From Darksidea phi (Eukaryota > Ascomycota > Dothideomycetes > Pleosporales > Lentitheciaceae): 64,000 bases of DNA. Each line of letters starts with the position of its first letter. Positions within the stretch are counted from its first letter, which is position 1. The stretch is from positions 52,636-116,635 of the forward strand of contig JASJFT010000142.1 of the NCBI GenBank assembly GCA_030770425.1, read 5' to 3'. The notes beneath the pieces were generated by a model. That model was given only the letters and a program-made list of their open reading frames with translations. It was not told the DNA's origin and did not search any database. Below, piece by piece: positions 1 to 64,000 of the stretch. Position numbers and translations under genes: made by a program.

Positions 1-955
1 ATATTATACTATTAATATTTATTTTAACTTAGAATATAATATATTATATTATAAGAACTAAAGTAATATACTTACTCTACTCGAGTATTCGAATAGCTAC
101 TAGCTAGTTAACGCTGATACTATATAAAGGCTATATATTAAGCTATTATTATTATTTACGACTAGCTATTAAAAGTTATATACCTTAAAAGCTATATAGA
201 ATATTAATAATTATATTACTTACTTAATATAGGGATACCCTAGTTAGAAAATAATAGCTTATCTAATAAACGTTATTTATAGAGTTATTATTAATAGAAT
301 TAATAATTAAAAGCTATATAAGGTATATATATGGTATCTCGACCGAGACCTATAGGTAAATATTATATAGTTTAATTATATGATAATTAGAGAACTTTTC
401 TAATTCTAGTATAAAACTCCGCCGGCCCCCTCTCCCCCTTACTCCTATATTACCGCCTTAATTACTAGGGCGTTCGCTAGCCATTCGGATCCTCTATACT
501 CTACTAAGGACTCGAAGAATTAGGTATCTAGATCGGTATTACTAATTATCTATTATAGTCTTACATTCTAATCGCGAATAAAGGTATTATTCGCCGGAGT
601 TAAGCCTATATCGCTGGTTAGCTATATTCCCGCGTCAACACGGATATACTAAACCGAGCGCCTAGAGGAGGACCTCGCCATCGAAGATAAGAAGACGTAA
701 TATCCTAGTACTATCTAGGTCTACCGCCCCCTTATCCTCTAACCCTAGTTCTCGTAGCTTCTTCTTTAAACGTCCCTTCGCTTTCTTAGAGATATCGATA
801 ATACAGACGATCGTAGTTTAGTAGGTAGCGTTCGGCTTATTACGGGAGATTAGTCGATTTATCGTACTTCGTATAGTATACGGTATTCGATTATTAGACG
901 GACGGTCTTTTATACCTTCGTATATAGCTATTTAGTACGGTAGATAAGCGCTACT

Positions 956-1053
956 CCCTTAGTTCGTATCCTTTAGTTCGTATCCCTTAGTTTGTATCCC
1001 TTCGTTCGTATCCCTTGGTTTACGTCCCTTAGTTCGTATCCCTTAGTTCTAGT
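956..1053 (+). repeat. 14-bp tandem repeat, 7 units
   Basis: Seven consecutive 14-base units of the type CCCTTAGTTCGTAT lie head to tail, with scattered substitutions, inside the poly(A)-tailed insertion. Confidence 0.8.
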
Positions 1054-1396
1054 AGTTCCCCTCTCCTATACTCTACCCTCTTCCTCTAGGCCGCGTATTA
1101 AGGCTCGTATTAGATAAAGCTAGTATTAGCTACCTACTATTCTACGGTTAGCCGACGTTAAGCGTTCTACTCTTTTTATATATAGTTGAAATTTTAGTAC
1201 TAGTCTTTAGATATATGTAGTTTATTATTAAGTAGAAAAACTCCCCTATAATAGTATAGTTACGTAATGTAGCTTTTCCTTAGGAAAAAAAAAAAAAAAA
1301 AAAAAAAAAAGTTAAATATTAAAAAAAAGATTAAAAAAAAAATATTTTATTTTTAATTGTAATAAAATAAAAAAAGCGGGTTTAAATTTAAATTAA

Positions 1397-1406
1397 NNNN
1401 NNNNNN
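1397..1406. other. assembly gap (10 N)
   Basis: Ten N lie inside a low-complexity A-rich tract (1286-1505). The flanks look like poly(A)-tail sequence, so the true length of the tail region is unknown. Confidence 0.95.
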
Positions 1407-1476
1407 AAAATATTTTATTTTATAATTAATTTCAAAAAAACCCACAAAAAATAAAATTTATCTAATTTTCCTTTTA

Positions 1477-1508
<32 letters not shown>

Positions 1509-4500
1509 GTATATATTAAAATAAAGCTTATAAAGTAAATCTTATATTATTAATAGGAAGACTATATAATACGGCCGTTTAAATATATATTAATAAATAT
1601 TATTTAGCTCCTACTAATAAGAGAAGAGTATTTTAATAAAGATAAATATAGAGGCTATAGTATTAATTAATCTACTAAGTAGTATAAAGTAGAAATATTT
1701 TCTAGTTATTTAAAATCTATTATTAATTATTAGGTTATACGGATCCTATATAAGATATAATATTATTAAAGTATAAATTAATAATAAGTAAGGATTTAGT
1801 ATCTTATCTAATCTATTTAAATAAATCTATAACGACCTAGGTATTATATATAAGGAGTAAACGCCCTATATAAACGAATAAAACGAGGATACTAAATATA
1901 TTAAAGTAATATTAGTTATATATATAAAACTATTATAACTTTAGACTAATCTACCTAAATTACTATTAAATAAACTATTTCTAATAGTAGCGTATATCCT
2001 TAATAGAACGTTATTAGAGAAGCTAAATTAGAAAATATTATATAAGCTTATCTAGGATAGAAAGTCTTAAGTTACTTATATATATCCTATTAATTATAAA
2101 GCCTATATATTAAATAGATAGCTTAAGAAAGCTAATAAACTTAAGAGTAAAGTATTAATAGGTTATTTTATTAGTTATAATTTAATAAATATCTATTATA
2201 TCTAATTACTAATAAAGGACTAGATAATTCGAACTCGTAATATTATATTTAACTTAAGAAGCTTCTTTAAGAACCTAAAAAACTATACTAAAGAGTTAGT
2301 TATTAAGAAAATCGTTAAGCTACTTAATATATCTAATATTTAGTATTCTAAGAAAATTAGTATTAATAATCTACTAATACTATATTAACTAATAATAAGT
2401 AAAATGACTATACCTACTTCTCTAACTAATACGTAGGTAGAAGATAAGAAATAATAAGATAGCTAGATATAGTAAAATAAGGTTATTAAGAAGAATATTA
2501 AGTTCTATAAAGAACTACTTTTACTAGCGTCTTTAACTCGCGTTAATCCTAATTTAGCCCGCGCTAGTTCTAATTAGGAAGAAAACTCTAAAAACTCTTT
2601 AAATAATATTATAATACCTTTAAATAATACTTTAATATAATAAAATTAACTAATAAACTTATTATAAGAACTTAATATAATAAAGATACCTAGGTATAGT
2701 TCTAATCGAACTAGAAATAATACTCTAAGAAGATAAAATCTTAATCTTAATAAGTCTAATATTATTTTAGAAGAATATTTAGTACGATTAACTCGCTTAT
2801 ATAATCTATATTATTAAGTATATTTACTATTCTATATAAATATTAATAATACTATATATAACTATCTATATAGCTTTATTACGATAGTAAGATAAAATCT
2901 AGAATATAAGATTTACTAATTATAGTTACTTAAGCCTCTAAAGAACTTTTAGTAACTAAGTAGTTACTTATATAATAATTAGTTTTAAGTTACTACTAAT
3001 ATAAAATATTATTTAATATAAGTAAAAGAATACTTTATAAAGATCTTATTTTAAACTATTAATACTAATATAAAGGTACTACTATTAATATAGATATTTA
3101 TCTATAAAATTAATATAAATAGCTATCTCTCGAAATTTAAGACCTAGATTATAATTTAAGGTAATTTATAATAACTATATAATAATATCTATACTATTAT
3201 ATTAGCTATTTACTTATTTTATACTCTACTTATAATTACTAATTAGTTTAGCTTAGAGTTAAAGTAATATAATATTTTAATAACTTTTCTTAATATAAAG
3301 TTTAAGAAATATATATATATAAGAATACTAAATAGCTTTAAGTATAATAATAAGATTTTAGAAATACTATATACCCTTTATAAACTTAAAGAGACGCTAT
3401 TATTATAATATAATAAATTTAAGAAGACTTTAAATTAGTTTAATATATAAGAAGTAAAAGAATTTTCTTATATATATATTAATAACTAGCTAATTCTATT
3501 TATATATATCGACGACGTTATTATAACCTATTATCTTAAAAATACTAGACTTTACGAATATTTTAAAATAAATCTTATAAACTATTATAATATTAAGAAG
3601 CTAGGTAATCTAAAGTAGTACTTAGGAATTTAAGTTATATAGAATATAAAAAAATAATTAATTTAACTAGTATAAAATACTTATATTAATAAAGTTACTA
3701 AAGAGTTTAATATCTAATTAGATTCTTATTTTATAAAAATACTACTTATAATAAATTAGTATAAGTTATTTACTAAAGAACCTAATAAGATATATATAAA
3801 ATACTATTAACGACTAGTTAATTATCTCGTATATCTTATATAATAAATATAACCTAATTTAGCTTATTCTTATAGTCTATTAGTAAGTTATTTTATAAAT
3901 CTAAAATAGTAGTATATAGCTCTAATTAAGTATATATAATAATATATTAATAAAATAAAGTACTATACTTTATAAAAGATAATTATATAATATAGTAAAG
4001 TAGTTAAATATAATATAATTAATAATAAAATAATTAAATAGTCTAAAGTTACTAGTAATTTCCTAAGAGTAATAGATATAGTATTTACTAATAATATCTA
4101 TATTTACTAAAGTAACTAGAACTACTTATTTTAACTATTTAATATAATTATTAATTAGAAATTAGTTTAATAACGTACTATTATAAAGAGTATAATAAAG
4201 GTAGAACTACTTATTTTAAACCTTATTAGCTTAGAGATAACTAAGTAGTTAAAATTATTTAAAGGACTTAACCTTAAACTTAATAAGATATCTATTATTT
4301 AATATAATAACTAGTAAATAGTCGATATTACTATAAAGTAAGAGGAAAAGCTTAATACTAAATTTAAATATATTAATATCTATTAAAGCTAGATTTAATA
4401 GAAGGTTACCTATAACTAGCTTAATATATAATAGCTATCTACTACTAAGATACCCGTTAATAGACTTACTAAGATCCTTCTAAAGTAAAAGTATATATAG

Positions 4501-4590
4501 TTTATAAGGTAATTAGACCTTATCGATATTAAAAGCCTAATTAAATAGGTTAGCTTTAAGGGCTACGAGTACTTCTAAGCTAAGGGGGTA

Positions 4591-4846
4591 TATCGCGGAG
4601 TAGACGGCTTAGAGACTAAGCGCGATTAGAGATTTCGCTAGGCGCAAGGATTAGCCTAGTACTAGCGGCTATTTGCTGAATCTCGTGATCTAATAGAGTC
4701 CAACAGAGTCCAGCAGTATTGGTGTTGAGGTATAGTTAGGGGTCGTTTCTGTACATAAAATGCCGTCTTTTTCAACTCATAGAAATCAGAGCTTTCACTT
4801 TCAGAGACTGCGCACTACAGTGATTTACACTGAAATCACTGTGATA
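4591..4846 (+). repeat. 3' LTR of Copia copy 1 (256 bp)
   Basis: The segment aligns base for base with the LTRs at 17673-17928 and 31543-31798, and all three are exactly 256 bp. It begins TATCGCGGAG, a RIP-altered form of TGTCGCGGAG, and ends CTGTGATA where the least mutated copy has CTGTGACA. Its right-hand part is much less mutated than the internal element. Confidence 0.9.
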
Positions 4847-4861
4847 GATTGTGTTTCCAGC

Positions 4862-5518
4862 TTAAATGATACGCGCATATCTCTCCTTGTCAAGCCCATG
4901 TCCAAACCCAACCCTGTTCTCTCCTTTGTCATTCACAATGGGTAGCGAAAACGGCGGGTTTCCACGCAGCTGTGACTCCCTTTCCTTGACCGCCAGACCC
5001 AGAACCTTGGGATGCTTCCCCTCTTCAAATTCAAAGTCTGTCAGCACGTTCGTCACCACGACAAACTTTGCTCTCTTATCCAGCGACGCAGCGCAAAGCG
5101 AGACGGTGCCGCCAAACGAGAAACCCCAGAAACCGAACTGGAAGGAGTCGACAGATGATTGGGAGGCGAGGATTGTGAGTGCATCGGAGAGGTCTTCTAC
5201 CTGTTTGAAGGGGTCGATTTCCTGGCGTGGCTCCCCGGAACTGGCGCCCGTGTTGCGCGGGTCGAATAGTAGGGCAGTTATGCCGGCGGCTTGAAAGGCT
5301 TCGGCGACGTCGGGAAGGCCAACCATGTCCATTACGCAGTTGAACTGGATCGCGTTAGAGACTCTTAGAATGTAATAGCTCGAACTTACACCCCGGCACA
5401 TTACAATCGCGGGCCCGCGTTGGGCGGCCGCATACAGTCGCCCTTGTAGCGCAGTACCATCGAGTACTTTGAATTCTATTATTTCGTAGCCCTTTTTTTT
5501 TGTGAATTTTCTCTGCAT
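4862..5518 (-). pseudogene. alpha/beta hydrolase, C-terminally truncated at the Copia insertion
   Basis: The family are small hydrolases found in fungal metabolite clusters; they cleave ester or thioester bonds and often accompany HR-PKS genes. The frame opens with an ATG at 5518 and shows a hydrolase core (LPDVAEAFQAAGITAL, then DPRNTG) and the nucleophile elbow GFSFGG with the catalytic Ser. A 45-nt intron (5389 down to 5345, GTAAGT...CAG) interrupts the N-terminal third; spliced, the protein is about 203 aa. Relatives are nearer 300 aa, so the C-terminal lid and the catalytic Asp and His are missing. The stop codon (4862-4864) lies 15 bases from the Copia LTR end. It may be a CAA to TAA RIP change rather than the original end. 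The gene is divergent from the PKS, with about 440 bp between starts, which suggests shared control. Confidence 0.75.
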
Positions 5519-5955
5519 CTTCCGACTTCAAAACCCTCAGATGTCCCTCCAAGATTCCGGACGTCATGTGGCTGTTGTTTCCCGTGATGTCCAAACCTGG
5601 GTTAGCCGGGGGTTTCCCACGTCAGCCAGTTCGTCTTACTCAGCTTCAGCTTTCTCACCCTCCCATTAACGACATCCAATGCCTTAGCCTTGACAAAGAT
5701 GGATATTGCGCACTCAAAATCATCAGCTGCGCCGCTTCGTAACATAGCCCCCACTGTCGAGTTCCGGCAAGGCAGACACTCGGTAGGGGCTGCGCGGCGG
5801 CTAATGCAAGTAGCCATGATTGACCGTATCCAAATGCATGCCATCCTTTCTCCCGCACCATTCATCCAACGCCCCTCCCGCCACATTCAACGCCCACACT
5901 CCCTTTGTCGTTTTGCTTTGAGTCGTTTTGAGATACCCCATACAGTTACTACATC
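5519..5955. promoter_or_regulatory. divergent intergenic region, hydrolase / PKS
   Basis: This 437-bp gap separates two divergent cluster genes and should hold both promoters. The minus strand between about 5540 and 5890 has broken protein-like stretches in several frames that I could not assign to a family, possibly a decayed small gene. No clear TATA box is seen upstream of the PKS start. Confidence 0.4.
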
Positions 5956-8900
5956 ATGACCAGACAGGATGGAGGCGCCACCCAAACACCCATTGCCGTC
6001 ATTGGTCTAGTATGCAGGCTACCAGGCAACTGCAACTCACCCCATGAGTTTTGGAAGTTTCTCCTCGATGGCGGGTGTGCCAGCTGTGAGCCGCCAGAGT
6101 CGCGGTTCAGCTTCGCCGGCCACTACGATGGCACAGGTCGACCGCTCACGATGCGGTCCCCTGGCGGCATGTTTATCAACATCGATCCCAAAGACCTTGA
6201 CGCAGGCTTCTTTGCCTTGTCACAACAAGACGCCGTGTCCATGGATCCTAATCAGCGACAGTTGATGGAGGTTGTGTACGAGGGCCTTGAGAATGCCGGC
6301 CTCTCGCTGGAAGCAATCAAGCACAAGGCATATGGGTGCTTTGTCGGTTCATATGCATCAGGTTGGTCTACCCTGAGGCTCTGCAGAACTTGATTGACAA
6401 TCCTAGATTACGGCGATATTCAGAACCGGGATCCAGAGAATCGGACACCAGCCTATACAGTGGGCTCTGGGCGAGCCATGCTCAGCAACCGAATCTCACA
6501 TTTCCTCGACAATACAGGACCAAGGATGACCATTGACACGGCATGCTCGGGAAGTCTAATATCAGTCGACCTTGCATGCAGATATCTCGACCCGGGGGAT
6601 GCCGATGGAGCCATTGTTGCAGGTTGCAACCTCTACATGAGTCCAGAGCACAATATGGATCAGAGTGCCATGTTGTCGGCGGCCTCCCCCTCTGGACGGT
6701 GCTGGACCTTTGATGCACGTGCCGACGGATAGATTAAAGCCGAAGCAATCCACACCATTATTCTCAAGCGCCTCGATGATGCCATTCGGGACGGTGACCC
6801 GATCCGAGCAGTCATTCGAGGCTTGAGCACCAACAGCGATGGGTGGACGCCGGGCATCGCGAGCCCAAGCGCCGACGCTCAAGCGGCCGCAATCCGACGA
6901 GCGTACGAGCGGGCGGGCATTTCTGATTTCAGCGAAACCGCCTTCCTGGAATGCCATGGAACTAGCACGCTGGCCGGTGATCCGATCGAGACCAAAGCAG
7001 CCGCTTCCGTCTTCTCTCAGGGTCGCTCTGCGCCGCTATGAATCGGCGCCGTCAAGAGCAACATTGGCCACTCTGGACCCGCCGCCGGGATATCGGGTGT
7101 CATCAAGACTGTATTGGCTATTGATAATGGCACCATTCCAGGGAATCCGACATTTGAAATCCCGAACCCCAACATCGACTTTGAAGCCTTGCGAGTTCTT
7201 CCATCAAAGAACGCAGTCCCATGGCCACAAGGCATGTTGAAGCGCGCGAGCGTCAATTCTTTTGGGTACTGCGGATCCAATGCCCACGCCATCCTGGAGC
7301 ATCCCAATGTCCTCGTCCCTGGATACGAGGCGCCCGACGTGTCGTCTTATCTAGCCGAAGAGGCCGACCTTTTTGCCTCCGACGACGAGGATGAGGGAGG
7401 ACCAAGGCGAGTTTATGTGTTCTCTGCCAACGACGAGGTCTCGTCGAAAGCACTGAGCAAAGCGTACCTCAAGCACTTGGCGAACCCGGTCGTGAGCGTC
7501 ACCTCTGTCGACTTAGCCTACACTCTATCGGAGCGGCGTACACGGCATTTCCACCGGGCATACGTCGTCTCAAACAACACAGAGTTTAGAGAGAGCCAGT
7601 TTGTGTACGGAAAGCTTCGATCTTTGACCCCCAAGATTGGCTTCATCTTCACCGGTCAAGGAGCGCAATGGCCGCAAATGGGACGTGAGCTGATTGAGGC
7701 ATTTCCAACGGCAAAAAGGACAGTTGAGCAGCTGGATCAGGCGCTTCAAGGTCTCGCAGAGCCGCCGCCATAGTCGCTATTAGATGAACTTGTACAGCCG
7801 CGGTCACCCGAACATCCGCGTCACCCGAACATCCGCGTCACCCGAACATGTGCGTCTCCCAAACATGTACTTCTCCTGAACATGTGCGTCACCCGAACAT
7901 GTACTTCTCCCGAACATGTGCGTCACCCGAACATGTACGTCTTCCGAACATGTGCGTCACCCGAACATGTACGTCTCCCGAACATGTGCGTCTCCCGAAC
8001 ATGTGCGTCACCCGAACATGTACTTCTCCCGAACATGTGCGTCACCCGAACATGTACGTCTCCAGAACATTTGCGTCTCCCGGAATTCTCTCAGCCACTT
8101 GTCACGGCATTGCAGCTGACACTCGTCGCCCTTCTTCAAGAGTGGGGTCTCCAACCTGAAATGGTTGTTGGGCACTCGTCTGGCGAGATTGCGGCGGCGG
8201 CAGCAGCTGGCTTGTTGACTCCAGAAGAAGCCATCAAAGTCGCGTACTTCCGGGGGAAGGCTTCTCTTGCTGTGCCGTCACGGAAGCTAGGCATGCTCGC
8301 AGTTGGTATTGGCCAAGCGGATGTTCAGCGCTATTTTGATGTTTTCCCACTTGTCAAGGTGGCTTGCATCAACAGCCCAAAGAGTGTTACTCTGTCTGGC
8401 GAGGTTGAGCAGCTGGAACAACTGGAAAAGAACATCAAAGGGGATGGACATTTTGCTCGCCTACTTCAAGTCAAGCTGGCCTACCACTCCGAATACATGA
8501 GCGAGATTGCCGCTCACTACCTGGAGATGCTCAACGAGAATTGCGGTAACCTTGGGTCGCTGCCAGCGTCACAAACTGTTAGCTTCTTCTCGACAGTTAC
8601 TGGAGAGCGCATGCAAATCGGCACCGATGCAGAGTACTGGTACAGCAACATGGTCTGCCCGGTGCAATTCGGCCGGGGATTGGAATGTATGCTTCAAGAA
8701 GGAGACGCCGACTACCTCATTGAGCTGGGCCCCAGCGGAGCTCTGGCTGGCCCCATCTCCCAAATCAAGCAGAGCAATGGCGAGTCGGTCAAGGCTGTCG
8801 ATTACAGTGCGGCCTTGGCTAGAGGTGCTGACTCACTCCGGCCTCTTTACGAACTGACGGGTCGCATGTTCATGGCGGGCGTCGACATTGGCCTGTGCAA

Positions 8901-11900
8901 GGTCAACCGCATCGGCGCAAACGACAAACCTCGGGTAATTATCGACTTGCCCAACTACCAATGGAACCATACTGTCAAGTACTGGCACGAAAGCCTGGCA
9001 AGCAAAGACTGGCGATATCGCAAGTTTCCAGTACACGACCTCGGCACAAAGGTTTTGGGTCCTTCATGGCACGCTCCATCCTGGCGGCGCATCCTGCGCT
9101 TGAAAACTGTTCCTTGGTTGCGGGATCACACGGTACGCTGCCAACCTCTGGGACAACTGCAACGCTGTCACGTATAGATTGGGTCGGAAATTCTCTTCCC
9201 CGCCTCCGGTTACATTGCCATGGCTGTCGAAGCCATGTTTCAAACTAGCAAGTCCCTTGGCCTGGTTCCCGATTCGCATGGCATCAAAGACGCGTCGTAT
9301 CGTCTGCGTAACGTCCGATTGCTTCGCGCCCTTGTCCTCGATGAGGACACGGACCATCACTCGTACCTCTTCCTCAACGCTGCACAAGGACCCAAGGATA
9401 CTTGGTTCCAATTTAGCGTCCACACGATGCGAGACGGCGCATGGACGGAGCACTCGAACGGCCTCGTGCGGCTGGTTCCCCACGCAGCAAGACAACTGGG
9501 CGACCCAGTCCAGTTGAGACCGCTCGAATATCCCACCCCAGCCCGCCCCTGGCACAAGGCTCTGCACAATGCAGGCTTCAACTTTGGCCCGGCCTTCTCT
9601 AATTTGTTAGAGATAGAAACCATTCCCTCGCAGCGGTCTAGTCGCGTCCGAGCGACGTGGTCCTATGCGGGCAAAACGGACGCGGAATCTAAGTATCCGA
9701 TCCACCCCACCATTATCGACTCAGTCTTTCAAGCGGGTGTACCTCCACTCTACTCTGGGTACCGCACCGGCATCGACCGCGTCTTTGTGCCAAACATCAT
9801 TGATGAGATCTTCATTCCGTCGCACCCGGAACTAACCGCATCGTCCATGGCTCTGGCCGACTGTGCGTGGACAGGCATTGGCCGCAAGGACAGCATACGC
9901 AACTTCTCAACGAATGCATCCCTTTACGATGAGAAGAGTACACAACTAGTCTTTCAAATGGCTGGTCTGCGGCACAATGAGCTCGAGGTGGATGCCAATG
10001 TGCACAAGCCTCACAACTATGTGCGAGCATGTTGGAAGCCGGATGTTACTCTTCTCGCGAATGCGGGTTTGGACTCGTTAGATCTTGTGGAATCGGATAC
10101 TTTGACATTGGAAAAAGAGCTTGGGCTCCCGAAGCCGGCCGTCGAAACTCTATCACTGATCCGGCACAAGATGGCGAGGCTGTCGATATTGGAGGTCGAG
10201 CTGGGTGCCGCGGCTGCTGATGAGGACTTTCAGGAATGGCAGCGCTCGAGCTCACCATTCTTTACCCGCTATGTCCATGTGTCGAGCAGTAGTAGCAGCT
10301 TCTCCAGGGCTCAAGACCGACTCAAGCATTTACCCGGTACCGAGTTCCATATCCACGACATACTACGCGACAAGCCGCTTCCGTTCGATCCAGACCCGAG
10401 ATTTAATCTCATCATCATCAAAGCCTCCACGGCCAGCACGGCTACCCTATCCGCAGTAACTGTGCGCCTACGGCCTCTGGGCACCCCGGATTCATTGATT
10501 CTCATTGTTCAGTCGGATACCCTCACAGAAGGATCAGAGTCGAGCGCCGATGAGAGTACGGTGAACGTCTCTTGGGAGCATTCTGATATCCAAAGTGTGT
10601 GTATAAGAAGCGGCCTATCTGTGCACCTCAAGAGTAGCGTCGAGGTGGACTCGGGATCAGCCTCGCACGTCTTTCTTTGCTCTGCCAACCCCCCACCATA
10701 CCCACACGACTTTACAATTGCAAACTTTTCGGACAATGCAGTATGTCCCTCGTTCATCCGCGACCTCAATCGCCAGGGTTGGGCCGGAGCAGTCTTGGAT
10801 GCAGCTGAGGCTGTGAACCTCCTTGTTGATCAATCCGTCGTCATCATCGATGATGCTTCATCATCCTTTTTGGCGAACATTGATGAACCGAGATGGGAGG
10901 CCCTCAAAGCACTGCTACAGTCCGGTCGGCGGCTTCTCTACGTTTCCACAGGCTCGCAGCACCGCGTCATGAAGCCCGGCAATGCACTATTCCATGGCTT
11001 CGCTCGTTGCATCCGTGGAGAAGACCCAACACTGGTCATCAAGACTCTAGATCTAGAATCTCTCTCAGGAGAGAACGCAGCGCTGGCCATCTCAACCGTG
11101 ATTGCAACATTCTATGACGAGGCGCTCAACTCAGAAGTTGAATACTGTGAAAGGAAAGGAGTCGTTCATATCAACCGTCTGTTGCCAGATGAGACGCTTG
11201 TGCAAGCGGAAATGGAAGACCACGTCGGGGCCGAGCTCAAGATGACGTGGCTCCACGCCAACCCCAGGACCGTGCGAATGCGATGCGAACGGCTAGGTGC
11301 GATGAACTCTCTCAACTTTTACGAAGTCTCTGATATCGAGGAGGAGCTTGGCGACGACTTCGTCGAGGTCGAGATTCGCGCCGCTGGCCTCAACTTCAAA
11401 GAGATTGCCACCTCTATGGGTCTTGTTCCGGAGAACGAATACGCCCTCGGATGGGATGGCGCCGGCGTCATCCGCAGGGTTGGCAGCAAAGTCAAGACTC
11501 GTCGTGTTGGTGACCGGGTTATTGTGAGCTACAAGGGTTCGTTTGCGAATCGCGTGCAGGCGGAAAAGGAGAGGACGTTGGTCATTGCTGACGACATGAC
11601 CTTTGAAGCCGCGGCAACCCTCCACACAGTCTATCTCACCGCCATCTATGCTTTTATGTATGAGATCCAGCTTCGCCGAGGCCAGAGTGTCTTCATCCAT
11701 TCAGCAGCTGGCGGCGTCGGCATCGCCTGTATGCATCTCTGCAAGCACCTCGGCGCCGAAATTTATGCCACCGCCGGCAGCGAAGAGAAACGCAGATACT
11801 TGACTGAGCGCTTCGGTATCCCCGCGGCTCGCATCTTCTCCTCACGCAGCACCGACTTGGGCCAGCGATCAAAAAGGCGACAGGAGGCAGAGGTGTAGAT

Positions 11901-13488
11901 GCCGTCCTTAACTTCCTTACCGGCGACTTCTTGGATGAGTCGTGGAGATGTCTCGCTGACAGAGGTGCCCTGCTCGAGATTGGTAAGAAGGACATCGTCG
12001 ACCGCAACACCCTGTCCATGGAGCCTTTTAACCGCAACTGCTCCTACCGCGCCATTGATATTTCGCATCCGAGCCTGTACTATGACCTGGAGCTTGTGGC
12101 CCGCCTCTTTGGAGACATGGATCGCCTCCTCAAGGCGGGCGTCATCAAGCCAATTGAGCCTATCAAGGTCTTTTCGTTTGCGGAAATCCCCGACACGATG
12201 CGCTATATGCGCACTGGTACTCACATGAGCAAGATTGTCATTTCAGACGGAACGAAGAGGGATATCCAGGTGCCCGTCCGCCCTGCACCGCGCACACTTC
12301 GCATGGACCCGAATGGAGCATACATCATTGTCGGCGGGCTCAAGGGTCTCCGTGGCAGTCTTGCCGTATTCCTGGCCCGGCACGGCGCCAAGGAGTTGGT
12401 GGTCATGTCAAGGAGTGGAGCAAGCGACAATCATTCCAGAGGTGCCATTCGGGATGCGGTGGCTTTGGGAGCGCACACGACCGTCTTTCAAGGGGACGTC
12501 TCGCGCGCAGAAGATGTCCATCGCATGTTTGAGATGTTACCACGACCGATCAAGGGCATCATCCAAGGCGCAATGGTTTTGCGGATGAGTTTCGCCTGAT
12601 CTCTACTTACGCTGGTTTTAGATTAACTGATTCCATCAGGACCGCATGTTTGAAACGATGACCGTGCAAGACTTTTACGTTCCGCTCAAGTGCAAGTACG
12701 ACGGCACATGGAACCTGCACAATGCTGCACAAGACATGGGGCTGGAGCTGGACTTTTTCACCCTTCTCTCTAGCCTGTCCGGCGTCATGGGTCACTCTGG
12801 CCAAGCAAACTACTCTGCCGGCAACGTCTTCCTTGACGCATTTGCAGCCTACCGCCACCAACTTGGACTGCGCGCGCACACGGTTGATCTAGGCGTGATT
12901 GAAGAAGTCGGCTATTTCGTCAACCACCAAGACACGGCCAGCAGAGTCGAGTCGCGAAGCGCATTCAAGGGCATCAACGAGCGCCAGCTGCACAAGATCC
13001 TCAAGCTCTCCATTCTGCAGCAGACGCAAGGCATCAACCCGGGCAGTGTCACGCAAATGATCACCGGCCTACCGCTCCCTCTCGCAGCCGACTCGCCTCT
13101 CCTTTCCGATACACGCTTCGCAACTCTTGTCCCCGCGCAAGCCGCGTCGTCTGCCTCTCCCGACGCGAGCGGCACCAACACCAACGTCGCTGCCTTTGCG
13201 CAAATGGTCTGCGCGAACCTCGACACGGCCAGTCTGGTCAAGGAGGCCATCAAGCTCGTCAATGCGCAGCTCGTCAAGAACCTCGGGCTTGCGGACGACA
13301 TGGAACCCGGCAAGAGCCTAAGCGCCTACGGCATCGACAGTCTCGCGGCCGTCAATCTGCGCAACTGGCTGCGCGTGCAGGTCAAGGCAGAATTGACCAC
13401 CCTGGACATTCTCAACGCGCCGAACCTGTTAGCGCTCTGCGACAAGGTGGTTGCGGCGGCCGTTGCAGGAAAGGAGAAGAATGCGTAA
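5956..13488 (+). pseudogene. highly reducing type I polyketide synthase, KS-AT-DH-(MT)-ER-KR-ACP, broken
   Basis: This is an iterative fungal HR-PKS of about 2,460 codons. KS is at 5980-7290 (active-site Cys in TACSGS, codon 6544-6546; HGTST; SNIGH). AT is at 7630-8980 (Ser in GHSSGE, codon 8176-8178). DH runs from about 9000 to 9990 (His in LRDHT, later HPTIIDSVFQ). A degenerate methyltransferase-like stretch lies at 10020-10560. ER is at 11290-12240 (AAGGVGIACMHL). KR is at 12310-12990 (SGQANYSAG). ACP is at 13220-13470 (GIDSLAAV, Ser codon 13339-13341). No thioesterase follows. Introns of 45 nt are at 6362-6406 and 9133-9177; a 55-nt one at 12585-12639 starts with AT, not GT. In-frame stops lie at 6730 (TAG), 7039 (TGA) and 7771 (TAG, at a likely Trp: TGG to TAG). 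One base is lost near 11860 in ER. An in-frame minisatellite expands the AT domain. Product unknown; as sequenced it cannot yield a full-length enzyme. Confidence 0.92.
7804..8075 (+). repeat. 17-bp minisatellite inside the PKS acyltransferase domain (16 units plus a partial)
   Basis: Sixteen consecutive 17-base units of the type TCACCCGAACATGTGCG/TCTCCCGAACATGTACT are followed by a partial unit at 8076. Conserved AT sequence lies on both sides (FIFTGQGAQWPQMG before, LVTALQLTLVALLQEWG after). A normal domain would hold one unit here. Fifteen extra units equal 255 bp, so the downstream frame is preserved and about 85 codons are added. The array has no stop codon in any of the three forward frames. 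Confidence 0.92.
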
Positions 13489-14808
13489 ATGAAATGTTCT
13501 GGCTGGCGTTGGCGGATCGGGGGCGGGCTCGGAGCATTGTTTGTTGGGATTTTTCAATTGTAGCAAGCTGGGAGGCCCTCCGCCACAGAAGAAAATAGAG
13601 ATATAAGTAACTAAGTTTTATAAATTAAGGCGTTAAGCTTAACTAATTAGGAACTATAGTCAAGGGCAACACACGGGACCCAAAGGCGAGGTGCGATAAG
13701 CCAGCGTCGGGCTATGCGCGCTGGGGGCCTGGGAGGGCAGGGTTTCACATCCCCCGGCTTATACTCGGAAAGGAGCATTAAGCAATGGATCATTAAGCGT
13801 CTTCATCCTGGGAGCCGCAGCCGGCATGCAAGCCACTGACTGTCTGTGATGAACGACGTCACGCTCGGTTCTAGAAGGTCGACGGGCGTGTCGTATCGCC
13901 TGCGCTGGCTAATTGAGCCCTCCCGCCCCTGGTACAGGCGGTGTTTCCCTCTGCTTCCGCCCCTGATGATGATGATGGCAACGCATTGCGCGCGGTTGTA
14001 CTGTTAACCGATGGCAAGAGTTTCCGTCGATGACAACAGCCCTGAGAAAACGCACACGGCAGAGCGCACACCGCACCGCACTCTGCCGAGACATGATGCA
14101 GGCCCGCGCGGCCCCCACCCCACACTCGGGAAGCACGGCACGGCACGGCACGGCACGGCACGTCTCTTGCGCCCGGCCTTGCATATGTTCCGTGCGCTGG
14201 CGGGAACGGTGCGGTTCGGGTATGGTGCGTACGGGATTCGCCATGGTTGGCGGAGATTGGTTGCGCATCGCATCGCCTGGCTAGACGCGCATTCGGCGGT
14301 CCCTTGATGTACGGGCAGGGAATTGTGAAGTGTGTGAATATCGCACTTGGCAGGGGAGCAGGAAACTATTAGCTGTTTGTTTGGACTGCGAAGCCATGGC
14401 TCTAAATTTGAGTAGATGTACTGTGTGTGGTATTAGGGGTGAGTTTGGTAGGTGGTTCTTAGTCGCTAATAAGAGGATGGATTACGGACGGGCACTAGGG
14501 AGGTCTATTGTAGCGATCTGCTATCCGCGGGCGATCACGACATAGCGATAGGTATCTTCGGACTCGGAAGCAATGAAGCTAGGCTGTTGAATCTATATAA
14601 CTATAGCGGTGCGTGCGTACATGCATGTGCGGAAGCGCAGCGGGAGCCGAGGGCAACGTCACTGCTTCATGAGAAACTCACACTGCACAGAGCAGTAGAG
14701 ATGCGGATAGATAGGTACCCGTAGTGAAGACGCTGGCAAGTCGGGGGTATACCATCCATGCCCAGCGCCGTGCCGAGGGCTGTATAAAGAGCTCCGCGTA
14801 CTAGGATA
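13489..14808. other. intergenic region downstream of the PKS
   Basis: No supportable gene. The open frames at 13870-14300 overlap on both strands without family features. A (CACGG)n run of nearly six units occupies 14134-14162. The start of the region is the PKS 3' flank with an AT-rich patch at 13600-13660. Confidence 0.5.
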
Positions 14809-15957
14809 CTAGTTCGAGCGCGGCGCCACCCTCGCATCCACATCCGCGCCGCCCTCCACCAGCATCCGCACAACGCCCTCCCGCCCCTGCACAACCGCGA
14901 CATGCAGCGCGGTTCGACCCTCGCCGTCCTTGATCTCGGCATCGCTCCCCGCCGTCAGCAGCTGGCGCACGATCTGCTCATACCCGTGCAAAGCCGCCAC
15001 GTGCAGCGGCGTGTGGCCCGCGTAGTCCTGCGCGCTGAGCGGGGCGTGGGCGGCGAGGAGGAGCGTCACGATAGCGTCGTGGGCGTGGAGCGCCGCTAGG
15101 TGCAGGGGTGTGCGGCCGACGGGGTCGCGGGCGGAGAGGGAGGGATGCGCGAAGAGGAGGAGGGAGACGGTAGGGACGTGACCTGTTTCGGCGGCGAGGT
15201 GGAGGGCGGTTTTGCCGCTGTTGGTCTGGGTAGTCGTTGAGGTGTTGGTTGTGGACGAGGCAGCGGGGGAGGCGTTGGGGTGGTGGTGTTGGTGTTGATG
15301 GCTCGGGGCGGAGATCAGGGGGAAGAGGTCATCGCTGAAGGGGCTGGGGGCGCTGGTGTGCAGGAGGTTGTCGAGTTGTGTGGACTGCAGGTCCGGGAAG
15401 TCGAGGCCGAAGCAGGTGAGGTCTTTGGAGTGCTCGGCGTTGTAGACATGTTCGAAGGCGGCATGGGTATCATCTATCGGGGGCGTGAGGCTTGTGGGAA
15501 GCCCCCCGGGCGGGCAGGGTGCTGCTCTCGGGGAGGTGGAGACAGAAGGGATTGAAACTTGTCTAGCTCCTACTTCTGAAGTCTCTTCGGGTTCGCGATA
15601 ATACACTGAGGAACTTCTCGCTCCTGTTTCCAGATTACTATGGGGGAACTGTGGCAGCGCGGTGGCGGTCTGTCGACGTTTTGGCGGAGGGGGTGGTAGT
15701 GCGCTTTCCGAAGCCTCGTGAAGCTGTTCTAGGGCTTCTATTCTCCTCTTGACGCGCTTGCCTGCCCCTATTAGCGGACAGGCTTGTGAGAAGCGGAAAA
15801 GCCACTCACGGTATGATCTCTGTGCAATGCGGTTCTGAGCCCTCTTCCGCTCCTTGGAATCCTGAATGTGCTGCCAGCTCTCCTGGCCCTCGTCTGCGTA
15901 TTGCTGCGCAGACGGAGACGACGACACCATCTCAGCAACGGTCAGTGGTGTCAGCAT
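14809..15957 (-). CDS. bANK-type transcription factor (bZIP-like basic region plus ankyrin repeats)
   Basis: This is a putative pathway-specific regulator of the adjoining metabolite genes, expected to act in the nucleus. The basic region ERKRAQNRIAQRSY is split from KRVKRRIEALE by a 48-nt intron (15809 down to 15762, GTGAGT...CAG); splicing restores a fungal bZIP basic motif and gives 366 aa. The middle is Pro/Ser/Thr/His/Gln-rich. The C-terminus holds four ankyrin repeats (GKTALHLAAETGH, GRTPLHLAALHAH, GHTPLHVAALHGY, GRTALHVAVVQGR). No long leucine zipper follows. This architecture is that of the bANK family, whose known member ToxE controls the HC-toxin cluster of Cochliobolus. The frame is intact, unlike the PKS. 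It is divergent from the membrane protein gene. Family assignment is firm; control of this PKS is inference. Confidence 0.85.
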   Translation of the reverse strand: MLTPLTVAEMVSSSPSAQQYADEGQESWQHIQDSKERKRAQNRIAQRSYREWLFRFSQACPLIGAGKRVKRRIEALEQLHEASESALPPPPPKRRQTATALPQFPHSNLETGARSSSVYYREPEETSEVGARQVSIPSVSTSPRAAPCPPGGLPTSLTPPIDDTHAAFEHVYNAEHSKDLTCFGLDFPDLQSTQLDNLLHTSAPSPFSDDLFPLISAPSHQHQHHHPNASPAASSTTNTSTTTQTNSGKTALHLAAETGHVPTVSLLLFAHPSLSARDPVGRTPLHLAALHAHDAIVTLLLAAHAPLSAQDYAGHTPLHVAALHGYEQIVRQLLTAGSDAEIKDGEGRTALHVAVVQGREGVVRMLVEGGADVDARVAPRSN

Positions 15958-16627
15958 CTCCAGCGAGCAGACGCCTCAGTGCACTTGTAATAATGTCCGA
16001 ACGGGTTTTCCCCATAGTCCTTCCCGTCCAAGGCACCAGGCTGAGACGTCCCTGCACAGCCCTACGTGCATCTCGGGAGAAGGGGCAGAAGCCATTGGCG
16101 GAGCGATATCGCCCTTCGCGAGACGTGCATGGGTCCTCGTGCGCTGCGGCAAGGGCTTGTGGACGAGGTTTCGCATTCGGCTTACGGCTGACTTGCACGT
16201 AACCGTCAGGTGTCGTGCGGCTGGCTGGCGGTGCAAACCAAACGATGCTGCTGCGAAGCGGTGGGGAGAGCGTCAACGTCCAGCTCGGTCGTCGCGCAAG
16301 TCCCGGTAAGGCTGTGTGGCGGCAATGTGTATTGTAGGACGCCTAACCGGCTACGGCGCTCTTGGCTCGGTATCTAATGTCATGTCGAAACCGACACCGA
16401 CACTTGTGCACGGCGTCCGACATGAATCACTCTGTATTTCCCGCACAGTCCGCCAGGCGCAATCAGCGCTAAGCGACGTTTCTCCAAGGGATACGCTCCA
16501 CCATGGCCTGGTGCCGCTCATTGGTCCCCGGCTATCCCTGCAGGTTAATAATGAGCTCCGAGTCCTCCACTTCGCCTTGCTTCCCGACATCTCTTGTTCT
16601 TCGCAGTAACCGTACGACGACGACATC
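15958..16627. promoter_or_regulatory. divergent promoter region, bANK regulator / membrane protein
   Basis: A 670-bp GC-balanced region separates two divergent starts and presumably carries both promoters. The open frames here overlap on both strands and have no domain support. No repeat or obvious binding-site array is seen. Confidence 0.4.
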
Positions 16628-17672
16628 ATGCAGAACCCCATTTCGCAACGCCTGGGGCCGACCATTATCAGCGTGTCGCTTGTTTCTGTTGTTCTGGCCT
16701 ACGTTGCCGTTATTCTTCGCTTCTGGAGTCGGCATGCGCTGAAGCGGGAGTTGTCCGCTCACCATGTCCTCATCTTGCTCCGACTTATTATTGCGACGGG
16801 CTTTGAGCTTCTCCTCATCGTCAGTAAGTAGCTGCGACGTTTCGAAATGGTCAGATCACTGACCCGTCCCAGCTGTGGAGTTCGGCGGCCTCGGACAACA
16901 TGCGGCTGATCTCGCCCAACGCCCTGACTACCCGCAGAGGCTGATAGCATTGGGAAAGGTCAGTATCTTCTCAAGGCCCACACAACGGTGTTAACAGGCC
17001 GTTCGCGTTCAACTGGAACACGACCATCCCGGGCGGGACCTGCAGCGGAGCTGGCACTGCGTACCTCGCGATCCACTCCTTCAACGTCGCCATCGACATT
17101 TCGATTGCAGTGCTCCCAGCCCCCGTTCTCTGGAAACTGCAGATGAAGAAAGGACGGAAAATTGCTGTCATATTCATGTTCGCCCTTGGCGCTCTGTACG
17201 CACCCCTCACTTACCCCTAGGTGTGCAACATGCTAACCAGCCCAGTATCTGCGCCATCTCGTTTGCCCGCCTCGCCATCTACAAGTCGCTCGACCTCCAA
17301 AGCCCAGAGTTCACCCACGACGCGGCAATATTGTATCTCTTCACAATCCTGGAGCCGACAATGGCCATCATTCTCGCATCCATTCCGCTGCTGTGCCCTG
17401 CCGGAGAGAAGATTGCCAACTCTTCTGCTGTGTCCTGGATAAAGTCGGTCTCCTCGTCAATTGCCTCCAGCCGCAACACGAGCAAGTATTCGACCGACAA
17501 GGGCAAGTCGGGCGCCACCAGCATCGACGAGGTTCCCCTTCAATCGAGGGCGCCAAATGCAAAATATGAGAGGCTGGGTGGCAGCAGCAAGAATATCCAC
17601 GTCACGTCAGAGGTGGAGCAGCGCTATGATAGCCAGTCACAGGTCTCACGGTGCTCTGGTGACATGGTCTGA
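16628..17672 (+). CDS. rhodopsin-like/PTH11-type fungal integral membrane protein, probably internally deleted
   Basis: The plasma-membrane family has seven helices and unknown ligand. Exon 1 (16628-16823) encodes the first helices; intron 16824-16872 (GTAAGT...CAG); exon 2 from 16873 has VEFGGLGQHAADL; a later exon has NRPFAFNWN and IPGGTCSG, the conserved Cys loop; intron 17196-17245; the last exon (17246-17672) gives two helices and a Ser-rich cytoplasmic tail. Between exon 2 (ending 16958) and the NRPF motif (about 16994) there is room for only a few codons, yet the family has another helix pair there, and no normal-length intron joins the frames. I infer an internal deletion. The stop codon (17670-17672) lies inside the TCTGA target duplication of the next Copia element, which begins at the following base. 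An intact gene with unusual splicing is less likely. Confidence 0.6.
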
Positions 17673-17928
17673 TGTCGCGGAGCGGACGGCTCAGGGACTA
17701 AGCGCGATCAGAGATTTCGCTAGGCGCAAGGATTAGCCTAGTACTGGCGGCTATTTACTGAATCTCGTGATCCAACAGAGTCTAACAGAGTCCGGTGGTG
17801 TTGGTGTTAAGGTATAGTTAGGGGTCGTTTCTATATATAAAATACCGTCTTTTTTAACTTATAGAAATTAGAGCTTTTACTTTTAGAGACTACGTATTAT
17901 AGTAATTTATACTAAAATTACTATAATA
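17673..17928 (+). repeat. 5' LTR of Copia copy 2
   Basis: It begins TGTCGCGGAG and ends ATAATA (from an original ...GACA). The length is 256 bp, equal to the 3' LTR. The left third is the least mutated of the three LTRs; the right part is strongly AT-shifted. Confidence 0.92.
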
Positions 17929-18338
17929 GTTATAAGTCTAAATTATAACTAATTACTTTTAAATAATAATAACTTATTATTCTTATTATTAATATTAATT
18001 AATATATAAAAAGCTAATATCTTTACTATTATTCTTATTATTACTAGAAACTCCTCGGCGCTTAGAAAGCTATTATTATTAATAATAAATACTAAAAAAG
18101 ATTCTATAGTAATATATATTATTATTATTTTTAAGACTTAGAGTAACTAGTATAAATAGCTATTTATTCTTAAAGATAAGACTAAATAATATAAAGTTTA
18201 GAAATACTATAATTTCTATCTTAAAATAGTACTAGATATTAAGGAGTTAATAAAATCTTTACTTATAGTATATAAAGTCGATACTATTAGTATAACTTAG
18301 TTATTATCTAATAATCGAATATTATATAGAGTTAAGCT

Positions 18339-18524
18339 ATAAGGTACGCGTAGATAGGTAGATATAGAAATACTAAGGTAGTAAAAGGGTTATATTCAGA
18401 TAGAGATAAGACGAATTCTTAAGAAGATATAATAGTAGGACGTAGAACTATATAGAATCTAGTACGTAACTATAGCCAGGCCGATAATAATCTAGAAGTC
18501 CTTTAGTAGAAGTAGTTATAATAT
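18339..18524 (-). repeat. 3' LTR of the nested Gypsy element
   Basis: It aligns along its whole length with 26719-26904; both start ATAAGGTACGCG and end GTAATAT-like. It lies next to the pyrimidine tract and so is the 3' LTR in element orientation. Confidence 0.85.
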
Positions 18525-21500
18525 AGCCTCCCCCTTTTCTAAAGGCCGTCCCGACCCTTATAGAGAGTTATCTACTATAATATATTTTATCGATCCTCTT
18601 ACTTCCTTTAGAAAAGTTTACCTAAGTATCTATACTCCTAAAAAACCTTATTTTTAAGAAAAAAACAATTTTATAAAGAAGACCTTTTAGGTATTTAGTA
18701 TCTATATTATATCCTACTACCTTAACGGGGGGTTTCTATAGTCTTTCTAGCCTCGTAGCTCTTAATCCTAACCTTATAATATATAGTTAATTTAACCGAA
18801 GAGTATATATAACTTAAGTATTAGTCTATTATTAATATACGTTTATAACTTTTATCTATTACTATTATAGCTTATAGTCTATACGTATCCTTATAAGTCC
18901 TTATACTAGTAATAATAGTATTACCGCTCCCCTTATAGGCGATTTTTAGTAACTTCTATCTAGTAGATATTTACTATCTTTATATAAGAGCTATTTACTA
19001 AGTATAACCTTTATAGTTACTTCGCTTACTCGTAATACCTTTATAAAGGCTTCGAAACTAGCCTAGACTTCGTTTAATTTAGTCTTAATACCTATTATAA
19101 TAGTATAACCTAGCGGTACTTAGTAATTACTAGTTACTATCTATTATAACTTATAATTATATTAAATTACTTATTTATCTATAGCTCTTCTAGTAAGAGA
19201 AATTCCGTTTATATCTTTATAGGTGTTTATTTAAGAGGTAATAAATTATTATATATTATATCTCTTTAGGCGCCTTTATTTCTATATTTTAAACTCTTAC
19301 TAGTAAGTACTTAGGGCGCTATTAGCTTAAGTATAGAGTAGTCTCTTTTAGTATAAGTATAAGAAGGTATATCTACTTCTAGATTTCTCTACTTTATTTC
19401 TTAATACTCTTAAGATTCTACCCCTTATTATAATTATCTCTATTAGTTAGTATAGTAATACTACCCTTTTTAAGTATATCTATACTCTCTCTATTTATCT
19501 AGAATCTTAGCCCCTTCTTATATACTATTAGTATATAAACTACCTCTCTTAGTTTATACGAGAGTTTAATATAGCTAAGCTCTATCGAATTACTTCGAGT
19601 AACTAGTACTAGAAGACTAATATCTATACTACCTATAGTAGGTATAAAGCTTACTATTAGACCTACTTAGTAGTATATACCGGTCTTCCCCTCTTCTTAC
19701 CGACGTAGTTTTACTAATAATTTATATAGGTTAAGCTTACTTTCTACTACTACTTTAATCTTCTTACTTTTACTATTAAGCGTATTTAGTATTATAACGC
19801 CCGAGTTACTTATAATAATAAGAATATAGATTCTAATATACTTAAGGAGATTTAGTAGAATATATAATCCTATACTTTTAATATTAATACTAGTTAGAAC
19901 TAGTATAAGGCTAAGTAGAAGCGTCTAATTAAGAATACTAGTAGTAAGGTAGAATTACGTCGGGCTATAACTACGACGTATAAACTTAACTTCTAGTACT
20001 ATTAGATATATTCTACTATCTTCCTAATAGCTTTCTATACTAATTTCTCTAGTATAGACTAGGTAGTATTAGCTATCTAGTGTCTACTAACTTCGTAGTC
20101 TTTACTACCTATAAGGCTTACTTTATTAAGTACGACTTCTTAACTAGTATACTCCTTAGGGCTATTAATTATAAGCGTCGTTAGTATTATTATAGCTCTA
20201 ATATTTCTAATAGAAATATTATTAGTAAAGATATAATACCTATTATCTCTTAAAAGAAGGTACCGCGAAGCTTCTTTAGGAACTTCTTACCTAATACGCG
20301 TAGCTTACTTAGGTTATCTATAAACTATATAGCGCTTAACTAAGGTTTCTAGTTACTAGGGTATATAAATAGAATAAATACTTATATTAAAAGTCTAGTC
20401 TTACTAATTACTTTTTAATTATCTATCTATTACTATAATATATAAAGGCTAGCCTTATTAAATCCTTTAAGCCGTAGCTCGTTACTAAAGTAGATAGTAT
20501 TCTTTTTCTAACTAATTATTCTACTTACGTAGTAACCTTTAAGTAAAGGCCTAAAGGTACCTTCTAGCTAGATCTCTTAATTCTTTCTTTATATTAACGT
20601 TACTTACGTAGTCTACCCCTTTAGGACTTCTTACGCGTATTATTACTTCTTTATAAAGTTTATAATACTTTTCTAGTAGTTTTCTATTTTAGATAACCTA
20701 ATATTTAATTATCTAGGTTTATTTAATATTCTACGAGGACCTCTTTATAATTATTAAGAGAGGCCTTAGACTTCTATATACTATTCTTATACGACTAATC
20801 TAGCTACTTTATAAGAAAGAGCTTTTTATTATATACTATCTTATAGGTAAGGATAGCTTTAACTTTATATTAGTCGCTATTATTAAGCTCTAGATACTAT
20901 ATAGGGCTAGGTCTAAAGTTTAAATCTTCTCTTAACTTAATCTACTTCTTTAGAAGTAATATATAGAATATAGAATATAGTTAGAATATTAATAGAGGTA
21001 GCTTAAGCTAATAGCTTAGCTTTCTATACTTAATTTAAATAGCGAAGGGTCCTAAGTACTTTACGTCTAGCTTCTTTAAAGGGTACTTAGTCTTAATATT
21101 AGTAGCTTTTAGGATTATCTTTTTACTAATAGCGAAATACTTACTCGTTCTCTTTAAATTATACTAGTATTACTAGCTTTCTTAAATATAGGTTAACGTA
21201 TTCTAAGTATTAAAAAACTATTACGTCTAACTAGTTAGAAAGTTAACGACTCTCTAATATATACTTAGAGTCTTTCCGTCTATACTCTAGTCGCCGGGCG
21301 ATTAATAGAGCTAATATTTATTTTCTACGTTATTAAAACTCTTAGATTTAATACTTATTATAACCTTAATAGGGTATATACTATAACTTAAATAAATCTT
21401 AAAGTTATACGCGTATTCTACTATTAAAAGTAGCTAATATTAGTTATTTTACTAATAATTTAGATATATCTATAGGTACGCTTTAAGCTCCTAATTCTAA

Positions 21501-24500
21501 CATTTAGTTTAGCTATCTATTTATAGGTAGAAGGTTATACTTATTTATTATTTAACGTTAAAATAGAAGTATACGTCTAACTAGAATTTACTAGTAAAGA
21601 TAGAGCCCTAGTCTAAGATTAATAATAATAGGGGTCCGACCTTAGTAAATACTTCTATAAATAATAGGTCGACTAATATACTTATAGTAATATTCTTTAT
21701 TATAGGTAGGTACTAGGCTAGCTTTAAAAAGTAGTTAATAAGTACTAGTACTATATCGTAGACGTTACCTTTAGAATTCTTAGATTCTAGTAGATTAGTA
21801 ATAAAGTCTAAGGAGTAATTACGCTATAGCTTCTATAGTAGAAGAATTAATTCTAGTAATTTCTATAACTTATACCTTTATACTTTATTTATTTAATATA
21901 CTACGTAGCCTTGTATATACGTATTAACCTCTACTTAAAGCTTTAGCTAATAGTACTTCCTTTATAGGAGTTTAATAGTCTTATCTACCCTATAATAACC
22001 CCCTAGGGGGTTATTATAATTCCTTATAAGGATAGCTTAATAGAGAGCTTTATTATTAGGAATTTATACTTTCCCTACTCTTTAAAGGATACCCTTTAGA
22101 TCTATAATCTATAAAGATATACTCTTTTATTCTTCTCTACTCTCGAACTTTTATATATACTATATATTTTTATAATAGACTATATTACGTTTCTATACTT
22201 TCTAGATATAGTCTAATAATAGCCTAGGGATTTTTTAGCTAAAGGGCGAGTCGTTATTTATAACTTTTAGTAAAGACTTATATAATATAAAGGTAGAAAA
22301 CGCTTTATAATATTAAAGAAATATTAAAACTAAATCTAAGCCTTCTAATTACTCTCTAGATTTATCGTTCTTACCTATAGATAGATTAAGGTTAATAGAT
22401 AATATATTATTAAAAACTAGTACTATACTAGAAAATCCTATAGTAGAATAATTTATACCGTCTTCGGATATCTAATAGGTTACTTATAAATTCTTATTAA
22501 TAAGATTAGATTTATATACTATTTAACCTATAATATATAAAGCTATAGACTTCTAGAGTATCTATACCTAGAGTTTATTTTAGAGTATAGAAAGTATAAT
22601 ATTTTTTAATATTCTCTTCTCTCTAAGCTAAAAGCCTTTAGTATAATTAGGTTATTATAATAATATATTAGCTAGATTCTTTATACCGGACTTATATTCG
22701 ATCTCGAAGTTAAAATAAGCTAACTCTTTAGCCTAGTATACTTACTTAAATAAGAGTACCTTTATAATTATAAAATATTTTAAATTATTATAATCGTATA
22801 GTATATAGATAGTATCTAGAGTATACTTAAAATAGTATTATTACTATTTAAAGGTTTCTATAATAGCGAATAACTCTTTATTATAAGTATTCTATTAAAT
22901 CTATAACTTAGTAAACTTACGACTAAAGAACGTAACTAGTTTCTAGTATTTCTCTATTAAGAGTACTATTATTTATAGTTATAATAGGATAGCTACTATA
23001 GTAAACTTAAAGATATTAGTAATAACTATTATAGATTTTACTAGATTAAAGTACTAAAGGATAGGGGCTCTTATAAAGAGCTTATAGAGCGTAAGAAACG
23101 TATTATATATATTCTCTAGCTAAAACTAAGGGGTATACTACTTTATAGGACCCTTCTTAATCTTTTTTAACTTTTCTACTAACGCGTCCTTACTAGAATC
23201 TTATTAGACCGGTGTCGGATTCTATATAGAGGTTATATATTCTAAAAGTAGACGAATAATATCTAAATAGTTATATATAAACTATTAGTAAAAGTTTATA
23301 AATCTAAGAAATACTTAGATATTCTAATAGCCCTTAGGTTCTAGCTACTCTTTAATTATTTAGACCCGTACTAGGTCTATAACTACCCCGTAGGGGGTTA
23401 TAATAAAGTTAAGAAACTTTACTAACTTTATAAAAAAGGTATACTTTAAGACTTTATAATAAAGTTCCTAATTATATAACCTCTTAAGAACTTTATAAAC
23501 GTACTATTTATAGTCCTTCTCCTCTTTAAAGTATATAAAAATATCGTTTAAATAAATAACGTATATCTTATTTAATAGGCTATCTAAGACTTTATAGATA
23601 TACGACTAAAACGTAATAAATATATTTATAAGGCTAAATAGTATTACTAGGTATTTAAAATAGTCGTAACGTATTTTAAATACTATCTTTTACTTATTAC
23701 TTTTCTTAATATATAATTAATAATATACCTTATAGAGATCGAGTTTTATAAAGATCTTAGCCCTAAATAGCTAGTCTAGTATTTTATTTATAAGAGGTAT
23801 AGAGTAATAATTTTTAATTATTATCTTATTTAAACCCCTATAATTAATATATAATTAAAGTATACTATTAGCTTTAGATATAAAAAGTATTAGGACCCCT
23901 ATTAAAGATTTACTAGACTAAATCTACCCCTTCTCTAGAGAGTTATCGAGGTATTCTCTTAAAATCTTAAGTTCTCTTCTAGAGAGATTATAAATAGGGA
24001 GATTTAATAGTATCTTTTCCTTCTTAAGATTAATAGTATAGTTATACTCTAAGTTAGGAGCGATTCTACTAGTAAGTTTAAGACTAAAGTACTAAAGTTA
24101 ATTATAAAAATAATCTAGAACCTTTATAACTTTCTTGAGGTTAATTTCCTTATTAGAATTATTATAGAAAGTATCTAGATAGTTCTTAAATTTCTATTAT
24201 CTCTTCTAATAAAGAGCCGCGACCCTCTATAGAGGGGTATTTATTATTAATATTATAATCTAAGAGACTATAACCTTAAGTAGCTACGCTAATTTAAGGT
24301 ATTACTTTACGTAGTAAATAAGGTAATTATAGAGTTATAGGATTTAGTTTTTTAACTAGAGTAGTCTCTACTTATTTTAATACTAAGTATTCTAAGGTTT
24401 ATTACCTCTTAGGGTTTATATCTTACTAATAGGTATCTATAGATACTTTATAGTCTTTACGGTAGTAAGATATTAAAGTTAATACTCTTCTTTATTTATA

Positions 24501-26718
24501 AGTAATTAAGTATAAAAGCTCCCTAGATATAATATATATACTTTTTCCCTAGGTTATAGCCGTCGTAGTAGGTCGTCGGGTATTACCTTAACCTTAATAC
24601 GCTTGGCCGCTACTCTCCTATTCTACTATTTAAAAGATCCCTTTTAGTAATCTATTCGGGGGTCTATCTTATATAGCTATAGCTAGCTAAGGATAAGGTT
24701 ATAGCTATCTATAGGGGTAGTCTAAAATACTTAAGAACCTATTATCTTTATTATACCTTAAGAATTCTACGTCGTTATTATAATAATATATAGCTCTTCT
24801 AGATATAGTAATATACTAGAGACTTAATATATTTAGAGTTTTATATATAATAACGCCTTAGAGAGGTTCTACTATAATATAAGGTTCTTCCTAATAATAT
24901 TTAAGTCTAATTTTATATCGAAAAGACTCTAGGCCTATATCGGAATATCTATAGGAAGATAAACCCTTATATTACTAATAATCTATAAGAATTTACTATT
25001 AGTATTTAGTCCTAGTAGTATTATAGTAATATTAATAACTAGAACTTATCTTTTTTTAAGGACGAGTTAGCCTTCTCTTCCTAAGATTTATCTAACCTAT
25101 TATCGCCTTTAAAATGGTATTTCTAATAGTTCTTCTTTTAGTTAATCTTAGATTAGAACGTTAATACTACGTTCTTAGAGCGTAATAGGGTTCTTAATAA
25201 AGACTACCTAGTATTACTCTACTAAGAGGGCTTCTAATTCTATTTCTTCTAACTAAAATTACTTAAAGTTATTAAAGACGTAGTATACTTTCTATTTATA
25301 GTTAAACTAGGGCTAGAAACCTTTAGAAGAGTAGCTAATATAGAAGTAAAGTATACTACTATTTTTATATCCTATAAAGTATATTTAAACTATATTTAAG
25401 TTTATATATCTTTAAGTTAGCTACCCCTTTATATCTTATAATATAAAGGTTCTAGATACTTACTCTAAACTATAGATATCTTTAATATATTAGAGCTTAT
25501 ATTACCGCTAAAAGGCTTTACCTCTAAGATAGCTTTATAAGTCGTAAAGTAATTAAAGAAGAAGTTAAAGCTATCGTCTTAATATTATTTAATATTCTAA
25601 AACTTAAAGTAGTTATTAAACTTTATTAAAATAGGGTTCTCTATAAGGCTCTTAAGCTTCGTCTATAGCTAGAACTATATAATAACTTCGCCGTCGTCGA
25701 TTACTCGATCTAGGAGATTACGATATACGTTATTCTTAATAAGTATTATAATCTATATAGTACGCTTAAGAGTATTAGTAGTAATAAAGTTAATTTAGAA
25801 GAGACTATTAATATCTCTAATCTAATAATCTATAGCTTAGGTCGTCGGGGTCTTTTTTAATAAGTTTAGTATAGAAGGGTTCCTAACCTTAGTTAGATTA
25901 GATAGCCCTTAACGAGTATCGTCTACTAGGGGTAGACTAGTTATAGTCTAAAAGATACCTACGGTTAGTCTAAAGGCTACTTAGACTATATTAAGGTTTA
26001 TTTAAGTAGCCTTAATCTAATTAACTAGTATACTTTAATTTTAAAGGTTAATTAGTATTTGTATTATTTCGACTAGAAGTACTTTACCTAAGATCGGAGT
26101 ATAAATAGATATAATACGGGCTATACCTAGATAATTACTACCTATTAGAGTATTATTAGCTTCTAATATAGGTAGTATAATAGGAGCTAAGAATTAGTAT
26201 AGTTAGAATCTACTTTTACGAGCTATATTTTCGTAGCTAGGTATCCCGTTATTTCTTCGTATAGGTTAGTAGTCCCTATTAATTATAACTATTATTAGGG
26301 CTTTACTAAAAGATAGTAGTTTATTAGATACCTTTAAGACGTTTCTACTATTATACTATATATAGGTTATAGGGGTTTCGGAGATACGTTAACCCTCTTA
26401 AATATTTTTAGGGTTAAATAGGTCCCCTAGCTAGTAGTCGTTCTTATTATCTAATCTTAGTTCTTAAACTCGTTATTTACTAAACTTAGGACGCTACTAG
26501 TATACTTTATTAACTAGCTACGCGTCGGGGTTATTTCGTTTACTAGATAGATAGATACTAGAGTAGGTACTCTTCTTTAGATAGATAGTATAAGGAGGTA
26601 TACTAATAGTTCTAAATAGGCGTTATATAGTATAATTAATAAGAACTTTTAAAGTATTAGCTTTTAGCGTCGACGCTATACTACTAGTCCTTAAAAAGAA
26701 GTAGAAAGGATTCGAATT

Positions 26719-26904
26719 ATAAGGTACGCGTAGGTAGATAGGTATAGAAATACTAAGGTAGTAAAAGGGTTATATTCGGATAGAAATAAGATAAATCCTT
26801 AAGAAGATATAATAGTAGGACGTAGGACTATATAGGGTCCGGTACGTAACCGTAGCTAGGCCGATAATAATCTAGAAGTCCTTCGATAGAAGTAGTCGTA
26901 ATAT
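26719..26904 (-). repeat. 5' LTR of the nested Gypsy element
   Basis: It aligns with 18339-18524 with scattered transitions. This copy keeps more C and G than the other. Confidence 0.85.
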
Positions 26905-29900
26905 AAGCTTACCTAATATTAGAAAGAGAAGAAGAATTATAAATAACTAGAGAAAGGTCTAAGAATAATTAACTTAGAAATTAATAAAATAATTATAATA
27001 ATAAACCTATATTTAATATAAAATAAGAATAATCTATAAAATTAACTTAAGGTACTAAAAAGGTATATTACGTCTATAAATACCTTATAATATTAAAAAT
27101 TTAATACTAAATATAGATAACTATAAATATTCTTATATAGTAAGAAGCTAGCTAACTAGTTATATAGCTAGATTAAGATTATAAATAAGTATAAGACTAT
27201 TAGTCTTTCTAATATTAAAATATCTTATATATAGAAGAACTTTATAAAAATATACTATATATTTAATACTAAGTATAATATCTTAGCTCTCTAAGATATT
27301 CTAAAGACTTAATATAATAAAGTAGAAGTATAGTTATTATAATACTATATTACTAAGTTTAAGTCGTTTTTAAAGATAGTTAAACTAACTATAATAACTA
27401 AATATAATATTATAGCTATTATTTAACTTACTATTACTAATATAAATAATAATAATAGCTTTAGTAATAATAATAATAATAACTAGAAAAAGAAAAATAA
27501 TAGAATTCTAAAGATATATTTCTATAGATAAGTATACTAATAAATTAACTACTTTATACTTAATTCTTTAATAAAGAAATATTCTAAGAACTATATTATA
27601 AGTACTAAGATTAGATACTAAGTTAATAAAGCTTTAAAGACTAATTTAATACTTAAAGCTTATATTAATAAGATTATTAAGTATTTAATAGACTATATTA
27701 AATAAAAGATAACTTAGTCTACTTTTATAATATTATTTAGCTTTAATAATAAGGCTTATTTATTAGAATCTTTAACTTATATAGTCTATACGATCGATAA
27801 TATAACTATACTAATAGATAATCTAGTAGTACTTATTAAAGATTAAGATACTATATAAAATAAGTATCTCTATAATTATTAGATATTAAATCCTAGTTTA
27901 AATATATACGTTATTAACTTAAATCTATAAATTAACTAGAAATAAGAGTATAATACTATAGCTTATAAATATATTAATACTAATATTAGAGCTATAAAAG
28001 TTAAAACTTAGGACTTAATAATACTTAAAATCTATACTTCTTATAATAGTATAATAGAGATTTAATTAATATATATTACTTTAGTTTCTAGCTTTATTAT
28101 TAGTATAATAGGACTAGAAAGATATTATATTATTAATATTTATTTTAACTTAGAATATAATATATTATATTATAAGAAGTAGAGTAATATACTCGCTCTA
28201 CTTAAGTATTTAAATAGCTACTAGCTAGTTAACGTCGACGCTATATAAAGGCTATATATTAAGCTATTATTATTATTTATAACTAGTTATTAAAAGTTAT
28301 ATACTCTAAAAGCTATATAGAATATTAGTAATTATATTACTTACCTAATATAGGGATATCCTAGCTAGAGAATAATAGTTTATCTAACGGACGCCGTCTA
28401 TAGAGTCGTTATTAATAGAACTAATAATTAAAAGCTATATAAGGTATATATTAAAATAAAGCTTATAAAGTAAATTTTATATTATTAATAGAAAGATTAT
28501 ATAACGCGGCTATTTAAATATATATTATTAGATATCGTTTAGCTTCTATTAATAGAAGAAGAGTATCTTAATAGAGATAAATATAGAGGCTATAGTATTA
28601 ATTAATATACTAAGTAGTATAAAGTAGAAACGTTTTCTAATTATTTAAAATCTATTATTAATCGCTAGGTTATATAAATCTTATATAAGATATAATATTA
28701 ATTCGAATATAATATTATTAAAGTATAAACTAATAATAAGTAAGAATTTAATATCTTATCTAATCTATTTAAATAGATTTATAATAATCTAGATATTATA
28801 TATAAGAAGCGAGCGCCCTATATAGATAAATAGAATAGAAGTACTAAATATACTAAAATAATATTAGTTATATATATAAAAGTATTATAACTTTAAACTA
28901 ATCTACTTAAATTACTATTAAATAAACTATTTTAAATAGTAGTATATATTCTTAATAGGACGCCGTTAGAGAAGCTAAACTAGAAAATACTATATAAGCT
29001 TATCTAGGATAAGAAGTCTTAAGTTATCTATATATATTCTATTAACTATAAAGTCTACGTACTAAATAGATAGCTTAAGAAAGCTAATAAGCTTAAGAGT
29101 AGAGCGTTAATAGATTATCTTATTAGTTATAATTTAATAAATATCTATTATATCTAATTACTAATAAAGAACTAAATAATTTAAACTCGTAATATTATAT
29201 TTAACTTAAGTAGCTTCTTTAAGAACCTAAAAGGCTATATATAAGAGTTAGTTATTAAGAAAATTATTAAGCTACTTAATATATTTAATATTTAGTATTC
29301 TAAGAAAATTAGTATTAATAATCTACTAATACTATATTAACTAATAATAAGTAAAATAACTATACCTACTTCTCTAACTAATATATAGATAGGAGGTAAG
29401 AGATAGTAAGATAACTAGATATAGTAAAATAAGATTATTAAGAAGAATATTAAGTTCTATAAAAGACTACTTTTACTAATATCTTTAACTTATATTAATT
29501 CTAATTTAGTCTATACTAGTTCTAATTAGAAAGAGAACTCTAAAAATTCTTTAAATAATATTATAACGCCTTTAAATAATACTTTAATATAATAAAATTA
29601 ACTAATAAACTTATTACGAGAACTTAATATAATAAAGATATCTAGGTATAGCTCTAATTAAACTAAAAATAATACTCTAAGAAGATAAAATTTTAATCTT
29701 AATAAGTCTAATATTATTCTAGAAGAATACTTAGTATAGTTAACTCGCTTAAATAATCTATATTATTAAGTATATCTACTATTCTATATAAATATTAATA
29801 ATACTATATATAACTATTTATATAACTTTATTATAATAGTAAAATAGAATCTAGAATATAAGATTTACTAGTTATAGTTATTTAAGTCTCTAAAGAACTT

Positions 29901-31542
29901 TTAGTAACTAAGTAGTTATCTATATAATAATTAATTTTAAGCTACTATTAATATAGAATATTATTTAGTATAGGTAAAAGAATATTTTATAAAGATTTTA
30001 CTTTAAGCTACTAATATTAATATAAAGATACTACTACTAATATATATATTTATCTATAAAATTAATATAAATAGTTATTTCTTAAAGTTTAAGATCTAGA
30101 TTATAATTTAAGACGATTTATAATAGCTATATAGTAATATCTATACTACTATACTAGTTACTTACTTATTTTATACTCTACTTATAATTATTAATTAGTT
30201 TAACCTAGAGTTAAAGTAATATAATATTTTAATAGTCTTTCTTAATATAAAGCTTAAGAAATATACGTATATAAGAATACTAGATAGCTTTAAGTATAAT
30301 AGTAAGATCTTAAAGATATTATATACCCTTTATAGACTTAAAGAGGTACTACTATTATAGTATAATAAATTAAAAAAGATATTAAATTAGTTTAGTATAT
30401 AAGAAGTAAAAGAATTTTCTTATATATATATTAATAACTAGTTAATTCTATTTATATACGTTAATAATATTATTATAATCTATTATTCTAAGAATACTAG
30501 ACTTTATAAATATTTTAAAATAGATCTTATAAATTATTATAATATTAAAAAGTTAGATAATCTAAAGTAGTATCTAGAGATTTAAGTTATATAGGATATA
30601 AAGAAATAATTAATTTAACTTATATAGAACGTTTATATTAATAAAGTTACTAAAAAGTTTAATATCTAATTAGATTCTTATTCTATAAAAATATTACTTA
30701 TAGTAAATTAGTATAAGCTATTTACTAAGGAATCTAATAAGATATATATAAAGTATTATTAATAACTAGTCGATTATCTTATATATCTTATATAGTAAAT
30801 ATAATCTAATTTAGCTTATTTTTATAGTCTATTAGTAAGTTATCTTATAAATCTAGAATAATAATATATAACTTTAATTAAGTATATATAGTAATATATT
30901 AATAAGATAAAGTATTATATTCTATAAGAAATAGCTATATAATAAGATAAAGTAGTCGAATATAATATAATTAATAATAAAATAATTAAATAATCTAAAG
31001 CTACTAGTAATTTTCTAGAAGTAGTAGATATAGTATTTACTAATAATATTTATACTTACTAGAATAGCTAGAGCTACCTATTTTAATTATTTAATCTAAC
31101 TATTAATTAGAAATTAGCTTAATAATATACTATTACTAAAAATATAACTAAAGTAAAGTTATTTATCTTAAACTTTACTAGCTTAGAGATAGCTAAGTAG
31201 TTAAGGCTATTTAAAGAACTTAATCTAGAATTTAATAAAATATCTATTATTTAGTATAATAATTAGTAAATAGTTAATATTACTATAAAGTAAGAAGAAA
31301 AGCTTAATATTAAGCTTAAATATATTAATATCTATTAGAGTTAGATTTAATAGGAGGTTATCTATAACTACTTTAATATATAATAGCTACCTACTACTAA
31401 GATACTTACTAATAGACTTACTAAAATTCTTCTAAAGTAAAAGTATATATAATTTATAAGGTAATTAGACCTTATTAATATTAAAAGTCTAATTAAATAG
31501 GTTAACTTTAAGGGCTACGAGTACCTTTAAGCTAAGGAGGTA

Positions 31543-31798
31543 TATTATAAAGTAGACGGCTTAAGGACTAAGTACGATTAGAGATTTCGCTAGACGTAAG
31601 GATTAGTCTAGTACTAGTAGCTATTTACTAAATCTCGTAATCTAATAGAGTCTAATAGAGTCCGGTAGTATTAGTATTAAGGTATAGTTAGGGGTCGTTT
31701 CTATATATAAAATACCGTCTTTTTCAACTTATAGAAATTAGAGCTTTCACTTTCAGAGACTGCGCACTACAGTGATTCACACTGAAATCACTGTGACA
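31543..31798 (+). repeat. 3' LTR of Copia copy 2
   Basis: This 256-bp segment is aligned with 17673-17928 and 4591-4846. Here the left part is heavily RIP-mutated (starts TATTATAAAG) while the right end is nearly unmutated (ends CTGTGACA), followed by the TCTGA duplication. Confidence 0.92.
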
Positions 31799-31803
31799 TC
31801 TGA

Positions 31804-32073
31804 GATTGTAGTGTTGAGGCTTTCATTTGCATGGAGATCGGGATAACGAAAATGGCGACTCGAAAACTCACCGCGCAGTCATCCTGTCGAGTTGTTGTAC
31901 TCTATGATATCAAATCATTCGTCTTTCCCCAGGCTGCATTGGCTTAGTCTCCGCTTACGTTATACTGCGTCGATCAGCCGCCCGCTACGCCGCAGGGGAA
32001 CTTTCCGACTACACTCACGACTTCGAGACACCACCTCAAACCAGCGCACAGAAACCCAACCTACATCGCCAAA
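31804..32073. other. SDR gene upstream region
   Basis: 270 bp between the Copia target duplication and the SDR start. Base composition returns abruptly to balanced GC. No TATA box is clear. The Copia LTR now sits about 275 bp upstream of this gene. Confidence 0.4.
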
Positions 32074-33093
32074 ATGCCCCTCATGGGCGTCGGCCTTAAG
32101 ACAATATGGACGCAATTCTTCCCGCCGCAGCCTCCGCCCATGACCGAGACCAACATCCCCGACCTCACGGGCAAAGTCTTCATCGTCACAGGCGGCAGCT
32201 CAGGCATCGGCTTCGAGCTCTCCAAGATGCTGTACCGCGCTGGTGGTAAAGTGTACATCCTCTCGCGCACCGCGTCCAACTGCTCCGCCGCGATTGCCAA
32301 AATCCAGTCCGACGTCAAGCCCGCCGACGGCGGTAAACCGCCCGGTAGCCTCGAATCCATCCTGATGGACCTCCAGGACCTTTCCAGCGTACAGCAAGCC
32401 GCCAAAGCCTTCCTGGCCAAAGAGTCGCGCCTCGACGTGCTCTTCAACAACGCAGGCGTCGCGCACCACCCGCACACGCACACCAAGCAAGGCATCGAAA
32501 TCCACATCGGCACCAACACCGTCGGCCACTTTCTCCTCACGAAGCTCCTCATGCCGCTCCTCGCCGCGACCGCAAAGTCTAGCCCGTCAAACAGCGTCCG
32601 CGCCGTGTGGCCCGCATCCATCATGTGCGAGACCACGGCCCCCAAGGGCGGCGTCCTCGTCGAGAAGCTCGACAGCCTGCCCCCCACCACTGACGAAAAC
32701 TACTCTGCCTCCAAGACCGCAAACTGGTTCGCGGCGTACGAGTTCGCGAAGCGCACGGGGCGCGAGACGGGAGTGGTGAATATTGCGGGGAATCCTGGCT
32801 CGTATGTCACGCAGACGTGGCGTACGACCCCGTGGTACTTGTACTATCCGTTCGTGCCGCTGCTACGCAATCCCGTGCACGGCGCGTATACGTACCTGTG
32901 GATGGCGTTTAGCAACCATGTCGGCATGGACGAGGCGGTTGCAGGGCGGTATGGCACGTGTGATGGGCGGTGGCATCCTGGGCAGCGGAAGGATTTGCTG
33001 TTGGCGCTGAAGACCGAGGAGGAGGGAGGCACGGGGCAGGCTAAGGCGTTGTTCGAGTGGTGCGAGGTGAAGGTCGCGCCGTTTTTGTCGTGA
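32074..33093 (+). CDS. short-chain dehydrogenase/reductase (retinol-dehydrogenase-like)
   Basis: A cytosolic NAD(P)-dependent oxidoreductase of 339 aa with no intron. The Rossmann nucleotide-binding motif TGGSSGIG is near residue 38, NNAG near residue 127, and the catalytic YSASK near residue 211. The N-terminal extension and C-terminal region fit fungal proteins of the retinol-dehydrogenase/WW-oxidoreductase-like subfamily. The substrate cannot be told. The start ATG at 32074 gives the usual distance to TGGSSGIG. Codon use is GC-rich with no premature stop, so the gene looks functional. It lies beyond the second Copia from the PKS cluster; before that insertion it was the direct neighbour of the membrane protein gene, so it may belong to the cluster, but that is inference. 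Confidence 0.88.
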   Translation: MPLMGVGLKTIWTQFFPPQPPPMTETNIPDLTGKVFIVTGGSSGIGFELSKMLYRAGGKVYILSRTASNCSAAIAKIQSDVKPADGGKPPGSLESILMDLQDLSSVQQAAKAFLAKESRLDVLFNNAGVAHHPHTHTKQGIEIHIGTNTVGHFLLTKLLMPLLAATAKSSPSNSVRAVWPASIMCETTAPKGGVLVEKLDSLPPTTDENYSASKTANWFAAYEFAKRTGRETGVVNIAGNPGSYVTQTWRTTPWYLYYPFVPLLRNPVHGAYTYLWMAFSNHVGMDEAVAGRYGTCDGRWHPGQRKDLLLALKTEEEGGTGQAKALFEWCEVKVAPFLS

Positions 33094-33490
33094 GGGGGAT
33101 GCGCGGACGGGTTTTCCCTTTGTGAACGGGGAATGGAGTTGCGGCTCGGTATTGTGGCCAGAACACCGATCAGACGGTTCTGTGCTGCAAGGACGCCATC
33201 GTCCTTAAACTATAACCCATAAATACCAGAGTTGTACAACCATTCAATACACATTTTCATTCAGCACACAGAGCCAGCTGTTCGGGTGTATGCTCCACCA
33301 TCTCCCCTCCTGACGCCCTCCAGGCTAGTATCGAGGAGCTAAAGTCCATCTCCTCACCCTACCCTGTAGGCCGTCATCCAACTCTCACGCATCTAGCACG
33401 CGCGGCTTCCATCAGAATGCCACAGACACAGTCATGCGAGTAAGAGAGGATGCACGGTAGCGTCAATTCACTCTCGAGGCGTAAGAGATC
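33094..33490. other. convergent intergenic region
   Basis: About 400 bp between the convergent SDR and transporter-remnant genes, presumably both 3' flanks. Nothing else is recognised. Confidence 0.35.
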
Positions 33491-34692
33491 CTACAACCCC
33501 CAAGCAAGCCACGCCGCCACCGCTCCGGCAACCCCACTAACCCTCAACACCCACCCCACCGCATCTTGCACACCCAGCCGCCCCGCCCCCCAAAGCACAC
33601 CACTACACACCATCGCGGCAACAATCTGCGGCACCGATACCGCTGCATTGTGCACGCCCATCATCGCCCCGTTGCGATTGAGCTCCCCTTTCCTACCACC
33701 CCTCTCCAACCCATCATTTCGGGCGCCGTCTACTTCCCCTTCAGAGTTCGTTTGCAAACTTCCGCTTCGTGCAGGACAATCACTGTCCTCGTTATCAGAT
33801 ACACTTGGTTCCACTTGAGCTTCGCTGGAGCGCACATTGAAGCTTTCTCGACGCGAAGGGGAGATGTCATCGGGACCAGCTTCGCAGTCTGGATCCACGC
33901 CTGCATCGCTGGCCGTTCCAACGTCCAGCTTTTGCTGCTCGGTTACATCGATGCCGAGCCACTCGTCGTTCGTTGCGCTCTGGCTAGAGGATTTGTAGCT
34001 CGCAGTATCATAACACTGGTCTGATCCGTGCTCTGGTACTGCTGATGGGACGTCTTGATCTCGATCTGCGTGTTCGAACGCCCCCTCTTCGTACCGAATC
34101 GCCTCGCCTCCGGTCACATCTCCAGGCGTTGCGCGCGCCAACTCCATTAGAGCTCTTGCACCCTCGACTAGGCAGGTGATGTGAGTATGGTTCATGCTGA
34201 TAGGTCCTTTCATGCCGTCCGGTCGTGTCCCTAGTTGATAGTCAAGGCGCAGACCCCCGTCTGTCGATGGCGACGCGAGCGCGTTTTCCACGAGTGAGCT
34301 CACAGAAGCTTCGTGATCCGTGGCAAGAGCAGTGTTCTCAGCAGTGGCGAGTCCGTCCTCACCTAGCGCTGCCGCAAGTTTGACACTCCCTACCAGCATC
34401 TCAGCCTTGGGCTCATGGCTCGTCTCGACGCCGTATTCTAGGTCGACCTCATATTCTGTAGCATTGTGTTCCTCGATCACTGTGTTCACTAGCCCTCCAT
34501 GGGTCATGGTGCGAGGGTCGCCGTGTTCAGGATCTTGTCCAGCAGCCGTTTCATCATTGACGAGCCGTTCTGTTGAAACCAGGCTTGAGTGGGTGGCTTC
34601 GAAGAAGCGAAGAGCATCCGTGTCTTCCGTTACCATATTCATGTCCATACACGTATCGAGATGAAGGCCAACATGGCTTTGTTCCTGCTCGT
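33491..34692 (-). CDS. C-terminal part of a SUT/GPH-like sugar transporter, N-terminus not found
   Basis: The frame ends with GAMMGVHNAAVSVPQIVAAM and a final hydrophobic helix, which resembles the last two membrane segments of fungal sucrose/alpha-glucoside transporters of the GPH (SUT) family. Ahead of this lie about 330 residues of acidic, Ser/Asp/Glu-rich hydrophilic sequence, much longer than a usual cytoplasmic loop. An intron is likely at 34738 down to 34693 (GTGAGT...GCAG with a CTGAT branch site), so the gene has at least one more exon upstream. I found no multi-helix sequence there, so the first ten helices are either lost or too degraded to see. Alternatively this is an unrelated acidic protein with two C-terminal helices. 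Confidence 0.45.
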
Positions 34693-34739
34693 CTGCATGA
34701 GTCCATAGATACAACGATCAGATAGAAAATTTACTCACG

Positions 34740-35831
34740 ATTCCTCTTTCCAGTGTGCCTACATGCCAGGAATTCCCGCTAAGGTAGGCAGAGTACTCAG
34801 GACTCAACACAGAACTGAAAAACTGGTCAACTTGGCTTGCAGTCCAGGAGAAAGACGAAGAGGAGAGGGCCATGGTGTGATGAGGAAACTACAGCAGGCT
34901 CACGCATGGCTTCATACCTCACTCCTAACCCCAGGGCGCACGGAATTATGCTTCAAAAGCGCTTCGCCACGCCAGTCTCAGTCTGGCTCGGTGATGTTTT
35001 TGCCAATCGATACATCCCCACTCGTAACGCATAAAGGGCGCAGAGAGATCATCACGAATCCAAGTTCACGGGAGAAGGCAAGCGTGGCTTGTGAACATGC
35101 TTCGGGAGAAGTCTAAGGCGAGGAGGCGTATCTTCCAGATTCTCATTGCTTGAACTATCCGCTGGTTAACCATTAATCATGAGGAGAAGCAAGAAGGGCA
35201 GATGCTACTAAGCCCTTAGATTCATAGCAGGTCTCTTCATGCGATGGTGTAATGGATATGCGATTCGAGCGGCACCATAAGTTCGCCATGCTTGCCGCGT
35301 CCACTTTGATCACAGGGATGCAAATGGTGTAAATACGGGGACATCCAGATCCAACTGTTCCACAGTACGAAATGTAGTCAAGTGCTGATGAGACCATATG
35401 CGGCGTTGTCCAAGAGAAGGGTCGGTGGTTGAGAGCGCTGGAGAAAGCGATAGAGAGGGGCCATGTTCTCGACTTGCGATTTAGAGCGTGCTCATCAAAG
35501 TTTACACAGAGCTACTTTGAACCTTGAGGTGGTATACAGTAATGTATTTATGGTGTAGATGAGTGGTTGAGAGTGGTGATAGATAGACGGTGTTAACTTT
35601 GGTCTGTGCGGCATGGCAACGTGCAGCTCCTTTCATCCAAGCTTGTCGGCAAATCTCCGTAGTCCCTTCCGATCATCGGTGTGTCGACCTAGCTGTAGGC
35701 GCTTCGTTAATCCGAGACCCAGCCCCATGCAGGCGTCATTGAAGCCAGAAACAGATGCATGCTGATATCAAGCCTCAGCTTCGTCGCTCGGAAAAGCATG
35801 TTTAGCTCCTGCGCCTGTCTTGGTGCTAAGT
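34740..35831. other. gene-poor region
   Basis: No supportable gene in about 1.1 kb. Upstream exon(s) of the transporter-like gene should lie at its left end but are not recognisable. Short open frames overlap on both strands without domain features. Confidence 0.35.
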
Positions 35832-36410
35832 TTATAGTATCTCTACAGGCTGTATAATCTCCCTTGCACCCCCAAGATTGTTGTCGTCACCTGTAGTCAT
35901 CGCTCTGACTCTGCGCACCAGAGCTTTGAAAGGTTCGATGATTCGACGCTCGATACCAGCTAAGCAGAAAGTAAGAGAACACAGTAGCTGTGTCGCTGTA
36001 CAGGCCTGTTTGCGGTTAGATTGTACGACATCGAATGATCAGGACTTACTAAATAGATGCCCTGACGTAGATTGGTGTTTATCTTGCTACTGGCAAGTGA
36101 TGCACTGTCAATAACGATCGCTCCACATAACTGGCATAACGCCGCAACTGCGTACGTGATAGCAATGATAGTCAAAAGTCGCTCATATGCTGAGATGCGT
36201 TGTTCCAATCGTAGATTTTTACTTTCTTCTAAATTTTTGCGTGCCAATGCTGAAGATAGAAGTGATGCTGCTGTAGAGAGATAAAGCGGTCTCGAGTCGA
36301 AAACAGACTTAGAACTGCTGTCCCTGTTTATAGTTAGAAGAGCAATAAGTATGAAACTACATTTCTCACCTCATAGTGTAAACAACGTTCGGGGCTGTCA
36401 AGATGGTCAT
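35832..36410 (-). CDS. small two-helix membrane protein, three exons, unknown function
   Basis: No family is recognised. A three-exon model joins in phase: exon 1 36410-36370 (ATG with a short upstream ATG-CGA-TGA), intron 36369-36324 (GTGAGA...ACAG), exon 2 36323-36050, intron 36049-36006 (GTAAGT...ACAG), exon 3 36005-35832 ending TAA. The product is about 162 aa, with hydrophobic segments RLLTIIAITYAVAALCQLCG (exon 2) and ATQLLCSLTFCLAGI (exon 3), then a basic stretch (ERRIIEPFKALVRRVRAMTT). Two correctly phased short introns and uninterrupted coding make a real gene likely. The neighbouring minus-strand frame at 36675-37193 also ends in a single hydrophobic segment and may be related in style. 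Confidence 0.6.
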
Positions 36411-36674
36411 CGCATATGTGAATCACACAGCGAGGTGAGAATATGTGAAAACGCGTAGATTTCGGGCAAACTAGTCATTGAACAATCAGCAAGCCTTGGC
36501 TGTTTGCGTGGATGATCTTACATATGTGCCAACGAAAAGCTGGAGGTGGCATCGTACGGCCATGTCGAGCCAGTATATTTGACCTCTCGACCGAAGGAGG
36601 AACACAACCGCAATTATGCCACATATTGAAGAGCCTGCTTGGGGAATGTCGAAGACAATAGCTACGGCTCTCTC

Positions 36675-37193
36675 CTAGAAGTAGGATTCTTTCGAATGCA
36701 GATTTCTCTCGTCTGGCCTTGGAGGCTTGAGATCACGATATGCGAGCACAACGCTTAACAGGAGGCTTACTGAGAAGCAAATAGCGAAGCTGATAAGCAT
36801 AGATGTCATGTCGAAGAAGCGGATATCTGTAGCCCTTGAAGAGAGGCGGATCGACTTATATACTAGATTCGGGGTTTTGTCTTCCTCACGAACCGAGCTC
36901 ATTCGTTTCGAGTGTTCGGGGGCTGATACTAAAGGCATATCGCATGCATGAGGCATCACTGATGTCTCAGCGCTATGATCCGTGGCGACCATCATGGTTG
37001 TTACGAGAATTGAACGTATAGAAATGGTCGGGCAGTACCTCACGTTCGTTACACCTGACTCCCTCAAACCCAGGAGAACGGCTCCTTCCTCGAAGCCGCA
37101 AATAAGTCGTATGAGTCCTGACGCGGACTGGGAATATCTAGCAAGTGTTGTGCTGCTTGAACGCGAAGCTCCATTTTTCGCTTCGCTCTGCAC
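36675..37193 (-). CDS. hypothetical protein with C-terminal membrane segment (partial model)
   Basis: An open minus-strand frame of about 170 codons ends with SMLISFAICFSVSLLLSVVL, a convincing membrane helix, and a short charged tail. It has no ATG at its 5' end; a likely splice acceptor (TATTACAG, about 37225) suggests an upstream exon, and an internal intron is possible after GLRESG. The family is unknown. The position of the start and the splicing are unresolved. Confidence 0.35.
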   Translation of the reverse strand: MQSEAKNGASRSSSTTLARYSQSASGLIRLICGFEEGAVLLGLRESGVTNVRYCPTISIRSILVTTMMVATDHSAETSVMPHACDMPLVSAPEHSKRMSSVREEDKTPNLVYKSIRLSSRATDIRFFDMTSMLISFAICFSVSLLLSVVLAYRDLKPPRPDERNLHSKESYF

Positions 37194-37932
37194 AATTGAA
37201 TTCCACGCTCTGGCACTGCGTAAGCTGTAATACTTCAGCGAAGATTCTCAATGTGTGATGATATATTGGCCTTGGCATCGTGCAAAGAAAGAAGCATAAT
37301 CTGAGCGCCTCATTGTTTAAGGAACAAGGTCCAAGCGAAGTACAGCCTGCAGATGGTCAAAATCAGCCTTGTCAGTCTCTTCGGCTGCAGTTATCGTAAA
37401 GAAGGTCAGCAGGAGCCATCAAATCTATGCAGGGGGAATATTAGATAAGATGATGCGTTACACTAGAGCCTGAGATGGCACACGATGCATATTGCCTACC
37501 GTGATCATATATGTGGAATTAACGATATTCGGACATTGCATTGATACCAAGGCGAAGTCGAGGCTGTCCATTTATTGTGTGAATCAATTTTGGGTTCAGA
37601 TTGGCCTACACAACTTCCTATAAGCAAAATCACACTAGTCAAGCATTGACAAGAGCTGCAGAATTCCAGGAGCAATGAAGTCCGTCCACGCTTGCAGAGG
37701 GGTAGGAAATTCACAAGGAGGCAGACGTACGTACAAGAAATTCGGCGTTGCTATGAGGAGTTGGTCCGCTAAGGAAGGAAAGTGGTGGACGCCACACACA
37801 TCCCGAGCTAGTATGCGTTATTTCAAGGTGCAAATAAGCTGGATGGCAGTCGGCATGTTCATCATCTCCCTGAGATATGGAACCCCGAGGCGCAGGAACC
37901 ACTAAGTATTAGCTGAATAACAAGAAGCACGG
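37194..37932. other. intergenic region
   Basis: No domain-bearing frame is seen. Short open frames at 37505-37905 lie on both strands and lack support. The right end carries the promoter of the coiled-coil gene. Confidence 0.3.
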
Positions 37933-37940
37933 TATAAAAG
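37933..37940 (+). promoter_or_regulatory. TATA box of the coiled-coil gene
   Basis: TATAAAAG lies 96 bp upstream of the proposed ATG at 38029, followed by a pyrimidine- and A-rich leader typical of fungal 5' UTRs. Confidence 0.5.
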
Positions 37941-38028
37941 GAGCGCTTACCTCGAACTTCAGTCCATCACTCCTCTCATCCGCGTTCCAAAGCATCTTCA
38001 CCTTGACCAAACACAACCCAACACCTCT

Positions 38029-38606
38029 ATGGGTTCCCAAGATACTATTGAAGACCCAACGTTATACTAGGTCAAGGTGCGTCTGTGTCATCCCAGAAAT
38101 CTCGTGTGCAGTACTGAGTATGTTAGCTTGCCGCAAGTCTTAAAGGATAGCTTGAATTCAATTTGGTTAGCTCATGTTTTGCAGCAAAAACAAGAACGCA
38201 AGCAAGATTCTCAGGACGAGCGAGACAAGGAGCGTGCGAGAGGCCTGCCAAGCACTACCCCATCTTCTTCTCCGCCGCCTCAATTTGGTATGTCTCCGCG
38301 ATGATTTTCAACTCCTACTCAACTTTGTAAGGTGCAATAGAGAGAGTGCAACTTTTAGTGACTCAGCTTGAGGGAGATTTTACTCAACTGAAGGAATGCA
38401 TGGGGAAGACGACAAGCACTATTTGCTGCATCACGACGCGCCTGAAAGAGCTAGGCGATACATTTGACACCTTGAGGAATGAGCTTGTTCAAAGGAAGGT
38501 GGAAAAGCCAAAAAGTACAAAAAAGGGCATTTTGAAGAAACAGAACCTCTACGCGCCGCGTAAAGAAGAAAGCACGTGTGACCTAGCAAGGCCAGTGAAA
38601 ATGTAA
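38029..38606 (+). CDS. small coiled-coil protein, unknown function (one in-frame TAG)
   Basis: The proposed exons join in phase: 38029-38076, intron 38077-38184 (GTGCGT...GCAG), 38185-38287 (QKQERKQDSQDERDKERARG, then Pro/Ser-rich), intron 38288-38340 (GTATGT...ATAG), 38341-38606. The C-terminal exon has heptad-like sequence (TTRLKELGDTFDTLRNELVQ) followed by a Lys-rich tail. Exon 1 has a TAG at 38068-38070 which would be CAG before a RIP-type change, so the gene may now be inactive or start elsewhere. A TATA box stands at 37933. The family is not recognised. Confidence 0.4.
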
Positions 38607-38976
38607 TTGAAACAAGAAGACGTTGAAGTACAAGGACAAGCTCGCATGCGAGTAGCAATCTATCTCTTCCTCTGACTTCCTGCTCAGATGCCTGCAATGG
38701 AGAATCTCGTCTTCTTTATATTCCTTATAGTTCGTGATTAATCTAACCTACTTAGCTAATATATTAGTGCTAATTAATAATCCTGCTCTGTTGCGCTCTG
38801 CCCTCCTGGCGGACAGACTGCACAGATCATTGTCACGAGATGTTGGATCACTGACTAAGCCGTGGCCTTGGTTCGTGATGTTGGATCACTAAGCCGTGGC
38901 CTTGGTTCATGGCCCCCTTGGGATACCCCGCACCCTATGGCCCGCGTGGGGTTGTAGCATGGAGGACTGCAATTGC
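38607..38976. other. 3' flank between convergent genes
   Basis: An AT-rich patch (38710-38790) and an imperfect direct repeat containing GATGTTGGATCACT (two copies, 38840-38890). No gene. Confidence 0.35.
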
Positions 38977-39819
38977 CTAATCATCCCAAAAATCTTTCCC
39001 GCCGTACTTGTTTCCGATGAATGCCTTGCCTGTCTCCTCGAGGACAACACCGTCGTACGTATGGGACGGCCCGCTTGCCTTCCCCTTCCAGTCACCGCCG
39101 AATGTATCCCCCATTTGTGCCTTCCCTTTGACCACAACGTTCAAGTACTGGTGGCCAGTGAGAGCCTCTTTCGCTGCAGCCTGCAACAGACCGTCTACGC
39201 CTTCGGTAGCACTTTCAACAAGCTCCAGAGCTTGTTTCTCCTTGATCTCTGCCGCCTCTTCCCTCACAAGTAGAAGCTTCGATTCCGGGGCAGGAAAGAG
39301 CTTTTCAATGTTGTCGATAAGCGAGGTAATGCTGCTGACTAGTTGCTTGAGTTCGCCCCTGTGATAAAGAGCCCAGCTGCTAGTCTTCAAAACACTAGCA
39401 CCTTTCTGCCGTCTAATTGCTAGCTCTTTCATTTTATCTCTAAGACCGGAGACTGCGGGGTCTAAGTCATCGGGTGCAAGCACTGAAAGATCGTCCCCAC
39501 CGCTGCTTTCCAACCTGTACTTCTTTGACAACTTCTCCGTTTCCGAGAAGAGCACCAAGATCTGGTGTAACGTGTTCTTCGCTGTCTGGACTTCGGAAGG
39601 CTTTGCGTCTGGCCTGCCTAGGTTTTGATCTTCGTGGATTTTCACGGCCTGTCCCCACCGCGTGAGGCGAAGTCTGGCACAGTCGAGGATTACCAGCTCC
39701 GTCTGAAGGTCTCGTCCAAAGTGACGGCCAAGCTGCACATAGCCAAAACAATCAACACAGGCGTCGAAGGCAGCAGCGATGCCCACCGTGCCGGCCACAA
39801 TCCCAAACGGTTCGGCCAT
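38977..39819 (-). CDS. HET-S-like HeLo-domain protein with C-terminal prion-forming repeats
   Basis: In Podospora, HET-S/HET-s are cytosolic proteins of programmed death in vegetative incompatibility: amyloid folding of the C-terminus activates the N-terminal HeLo domain, which moves to and damages membranes. Start at ATG 39819 gives 280 aa beginning MAEPFGIVAG, close to the 289-aa HET-S and in the same register. The HeLo domain covers about residues 1-225 (CVDCFGYVQLGRHFGRD; RRQKGASVLKTSSWALY). The tail has two pseudo-repeats: GKAQMGDTFGGDW (232-244) and GKAFIGNKYGGKDFW (264-278). Residue 23 is Asp and residue 33 is His; His at 33 is the HET-S rather than HET-s state in Podospora, Asp at 23 the HET-s state. 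The frame is uninterrupted and intronless. An NLR at 50080 carries a similar motif. Confidence 0.93.
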   Translation of the reverse strand: MAEPFGIVAGTVGIAAAFDACVDCFGYVQLGRHFGRDLQTELVILDCARLRLTRWGQAVKIHEDQNLGRPDAKPSEVQTAKNTLHQILVLFSETEKLSKKYRLESSGGDDLSVLAPDDLDPAVSGLRDKMKELAIRRQKGASVLKTSSWALYHRGELKQLVSSITSLIDNIEKLFPAPESKLLLVREEAAEIKEKQALELVESATEGVDGLLQAAAKEALTGHQYLNVVVKGKAQMGDTFGGDWKGKASGPSHTYDGVVLEETGKAFIGNKYGGKDFWDD

Positions 39820-39954
39820 CTGAATTTGGTATCTGGAGGGCGCAGAGGGATGCACCAATGACTAGAGGGAGTTGTAATCAATGTGAACGGTGTCGTTGAA
39901 AGTTGAACGTATGGTGTGGCCTGTAGACGAGGCCTTACCCCGCACCTGATTAGC

Positions 39955-40035
39955 GCTTGAAATGCTAAATTAGGCCACCGCGCCTGAACTGCTAAATAAG
40001 GCCACTGCGCCTGAACTGCTAAATTAGGCCCCCCC
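39955..40035 (+). repeat. 27-bp tandem repeat, 3 units
   Basis: Three head-to-tail units of the type GCCTGAACTGCTAAATTAGG... lie upstream of the HET-S-like gene, with a few substitutions between them. Confidence 0.75.
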
Positions 40036-40411
40036 GCCTGCAGCTAAGCATTCTAGGACGTGTTCCACGCTAAGCGATCTGCATCGGCCTGCAGTGATAT
40101 CCGCCGGAGAAATTCCGGCTTGGCACTTGGAACTGAAGCTCCGCCAGCACGTGGGCATTTGCAAAATGCTGGCGCAACATCTCGAACAATAAACGATCGA
40201 GTCTCTTCCTGTTCCACTCTCCACCCTCCGCATGCGCTGCACCTCGCCCGGTGCGAATCTAGCAGCATCTGCTGTCTGCACAGTCCTTCCCCGACATTCA
40301 GCTCCGCCGTCATCCGCGGATAGCTCCCTGACCAGCCAGCCTCGCCCCGCCTACCTCGTCCGTCCCGCCAGCAGTCCATTCCTACTCGCTAACATAATGG
40401 AACAGTGTTCC

Positions 40412-40978
40412 CTACACACCGTCATTCATCTCCAAAGGGAAGAGCCGCTTACCACTTCCTCCCCTCCCCTCCCCTCCCCTTCTCCCTTCGCTCATCTTAA
40501 CTATGGAGGTAACAATGACGATTATTTGCCTTGCAATGACGTACCACCGGACGAAGAGTGCGTCTATACTGTAAATACAAGACTTGCATATCCCAACAAG
40601 GGAGTCTAAGGTAAACAATATACAGCGACAACTGCCGCCGTTTTGGGTGCCGCCGTTTTGGGTACTACTATTTTGGGTGCTGTGACTGTTGGTGCTACTA
40701 CTGTTGGTACTACTACTGCCGGCGCTGTCGTCTTTGGCACTGCCATTATTAGTGTTGTTATTGTTGGTGCTTCTCGTGCTGCTGTCTTCGTCTTCCTGTA
40801 GGTCTACGTCCATCGTGTCAATTTGTGCGTCTAAATCAGCGTCTTTCAGCTCGTCGTCTCCTTTCTGGAGAGCTGCTTCCAGATGGGCGATTTTGTTTTT
40901 ATTGTCCTCTCTTTGCCTGGCACGTAGTTTTTGGAGTGTACGTTCAGCCCTCCTTTTCCGGCGACGCAATCGAAAAAG
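40412..40978 (-). CDS. low-complexity ORF with a bZIP-like basic/coil stretch (doubtful)
   Basis: An open minus-strand frame of about 185 codons begins after a TAG and has no ATG at its 5' end. It encodes RRRKRRAERTLQKLRARQRE followed by leucine-spaced helix and an acidic patch, then a long Ser/Thr/Asn run and hydrophobic residues. The first part resembles a basic region with a short zipper, but the canonical N..AA..(S/C)R pattern is not clear. It may be one exon of a decayed transcription factor gene or an accidental frame over Asn/Ser repeats. Confidence 0.25.
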   Translation of the reverse strand, partial: LFRLRRRKRRAERTLQKLRARQREDNKNKIAHLEAALQKGDDELKDADLDAQIDTMDVDLQEDEDSSTRSTNNNNTNNGSAKDDSAGSSSTNSSSTNSHSTQNSSTQNGGTQNGGSCRCILFTLDSLVGICKSCIYSIDALFVRWYVIARQIIVIVTSIVKMSEGRRGGEGRGGSGKRLFPLEMNDGV

Positions 40979-41589
40979 CTATCCCGCATCTCCCTAAGGA
41001 AGTCGAGTCAATCCTGGAGCCAGCCCTTCGAGCTCTGCAGGCTTCCCATAGTGCGAACTCCGCCCTTCATCTGCGCAGGGGAGAGGAGGAGAACTGGTGT
41101 ACCCTGAAGTTGCAGCTTGACTCGATCACCCTGGCTTACGGAAATGTCGATATCGATGTCGAAATCGAGATCTCTCCCACTCCATTCGTCATGTGGATAT
41201 TTCCAGCGCGAAAATTGTCGACATCAGAATAGACATAGCTAGTATATGGTATCGGCAAAAAATTGGATGCTTGAAACTGTGTCCGAATCTGCCAAGATTA
41301 TCTCGTCCACATACGAGGAGGGCATAGGGCTTTCATCTTTTCCGAGGGTGCTGCTATGTATGACCTCCGCCTCTTCAGTTCCATCTTGCTACTCTTCAGC
41401 GCCACCGAGCTCCGGAAACTAGTGGACTATGTTCGCGTCTCCTTCGCCGAGGATTGTGCTCGACGGATTGCTCTGAATTCCAGCGGGAGAGCGCGCGACA
41501 GGAGGATTCTGCCGTTCCTGAGCCGGTGAGTAGACAATAGGAAGCGGTTGTTGCAACGCCGGTATCAACTATGGCAATGGCGCAGTTCC
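40979..41589. other. region with one unassigned plus-strand frame
   Basis: The + strand is open to 41232 (ending ...FPARKLSTSE) with balanced composition, but shows no recognised domain or start. The rest is non-coding as far as I can see. Confidence 0.3.
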
Positions 41590-41975
41590 CACATATTATA
41601 TTAACTACTAAAGACTTTATATAATTATTAACTTATAATAATATAGTTAATAAGTTTTAAGTATTAATATATTTCTTCTATCTCTTATAACTACTCTAAT
41701 ACTAGACTATATTCTCTATAACTTCATAGAACTTATTATTATTATGTAGATACTAGTATTCTAAAATATTAAAATTTATTATAATAGTTTAGTACTAAAA
41801 GTAAGGATAAAAGCTAAGCGAATAACTTTAATTTACTAACTTAATAACTTCAACTATATTAGGTCTATTTAAGTAATTTTTAATTCTATTTATACTTCTA
41901 AAATAGATCTTTATATCGAACTAAAAATTATATAAATAAGCCTAGTATAGCTAGAGTTATTAAGTAAAAGAGATT
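41590..41975. repeat. short RIP-like AT-rich relic
   Basis: About 390 bp of sharply AT-rich sequence with TA-dominated dinucleotides lies inside balanced DNA, as in the two large retrotransposon blocks. It abuts the truncated 3' end of the kinase fragment at 42013. The parent element is not identifiable. Confidence 0.55.
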
Positions 41976-42012
41976 TCTTGGCGTAACCTGATAGCTCGCT
42001 TGTATTGACAGC

Positions 42013-42471
42013 TCACTTGTAAAACACGTTAACGCCTTTCGGGTGAATGAATACGAGCGCCTCTACTGCTTGCGTCGTCCACTTTTGCCGAAGTTGTAAA
42101 GGAATGTTATCGTGCTCATGTTTTGATATATAGCTACAGATATCGCCATTGAGGGCCCGTTGAAGAAGGATTCCGTGTTCATGTTTGCCCAGATAGTTGA
42201 CGATTCTGTCGTGCTGCCCTAGTGCTGAAAGAATGGAATGTTCAAAATTGAGACTGTTGAGCGCATCGCGGTCTTCTCTATCGCATACGTATTTGAGCAC
42301 AGTTCCGTTTGGAAGGAGCCCTAGACGTGCTGTGTTTCCGCCGGAGAAGAACTCCGTCACTCCAGGAGGATACCAAGGCTCAAGGTATCTAACCTTAACC
42401 ATTGGATTGGCCGGGTCAACATGGTATTTGCCATCCTCTGGCACCGGTGTGCCATCAGTATACGTGGCCAT
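42013..42471 (-). pseudogene. fungal protein-kinase-like gene, truncated after the N-lobe
   Basis: The frame starts with ATG 42471 and encodes 152 aa: SGGNTARLGLLPNGTVLKY (N-lobe with the Lys strand), EHSILSALGQHDRIVNYLG (helix C), then WTTQAVEALVFIHPKG, which in relatives runs into the catalytic loop. Here it degenerates (VNVFYK, stop), so the loop Asp, DFG and C-lobe are absent. The break lies beside the AT-rich relic at 41590-41975, so a repeat insertion and RIP probably removed the 3' half. The family is the short fungal Ser/Thr kinases common in expanded accessory regions. It cannot be catalytically active as sequenced. Confidence 0.65.
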
Positions 42472-42829
42472 ATCTTAAATTTCGGCTCTGCAGCAACAAA
42501 ACGAAAAGACAGCTCCACAAGCCGGCACGTAGTGAACAACAATCGGCTTTGTGGCATGAACAACTTTCAGAAAGCAAGAATATCGCTGATCAGCTTTGAA
42601 GGGTGGCACTGCCAGGCGTTTCATTTAAGCGATGGGAATTTCTCCGGAGGCGATGCTAGCGCCAAATCAGCGCCACAAAACCAATCATCAGCACGCTTTT
42701 CCCCAGTCGAAGTTTAATCCTAGCCTGACAATCAAGTCTTTGGCGCCATGCCGCTGTCCGGGCGTAATAAATCATCATCATCTCCCCATCACCAACATCG
42801 CAGCCGCTCATACCAAACGCCATTTCGAG
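42472..42829. other. divergent intergenic region
   Basis: About 360 bp between the divergent kinase fragment and the phosphotransferase-like pseudogene. No separate feature is seen. Confidence 0.35.
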
Positions 42830-43626
42830 ATGGATCAGAGTCGGGATCCCTTCAATGGCAAATACGGCCAGCTCCACCTGATCAAAGAGATCGGGTCTAA
42901 ATATTATGTAGAGACCGAGCACAGCTTTACCAAACGCCAGCCTCTTCGCGTCGTTCAAGGTGGCACGACCGGCCGGAAATGGGGCCCGCAGCGTCTTTAT
43001 AATGAGGCCGTCGTTCTCGACTTCATCTCCCAGAACACCATGATCCCGGTGCCACGGCTGCTCCAGCACGGCTGCTCCAGCACGGCTGCTCCAGCACGGC
43101 TGCTCCAGCACGGCTACGATAGCCACGGTCGATATTACGTTACGATGAAGCGCATGAGCAGTATCACTCTTTCCAAGATCGGCGATCGATGTCGCAAGCC
43201 AGGCGGTGTTCAGCATGTCATTTCGGGGCGCTGCGGAGTGTGCCAAGATATTGCTCGGAAGAATGCCGACGACTTCATCTCCCGGAATGTTATTCCCCAG
43301 CTTCAATCATTCTGGTCCTACGAGACGGTGTTTGAAGATTTTGTCCTCCCGTCGCCTCGCATCGTTGAGACGCGCGAGCGGGACAGCTGGCCGGTCAAGA
43401 GATCCCTGGCAAAGGAGTATTGCCTTGTCCACGGAGATCTCGCGGCTTAAACCATCATGATGTGCCTGGACACGCTTCGGGTTAAGTACATATTCGATTG
43501 CGAGCAAGTGGATACTACCCTCCTGAGATGGAGCTGGAGGTGTGGAGCATGCAAAGCATCGGCTACTACGAGCTGTTCGACAACGATAAACTTATTGACC
43601 GGGAGATCCGTCTCATCACGCCATAG
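42830..43626 (+). pseudogene. APH/choline-kinase-like phosphotransferase, broken
   Basis: The start at ATG 42830 (MDQSRDPFNG) leads into a kinase-like fold of the fungal aminoglycoside-phosphotransferase type. The catalytic loop LVHGDL (around 43428) is followed at once by a TAA (43448-43450) where relatives have the Asn-bearing part of the loop. Downstream, LRVKYIFDCE continues in the same frame, then a one-base shift near 43507 is needed to reach SGYYPPEMELEVW and the end at 43626. A 14-bp minisatellite at 43056-43111 adds 14 codons in frame. Nonsense plus frameshift show it is inactive. The substrate of this family is usually unknown. Confidence 0.7.
43056..43111 (+). repeat. 14-bp coding minisatellite, 4 units
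   Basis: Four identical GGCTGCTCCAGCAC units lie in the phosphotransferase-like gene. Three extra units equal 42 bp, so the frame is kept although the unit is not a multiple of three. Confidence 0.9.
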
Positions 43627-43768
43627 ATATGGAGGGATATTCTTTTACAGTATATACTTATCTAGTAGTACGCCCGTCGTAGCTAGGGTAAGGAGTAGCT
43701 AGGACTCTCTAATAACAAATTGGTATACTAGTAGCTGCCGAGAAATTTTACATGCTAAACGAGGAGAT

Positions 43769-44095
43769 ATGGGTGTTGATGGGTTTGAAGATATCTTGGA
43801 AGAGTTTCCGCCACATTTCGACTGTGTCACACCGCTCTACAGAGAAATGCGAGGGATTTTATTTCCATACAAGGAGGGTCTATTCTTTGGGACACCCAAG
43901 GACCCGGAGATTCTCTACGAGCCGATTATCGAAGCCTTTGGCAAGGCTATTGATGATATCAAAGTAGGGAGTGATAGGTTGCTACATGCGGCCTTTGCTG
44001 TTCTCTGTCGAAATCGAAATCGGACGGTAATTCGTCTGTCACTGAGCGGATTCTGTCCAAATGCATTCGTACCTATATATTATAGACATTCTTAG
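43769..44095 (+). CDS. hypothetical protein, unrecognised
   Basis: An ATG-initiated frame of 108 codons, beginning MGVDGFEDILEEFPPHFDCV and with FGTPKDPEILYEPIIEAFGK further on. It has the look of a genuine conserved sequence up to about residue 65, then turns basic and less convincing, so an intron or a decayed 3' end is likely (GTAGGG just after DDIK). I do not recognise the family. It follows a possible retrotransposon scar at 43620-43735. Confidence 0.4.
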   Translation: MGVDGFEDILEEFPPHFDCVTPLYREMRGILFPYKEGLFFGTPKDPEILYEPIIEAFGKAIDDIKVGSDRLLHAAFAVLCRNRNRTVIRLSLSGFCPNAFVPIYYRHS

Positions 44096-46040
44096 TGAAC
44101 TTGTATACGTCCATTTCTCTTTTTCATCTGGTTCTGCGAAGTCGAACGTGCAAATAGAAGAGTTACCGTTGAGGGAAGGGGGCTGAGAAACGTTACTGCT
44201 CCCGCCTCCGCTTCCGTATCAGCAGGTCTCAACCAAGGCTGATTGCGTCTACTTGTCCTTCTACTGTAATTTCCTCAAGTCTTCTAGATCCTCCTGCGCG
44301 TTCCGAAGAATCTCCTTCATCCGAAAATAGAGTGTCCTGTCTTCGTTCTCTCACGGATTATTTATTGGGAAAACAACCCTTCGCAACCTATTAATATATA
44401 GAATTAATAGCTAATAGTATAGTATAAAGGTATAGGTTATCCGGTTAAGGAAATATCTTTCTCTACTAACTAGCCCTAATTTTAATTCCGCCAGCTTCTG
44501 GTTACTCTTATAGTTCTAGTATTTAAATTTGGTTACCCTAATAAATTTGCCCGGCCCGTTATAGTAAACGTATATCTAGAATAGTACCTAGAAGAATAAC
44601 TCTAGATCGAGTATAAATGAATAGTTCTTATTATCAAGAAGTACACTAATCGTTATAAATACTCGTATACCGGTCTTTCCTCGCGCTTCTAAAGACTCCT
44701 CCCGCTACTCCTTAATAGTAAGGTCGAGATAGATTAAGAACGTAGGTTAGAAGGGATTTTCGTCCTCTTTATTTATATAAGGTTATTTAGAGAGATATAG
44801 TATACCGGCCCGTATATATAGCGACTCGTAACCGAAAATACAACCTTCTAGTACGGTAAGGCTAGTCCGGGAACTCGCCTTATAGATAGGTTTTTCGTAG
44901 TTTCGGACGATAATGGGGCGATATACTCGATTCGCGGTCGTCCTCTCCCCCTTTATTAGGGAGCTCGAACAGGTTCGCTTGGTAGACGGCAACGGTGTGC
45001 TGGTGTAGCTGTTCCGGCCCGTCCGCGAGACGCGACGTCCATTTGCATTTGGAGGTAGTATCGAGCTCTCGGGTCTGTAGTTTGTCGCTTGGGTTATGTC
45101 TAGGCCTCGTCGTACGCTTACGCGGGTGTCGTCGTCCTGGCCGCCCACACGCACCGTCTCATGGTAATAGTATCTCGCAACATTGACTCAGTTCCTCTTT
45201 AGCACACCATCCATATATTTACAGTGTTCGGGAGAGTTCGCGAGGTTGCCCGTGTTGTACAGCCATGGCGTCTGCTGGAAGGAGGCGGTAAGGGACGGGG
45301 CGGATAGCGGAGGAGCTGTGGACGCGGCGACAGCGGCGTAAACATTATTCTAGATAACTTTATTGGGCTTGTTATTAGGGACCGCTCTGAGGAGCGATAT
45401 AATATACTTAATGTCGAAATTGCCGGAGTTGACCGCCGAGTTCAGCTCGAATAGATCGCCAAAGAGGTTTATGTTATTACCCCTAGAAGGCAGTGAACGA
45501 GATGCAGGGAGAACCTGCAAAGCTGATATGAGGTCAAGGAGGGAATTTTTGGGTCCTTTTGAAGTTAGGGATTTTCGCGAGTTGGTTATGTGCCGTACCT
45601 TCCCCACTGATATGGTGCAATGCATCAGCGACATAGCACTAATGAGTGAATGGATTAAACTAGTTGAGGAATACATCTGGTGACTAGTAGATGGCAACAC
45701 GCAGCAACTAGAACGAGCAGAGACGACAGAAGCAGAAACTACAAGGAGTAGAAAAACAGTAAAAAAGAGTAGACGAGTTTCGAATCGATTCCCATCTAAC
45801 ACACAACCGTTTCGCACAAACCCATATTAAAGCTCTCGTTATCAACGTAGATGTAACGACAAGTCGACCCAATCTAGTTGGCTAACTGTTAAGAATGGTC
45901 AGCTCGGTCTCCGACGAGATATCTAAAGTAATGGTTGACCATGACATTGTTTACCTCATAACCTTCAATCGAGTAATGAGAGTTGGGATCACTAGTACTA
46001 GTGTGCGTCATGTTGCCGTCTGGTATTAAGCAACTGGACC
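44096..46040. other. degenerate region without a supportable gene
   Basis: Composition is patchy, with AT-rich stretches at 44380-44700. A minus-strand frame (45350-45775) contains a hydrophobic start-like segment (LLFFTVFLLLVVSASVVSA) that could be a secretion signal, but it has no in-frame ATG. A frame at 44783-45154 has no recognisable domain. Both may be relics. Confidence 0.35.
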
Positions 46041-46274
46041 TTAAGAAACACTTTGATTAACTACGGACTTGATCGTGATTTTGTTGACTCTGTTCAGATC
46101 TACATCCTTGAAGAGCTTGTCGTTGTTAATTGCGCGTTGAATCTTCGCGACAACCGCATCCTTATAAGCTTGTTCAATAGCCCCAGTGGGGCGCATGAAA
46201 CCTGGTCCTGAAGTCGTAAGTGCGGTAGTGATCGTCCTGTAGAGCCTGGTTCTGACGCGTCCGATATTAGACAT
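46041..46274 (-). CDS. small basic protein of 77 aa, unknown function
   Basis: Starts at ATG 46274 (MSNIGRVRTRLYRTITTALT) and ends TAA at 46041. A TATATAAA box 121 bp upstream on the same strand and a CA-rich leader support a real transcript. The N-terminus is Arg/Thr-rich and the C-terminal half is amphipathic (AVVAKIQRAINNDKLFKDVD). No family recognised and no intron needed. Confidence 0.5.
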   Translation of the reverse strand: MSNIGRVRTRLYRTITTALTTSGPGFMRPTGAIEQAYKDAVVAKIQRAINNDKLFKDVDLNRVNKITIKSVVNQSVS

Positions 46275-46394
46275 GTTTGCTGGATAAATCGACTGCTGAG
46301 TGATTGAGTGGGATTTGAGAGTGTTGCTAAGCTTGAGAGTATTCAAAGTACTGGTTTCGAGAGCTGATGCACAAGACCTTAAAAGAAAAGGAGA

Positions 46395-46402
46395 TTTATA
46401 TA
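46395..46402 (-). promoter_or_regulatory. TATA box for the 77-aa gene
   Basis: TATATAAA on the minus strand lies 121 bp before the ATG at 46274. Confidence 0.5.
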
Positions 46403-46433
46403 TCCGAAATTCCCGTGGTACGCCTCCTCTCAT

Positions 46434-47518
46434 ACTACCTCCAGCTAGATTGAGGCGACCATCTATCTTTCCACCTATGTCGCTATGCCGCAGCGCGTAG
46501 ATATTTAAAGGTTTTAGTGAACGATCCGACGGGATGAACGAGTGGCGGGCAGGTCTATAGTTACAATATTGCCGTGTCGCGGCGCGTAGATATTTTAGGT
46601 TTCGATTTTGTTCAGAATTGTCGGCATCGCCATGCGGACCGGAGATCGAGGTGTAGGACTGCTCTGCCTCCTGAAGTGACTTGGAGTAGGTGGTCTAGGG
46701 AGCCGCACAAAGGAAGGGCCGCGATTGCAACGCAATCAAACTCTGATAAAATAGCCATTTAATCTGGTAACCTGTAAGAATGTGGATTCCGGGAGGTTGG
46801 GGACGCTGAAGGAGCTGGGTAGGATGACAGAGCGATGTCGCATCCACGGCGTGATGCAGGAGCACTGAGTCGGGGTGAGTCGCGGAGAAGTTTGTTTGAG
46901 ATAAGAGATGGGTGTGGATGATGGGTGTGATGGAAGTTAAGAAGAGAGGTTTTTATACTGTGGGCGGGAGAGTGCGCAGTGTATTAGTGGTGCTGTATCG
47001 GTGGTGCTGCCTCCTCGCTACCACTGTTGACGCTCTCAACGCTCTGCCTCCAACCTGCCGTATATGGTAGGTGGCCGTGGCGTCTCCTGCGAACCGCGCC
47101 CAACGATAGATTATTACGCAATGAGGGATATTCTGGAGGGTTCTCGAGTCATACGTCTTTGCGACATCGCAGGACGCTTTGCCTGTTCCGATGGCCAGCA
47201 GTGCGGCCGGTTCCGCGTGACAGTTATGGCGCTGAGAGTCAACCTTTTTTAATACGTTTTGCATTATGCAGGTCTTCCATGCCGAATGCTATAGCACACT
47301 TTGCATTCGAAATAGGTATGCCAAGCCCATCTGACCAATGAACAACATGTTCAGTTCTGAATCTGAGTGTTTGGGCAAGCGCACACGTGTAGCCCCTCGC
47401 CATCATCGTCTCCATCATCACCAGGCAGCTCAAAGCGCACAATGTCACCATCATCAAGGCCCTTGTTCTGTTGAACAGATCAGATACATTGCTATCCTAC
47501 GGATCCTGCCTGCTTATA
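46434..47518. other. gene-poor region
   Basis: No supportable gene. The phrase GTCGC(G/A)...CGCGTAGATATTT occurs twice (near 46480 and 46575), hinting at an old local duplication. Confidence 0.3.
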
Positions 47519-47519
47519 T

Positions 47520-47618
47520 GCATGTAGGAACAAGGAACAAAGAAATAGATCGGCGACGTGGTGGTTATATACATGTAGGAACAAAGAACAAAGAAATAGA
47601 TCGGCGAGGTGGCTGAGT
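47520..47618 (+). repeat. 51-bp tandem duplication
   Basis: The segment beginning CATGTAGGAACAA at 47521 is repeated at 47572 with few changes; both copies contain AAGAAATAGATCGGCGA. Confidence 0.85.
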
Positions 47619-47721
47619 CTAGAGCCGAATTAGGTAAGGACCTCTTGTGAAAGTACGTTGCGCCGGAATGCGCCCCTGTACGCTCCTATTCCTCTCTGTT
47701 CACTTCCTCTCTATTCGCCTG

Positions 47722-47729
47722 TATATAAA
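47722..47729 (+). promoter_or_regulatory. TATA box for the 120-aa gene
   Basis: TATATAAA stands 127 bp upstream of the ATG at 47849. Between them lies an 18-bp direct duplication (47801-47818 and 47819-47836, CGTGTGTATTTAGGCTCA). Confidence 0.55.
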
Positions 47730-47848
47730 GGGGCCTTGCCCCCCCCCCACATGCCCTACACAGGGACCTCAATATACTCAATTCTCAGCTTTACAAAGTA
47801 CGTGTGTATTTAGGCTCACGTGTGTATTTAGGCTCACAGCTATAGAAA

Positions 47849-48211
47849 ATGGCTACCGTATTGACGTATTACGAATCTCAAATGGGCAACTTACGTCTCG
47901 CGGGGAGTATTTTATACGGGAAACTGTACATACAACGCGGACAGTATAAGTATGCTACCTTTGACCTCAATACGACTATTTCTTGGGTAGATAACCGGCT
48001 CGTTTGGAGTAGCGAAGGACCCGGAGGGTTCAAAGAACAGGTCGATGGCTTCGAACTACGCCGGACGGGCAAGGAGCAACTGATAGTAGATCATATGGCG
48101 CTTTATGCTACAAAAGGCGATGCTAAATCCACCTTGGAGCTTGAAAAGTTTCTAGGTATGAATTTGGTTGGGGAATTTGTTCCAATGAAAGGAAAGGAAA
48201 GTAAAACCTAG
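47849..48211 (+). CDS. 120-aa protein, possibly CVNH-like lectin fold
   Basis: ATG-initiated frame, intronless, with a TATA box. The central stretch YATFDLNTTISWVDNRLVW recalls the repeat of cyanovirin-N homology (CVNH) lectins, where an Asp-Leu-Asn strand is followed by an Asn-rich turn and a second strand. The rest (GFELRRTGKEQLIVDHMALY) is less like that family, and the disulphide cysteines are absent, so the assignment is weak. No signal peptide, hence cytosolic if real. It lies between relic-rich regions and shows no premature stop. Confidence 0.5.
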   Translation: MATVLTYYESQMGNLRLAGSILYGKLYIQRGQYKYATFDLNTTISWVDNRLVWSSEGPGGFKEQVDGFELRRTGKEQLIVDHMALYATKGDAKSTLELEKFLGMNLVGEFVPMKGKESKT

Positions 48212-49031
48212 TTGGAAGTGTGAGGGCTGACGGGCGATGTATGTACATACACTTGACCCGCGATATCACAGTAGCTGTCGTCGTTTGATTCCCGCATCAT
48301 AAAGACAGGACGTTATTATTTGTTATCGGAGTATAGATATATCAACAAGGCCCATTATTTGAATATCGCGAATGACAGCAAGAGAATTGTGTCGAATAAC
48401 TCTAGCTCTACACGGTGCCAGCGGCCGGATGACCGGACGACCAGCGTTACTATTTGCGGAATGGCGCGGACAGGGGTGCGCTTGCGTGGTCAGTACGGGG
48501 AAAGACAGTGAAAAAGTGTTTGGGTAGAAGCCGATTTCGAAAATGACTGTAACGCTTGCGCTTCTACTAAAATAGCCGCTATTATAAGATAATCGGCCTA
48601 GAAGGTTAAACTCGCGGAATAGTATAGGCAGGGTACCCTTTCAAGTCTTTCCTCGTAATTCAGTGAACCCTTGGTAGTGAGTTTCGCCCAATTAGGAAAC
48701 GCACGTGATTGCAGCTCCGTTTGTCACACTCATCCACGGCATAGGACCGCGGACTTGTGGTGGGATGAGAATGAAGCATATGGTGAAGACCCGCCAAGCT
48801 GTCTCCACTACTCCATGGAATGGAAGACATTCCTAGCTTAGTTTGTTATGGGCAAAGTCTTAGCTCATTTAAAGAAATCCTTCGCGGATTCGCCGGCCAT
48901 GTTCCCCGCTACTACCCATCCTCCGTCAACCTCAATATTGCTAAATGTATGCAGCGCACCTCCCTTCACGTTACCCAAGTCGCCCATAAGCAGCCTCGCG
49001 CTTTGGCAGCTTTGACGGATTTATAATCGTG
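48212..49031. other. intergenic region
   Basis: No domain-bearing frame in about 820 bp. Confidence 0.3.
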
Positions 49032-49810
49032 TCATGTTGCCTTCGTCGTCTCTTTGAATGCCGCCACGCAAGCCCGATAGCAGTGACTGAGCGCAACGGT
49101 TTGCTGCTCAACCGCATGCAGTACTTCGGATTGTTGGGCTTCCGTGAGCTGACGCTGAGGATCAGCCTTGTCGACCTCTCCGCTTTCAGAGCTTGCATCG
49201 AGAATCGCTTGCAGTCCGATTTGGAGGCCTTGCATTTGGCCTGTAAGCAGAGCGGTGGCCTCCTCGATTTTCGTTTCAAGACCTTTGGTGGCATCGAGGT
49301 TTTCGGATGCGCTTTTGCTTAGCAGCCTTGTTAGACATCGTGTAGGCTAAAAGGGGTGTTATCTTACAGAGTAGAGAAGTCAAGAGCGATAGCAAGTGTT
49401 GATTTATAGCTAGCCAGACGCGCTTGAAATGCGCCGATCTCCTTTTCCTGAAACTGCAGCTTGAGCCTGTCTCGCCAACTAGTCTGTTCGTCCTTGGAAC
49501 GGCGTATGAGCCTGTCGATCTTGCCGTTAAACGCGTCACAAGCGCTATGGCATGCTTGTAACGTAGGCTTTATTTCGCGCAAGTTCGACTTTTACGCTTC
49601 GGAAAGAGCCGCATCGGTGTCTTTCTTCTTCAGCTCTTGCTGCAAGGAATGTATGATTCCGTAGAGCGCTTCAACGTCCGTCTTCAGGTGGGTAAGGGTC
49701 TCGGAAGCATCGTGGATGCCCGAAATAGTTTGATAGAGTGTCTTGCTGCTGGAGTATGCAAGGGTAGCGACAGCAACAACGCCCGCAGTGATACTTAACG
49801 GGTCTGCCAT
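49032..49810 (-). pseudogene. HeLo-like (fungal STAND N-terminal) domain protein, one nonsense codon
   Basis: From ATG 49810 the protein begins MADPLSITAGVVAVATLAYS, the typical start of the fungal HeLo-like N-terminal domain (Pfam Helo_like_N) found alone or at the front of NLRs; HeLo-type domains act as membrane-targeting death effectors. The helices continue (GIHDASETLTHLKTDVEALY, HSLQQEL). An intron at 49367 down to 49318 (GTAAGA...TAAG) joins to SASENLDATKGLETKIEEA; the last exon is helical (LTEAQQSEVLHAVEQQTVAL) and stops at 49032. Expected length is about 242 aa. A TAA at 49592-49594 breaks the frame after residue 72; CAA to TAA is the RIP type. It is head-to-head with the NLR gene, 269 bp between starts, so a functional pairing is plausible. 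Confidence 0.65.
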
Positions 49811-50079
49811 GGCCGATACGTCTTGAACGGAGAAGTTTGGAAGGTGATTAGGATACTCTCGAAAGTGATCGTAAAAGCTCGGAGAAATGCGCTGCCTGGG
49901 TTCGCTGAGTTGTCGGGTCATCCCTCGTGGCTTTGCGGCTGACTCATGCATGCTACGTTACGCAGGGTCTCAACTTGTGGTGGGGTCTGTTCTTTACTGA
50001 GATGATTCCCTAGTTTGCCAAACCCTGATTCTACGACACTCCGCTCTTACGATGCTGCAAGCAGATATCCCATCCAAAT
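49811..50079. promoter_or_regulatory. divergent promoter, HeLo-like gene / NLR
   Basis: 269 bp separate the two divergent start codons. Such head-to-head effector/receptor pairs are common in fungal incompatibility loci. No clear TATA box. Confidence 0.45.
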
Positions 50080-53000
50080 ATGCCTAGCCGCGGTATGGAC
50101 GATGGACGCCCGTCCGGGCACCAGTACCAGAGCTCGTACATCGGCCCAGGCGCCAAAGCCCACCTCGGAGATACGTACCATATCGGTGAGCATACGCCAA
50201 AGACTGCAGCAGAAGCGATATACTGACCGGAAATCTAGGACTAGACAACCCCCTCAGTCGTTTACCATACGCCGAGGACGCGGCGTTCAACTCATACTCG
50301 AACCAACACGAGCCCACTTGCCTCCCTGATACGCGCGTAGACCTTCTCCATGAGATACACAGCTGGGCTGATGGACAAGATGAGCGGTGCATCTTCTGGC
50401 TGAACGGCTTGGCTGGTACGGGAAAGTCGACGATTGCGCGCACCATCGCTCGCAGATACTTTGAACAATGCCGTCTCGGGGCAAGCTTCTTCTTCTCACG
50501 AGGCGGTGGAGATGTCGGCCAAGCAGGAAAGTTCGTTACAAGTGTCGCTGTTCAGCTTGCGCACAACGTACCGGCTCTCTGTCAGCGCATTTGCGACGCT
50601 ATTACGGAGCGTAGCAACGTCGCCAGCCAGTCTCTCCATGACCAGTGGCGTCACCTCGTCCTTGGTCCGCTGTCGATGCTGAACGGGCTGTCATCATATG
50701 TTCTAGTCGTCGACGCGCTCGACGAGTGTGACGACGATAATAACATCCAGATCATTATACAGCTCTTGGCCGAGGCTCGATCGTTAGAGACAACCCGGCT
50801 ACGAGTGTTTCTGACAAGCAGACCTGAGATTCCAATTCGATCTAGGCTCTACCAAGTCCCAGACGCAGAGTACCAGGACTATGTACTCCACAAGATATCG
50901 CGGTCGATTGTCGACCACGATATCTCTCTTTATCTGGAGTATAAGCTGAGACTTATCGGGAAGGAACGCTCTCTAGACGCTGGCTGGCCGGGGAGAGAGA
51001 TCGTCACACGTTTGGTTCTGAGTGCAAACGGTCTGTTCATCTGGGCCGCAACTGCCTGTCGGTTTATTCGTGACGGGGGGAAATTCGCAGTCAAAAGACT
51101 CGACACGATCATCCACAGCAGCAGTAACACAGCCCCAGAGGAGTGTCTTAACGAGATATATGTTACTGTGCTCAAGCGGTCAATTTACCCCAACTTCACG
51201 GATGAAGAGAGAGAGGACCAATACGGAATGCTAAGGCATACGCTTGGAAGTGTAGTAGTCTTGTTTACTCCTCTTTCTGTCGGCTGTTTGAGTAGACTTC
51301 TACATGTTCCAAAACAGGACGTCGACCAGACACTGGAGGATCTACGTGCTATTCTCGATATTCCAGAGGACCAAAGCCACCCGCTCCGCTTGCATCATCC
51401 TTCCTTTCGCGACTTCCTCCTCGACAAAAAAAGATGTGGCGGTCCCAACTTCTGGGTAGAGGAGAAGCAAGCGCATCGGACGTTGGCCGCTAGCTGTTTG
51501 CGACTCATGTCAACCTCTCTCAAGCAAGACATCTGCGGCGTCGGTACCCCTGGTACGTTCGTGGCTGACATACAAAAGGGTCGAGTGGATCAATGTCTTC
51601 CTACGGAGGTTCGGTACGCATGTCTGTATTGGATACAGCATCTACAGAAGAGCGATATTCAACTATGCGACCACGACCAAGTGCACCAATTTCTAAAGGA
51701 GCATTTCCTCCACTGGCTTGAGGCGCTGAGCTGGATGCGGAAGGTCTCTGAAGGAATTCATGCCATTGTTTCTCTAGAATCCGTTGCCCTGGTAAGCCAC
51801 CACTACTGTATATGCCAACTCGATCCACTAAACTGTTCTTCAGGCTAGCGACTGTCCTAGTCTAGACACGTTTGTCCATGATATGAAGCGATTCGCGCTA
51901 TACAGCCGGTCAGCAATAGAGCAAGCTCCCCTCCAAGTATACTGCAGCGCGCTTGTTTTCGCGCCTACGATGAGTGTAGTAAAGAAGCAGCTTAAAGAGC
52001 AGGCGTCTAGATGGATCCGAAGATTACCTGCAGTTGAAATGGAGTGGAATGCGTTGCTGCAGACGCTCGAGGGGCATAGTTCTTGGGTCTACGCCGTGGC
52101 CTTCTCGCCCGACGGCAAGCTGCTGGCGTCCGGTTCACGCGACGGGACCGTCAGGCTCTGGGACGCCAGCTCGGGGGCGCCGCTGCGGACGCTTGAGGGG
52201 CATAGTTCTCTAGTCTACGCCGTAGCCTTCTCGCCTGACGGTAAGCTACTAGCGTCTAGTTCGTACGACAACACCGTTAGGCTCTGGGACGCCAGCTCGG
52301 GGGCGCCGCCGCGGACGCTTAAGGGGCTTAGTGCTCCAGTCTACGCCGTAGCCTTCTCGCCTGATAGCAAGCTGCTGGCGTCTGGTTTGGGTGACAAGAC
52401 TATTAGGCTCTGGGACGCCGGCTCAGGGGCGCCGCTGCGGACGCTTGAGGGGCATAGGAATTTAGTCTACGCCGTAGCCTTCTCGCCTGACGGTAAGCTG
52501 CTAGCGTCTGGTTCGTACGACAACACCGTTAGGCTCTGGGACGCCAGCTCGGGGGCGCCGCTGCGGACGCTTGAGGGGCATAGTGCTCTGGTCTACGCCG
52601 TAGCCTTCTCGCCTGACGGCAAGCTGCTAGCGTCCGGTTCGGACGATAAGACCGTCAGGCTCTGGGACGCCAGCTCGGGGGCGCCGCTGCGGACGCTTAA
52701 GGATCGTGCTCCGGTCTACGCCGTGGCCTTCTCGCCCAACAGCAAGCTGCTGGCGTCTAGTTCGGGCGACAAGACCGTCAGGCTCTGGGACGCCAGCTTG
52801 GGGGCGCCGCTGCGGACGCTTGAGGGGCATAGTTCCTTCGTCTTGGCCGTGGTCTTCTCGCCCGACGGCAAGCTGCTAGCGTCTAGTTCGTACGACAAGA
52901 CCGTCAGGCTCTGGGACGCCAGCTTGGGGGCGCCGCTGCGGAAGCTCGAGGGGCATAGTTCCCTAGTCTTGGCCGTGGCCTTCTCGCCCGACGGCAAGCT

Positions 53001-53991
53001 GCTAGCATCCGGTTCGGACGACAAGACCGTCAGGCTCTGGGACGCCGGATCGGGGGCACCGCTGCGGACGCTTAAGGGGTATAGTACTCCGGTCTACGCC
53101 GTAGCCTTCTCGCCTAATAGTAAGCTGCTGGCGTCTGGTTCGTACGATAATACCGTTAGGCTCTGGGACGCTAGCTCGGGGGCGCCGCTACGGACGCTTG
53201 AGGGACATAGTTCCTTCGTCTTAGCCATGGCCTTCTCGCCCGACGGCAAGCTACTAGCGTCCGGTTCGGAAGATGGGACCGTCAGGCTCTGGGACGCCAG
53301 CTCGGGGGCGCCGCTACGGACGCTTAAGAGGTATAGTTCTCAGGTCAACGCCGTAGTCTTGTCGCCTAATAGTAAGCTACTGGCGTCTAGTTCGTACAAC
53401 AAGACTGTCGAGCTCTGGGACGCCGGCTCAGGGGCGCCGCTACGGATGCTCGGGTGGTATAGTACTCCAGTCTTCGCCGTGGCCTTCTCGCCCAACGGCA
53501 AGCTACTAGCGTCTGGTTCGGGCGACGGGACTGTTAGGCTCTGGGACGCCAGCTCAGGGGCGCCGCTGCGGACGCTCGAGGGGTGTAGTGCTCTAGTCTT
53601 CGCCGTGGCCTTCTCGCCCGACGGCAAGTTGCTGGCGTCCGGTTCGGACGACGAGACCGTCAGGCTCTGGGACGCCGGATCGGGCGCACTCCTGCAGACA
53701 CTCGATAGGGGCACCTTCGGCAGAACTCTTTCTTTCGCCTATGACGGCGCCTCTCTCCAGACTGACAGGGGATCCTTCCCTATCTCAACCTCTTTCTCTG
53801 ATGGTACAGCTGTTCCCCAATCGCAACTTCCACCTTCTATTCTTGTCGAGGACCAATGGGTTAGTTGCCAGGCCGAGCGGATTCTTTGGCTTCCTCTCGA
53901 GCATCGGCCAAGCGTCTCTGCTGTTCATGGCAGTACTGTTGGTTTTGGGTACACGTCTGGAAGAGTCACGGTCATAGGATTCGCTTCCTAA
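50080..53991 (+). CDS. NACHT-WD40 NOD-like receptor (NWD type) with N-terminal amyloid-like motif
   Basis: A cytosolic signal-transducing NTPase of the fungal HET-E/HNWD class; ligand binding by the WD propeller is thought to trigger oligomerisation. The spliced model uses introns 50186-50238 (GTGAGC...CTAG) and 51792-51843 (GTAAGC...TCAG), giving about 1,268 aa. The N-terminus is short; residues 26-33 read KAHLGDTY, similar to KAQMGDTF of the HET-S-like protein at 38977. NACHT follows: P-loop GLAGTGKSTIA (about 50406-50438), Walker B VLVVDALDECDDD (50702 on), then helical regions with YFEQCRLGASFFFSRGGGD and HHPSFRDFLLDKKRC. From 52063 come 13 near-identical WD40 repeats plus a degenerate 14th. 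No premature stop. The start could be ATG 50080 or 50095. The N-terminal motif is inference; the NLR assignment is firm. Confidence 0.93.
52063..53697 (+). repeat. 13 tandem WD40 repeats (126-bp unit)
   Basis: Thirteen units of 42 codons follow each other without gaps; the sixth lacks one codon. Framework positions are nearly invariant (AFSPDGKLLASGS, TVRLWDA, SGAPLR). Changes concentrate at the residues after TLEGH, the residue before AV (Y, L, F or N) and the residues around the Asp of the GSxD turn, which sit on the ligand-facing surface of a propeller. Many other differences are synonymous C/T and G/A transitions. With the degenerate repeat at 53698-53790 the total is 14, enough for two seven-bladed propellers. 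Confidence 0.93.
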
Positions 53992-54558
53992 ATCATGGTT
54001 TATTCTTCTTCCTCCACCCCGCCCACCTCTATTACTAGTCATCTCTCCTTATACTATTTAGGTAGCCAAAGTGGCGATAGCTAAGTAATAGTTAATTAGA
54101 AATACAAAGGCTTTGAAATGAACCTGCGCCTTGATGCGATAGTAACTAATATAATGAAAGCGATTTTAGTACTACCGTCGAAAGTATTTGAGAAGTAGGT
54201 TCATGCGGCTACAGTAGCCTGTATTATACTTTACAGTACAGTATAGTTCCTTGGTACTAGTATCTCTTAAAAACCCTACTAGATACTCGATAGCTCCTTA
54301 TCGAATCTATTACTGTTATCAGGTATCTGTATGCATTGCACCGTGCCGACATAGGTGGATAGTAGCCATCTACTAGTACCCTTTCTCTTAATACTACATA
54401 TAATAAGAGATTGTATTAAACTTATTTTAATACTAAAAACACTTCAAGGCTCACATGATGTGTCCGTACAGAGAAGCGGTCGCGCCTCATAAAGCGCGAT
54501 CTAATCTTTCTTCACTCCAGACATTACTTACTTAGCAACCCCCCACTTTCGACCTATA
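53992..54558. other. AT-rich intergenic region
   Basis: About 570 bp, AT-rich and TA-rich from 54030 to 54450, possibly a small RIP relic. No gene. Confidence 0.4.
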
Positions 54559-55736
54559 ATGGCACTACATATTGGGCAGACACTTCGTGGAGCCAAGTGG
54601 AACTATCTCCTAGTTGAGGCACTCGGCAACTCGACTGCAAGGTCCAATGTCTTCAAAGGCCGAGATAGTACCGCGAGCTCAATCTAAGCTTCCGGGGAAA
54701 TGGTTTGTCTGCTAGATAAAACGCATGTGACGTGGGCTGTTATCAAGACCACCTCGGAGAAGAAGATTCTGGATATGCTAAAGCGTGAACACGACTCCTA
54801 CATGAATCCCGCTATTCGTTCGTCTTCGCACTTCCGAGCCATGTACGACGCCATGAACGACTACAATAGCTCAACGAGTGAGACACCGTATTGTCTAGCC
54901 TTTGAGTGGATGGATGTCTTCCAAGTCCCACAGGCGGAATTCCGCGTTACACAAGAGCATCTCTAGAGCGGTCCTAGGGGCACTTGCCGATTCGAAGTCA
55001 CAGCGACCCGTTCATACAGGTACGCGCTGCCCTCTAGAGGCTATATACTTGTACACATACTAAGGAAATGAGATATCAAGAACGACAACAATTTTCATCT
55101 CCAGCCTCGACGGACCATCTCCAGTAGTGAAGCTGGGAGAGACTTGGGGCTAAGTATTCGTTGTGTCCCGATCAATGATACATCATACGAACGCCCTACT
55201 GTAGTGCGAGCAGACGGTTTTAACGAGTATCCTGTCCAACCGTTTGCGATGCGCGCCCCCCCGAGGTCTGGTCGGGAATAGGCTGCTTTCATTGTTCCGA
55301 TGTATGGGCTTTTGCTGTCACGGTTAGTTACTCTACCACCTTTTACTCGTGCTCAGACTAACGAGGAAAGCTTTTCGATTGGATTTCCCCTTGTGTCTTC
55401 GGCGTCGATGATATAACCCCGGGCCACTGGCCACAGCCGTGGGCAATGGCAAAGCTCTTACGACTCTTTCCTCGTTCGGTAACGGTTCATCCCACCGACT
55501 TTGACTACAAAGATTATTTCAAGGTTGACTAGCTAATTGAAAGGTCGGGGTATAGTGATAGTACAGAGCAGAAGGGTTTCGAGACACTTTTATTTGAGGA
55601 GCTTGGAAAGATGGATATACCGCCCGCATTATCGGACTTCTTTCGCTACCTGCTCGTCGTTAACCATGAGCGAAGACCTACAGCTATAGAAGCACTGAGG
55701 TCGCCGGAATTTCAACGTCTTGACCGAGAGGTCTAA
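54559..55736 (+). pseudogene. fungal Ser/Thr kinase-like gene with RIP-type stops and a frameshift
   Basis: From ATG 54559 the sequence follows a fungal accessory kinase family: MALHIGQTLRGAKWNYLLVE, VFKGRDS, TWAVIKTTSEKK (Lys strand), YCLAFEWMDV (hinge). Later come RPVHTD (catalytic loop region, about 55010), an intron near 55019-55066, EYPVQPFAMRAP then EVWSGIGCFH (APE region), DVWAFAVT, an intron near 55321-55370, and FETLLFEELGKMDIPPALSD and RRPTAIEALRSPEFQ to the stop at 55734. Breaks: TAA at about 54685 (likely CAA), further mid-gene disruption after 54963, an extra C in a C run near 55255, and TAG near 55528 where TGG is expected. Two of these are RIP-type changes. Not functional as sequenced. 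Confidence 0.7.
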
Positions 55737-56034
55737 CTTCTTTGGATGTAACATGGGAGAAATTCTGCACTCGATAGGTTTATGTAGGAATATTTTGCGC
55801 TTGCTTATCTCGAACCAAGCACGCGTATTTCAATGCCGGGATGCGAACTGATGCACAAAAATTCTCGTTCTCTACGTGTGAATAGCCTAGCCTTTCGAAG
55901 TATGAAAAAAATTCATCAACCGAAACCAACAACGTCTTGCCTTCTAATACCAACGCGGCAATTCGTCAAGATGTCGCGTGGTAGGGAGAACTTCGTAGAG
56001 AAACGTGGGGCGGGATGAAGGGCAGTTCTGGTTA
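55737..56034. other. convergent intergenic region
   Basis: About 300 bp between convergent pseudogenes. No feature seen. Confidence 0.3.
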
Positions 56035-56537
56035 CTACTCTCCGCCATAGCTCTGCTCGGCTGACCGATTGTACCTCTTCGTTCCCTCCACATCACTGAC
56101 ATGCAGTCCGCTCGGCAGCGGCGGCATGCCCCAGGGACCCAACGCATCCTTCACTAATCCAGTGTTCTTCTCAAACGCCACGCTCAGGCCCTTCGCGCCG
56201 CCTCCCTAAGCGGCCGCCAGCTACTTCGTGCCCGCCTCGTCAATCAGCTCCTGCTCTGGTGCCGCTGCGCTTCCTACCTCTAGCAACGTCACAGTATCGG
56301 CCTGCGTCACCGTGGACAGCTGCGGATATCGGCGTCACACATCGCGCTTCCAGTATAGGTTCTCTACTATATCGGCGGCGGGTACGGTGAGGGGGTCTTG
56401 GTCGGTCGCGGGATCGAGGGTACCCGGCGGGGGTTTCGGAACTAAGGGTTTAGCGGCGCGCCGGTGGACCAGTTCGGGTCAAGGGCGAAGATCCTGTTGA
56501 TGAAGGTATGCACGCCCTTCGGTGGAACCGTGTATTT
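56035..56537 (-). pseudogene. mitochondrial complex I 21.3-kDa-type subunit, decayed copy
   Basis: Minus-strand reading gives YTVPPKGVHTFINRIFALDP, then GTLDPATDQDPLTVPAADI, YPQLSTVTQADTV and MPPLPSGLHVS, which I recognise as the fungal NADH:ubiquinone oxidoreductase 21.3-kDa subunit, normally an inner-membrane respiratory protein. The copy is broken: TAG after APLNP (CAG expected), a one-base loss just after it, TGA (CGA expected) before RRYPQL, and two further TAG codons before the end at 56035. A splice acceptor (CTTCCAG) at 56538 marks an upstream exon at about 56540-56760 that I cannot read in one frame. The subunit is normally single copy, so this is probably a duplicate. Confidence 0.55.
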
Positions 56538-56830
56538 CTGGAAGGGAGCTTGTCAGCCGTGCCGCGCCAGAGCTGTGCTTGAGAGATGAGGGAAGGGTGG
56601 ATCGCGCGGGCCTGATTGCACAATGGTGTGAACGCACCGAGAAGCGCGTGGTAACGCTCTTGGCCGCTGTGATCGGCAGACAGCATGCGAGCACTCCATT
56701 GGAGAGTGAAGAGGTGCGGCTGGCGGAATTGGTGGTTGCGGTGAGCTACGTCTGATCGTGAAGCTGCGCAAGGTTCGGTTGCAACTGCGGGTGCCAAGGC
56801 GGCTTATTCAGCTATAAGAGACGTCTATCG

Positions 56831-56953
56831 CTCCCCAATCCGACTACGCCTCTCACTCCTCAATCTGACCGCGTCTCTCACTCCCCAATCCGACCGCGTC
56901 TCTCACTCCCCAATTTGGCCACGTCTCTCACTCCCCAATTTGGCCACGAGCAC
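56831..56953 (+). repeat. 25-bp tandem repeat, about 5 units
   Basis: Four full units of the type CTCCCCAATCCGACCGCGTC plus CTCTCA and a partial fifth lie head to tail upstream of the intact kinase gene. Two unit variants (CCGACCGCG and TTGGCCACG) alternate in blocks. Confidence 0.88.
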
Positions 56954-57208
56954 TTTCTCTCCTCGTGCAGGGAACTGAGCTGCTCTTGCGCGAGCTCGAG
57001 CCACCTGAGCTGGGCCACGGGGCCACCACTTTATACCATTGCCGCGCCAGCACCCCGCCAGCACCGCGCCAGACAGTCCACCACGATCGTCAGGTGCAGA
57101 AACACGTCGCTATCCACCCTGGAGGCGTTCAACGTTTTCTTCAAGTAAAGTGCCCCTATATTTCTCAACAACATTTAACTAACACTTTACGCAGGCGCTG
57201 CGCATATC

Positions 57209-58075
57209 ATGGATGACGATCCTAGCCTCCCTAAGTTTTCAACAAAGGGTCTTGATTGGATTGGGATGGGAGTATCGGGCATTGTATATGCTGTGGATGA
57301 GCACACCGCTATGAAGGCCGCTCCTATATGGGAGAACGACGACTACACCACCCGCATGTCTCTTCAAGACCTCGTCATCGAGAGATCTATATACGAGCGT
57401 TTAGGGTCTCATCCTCGGATATGCCGATACTTCTCTTCAGTTCAACGGGGCATTCTTCTAGAGAGATTCGGAGACCCGATTCGCAAACATCTACGGGAAC
57501 TCCATGAGCAAGGGAAGACTCCGTCACACGAACAGGCCTTAAAGTGGTCGTATCAACTTGCTGAAGGAATCGCGTACCTCCACCAAAAGGGGGTCGTGCA
57601 AGGAGACATTGGCTGTCACAACATTCTTCTAAAGGACGACGACATCAAAATATGCGATTTCGGCGGCGCCTCGCTCGATGGAAAGCCTCATGTAGCTTTC
57701 TATGAAACCCGATCTCAGCGATGGAACGCTACCGGGGAGACTCCTTCCATTGCAAATGAATTGTTTGCATTAGGATCAGCCATCTATGAAATGTGGACCA
57801 CTACGCGGCCGTATGAAAACGAACCCGATGATGTAGTTGAGGATAACTACAAACACCACCGCTTCCCAGACGTCGAGAACCTTCCCGTTGCCGAAGTTAT
57901 AAGAAAATGCTGGCATGGCACTTATAGCTCCGCGGATGAAGTTGTTGCCGATCTCGCACCAGTTTCGAACAAATCAGCGAGCGCGCAGGCCAATGTTCAC
58001 CGTCCAGTGGTGCTTGCTGCTTTAGTTAGCATCTTTCCACTACTTATTCTAGCGGCATGGGTCCAACTGACTTAG
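57209..58075 (+). CDS. protein kinase-like protein with C-terminal membrane anchor
   Basis: An intact 288-aa frame from ATG 57209; a CAG just upstream (57194) suggests a leader intron. Kinase motifs: Gly-rich loop GMGVSGIVYAV (residues 20-30), Lys in AMKAA (about 36), catalytic loop VVQGDIGCHNILL (about 130-142) and CDFGG (about 149). The HRD motif is QGD and the loop Lys is Gly, while the catalytic Asp, the Asn and DFG are kept, so activity is possible but altered. The last 20 residues (PVVLAALVSIFPLLILAAWV) form a membrane helix, giving a tail-anchored kinase. Unlike the other kinase-like genes here, it has no break. Substrate unknown. Confidence 0.85.
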   Translation: MDDDPSLPKFSTKGLDWIGMGVSGIVYAVDEHTAMKAAPIWENDDYTTRMSLQDLVIERSIYERLGSHPRICRYFSSVQRGILLERFGDPIRKHLRELHEQGKTPSHEQALKWSYQLAEGIAYLHQKGVVQGDIGCHNILLKDDDIKICDFGGASLDGKPHVAFYETRSQRWNATGETPSIANELFALGSAIYEMWTTTRPYENEPDDVVEDNYKHHRFPDVENLPVAEVIRKCWHGTYSSADEVVADLAPVSNKSASAQANVHRPVVLAALVSIFPLLILAAWVQLT

Positions 58076-58118
58076 GTGGTGTCCTCCCTATGGGTCGGCA
58101 TACGACTAGGTATATTAG

Positions 58119-58370
58119 CTAGGCGTCATGGACAATATATCGAGGCAGCCTTACTATCGTCATCTCCGCTCGCTCCCCTTTGCAAACAGGACATTCACCA
58201 CGTCTTGTGGTAGAACCAAATAGCGCTCGAGAAGAAGGGCTGGCGTCGTGACAGTGACGATACGTGCCCCTGGGATTTGGTTTGGAACAGCGGTAATACT
58301 TTCGAGAAGTTACTCGATGGTTGTTTGTACAACCAGTAAAGAACAAAACCGTGTCGACGTATTCGCACAT
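58119..58370 (-). CDS. small Cys/His-rich protein of 83 aa
   Basis: Starts at ATG 58370 with MCEYVDTVLFFTGC and contains YYRCSKPNPRGTYRHCHDA and RRGECPVCKGE. Spacing of Cys and His suggests a small zinc-binding module; many fungi encode short proteins with such a CEY...C...CSKP...CPVC layout, function unknown. It is convergent with the kinase gene. No intron needed. Confidence 0.6.
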   Translation of the reverse strand: MCEYVDTVLFFTGCTNNHRVTSRKYYRCSKPNPRGTYRHCHDASPSSRALFGSTTRRGECPVCKGERAEMTIVRLPRYIVHDA

Positions 58371-60599
58371 CTTTCCTTCTGATAGTGCAGGGGTTCGTTA
58401 GAAATACTACCGAATGCCACATCATCAGAGTCATCTCACTCTTAAAGCACGAGAGTCGCAGCGGTGCGTTGTAGCATCGAAGACGCAAACAGCTGCATGC
58501 GGCGCGGCATGCATATATTGGCACCAACGTGAAGAGCGGCCCACGTTAGCCATGATTGGGTCTGACTATGAAGAGAATAGTCCCTACGCATGCGCCAAGC
58601 GGCCTCGTTGGGAAGGACGCAAGCTGCCTGCAGCGACCCCACACTGCGGTGTCTTGCGATTCGCGACACTGCTTCTTCGCGTGAGAGCCTACCACGCTAA
58701 TGACAGGGTTCTGCGCATGCTCGTCAACCCTGTTGACCGACTACCCGCGCCCTTTTCGCATCTAGAATCGCTATAGATTACGGACAGCGCGGGTAATAAG
58801 GGTGAGACCCGAAGCGGCGGAGGGCGCATGAGCAGATTGCAGCCGTGGTTGGGATCGCGGCTATCAAAGCCAACACATCCCGCCGAGCTAAAGGGGGCGC
58901 GGTCGCTGGCAACGCCTGTGCACGACCGCTACCTTCCTTGCGCAGCGAAAGATTGAGAGTGCCACATTATAGCGTGAATCCTCTACGAATCAAGCCGTGC
59001 AGCCTGCTGTTAGGGAGGAGTGCGGCGGTGACCTGATCTGATCCTACTCCTCCATATGCTGCTCCTTTATACTCAGCTATAGAAGCCACTAGCTGTGCGA
59101 GTACTGTGTAAAAAAGCGGCATGAGCAAACACGCGCCAACAAGTCATGCTGTGAACTGTCAAGGTAGCCATACTGTTCGCTTAAGCTTAGCCGGTGACCG
59201 TCGCGGCTACAACAGGGCTCCGTCTCAGCACCACCGATACTGTGCTGTCCTTTGTCATTCTGCAGATTTGTTAGCAGCATGCGGCGGCCCCCTTGGTACG
59301 AACACATCGCCCTCGCTATGTTGACTTCGAGTATCTGTGACTGGGTATGGTTCGAACGGCTGGGATGCGTCAAAAGAAGGTTGTAGGGTTAGAGTTGGCG
59401 AGGTGGGAAGGGCTCAGTCAGACAGTTCGGCGGCAGGCCGGCGGCGCTACTGTACACTTTACCGAGTGAAGATCTTCTACTTTGCAGTCACGGAGAGTTG
59501 AGGAGGATTGATTGGCGCCGTCAGATAGTAAGTAGAAGAAGTTGGGTCAACGATGAGGGCAAGTACAGTGCCCATATGATATTTGTGCTCTATAGTCCCT
59601 CGATCGTCGCCTGGGTGGAAGTGGAGTTGACGACAAGGGTGGATGGGTTGGTTTCTGGGAACTACTGATCGTGTTGGGGTAAGGTTTGGGCAGTAGGTTT
59701 GGGTGAACGAGTTGGCGTTCATTAGAATGCATTTGTGAAAGAATAATCGGCTTGAATTTGCCAAGTTCACGCCCGCGTACAAGTGTACGGCATTACGGTG
59801 TATGTACTGATGACAACGCTGGCTATCGCACAAACCCATTCTCGCTTTTACGGTCCATTGCAGCATTGGAGTAGCATAACCTTTTCAGGTTTGCTACTCC
59901 ACAAGGCTTGTCAATCGCGCATTCGAGATCGAGACGCGAGTAGCAGTTGGTATTGGTTCCCTATCGCCAACACACTGATTTTCGGGCAGCGGACGATAAA
60001 GCAACTTAATACCATACTTCCATATACGTGCATGTATCGAATGCCTGGCCACCAGCGGCCGTAAAGCGAGAAACGCTGAAGGATGCTGCGAGCGCTTCGA
60101 TCTACGTGAACAATCTGGTCTGTACCATAGTCGACTTAGCGTAAATGGGCTTTGACTCTAGTTTACGGGCTATCCCGGATAGCGTTAATCATATTTCTGA
60201 ATCTCAAGGAAACCTGGTTGGCGCTGAGGAGCAGCAGAGGCTACTGGCTTGGATCTCTATAGGGCGGCGGATACGTTGATGACTGGGGCAGTCGTTGGGG
60301 ACCACTCACTTGATAGCTCGGTGGTTGAGAGATGCGGTGAGGCTGTTCTCGTAGGCTTGGAAGCCCTTTGCAGGGTTTGGACAAGATAAGATCTTTGGGT
60401 TTGTGATTAGTCACTGTTGATGAAGAGAGCCGCATTACGAATATCGGGCTAGCTCACACAGCTATCCTCTTAGCTATTGAAGGTGGAGTATATAATGTAA
60501 TTGCATAATCAAGGTACGCGAAGGGAGCTAAGAGAGAGATTGTATACAAGGGTTGCTTGTCAGTCTAGCTCGCATAACTGACTAAGGAGTGTATGTGGT
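58371..60599. other. 2.2 kb without a supportable gene
   Basis: Several open frames (for example minus 59477-59866, plus 58414-58776) have ATG starts but no domain, overlap other frames and show no splice logic. Composition is balanced, so this is decayed or spacer DNA rather than a RIP block. Confidence 0.35.
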
Positions 60600-61335
60600 G
60601 AATGTATGGGGTCCTCAGCAACCAACGGCCCCCCTGGAACCCATACATGGCCACATACCAAGCGTGGTGCGAAACTTCTCCAGCAGCCTTGGTGAACATG
60701 TCAGCCAGATTCTCCTTCCCGCTAGTCCACTTGATGACATCTCCCTCGCGAACAAGTTTATAGAACCGAATTTGCCAAGGTAATTAGTCTTGAATGTAGG
60801 TGTCGCATGGCCGTCATTACTACGTAGTATGACACGCGGTTCGCACGGAGTGGTAGTGATGGGAAGGTCGCGAAGAGCGTATCGGTCAATGGCGTGCCTT
60901 ATAGCGCACGGCCTCACCCGTAGGTGTAAACTTGACCTTGTACACCATCCGCGTGGTACGTGCCTCTCGTCCCTTGGGAAGAACAGTAACCTCAAAGACA
61001 ACTTTGTCGATCAGGCTTTGAATTTCTGTCTAGCTCGCCTCGCCCCATTGTTCTGCTTCAGACATAGTCATGGCGCGGAAATACGACATGGGAATCCCGA
61101 TTGTGTCGGCCATGGGCGCGTGATGGGAAACATGCATGGCGAGATTGTAGGGATCTTGAATATCAACATCAAGACCAACATCCTCATATGCAATGGATAT
61201 AGCCACGGCGCCAGATAGATCGCTCTCGAGAACATACAGGGATGTGTCCAAAGCATCCTTGTGTACGTAGGGGGGAGCGTCACTGTCGATGAGCTGGTAT
61301 AGATCCTCGTTCAGGGTATCGTCATTCATGTCCAT
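60600..61335 (-). mobile_element. Copia-type pol fragment (different from the two large copies)
   Basis: Minus-strand frames give FRAMTMSEAEQWGEAS, a TAG (CAG expected), TEIQSLIDKVVFEVTVLP, TRMVYKVKFTPTGEAVRYKA, which is the start of a Copia reverse transcriptase, then after a large internal deletion KWTSGKENLADMFTKAAGE, the end of Copia RNase H. It is only lightly mutated in contrast to the 1-4846 and 17673-31798 elements, so it is either younger or was too short to attract RIP. Confidence 0.7.
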
Positions 61336-61715
61336 GAGGTTTGTTTCTTTTTCCTCGTCATGAAGTCCGCGTAGGCGGGTTTGAAGAAATGACCGATAAC
61401 TTCTTCGTTGCGTATAATAGAGTGAGTCTTGGAGGAGTTATCGTGCGTAAATGATGTATAAAAATTTGTCAGTAGCGGTAGACGATCGAGCGCCTATAAT
61501 CGAGGTACAGTTATCTCGTTGTCCGTACGCTTTGATGGCACGCTCATCGCGAAAGGTTATGTGCCGGTAACAGGGGAGTTCGCCTGTACGATCGCGGCCT
61601 GCCAGAAGACATGCGCAACAGAGGCCAAAGGTGGTAGGGCGAAAGACATCTTCATTCCCAAGTGTAAGTTGCAGTGGCGTCTTCGGCAGAGCGGTATGTG
61701 CAGTGTTTCGGACAT

Positions 61716-61813
61716 TAACAAATTGGTATGCGAAGGGTGCTGAGCTAGAGTTTGCATGGTCTCTGAGTTTGCATCAAACTCCAGCTCAGCACCCTTCGCA
61801 TACCAATTTGTTA
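61716..61813. repeat. 38-bp inverted repeat with 22-bp loop
   Basis: The left arm 61716-61753 (TAACAAATTGGTATGCG...) and right arm 61776-61813 (...CGCATACCAATTTGTTA) are reverse complements with one mismatch. The 22-base loop and left arm carry two GTTTGCAT copies. The arms resemble the LTR-end/primer-binding junction of Copia elements (ACA then AATTGGTAT), and the feature lies upstream of the minus-strand Copia fragment. Confidence 0.9.
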
Positions 61814-62763
61814 GAGTATACGGGGGGAAGGGCCGGTACCGGCATGGCGTCGAAAAGGGTAGAAGTACTAAAATTAAGCCGAGTTGAAGCACTGGTACTT
61901 GGGGTGGTCTCTTCGCTGACTAATAGGGTAATAGGTAGATGGCCTATTGAACCGTCTGTGGAACTGGACATGGGCGTAGACGTAGTAGCCTGTGTAGCAA
62001 GATTTGGCACAGGTTTTATTGTTTTTAACACACAGGGGGTATAAAGCTAAAATCCAAAAATTACACAAATAGGTACAGCCCTCTACCCGAATTACACAAA
62101 AGCGATCATATAATTTTACACAATGCGCGCGTTCGACAGCGTGAACGGGCGCGGTGGCCCTCAGAGACACGATTGTCGCGTACTGCCATTGGCGCAGGTA
62201 TATCTGCGGCCGTAGTAGTCTGAACTCCAACATCCCCATTGAACGGTAATGTCAACTTCGGGAATGCGCTAACACTTGCATTCGAAGATCTGCCCATAGT
62301 TTGAATAGAGCGAAGCTGCTGATCATGCGAACCGTTGTAGACGTGGAAGTTTTCGCTTTCCATGTCGTCCTGAGCTGTTGGTAGCAACTGCCTACAACAA
62401 TGTTCCTGTACGAGGACCTGCATGACGGGGATAGGCGTCTCATCGAGAGACAGTTGTTCCGTTCCGTAGCCCGGAGGAGAGCCTTATATATATAGGGACT
62501 CGCGTTGACGATGGAGCTGGTGTCCATGGTAGATACGATCCAAATCAGAGGAAGGCAGATGCGTCTTCATGACGCGTAGCGTTAGCTTGGGCATCTGTGT
62601 CGACGGCAAGGATCAGATGATGACTGGTGGAGTTCTGTTCGTGTCGCTCGCAGCGTCGTTACAGTTTCGCGGAGTTTCGTCATCGATAGCCGTGGATGCT
62701 GCATATCCGATGACGTTTGCCGGTTTGTTATCCTCGGGCGGGTATATATAGGCTACATGGACC
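61814..62763. other. region without a supportable gene
   Basis: Overlapping short frames on both strands without domains. No RIP block. Confidence 0.3.
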
Positions 62764-63063
62764 TTACTGCTGTCCATATTGTCTTTGACGTGCCAATTCG
62801 GAGCTGGTTGAATCAATACGAGTATCAATCTCATTCATTTTTGTGCTCTGCTCTTTGACGAGCTTTGCAAGAGCATCGTTCTTCTCTTGCAAGGTCTTGA
62901 CAGTCTCAGAGAGCTCTTCTTGTGCTCTCTTCCTTTCACCTTCCGTCTTCTCCAACGCCCCTATGCGTGACGTAAGCTGCTCGACCTTGTCCTCCAACCC
63001 GCTGTGTTTCGATTCGATGCCGCTGATGGACCGTGCCTGTCCAGTCGAAGCAGCCCCTTGCAT
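62764..63063 (-). CDS. coiled-coil protein fragment, unknown
   Basis: The frame from ATG 63063 to the TAA at 62764 (99 codons) encodes a strong heptad pattern (LEDKVEQLTSRIGALEKTEG, RAQEELSETVKTLQEKNDAL, STKMNEIDTRIDSTSSELAR). The frame is also open upstream to 63270 across a (TA)n run, without protein character. It could be the last exon of a larger gene. No family recognised. Confidence 0.4.
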   Translation of the reverse strand: MQGAASTGQARSISGIESKHSGLEDKVEQLTSRIGALEKTEGERKRAQEELSETVKTLQEKNDALAKLVKEQSTKMNEIDTRIDSTSSELARQRQYGQQ

Positions 63064-63270
63064 TTCTCGAAACGATCGTGCGGCTCGGCGAGCTGAGGGG
63101 GCGAAGTACGTGAGATCGCACCGACGATGCAATCTCAATGGCAGTTTCGGCGCGATAACGGCGCTGCTTCGTCCACCAAAGATAGACGGCCAACATATCT
63201 CTGCCACCGTCCGGGATGCCGATGCGGCGGAGCGACGGGCGGATGGACTTCTATATATATATATATACAT

Positions 63271-63754
63271 AGTGTCGTCGGAAAGGAGGAGCCCTTGGAC
63301 CGCCTGAATGGACGTCGGGGCTCGGTTTGCCGTCCGTGTCCATCATTGATGGAGCTCGAAGAGCAAAATCGTGGTGTTGCCAGGGCCTCGGTCGAAACAA
63401 TTGCTCAGATGCTCCCATGCCTGGGGCGGGGTGCCGCACGAGGCTATGGACGAGGTGAGGTCGTTGTGCACCGATGACGGCGGCATGACCATTGCAGGTG
63501 TATCGGTAGGGCGAGTGTTCTCCTTGGCGATGATGGGCTAGAGGCCCGCGTATATATACGCCCCGAGGCTTTTCCGAGGTCTTCAGCTGCAGTTGGGGGG
63601 TAGTCGGATGGCTTGCATTTCATGCGCGGGATTAGTCGCTCATCGTGGATGATGTGAAAAGTATCCCCGTCGAGGTCGCCTCCGCCTAGTTGACTTGCGA
63701 GATCCCGCTTTCGCTAGTGGCTGAAGACGATACAATTGTTCTTCCTGGGGGTGT
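63271..63754. other. region without a supportable gene
   Basis: About 480 bp with no consistent coding frame. A (TA)n microsatellite lies just before it (63252-63267). Confidence 0.3.
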
Positions 63755-64000
63755 ACAAGTCGTGAAAGCTGTGGACGTTTCGATGGAAGCTTTTCGAGCG
63801 TTACCTTCGTTTGCTCCAAGACGGACGATATATCCGTCACCGAGGCTACGGAGAGGTTGGAGCTGGATGATCAGATATCTGAGCTCGAAGACCAGCAACG
63901 CGCTCACGAGAAAGAAATCAAGGCTGGAAAGCAGGGAGATCTTGGTTGGCCATATGATGTGCTCGAGCATCGACTTAGCTCTAGAGGCTATGTGCTAGAG
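63755..64000 (+). CDS. dynamin-like large GTPase fragment (SLIP-GC-like), runs off the window
   Basis: The plus frame read from about 63755 gives GRFDGSFSSVTFVCSKTDDI, then SVTEATERLELDDQISELED and EKEIKAGKQGDLGW to the last base. FVCSKTDD matches the G4 region (N/T/SKxD) of fungal proteins related to nuclear GTPase SLIP-GC, in which a long coiled coil follows. The P-loop part is not visible upstream, so an intron precedes it or the gene is a 5'-truncated relic. Partial at the right edge. Confidence 0.45.

What the first reader, a model, noticed from the sequence alone, without database searches (positions are those of the whole stretch)
38977..50185. Possible NLR / HET-S amyloid-signalling pair
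Seen: the HET-S-like protein (38977-39819) ends in two pseudo-repeats, GKAQMGDTFGGDW and GKAFIGNKYGGKDFW. The NLR at 50080 has KAHLGDTY at residues 26-33, before NACHT, matching KAQMGDTF at 5 of 8 positions with conservative changes (M/L, F/Y) at two more. Known: in Podospora the NLR NWD2 carries one such motif ahead of NACHT and seeds amyloid folding of HET-S. Inference: this locus encodes a similar receptor/executioner system, with the two genes 10 kb apart rather than adjacent and with a HeLo-like gene head-to-head with the NLR.
Basis: partly seen in the sequence, partly recalled or inferred. Interest (0 to 1): 0.9.

Follow-up and report, generated by a model that had tools for sequence, protein, structure and literature searches.

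The report
Fungal NLR and HET-S amyloid-signalling pair
This stretch of a fungal genome encodes an immune-type receptor and a pore-forming cell-death protein that share a short prion-like motif, so it is probably a member of a known class of fungal cell-death switch, with its two genes 10 kb apart.

Summary
The HET-S-like gene (38977-39819, -) has a HeLo domain and two HET-s-type repeats, recognisable in the listed homologues. The NLR's first exon carries one such motif (r0). A profile built from r0 of other species' NLRs finds the window exon (46 bits). Its best hit outside r0 exons, in the translated DNA in hand, is HET-S repeat 1 in this window (14.7 bits, E=0.015; best shuffle 5.5). In Agyrium rufum, Curvularia clavata and Trichoglossum hirsutum a HET-S homologue and a related NLR have consecutive locus tags; r0 is visible in 2 of the 3. 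Here the genes are divergent, as in Podospora, but 10.26 kb apart, with repeats and a broken HeLo-like gene between. That gene's motif does not match r0; HET-S does, and a HeLo protein on another contig nearly as well. Splicing, fibrils and cross-seeding are untested. All three motifs have histidine at position 3, as in HRAM3; the canonical HET-s/NWD2 type, also in this genome, differs. Verdict: new member of a known kind, possibly in a one-executioner, several-receptor network.

The parts
38977..39819 (-). HET-S-like gene, one exon, 280 aa: HeLo domain (residues 6-200) plus C-terminal prion-type region
   Evidence: PF14479 162.4 bits, E=1.6e-47; HET-S/HET-s HeLo structures E=5e-47; 329 homologues at E<=1e-5, 120 listed
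39094..39156 (-). repeat r1, GHQYLNVVVKGKAQMGDTFGG (residues 222-242), two residues shorter than the 21-aa norm in the middle
   Evidence: recognisable in the 120 listed homologues except P0117, which lacks most of it; a few have insertions or substitutions in it
38998..39066 (-). repeat r2, SHTYDGVVLEETGKAFIGNKYGG (residues 252-274), followed by KDFWDD
   Evidence: family profile matches the HET-s(218-289) chain 2kj3 over 252-280, E=0.0036; single sequence E=0.14
50080..50185 (+). NLR exon 1 (35 codons plus one base of a split codon), carries r0; splicing inferred
   Evidence: ORF; donor GTGAGC; database homologue P0121 82% identical over residues 1-60
50116..50178 (+). r0 motif of the NLR, GHQYQSSYIGPGAKAHLGDTY (residues 13-33)
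   Evidence: r0 profile of 12 other species' NLRs: 46.3 bits, E=2e-12 in 528,690 translated residues
50186..50238 (+). inferred intron 1 (53 nt)
   Evidence: GTGAGC...CTGAC...TAG, restores frame
50239..51791 (+). NLR exon 2: linker, NACHT (NPHP3_N type) and downstream region
   Evidence: PF24883 E=1.1e-31, PF05729 E=7.5e-8
51844..53991 (+). NLR exon 3: WD40 repeats, after an inferred 52-nt intron (GTAAGC...CAG), one of 19 frame-keeping GT-AG choices listed
   Evidence: PF00400 E=1.2e-190
48865..49810 (-). HeLo-like gene head-to-head with the NLR, apparently broken: in-frame TAA (49594-49592), then TGA (49034-49032) in the second-exon frame and a frame change after it
   Evidence: PF17111 54.3 and 61.5 bits in two pieces; sequence; the C23 paralogue is open at these places
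48901..48954 (-). HRAM-like single motif near the C-terminus of the broken HeLo-like gene (LHTFSNIEVDGGWVVAGN)
   Evidence: r2 profile 8.1 bits, above all shuffles, but 6.7 bits against a best shuffle of 10.0 in the larger scan: weak
39820..48864 (.). rest of the stretch between the pair, with repeats and gene fragments (AT-rich block 41500-41999; dispersed repeat pieces in 44300-47300)
   Evidence: GC 0.266 at 41500-41999; 25 of 26 matches of 44300-47300 lie elsewhere in the genome

Best explanation
An NLR/HET-S amyloid-signalling pair of HET-s-related (HRAM) type. Proposed mechanism, by homology with NWD2/HET-S: an unknown ligand is bound by the WD40 repeats; the NACHT domain oligomerises; this brings r0 motifs together and they fold as one-rung beta-solenoid amyloid; that templates the two-rung fold of r1-r2 in the HET-S-like protein; refolding unleashes the HeLo domain as a membrane pore and the cell dies. 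Shown by calls here: both domain architectures, a shared conserved motif, consecutive gene tags of homologous pairs in three other species, a predicted two-rung beta fold of r1-r2. Inferred: exon 1 splicing, ligand, oligomerisation, templating, pore formation, and that this NLR signals to this HET-S.
Confidence: 0.74

Rival explanations
1. The NLR's real partner is (or was) the head-to-head HeLo-like gene; HET-S 10 kb away is a bystander that serves another receptor.
For: The r0 NLR on C23, and an orphan r0 exon on C428, also lie divergently beside a HeLo-like gene or fragment; the C23 HeLo-like gene ends in a motif of similar pattern.
Against: In the window that gene has two stops and a frame change, and its motif does not resemble the window r0 (score 14, shuffle p 0.863) whereas HET-S does (43, p 0.001). 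Related NLRs in other species have tags next to the HET-S homologue.
Confidence: 0.12
2. r0 is a real amyloid motif but its effector lies elsewhere in the genome (for example the C58 HeLo protein or a purine-phosphorylase type effector), as described for HRAM3-like NLRs.
For: C58 HeLo C-terminus scores 42 with r0 (p 0.004); PMC9815663 (sections 19 and 24) reports non-adjacent pairs and PNP_UDP effectors for its HRAM3-like motif.
Against: The best-scoring motif is HET-S, which is also the nearest intact HeLo gene; consecutive tags in three species. Purine-phosphorylase genes of this genome were not examined.
Confidence: 0.1
3. Chance resemblance: exon 1 is untranslated or belongs to no NLR transcript.
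For: No transcript data; a pair score of this size arises in about 0.12-0.15% of shuffles.
Against: r0 lies at the same place before NACHT in NLRs of several genera, and database proteins read through the same junction.
Confidence: 0.04

Closest known systems
HRAM3 subfamily of HET-s-related NLR/HeLo pairs (PMC4518210; example Cladophialophora psammophila W9WR11/W9XJW2 named in a figure legend of PMC5485727)
   Same: HeLo protein with two C-terminal repeats, NLR with one N-terminal copy, H at motif position 3 in all three, G19, K15 and mostly hydrophobic 5/8/10/16/18
   Different: 10.26 kb apart with a broken HeLo-like gene and repeats between; r1 two residues short; r0 position 8 not hydrophobic; subfamily logos and sequences could not be compared (figures and supplements not held)
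Podospora anserina HET-S / NWD2 (HRAM1)
   Same: HeLo + two repeats; NACHT-WD40 NLR with one motif near the N-terminus; divergent genes
   Different: H instead of N at position 3; no PF11558 match; 10.26 kb instead of the 0.6 kb given in PMC4344463. A canonical-type HET-s protein exists separately on contig C120 of this genome (PF11558 E=9.2e-23)
HRAM3-like motif NLR12 of PMC9815663, with non-adjacent NLR/effector genes
   Same: more receptors than effectors in some genomes and effectors not always adjacent
   Different: there the C-terminal partner was a PNP_UDP enzyme with a single motif; here a HeLo protein with two

Membership tests
HET-s-related amyloid-motif (HRAM) NLR/HeLo pair | HeLo-family cell-death domain in a short protein | tested here: met
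HET-s-related amyloid-motif (HRAM) NLR/HeLo pair | two imperfect C-terminal repeats of about 21 aa with G at 19 and hydrophobic 5, 8, 10, 16, 18 | tested here: met
   By my alignment to the pattern: r2 Y5 V8 L10 A16 I18 G19, no gap; r1 Y5 V8 V10 A16 M18 G19 with a two-residue deletion
HET-s-related amyloid-motif (HRAM) NLR/HeLo pair | one related motif at the N-terminus of a NACHT or NB-ARC NLR | tested here: met
   r0 residues 13-33; r0 profile 46.3 bits, E=2e-12. Four of five core positions kept; position 8 is Ser. Depends on the inferred splice
HET-s-related amyloid-motif (HRAM) NLR/HeLo pair | genes immediately adjacent (common, not universal: 98 of 155 in PMC4518210) | tested here: not met
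   10,260 bp between the start codons, with a broken HeLo-like gene between; consecutive tags in 3 other species
HET-s-related amyloid-motif (HRAM) NLR/HeLo pair | beta-solenoid amyloid formation and cross-seeding | not testable with these tools
Canonical HET-s/NWD2 (HRAM1) | N at motif position 3 | tested here: not met
   H at position 3 in r0, r1 and r2
Canonical HET-s/NWD2 (HRAM1) | match to Pfam PF11558 (HET-s 218-289) or PF17108 | tested here: not met
   no match for HET-S or exon 1; the C120 HeLo protein of the same genome does match PF11558 (80.5 bits), and its receptor's r0 reaches 17.0 bits with each model, below their cut-offs
HRAM3 subfamily | H at position 3 | tested here: met
   r0 GHQY, r1 GHQY, r2 SHTY
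HRAM3 subfamily | clusters with published HRAM3 sequences | not tested
   published sequence sets are supplements, not held

The most novel reading that the evidence does not exclude
The window is one node of a small amyloid network in which one intact two-repeat HET-S executioner serves at least three r0-bearing NLRs on different contigs (window, C23, C359). The window receptor would have kept, or switched to, HET-S after its own head-to-head HeLo-like executioner decayed. A further effector at C359 would carry three motif copies instead of one or two.
Probability: 0.25. Interest if true: 0.6.

Novelty: new member of a known kind. Interest (0 to 1): 0.42.

Why it matters
It adds a well-supported pair with H at motif position 3 to the fungal amyloid-signalling NLRs. 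It also gives a natural case in which a receptor has an apparently dead adjacent executioner of one class and a living, motif-matched executioner of another class nearby, so the question of how receptor-executioner pairings change can be tested directly with peptides.

Tried and rejected
Pfam HET-s models on the NLR N-terminus: no match for the window; one weak match (PF17108, 11.1 bits, below cut-off) for Agyrium. Not taken as decisive, because only 38 of 155 HRAM proteins match PF11558 according to PMC4518210. The r2 profile as a detector of r0: failed for the window (3.9 bits, below best shuffle). HeLo-like C-terminal motifs as HRAM: suggestive by eye, the window's above all shuffles but below the best shuffle, so not claimed. 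The matrix has 35 cells and no correction for that number. Genome-wide r0 search with one 28-aa peptide reached only the window and C428; C23 and C359 had been found through their NLR exon, so the number of r0 receptors is a lower bound: upstream DNA was in hand for 44 of the 84 NACHT matches, and in 3 of those 44 the r0 profile scored above its best shuffle. Search of the genome with the HET-S C-terminus found only itself. Rfam, tRNA and promoter scans were not run; they do not bear on the question. A claim that three-copy HRAM effectors are unreported is not made: a full-text search for het-s, nlr, triple, hram and sesa (listing only) and a search inside PMC4518210 showed none, but figures, supplements and subscription journals were not seen. 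In one search no fold family is excluded by its absence from the list.

Full report
Setting. The window lies on contig C49 (52636-116635) of an unnamed 51.35-Mb assembly of 477 contigs. The named relatives of its proteins are filamentous ascomycetes (class of the genera from my own knowledge). The genome has 84 NACHT matches, 18 HeLo matches and 33 HeLo-like/PigL_N matches; matches are counted per exon and per frame, and only the best candidates are scored.

The NLR. Exon 1 (50080-50185), a 53-nt intron, exon 2 (50239-51791), a 52-nt intron and exon 3 (51844-53991) make 1268 aa with NPHP3_N/NACHT and WD40 repeats. No transcript was available; the database proteins of Endocarpon pusillum (P0121, 82% over residues 1-60) and Lindgomyces ingoldianus (P0122, 69% over 82% of them) read through the same junction. 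Of 120 NLR homologues listed from 3679, a simple pattern flagged 10 with r0. By eye P0151, P0152, P0159 and P0210 also carry it and P0123 and P0188 carry degenerate forms; most of the other 104 have other N-terminal regions, are partial, or carry HET or other domains. r0 consensus of the 14 or 15 sequences aligned: GHQYxxxxIxxGAxAHLGDxYHIG.

Is the shared motif more than chance? Pairwise, score 43 is reached by 29 of 20,000 shuffles of exon 1. Profiles test it better. One was made from r0 of 12 NLRs of other species, with no effector and no window sequence. It was run on six-frame translations (528,690 residues, overlapping loci included more than once) of the window and the loci in hand. It ranks the window exon first (46.3 bits, E=2e-12), then an orphan exon on C428 (36.8), then HET-S r1 of the window (14.7 bits, E=0.015), then NLRs on C23 (10.0, E=0.42) and C359 (7.9, E=2); the best of one shuffle per segment scores 5.5. 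The 12 NLRs were reached from the window NLR and picked with an HRAM-like pattern, so the first hit shows conservation among NLRs rather than an independent discovery; the third hit is the one that bears on the pair. Conversely, the r1 profile (121 effector sequences, the window's included, so its own 46.7 bits is by construction) gives the window r0 as the next hit (9.6 bits, E=0.39, best shuffle 7.6). In the smaller set that profile ranked the window r0 8th of 2562 (8.9 bits), above all 2440 shuffles (best 6.3), with the Curvularia r0 first (20 bits). Against this: the r2 profile does not see the window r0 (3.9 bits, best shuffle 5.5), and r0 position 8 is Ser where the pattern of PMC4518210 (parts 1-3 of 5 read) expects a hydrophobic residue.

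Co-occurrence. Three HET-S homologues and three NLR homologues have consecutive locus tags and equal longest-contig lengths: Agyrium rufum MMC25_003189/003188, Curvularia clavata yc1106_03876/03875, Trichoglossum hirsutum M1813_001344/001343. r0 is present in the first two NLRs; the third protein lacks it, perhaps through a gene model that reads intron (inference). The records themselves could not be read. A second Curvularia homologue (yc1106_09450, the closest to the window) has no listed NLR neighbour, and in Zopfia rhizophila the effector P0117 and the NLR P0123 with a degenerate r0 lie on contigs of different length. Only the best 120 of 329 effectors and of 3679 NLRs were visible, so absences say little. 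None of the named effectors visible is from Endocarpon or Lindgomyces.

Arrangement. HET-S (minus) and NLR (plus) are divergent, as het-S and nwd2 are in Podospora, where the open frames are 0.6 kb apart (PMC4344463, passages). Here 10,260 bp separate the start codons. The stretch holds an AT-rich block (27% GC at 41500-41999), dispersed repeats (25 of 26 matches of 44300-47300 are elsewhere), a weak kinase fragment and a weak CVNH match, and a HeLo-like gene head-to-head with the NLR. That gene looks broken: in-frame TAA at 49594-49592, TGA at 49034-49032 and a later frame change, where the C23 paralogue is open. Insertions between formerly neighbouring genes are the simplest account of the gap; this is inference.

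Which effector? In a matrix of five r0 motifs and seven effector C-termini (35 cells, uncorrected), the window r0 scores best with its own HET-S (43, p 0.001), nearly as well with a HeLo protein on C58 (42, p 0.004), and not with the head-to-head HeLo-like gene (14, p 0.863). As a control, the canonical-type receptor on C120 scores 41 (0 of 2000 shuffles) with its neighbour HET-s, which matches PF11558 at 9.2e-23. The matrix is not clean: C359's r0 prefers C23's HeLo-like C-terminus (45) to its own neighbour (27, p 0.180), C23's r0 scores best with the C359 effector (39), then HET-S (34), then its own neighbour (31), and C120's r0 also scores 41 with the C359 effector (p 0.007).

Wider network. 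Each of the four r0 loci found (window, C23, C359, and the relic on C428) lies divergently beside a HeLo-like gene, a HeLo-like fragment or a helical-looking protein. At C359 the neighbour's N-terminal part has no convincing Pfam match and is followed by three motif copies: SHTYEGVRIKNNTMITVGN, GHSYLNMQVRGNFGFHMGN, GHRYKEIDIENNKVSTLGD. PMC9815663 (outline and sections 19 and 24 read) already reports non-adjacent partners and more receptors than effectors for an HRAM3-like motif, so a shared executioner is a known possibility rather than a new principle.

Verdict. The pair is very probably real and of a known kind: HET-s-related, with H at position 3 as in HRAM3 (subfamily inferred from that position; published sequence sets not seen). 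What is unusual is the separation, the apparently dead neighbour executioner, and the related receptors elsewhere in the genome.

Noticed in passing
contig C359:16010-17208 (locus L048), + strand: Beside an r0 NLR, an N-terminal ORF without a convincing Pfam match followed by an ORF with three HRAM-like repeats instead of one or two; the ORF runs into a glutamate-rich stretch at the contig end.
   Followed up: partly
contig C428:126998-127147 (-) and 127646-127753 (+) (loci L038, L040): Orphan r0 exon with a donor-like site but no NACHT match in the 3.2 kb held downstream, head-to-head with a HeLo-like fragment: probably a relic of a receptor/executioner pair.
   Followed up: partly
contig C120:62500-79573 (loci L041, L042): Canonical-type HET-s gene (PF11558 E=9.2e-23) flanked by two NACHT genes, one with r0 NTVQNVHGNDNSKIHVGNN; a further ORF ending in RLRVGDKFGGRDPDE lies between.
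   Followed up: partly
contig C23:86.6-89.6 kb (locus L049): Open HeLo-like gene divergent from an r0 NLR; its C-terminus GLHKYNDITVDGANLLAGN resembles a single HRAM, weakly by profile (8.2 bits, best shuffle 10.0).
   Followed up: partly
contigs C468:90878-93329 and C114:15850-17460: HeLo gene near a NACHT match (C468), and HeLo gene near a match to the NLR query that has three stops (C114), so a decayed pair is likely at C114.
   Followed up: no
contig C58:875-1462 and C45:106890-107063: Two related HeLo matches of another subtype; the C58 C-terminus has two repeats with QYGN(Q/K)Y and scores nearly as well with the window r0 as the window HET-S does.
   Followed up: partly
window 42013-42474 (-), 42629-43447 (+), 47846-48208 (+): Short pieces between the pair: a weak protein-kinase match (15.9 bits), an ORF without a Pfam match that contains a short tandem repeat, and a weak CVNH match (19.5 bits).
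   Followed up: no
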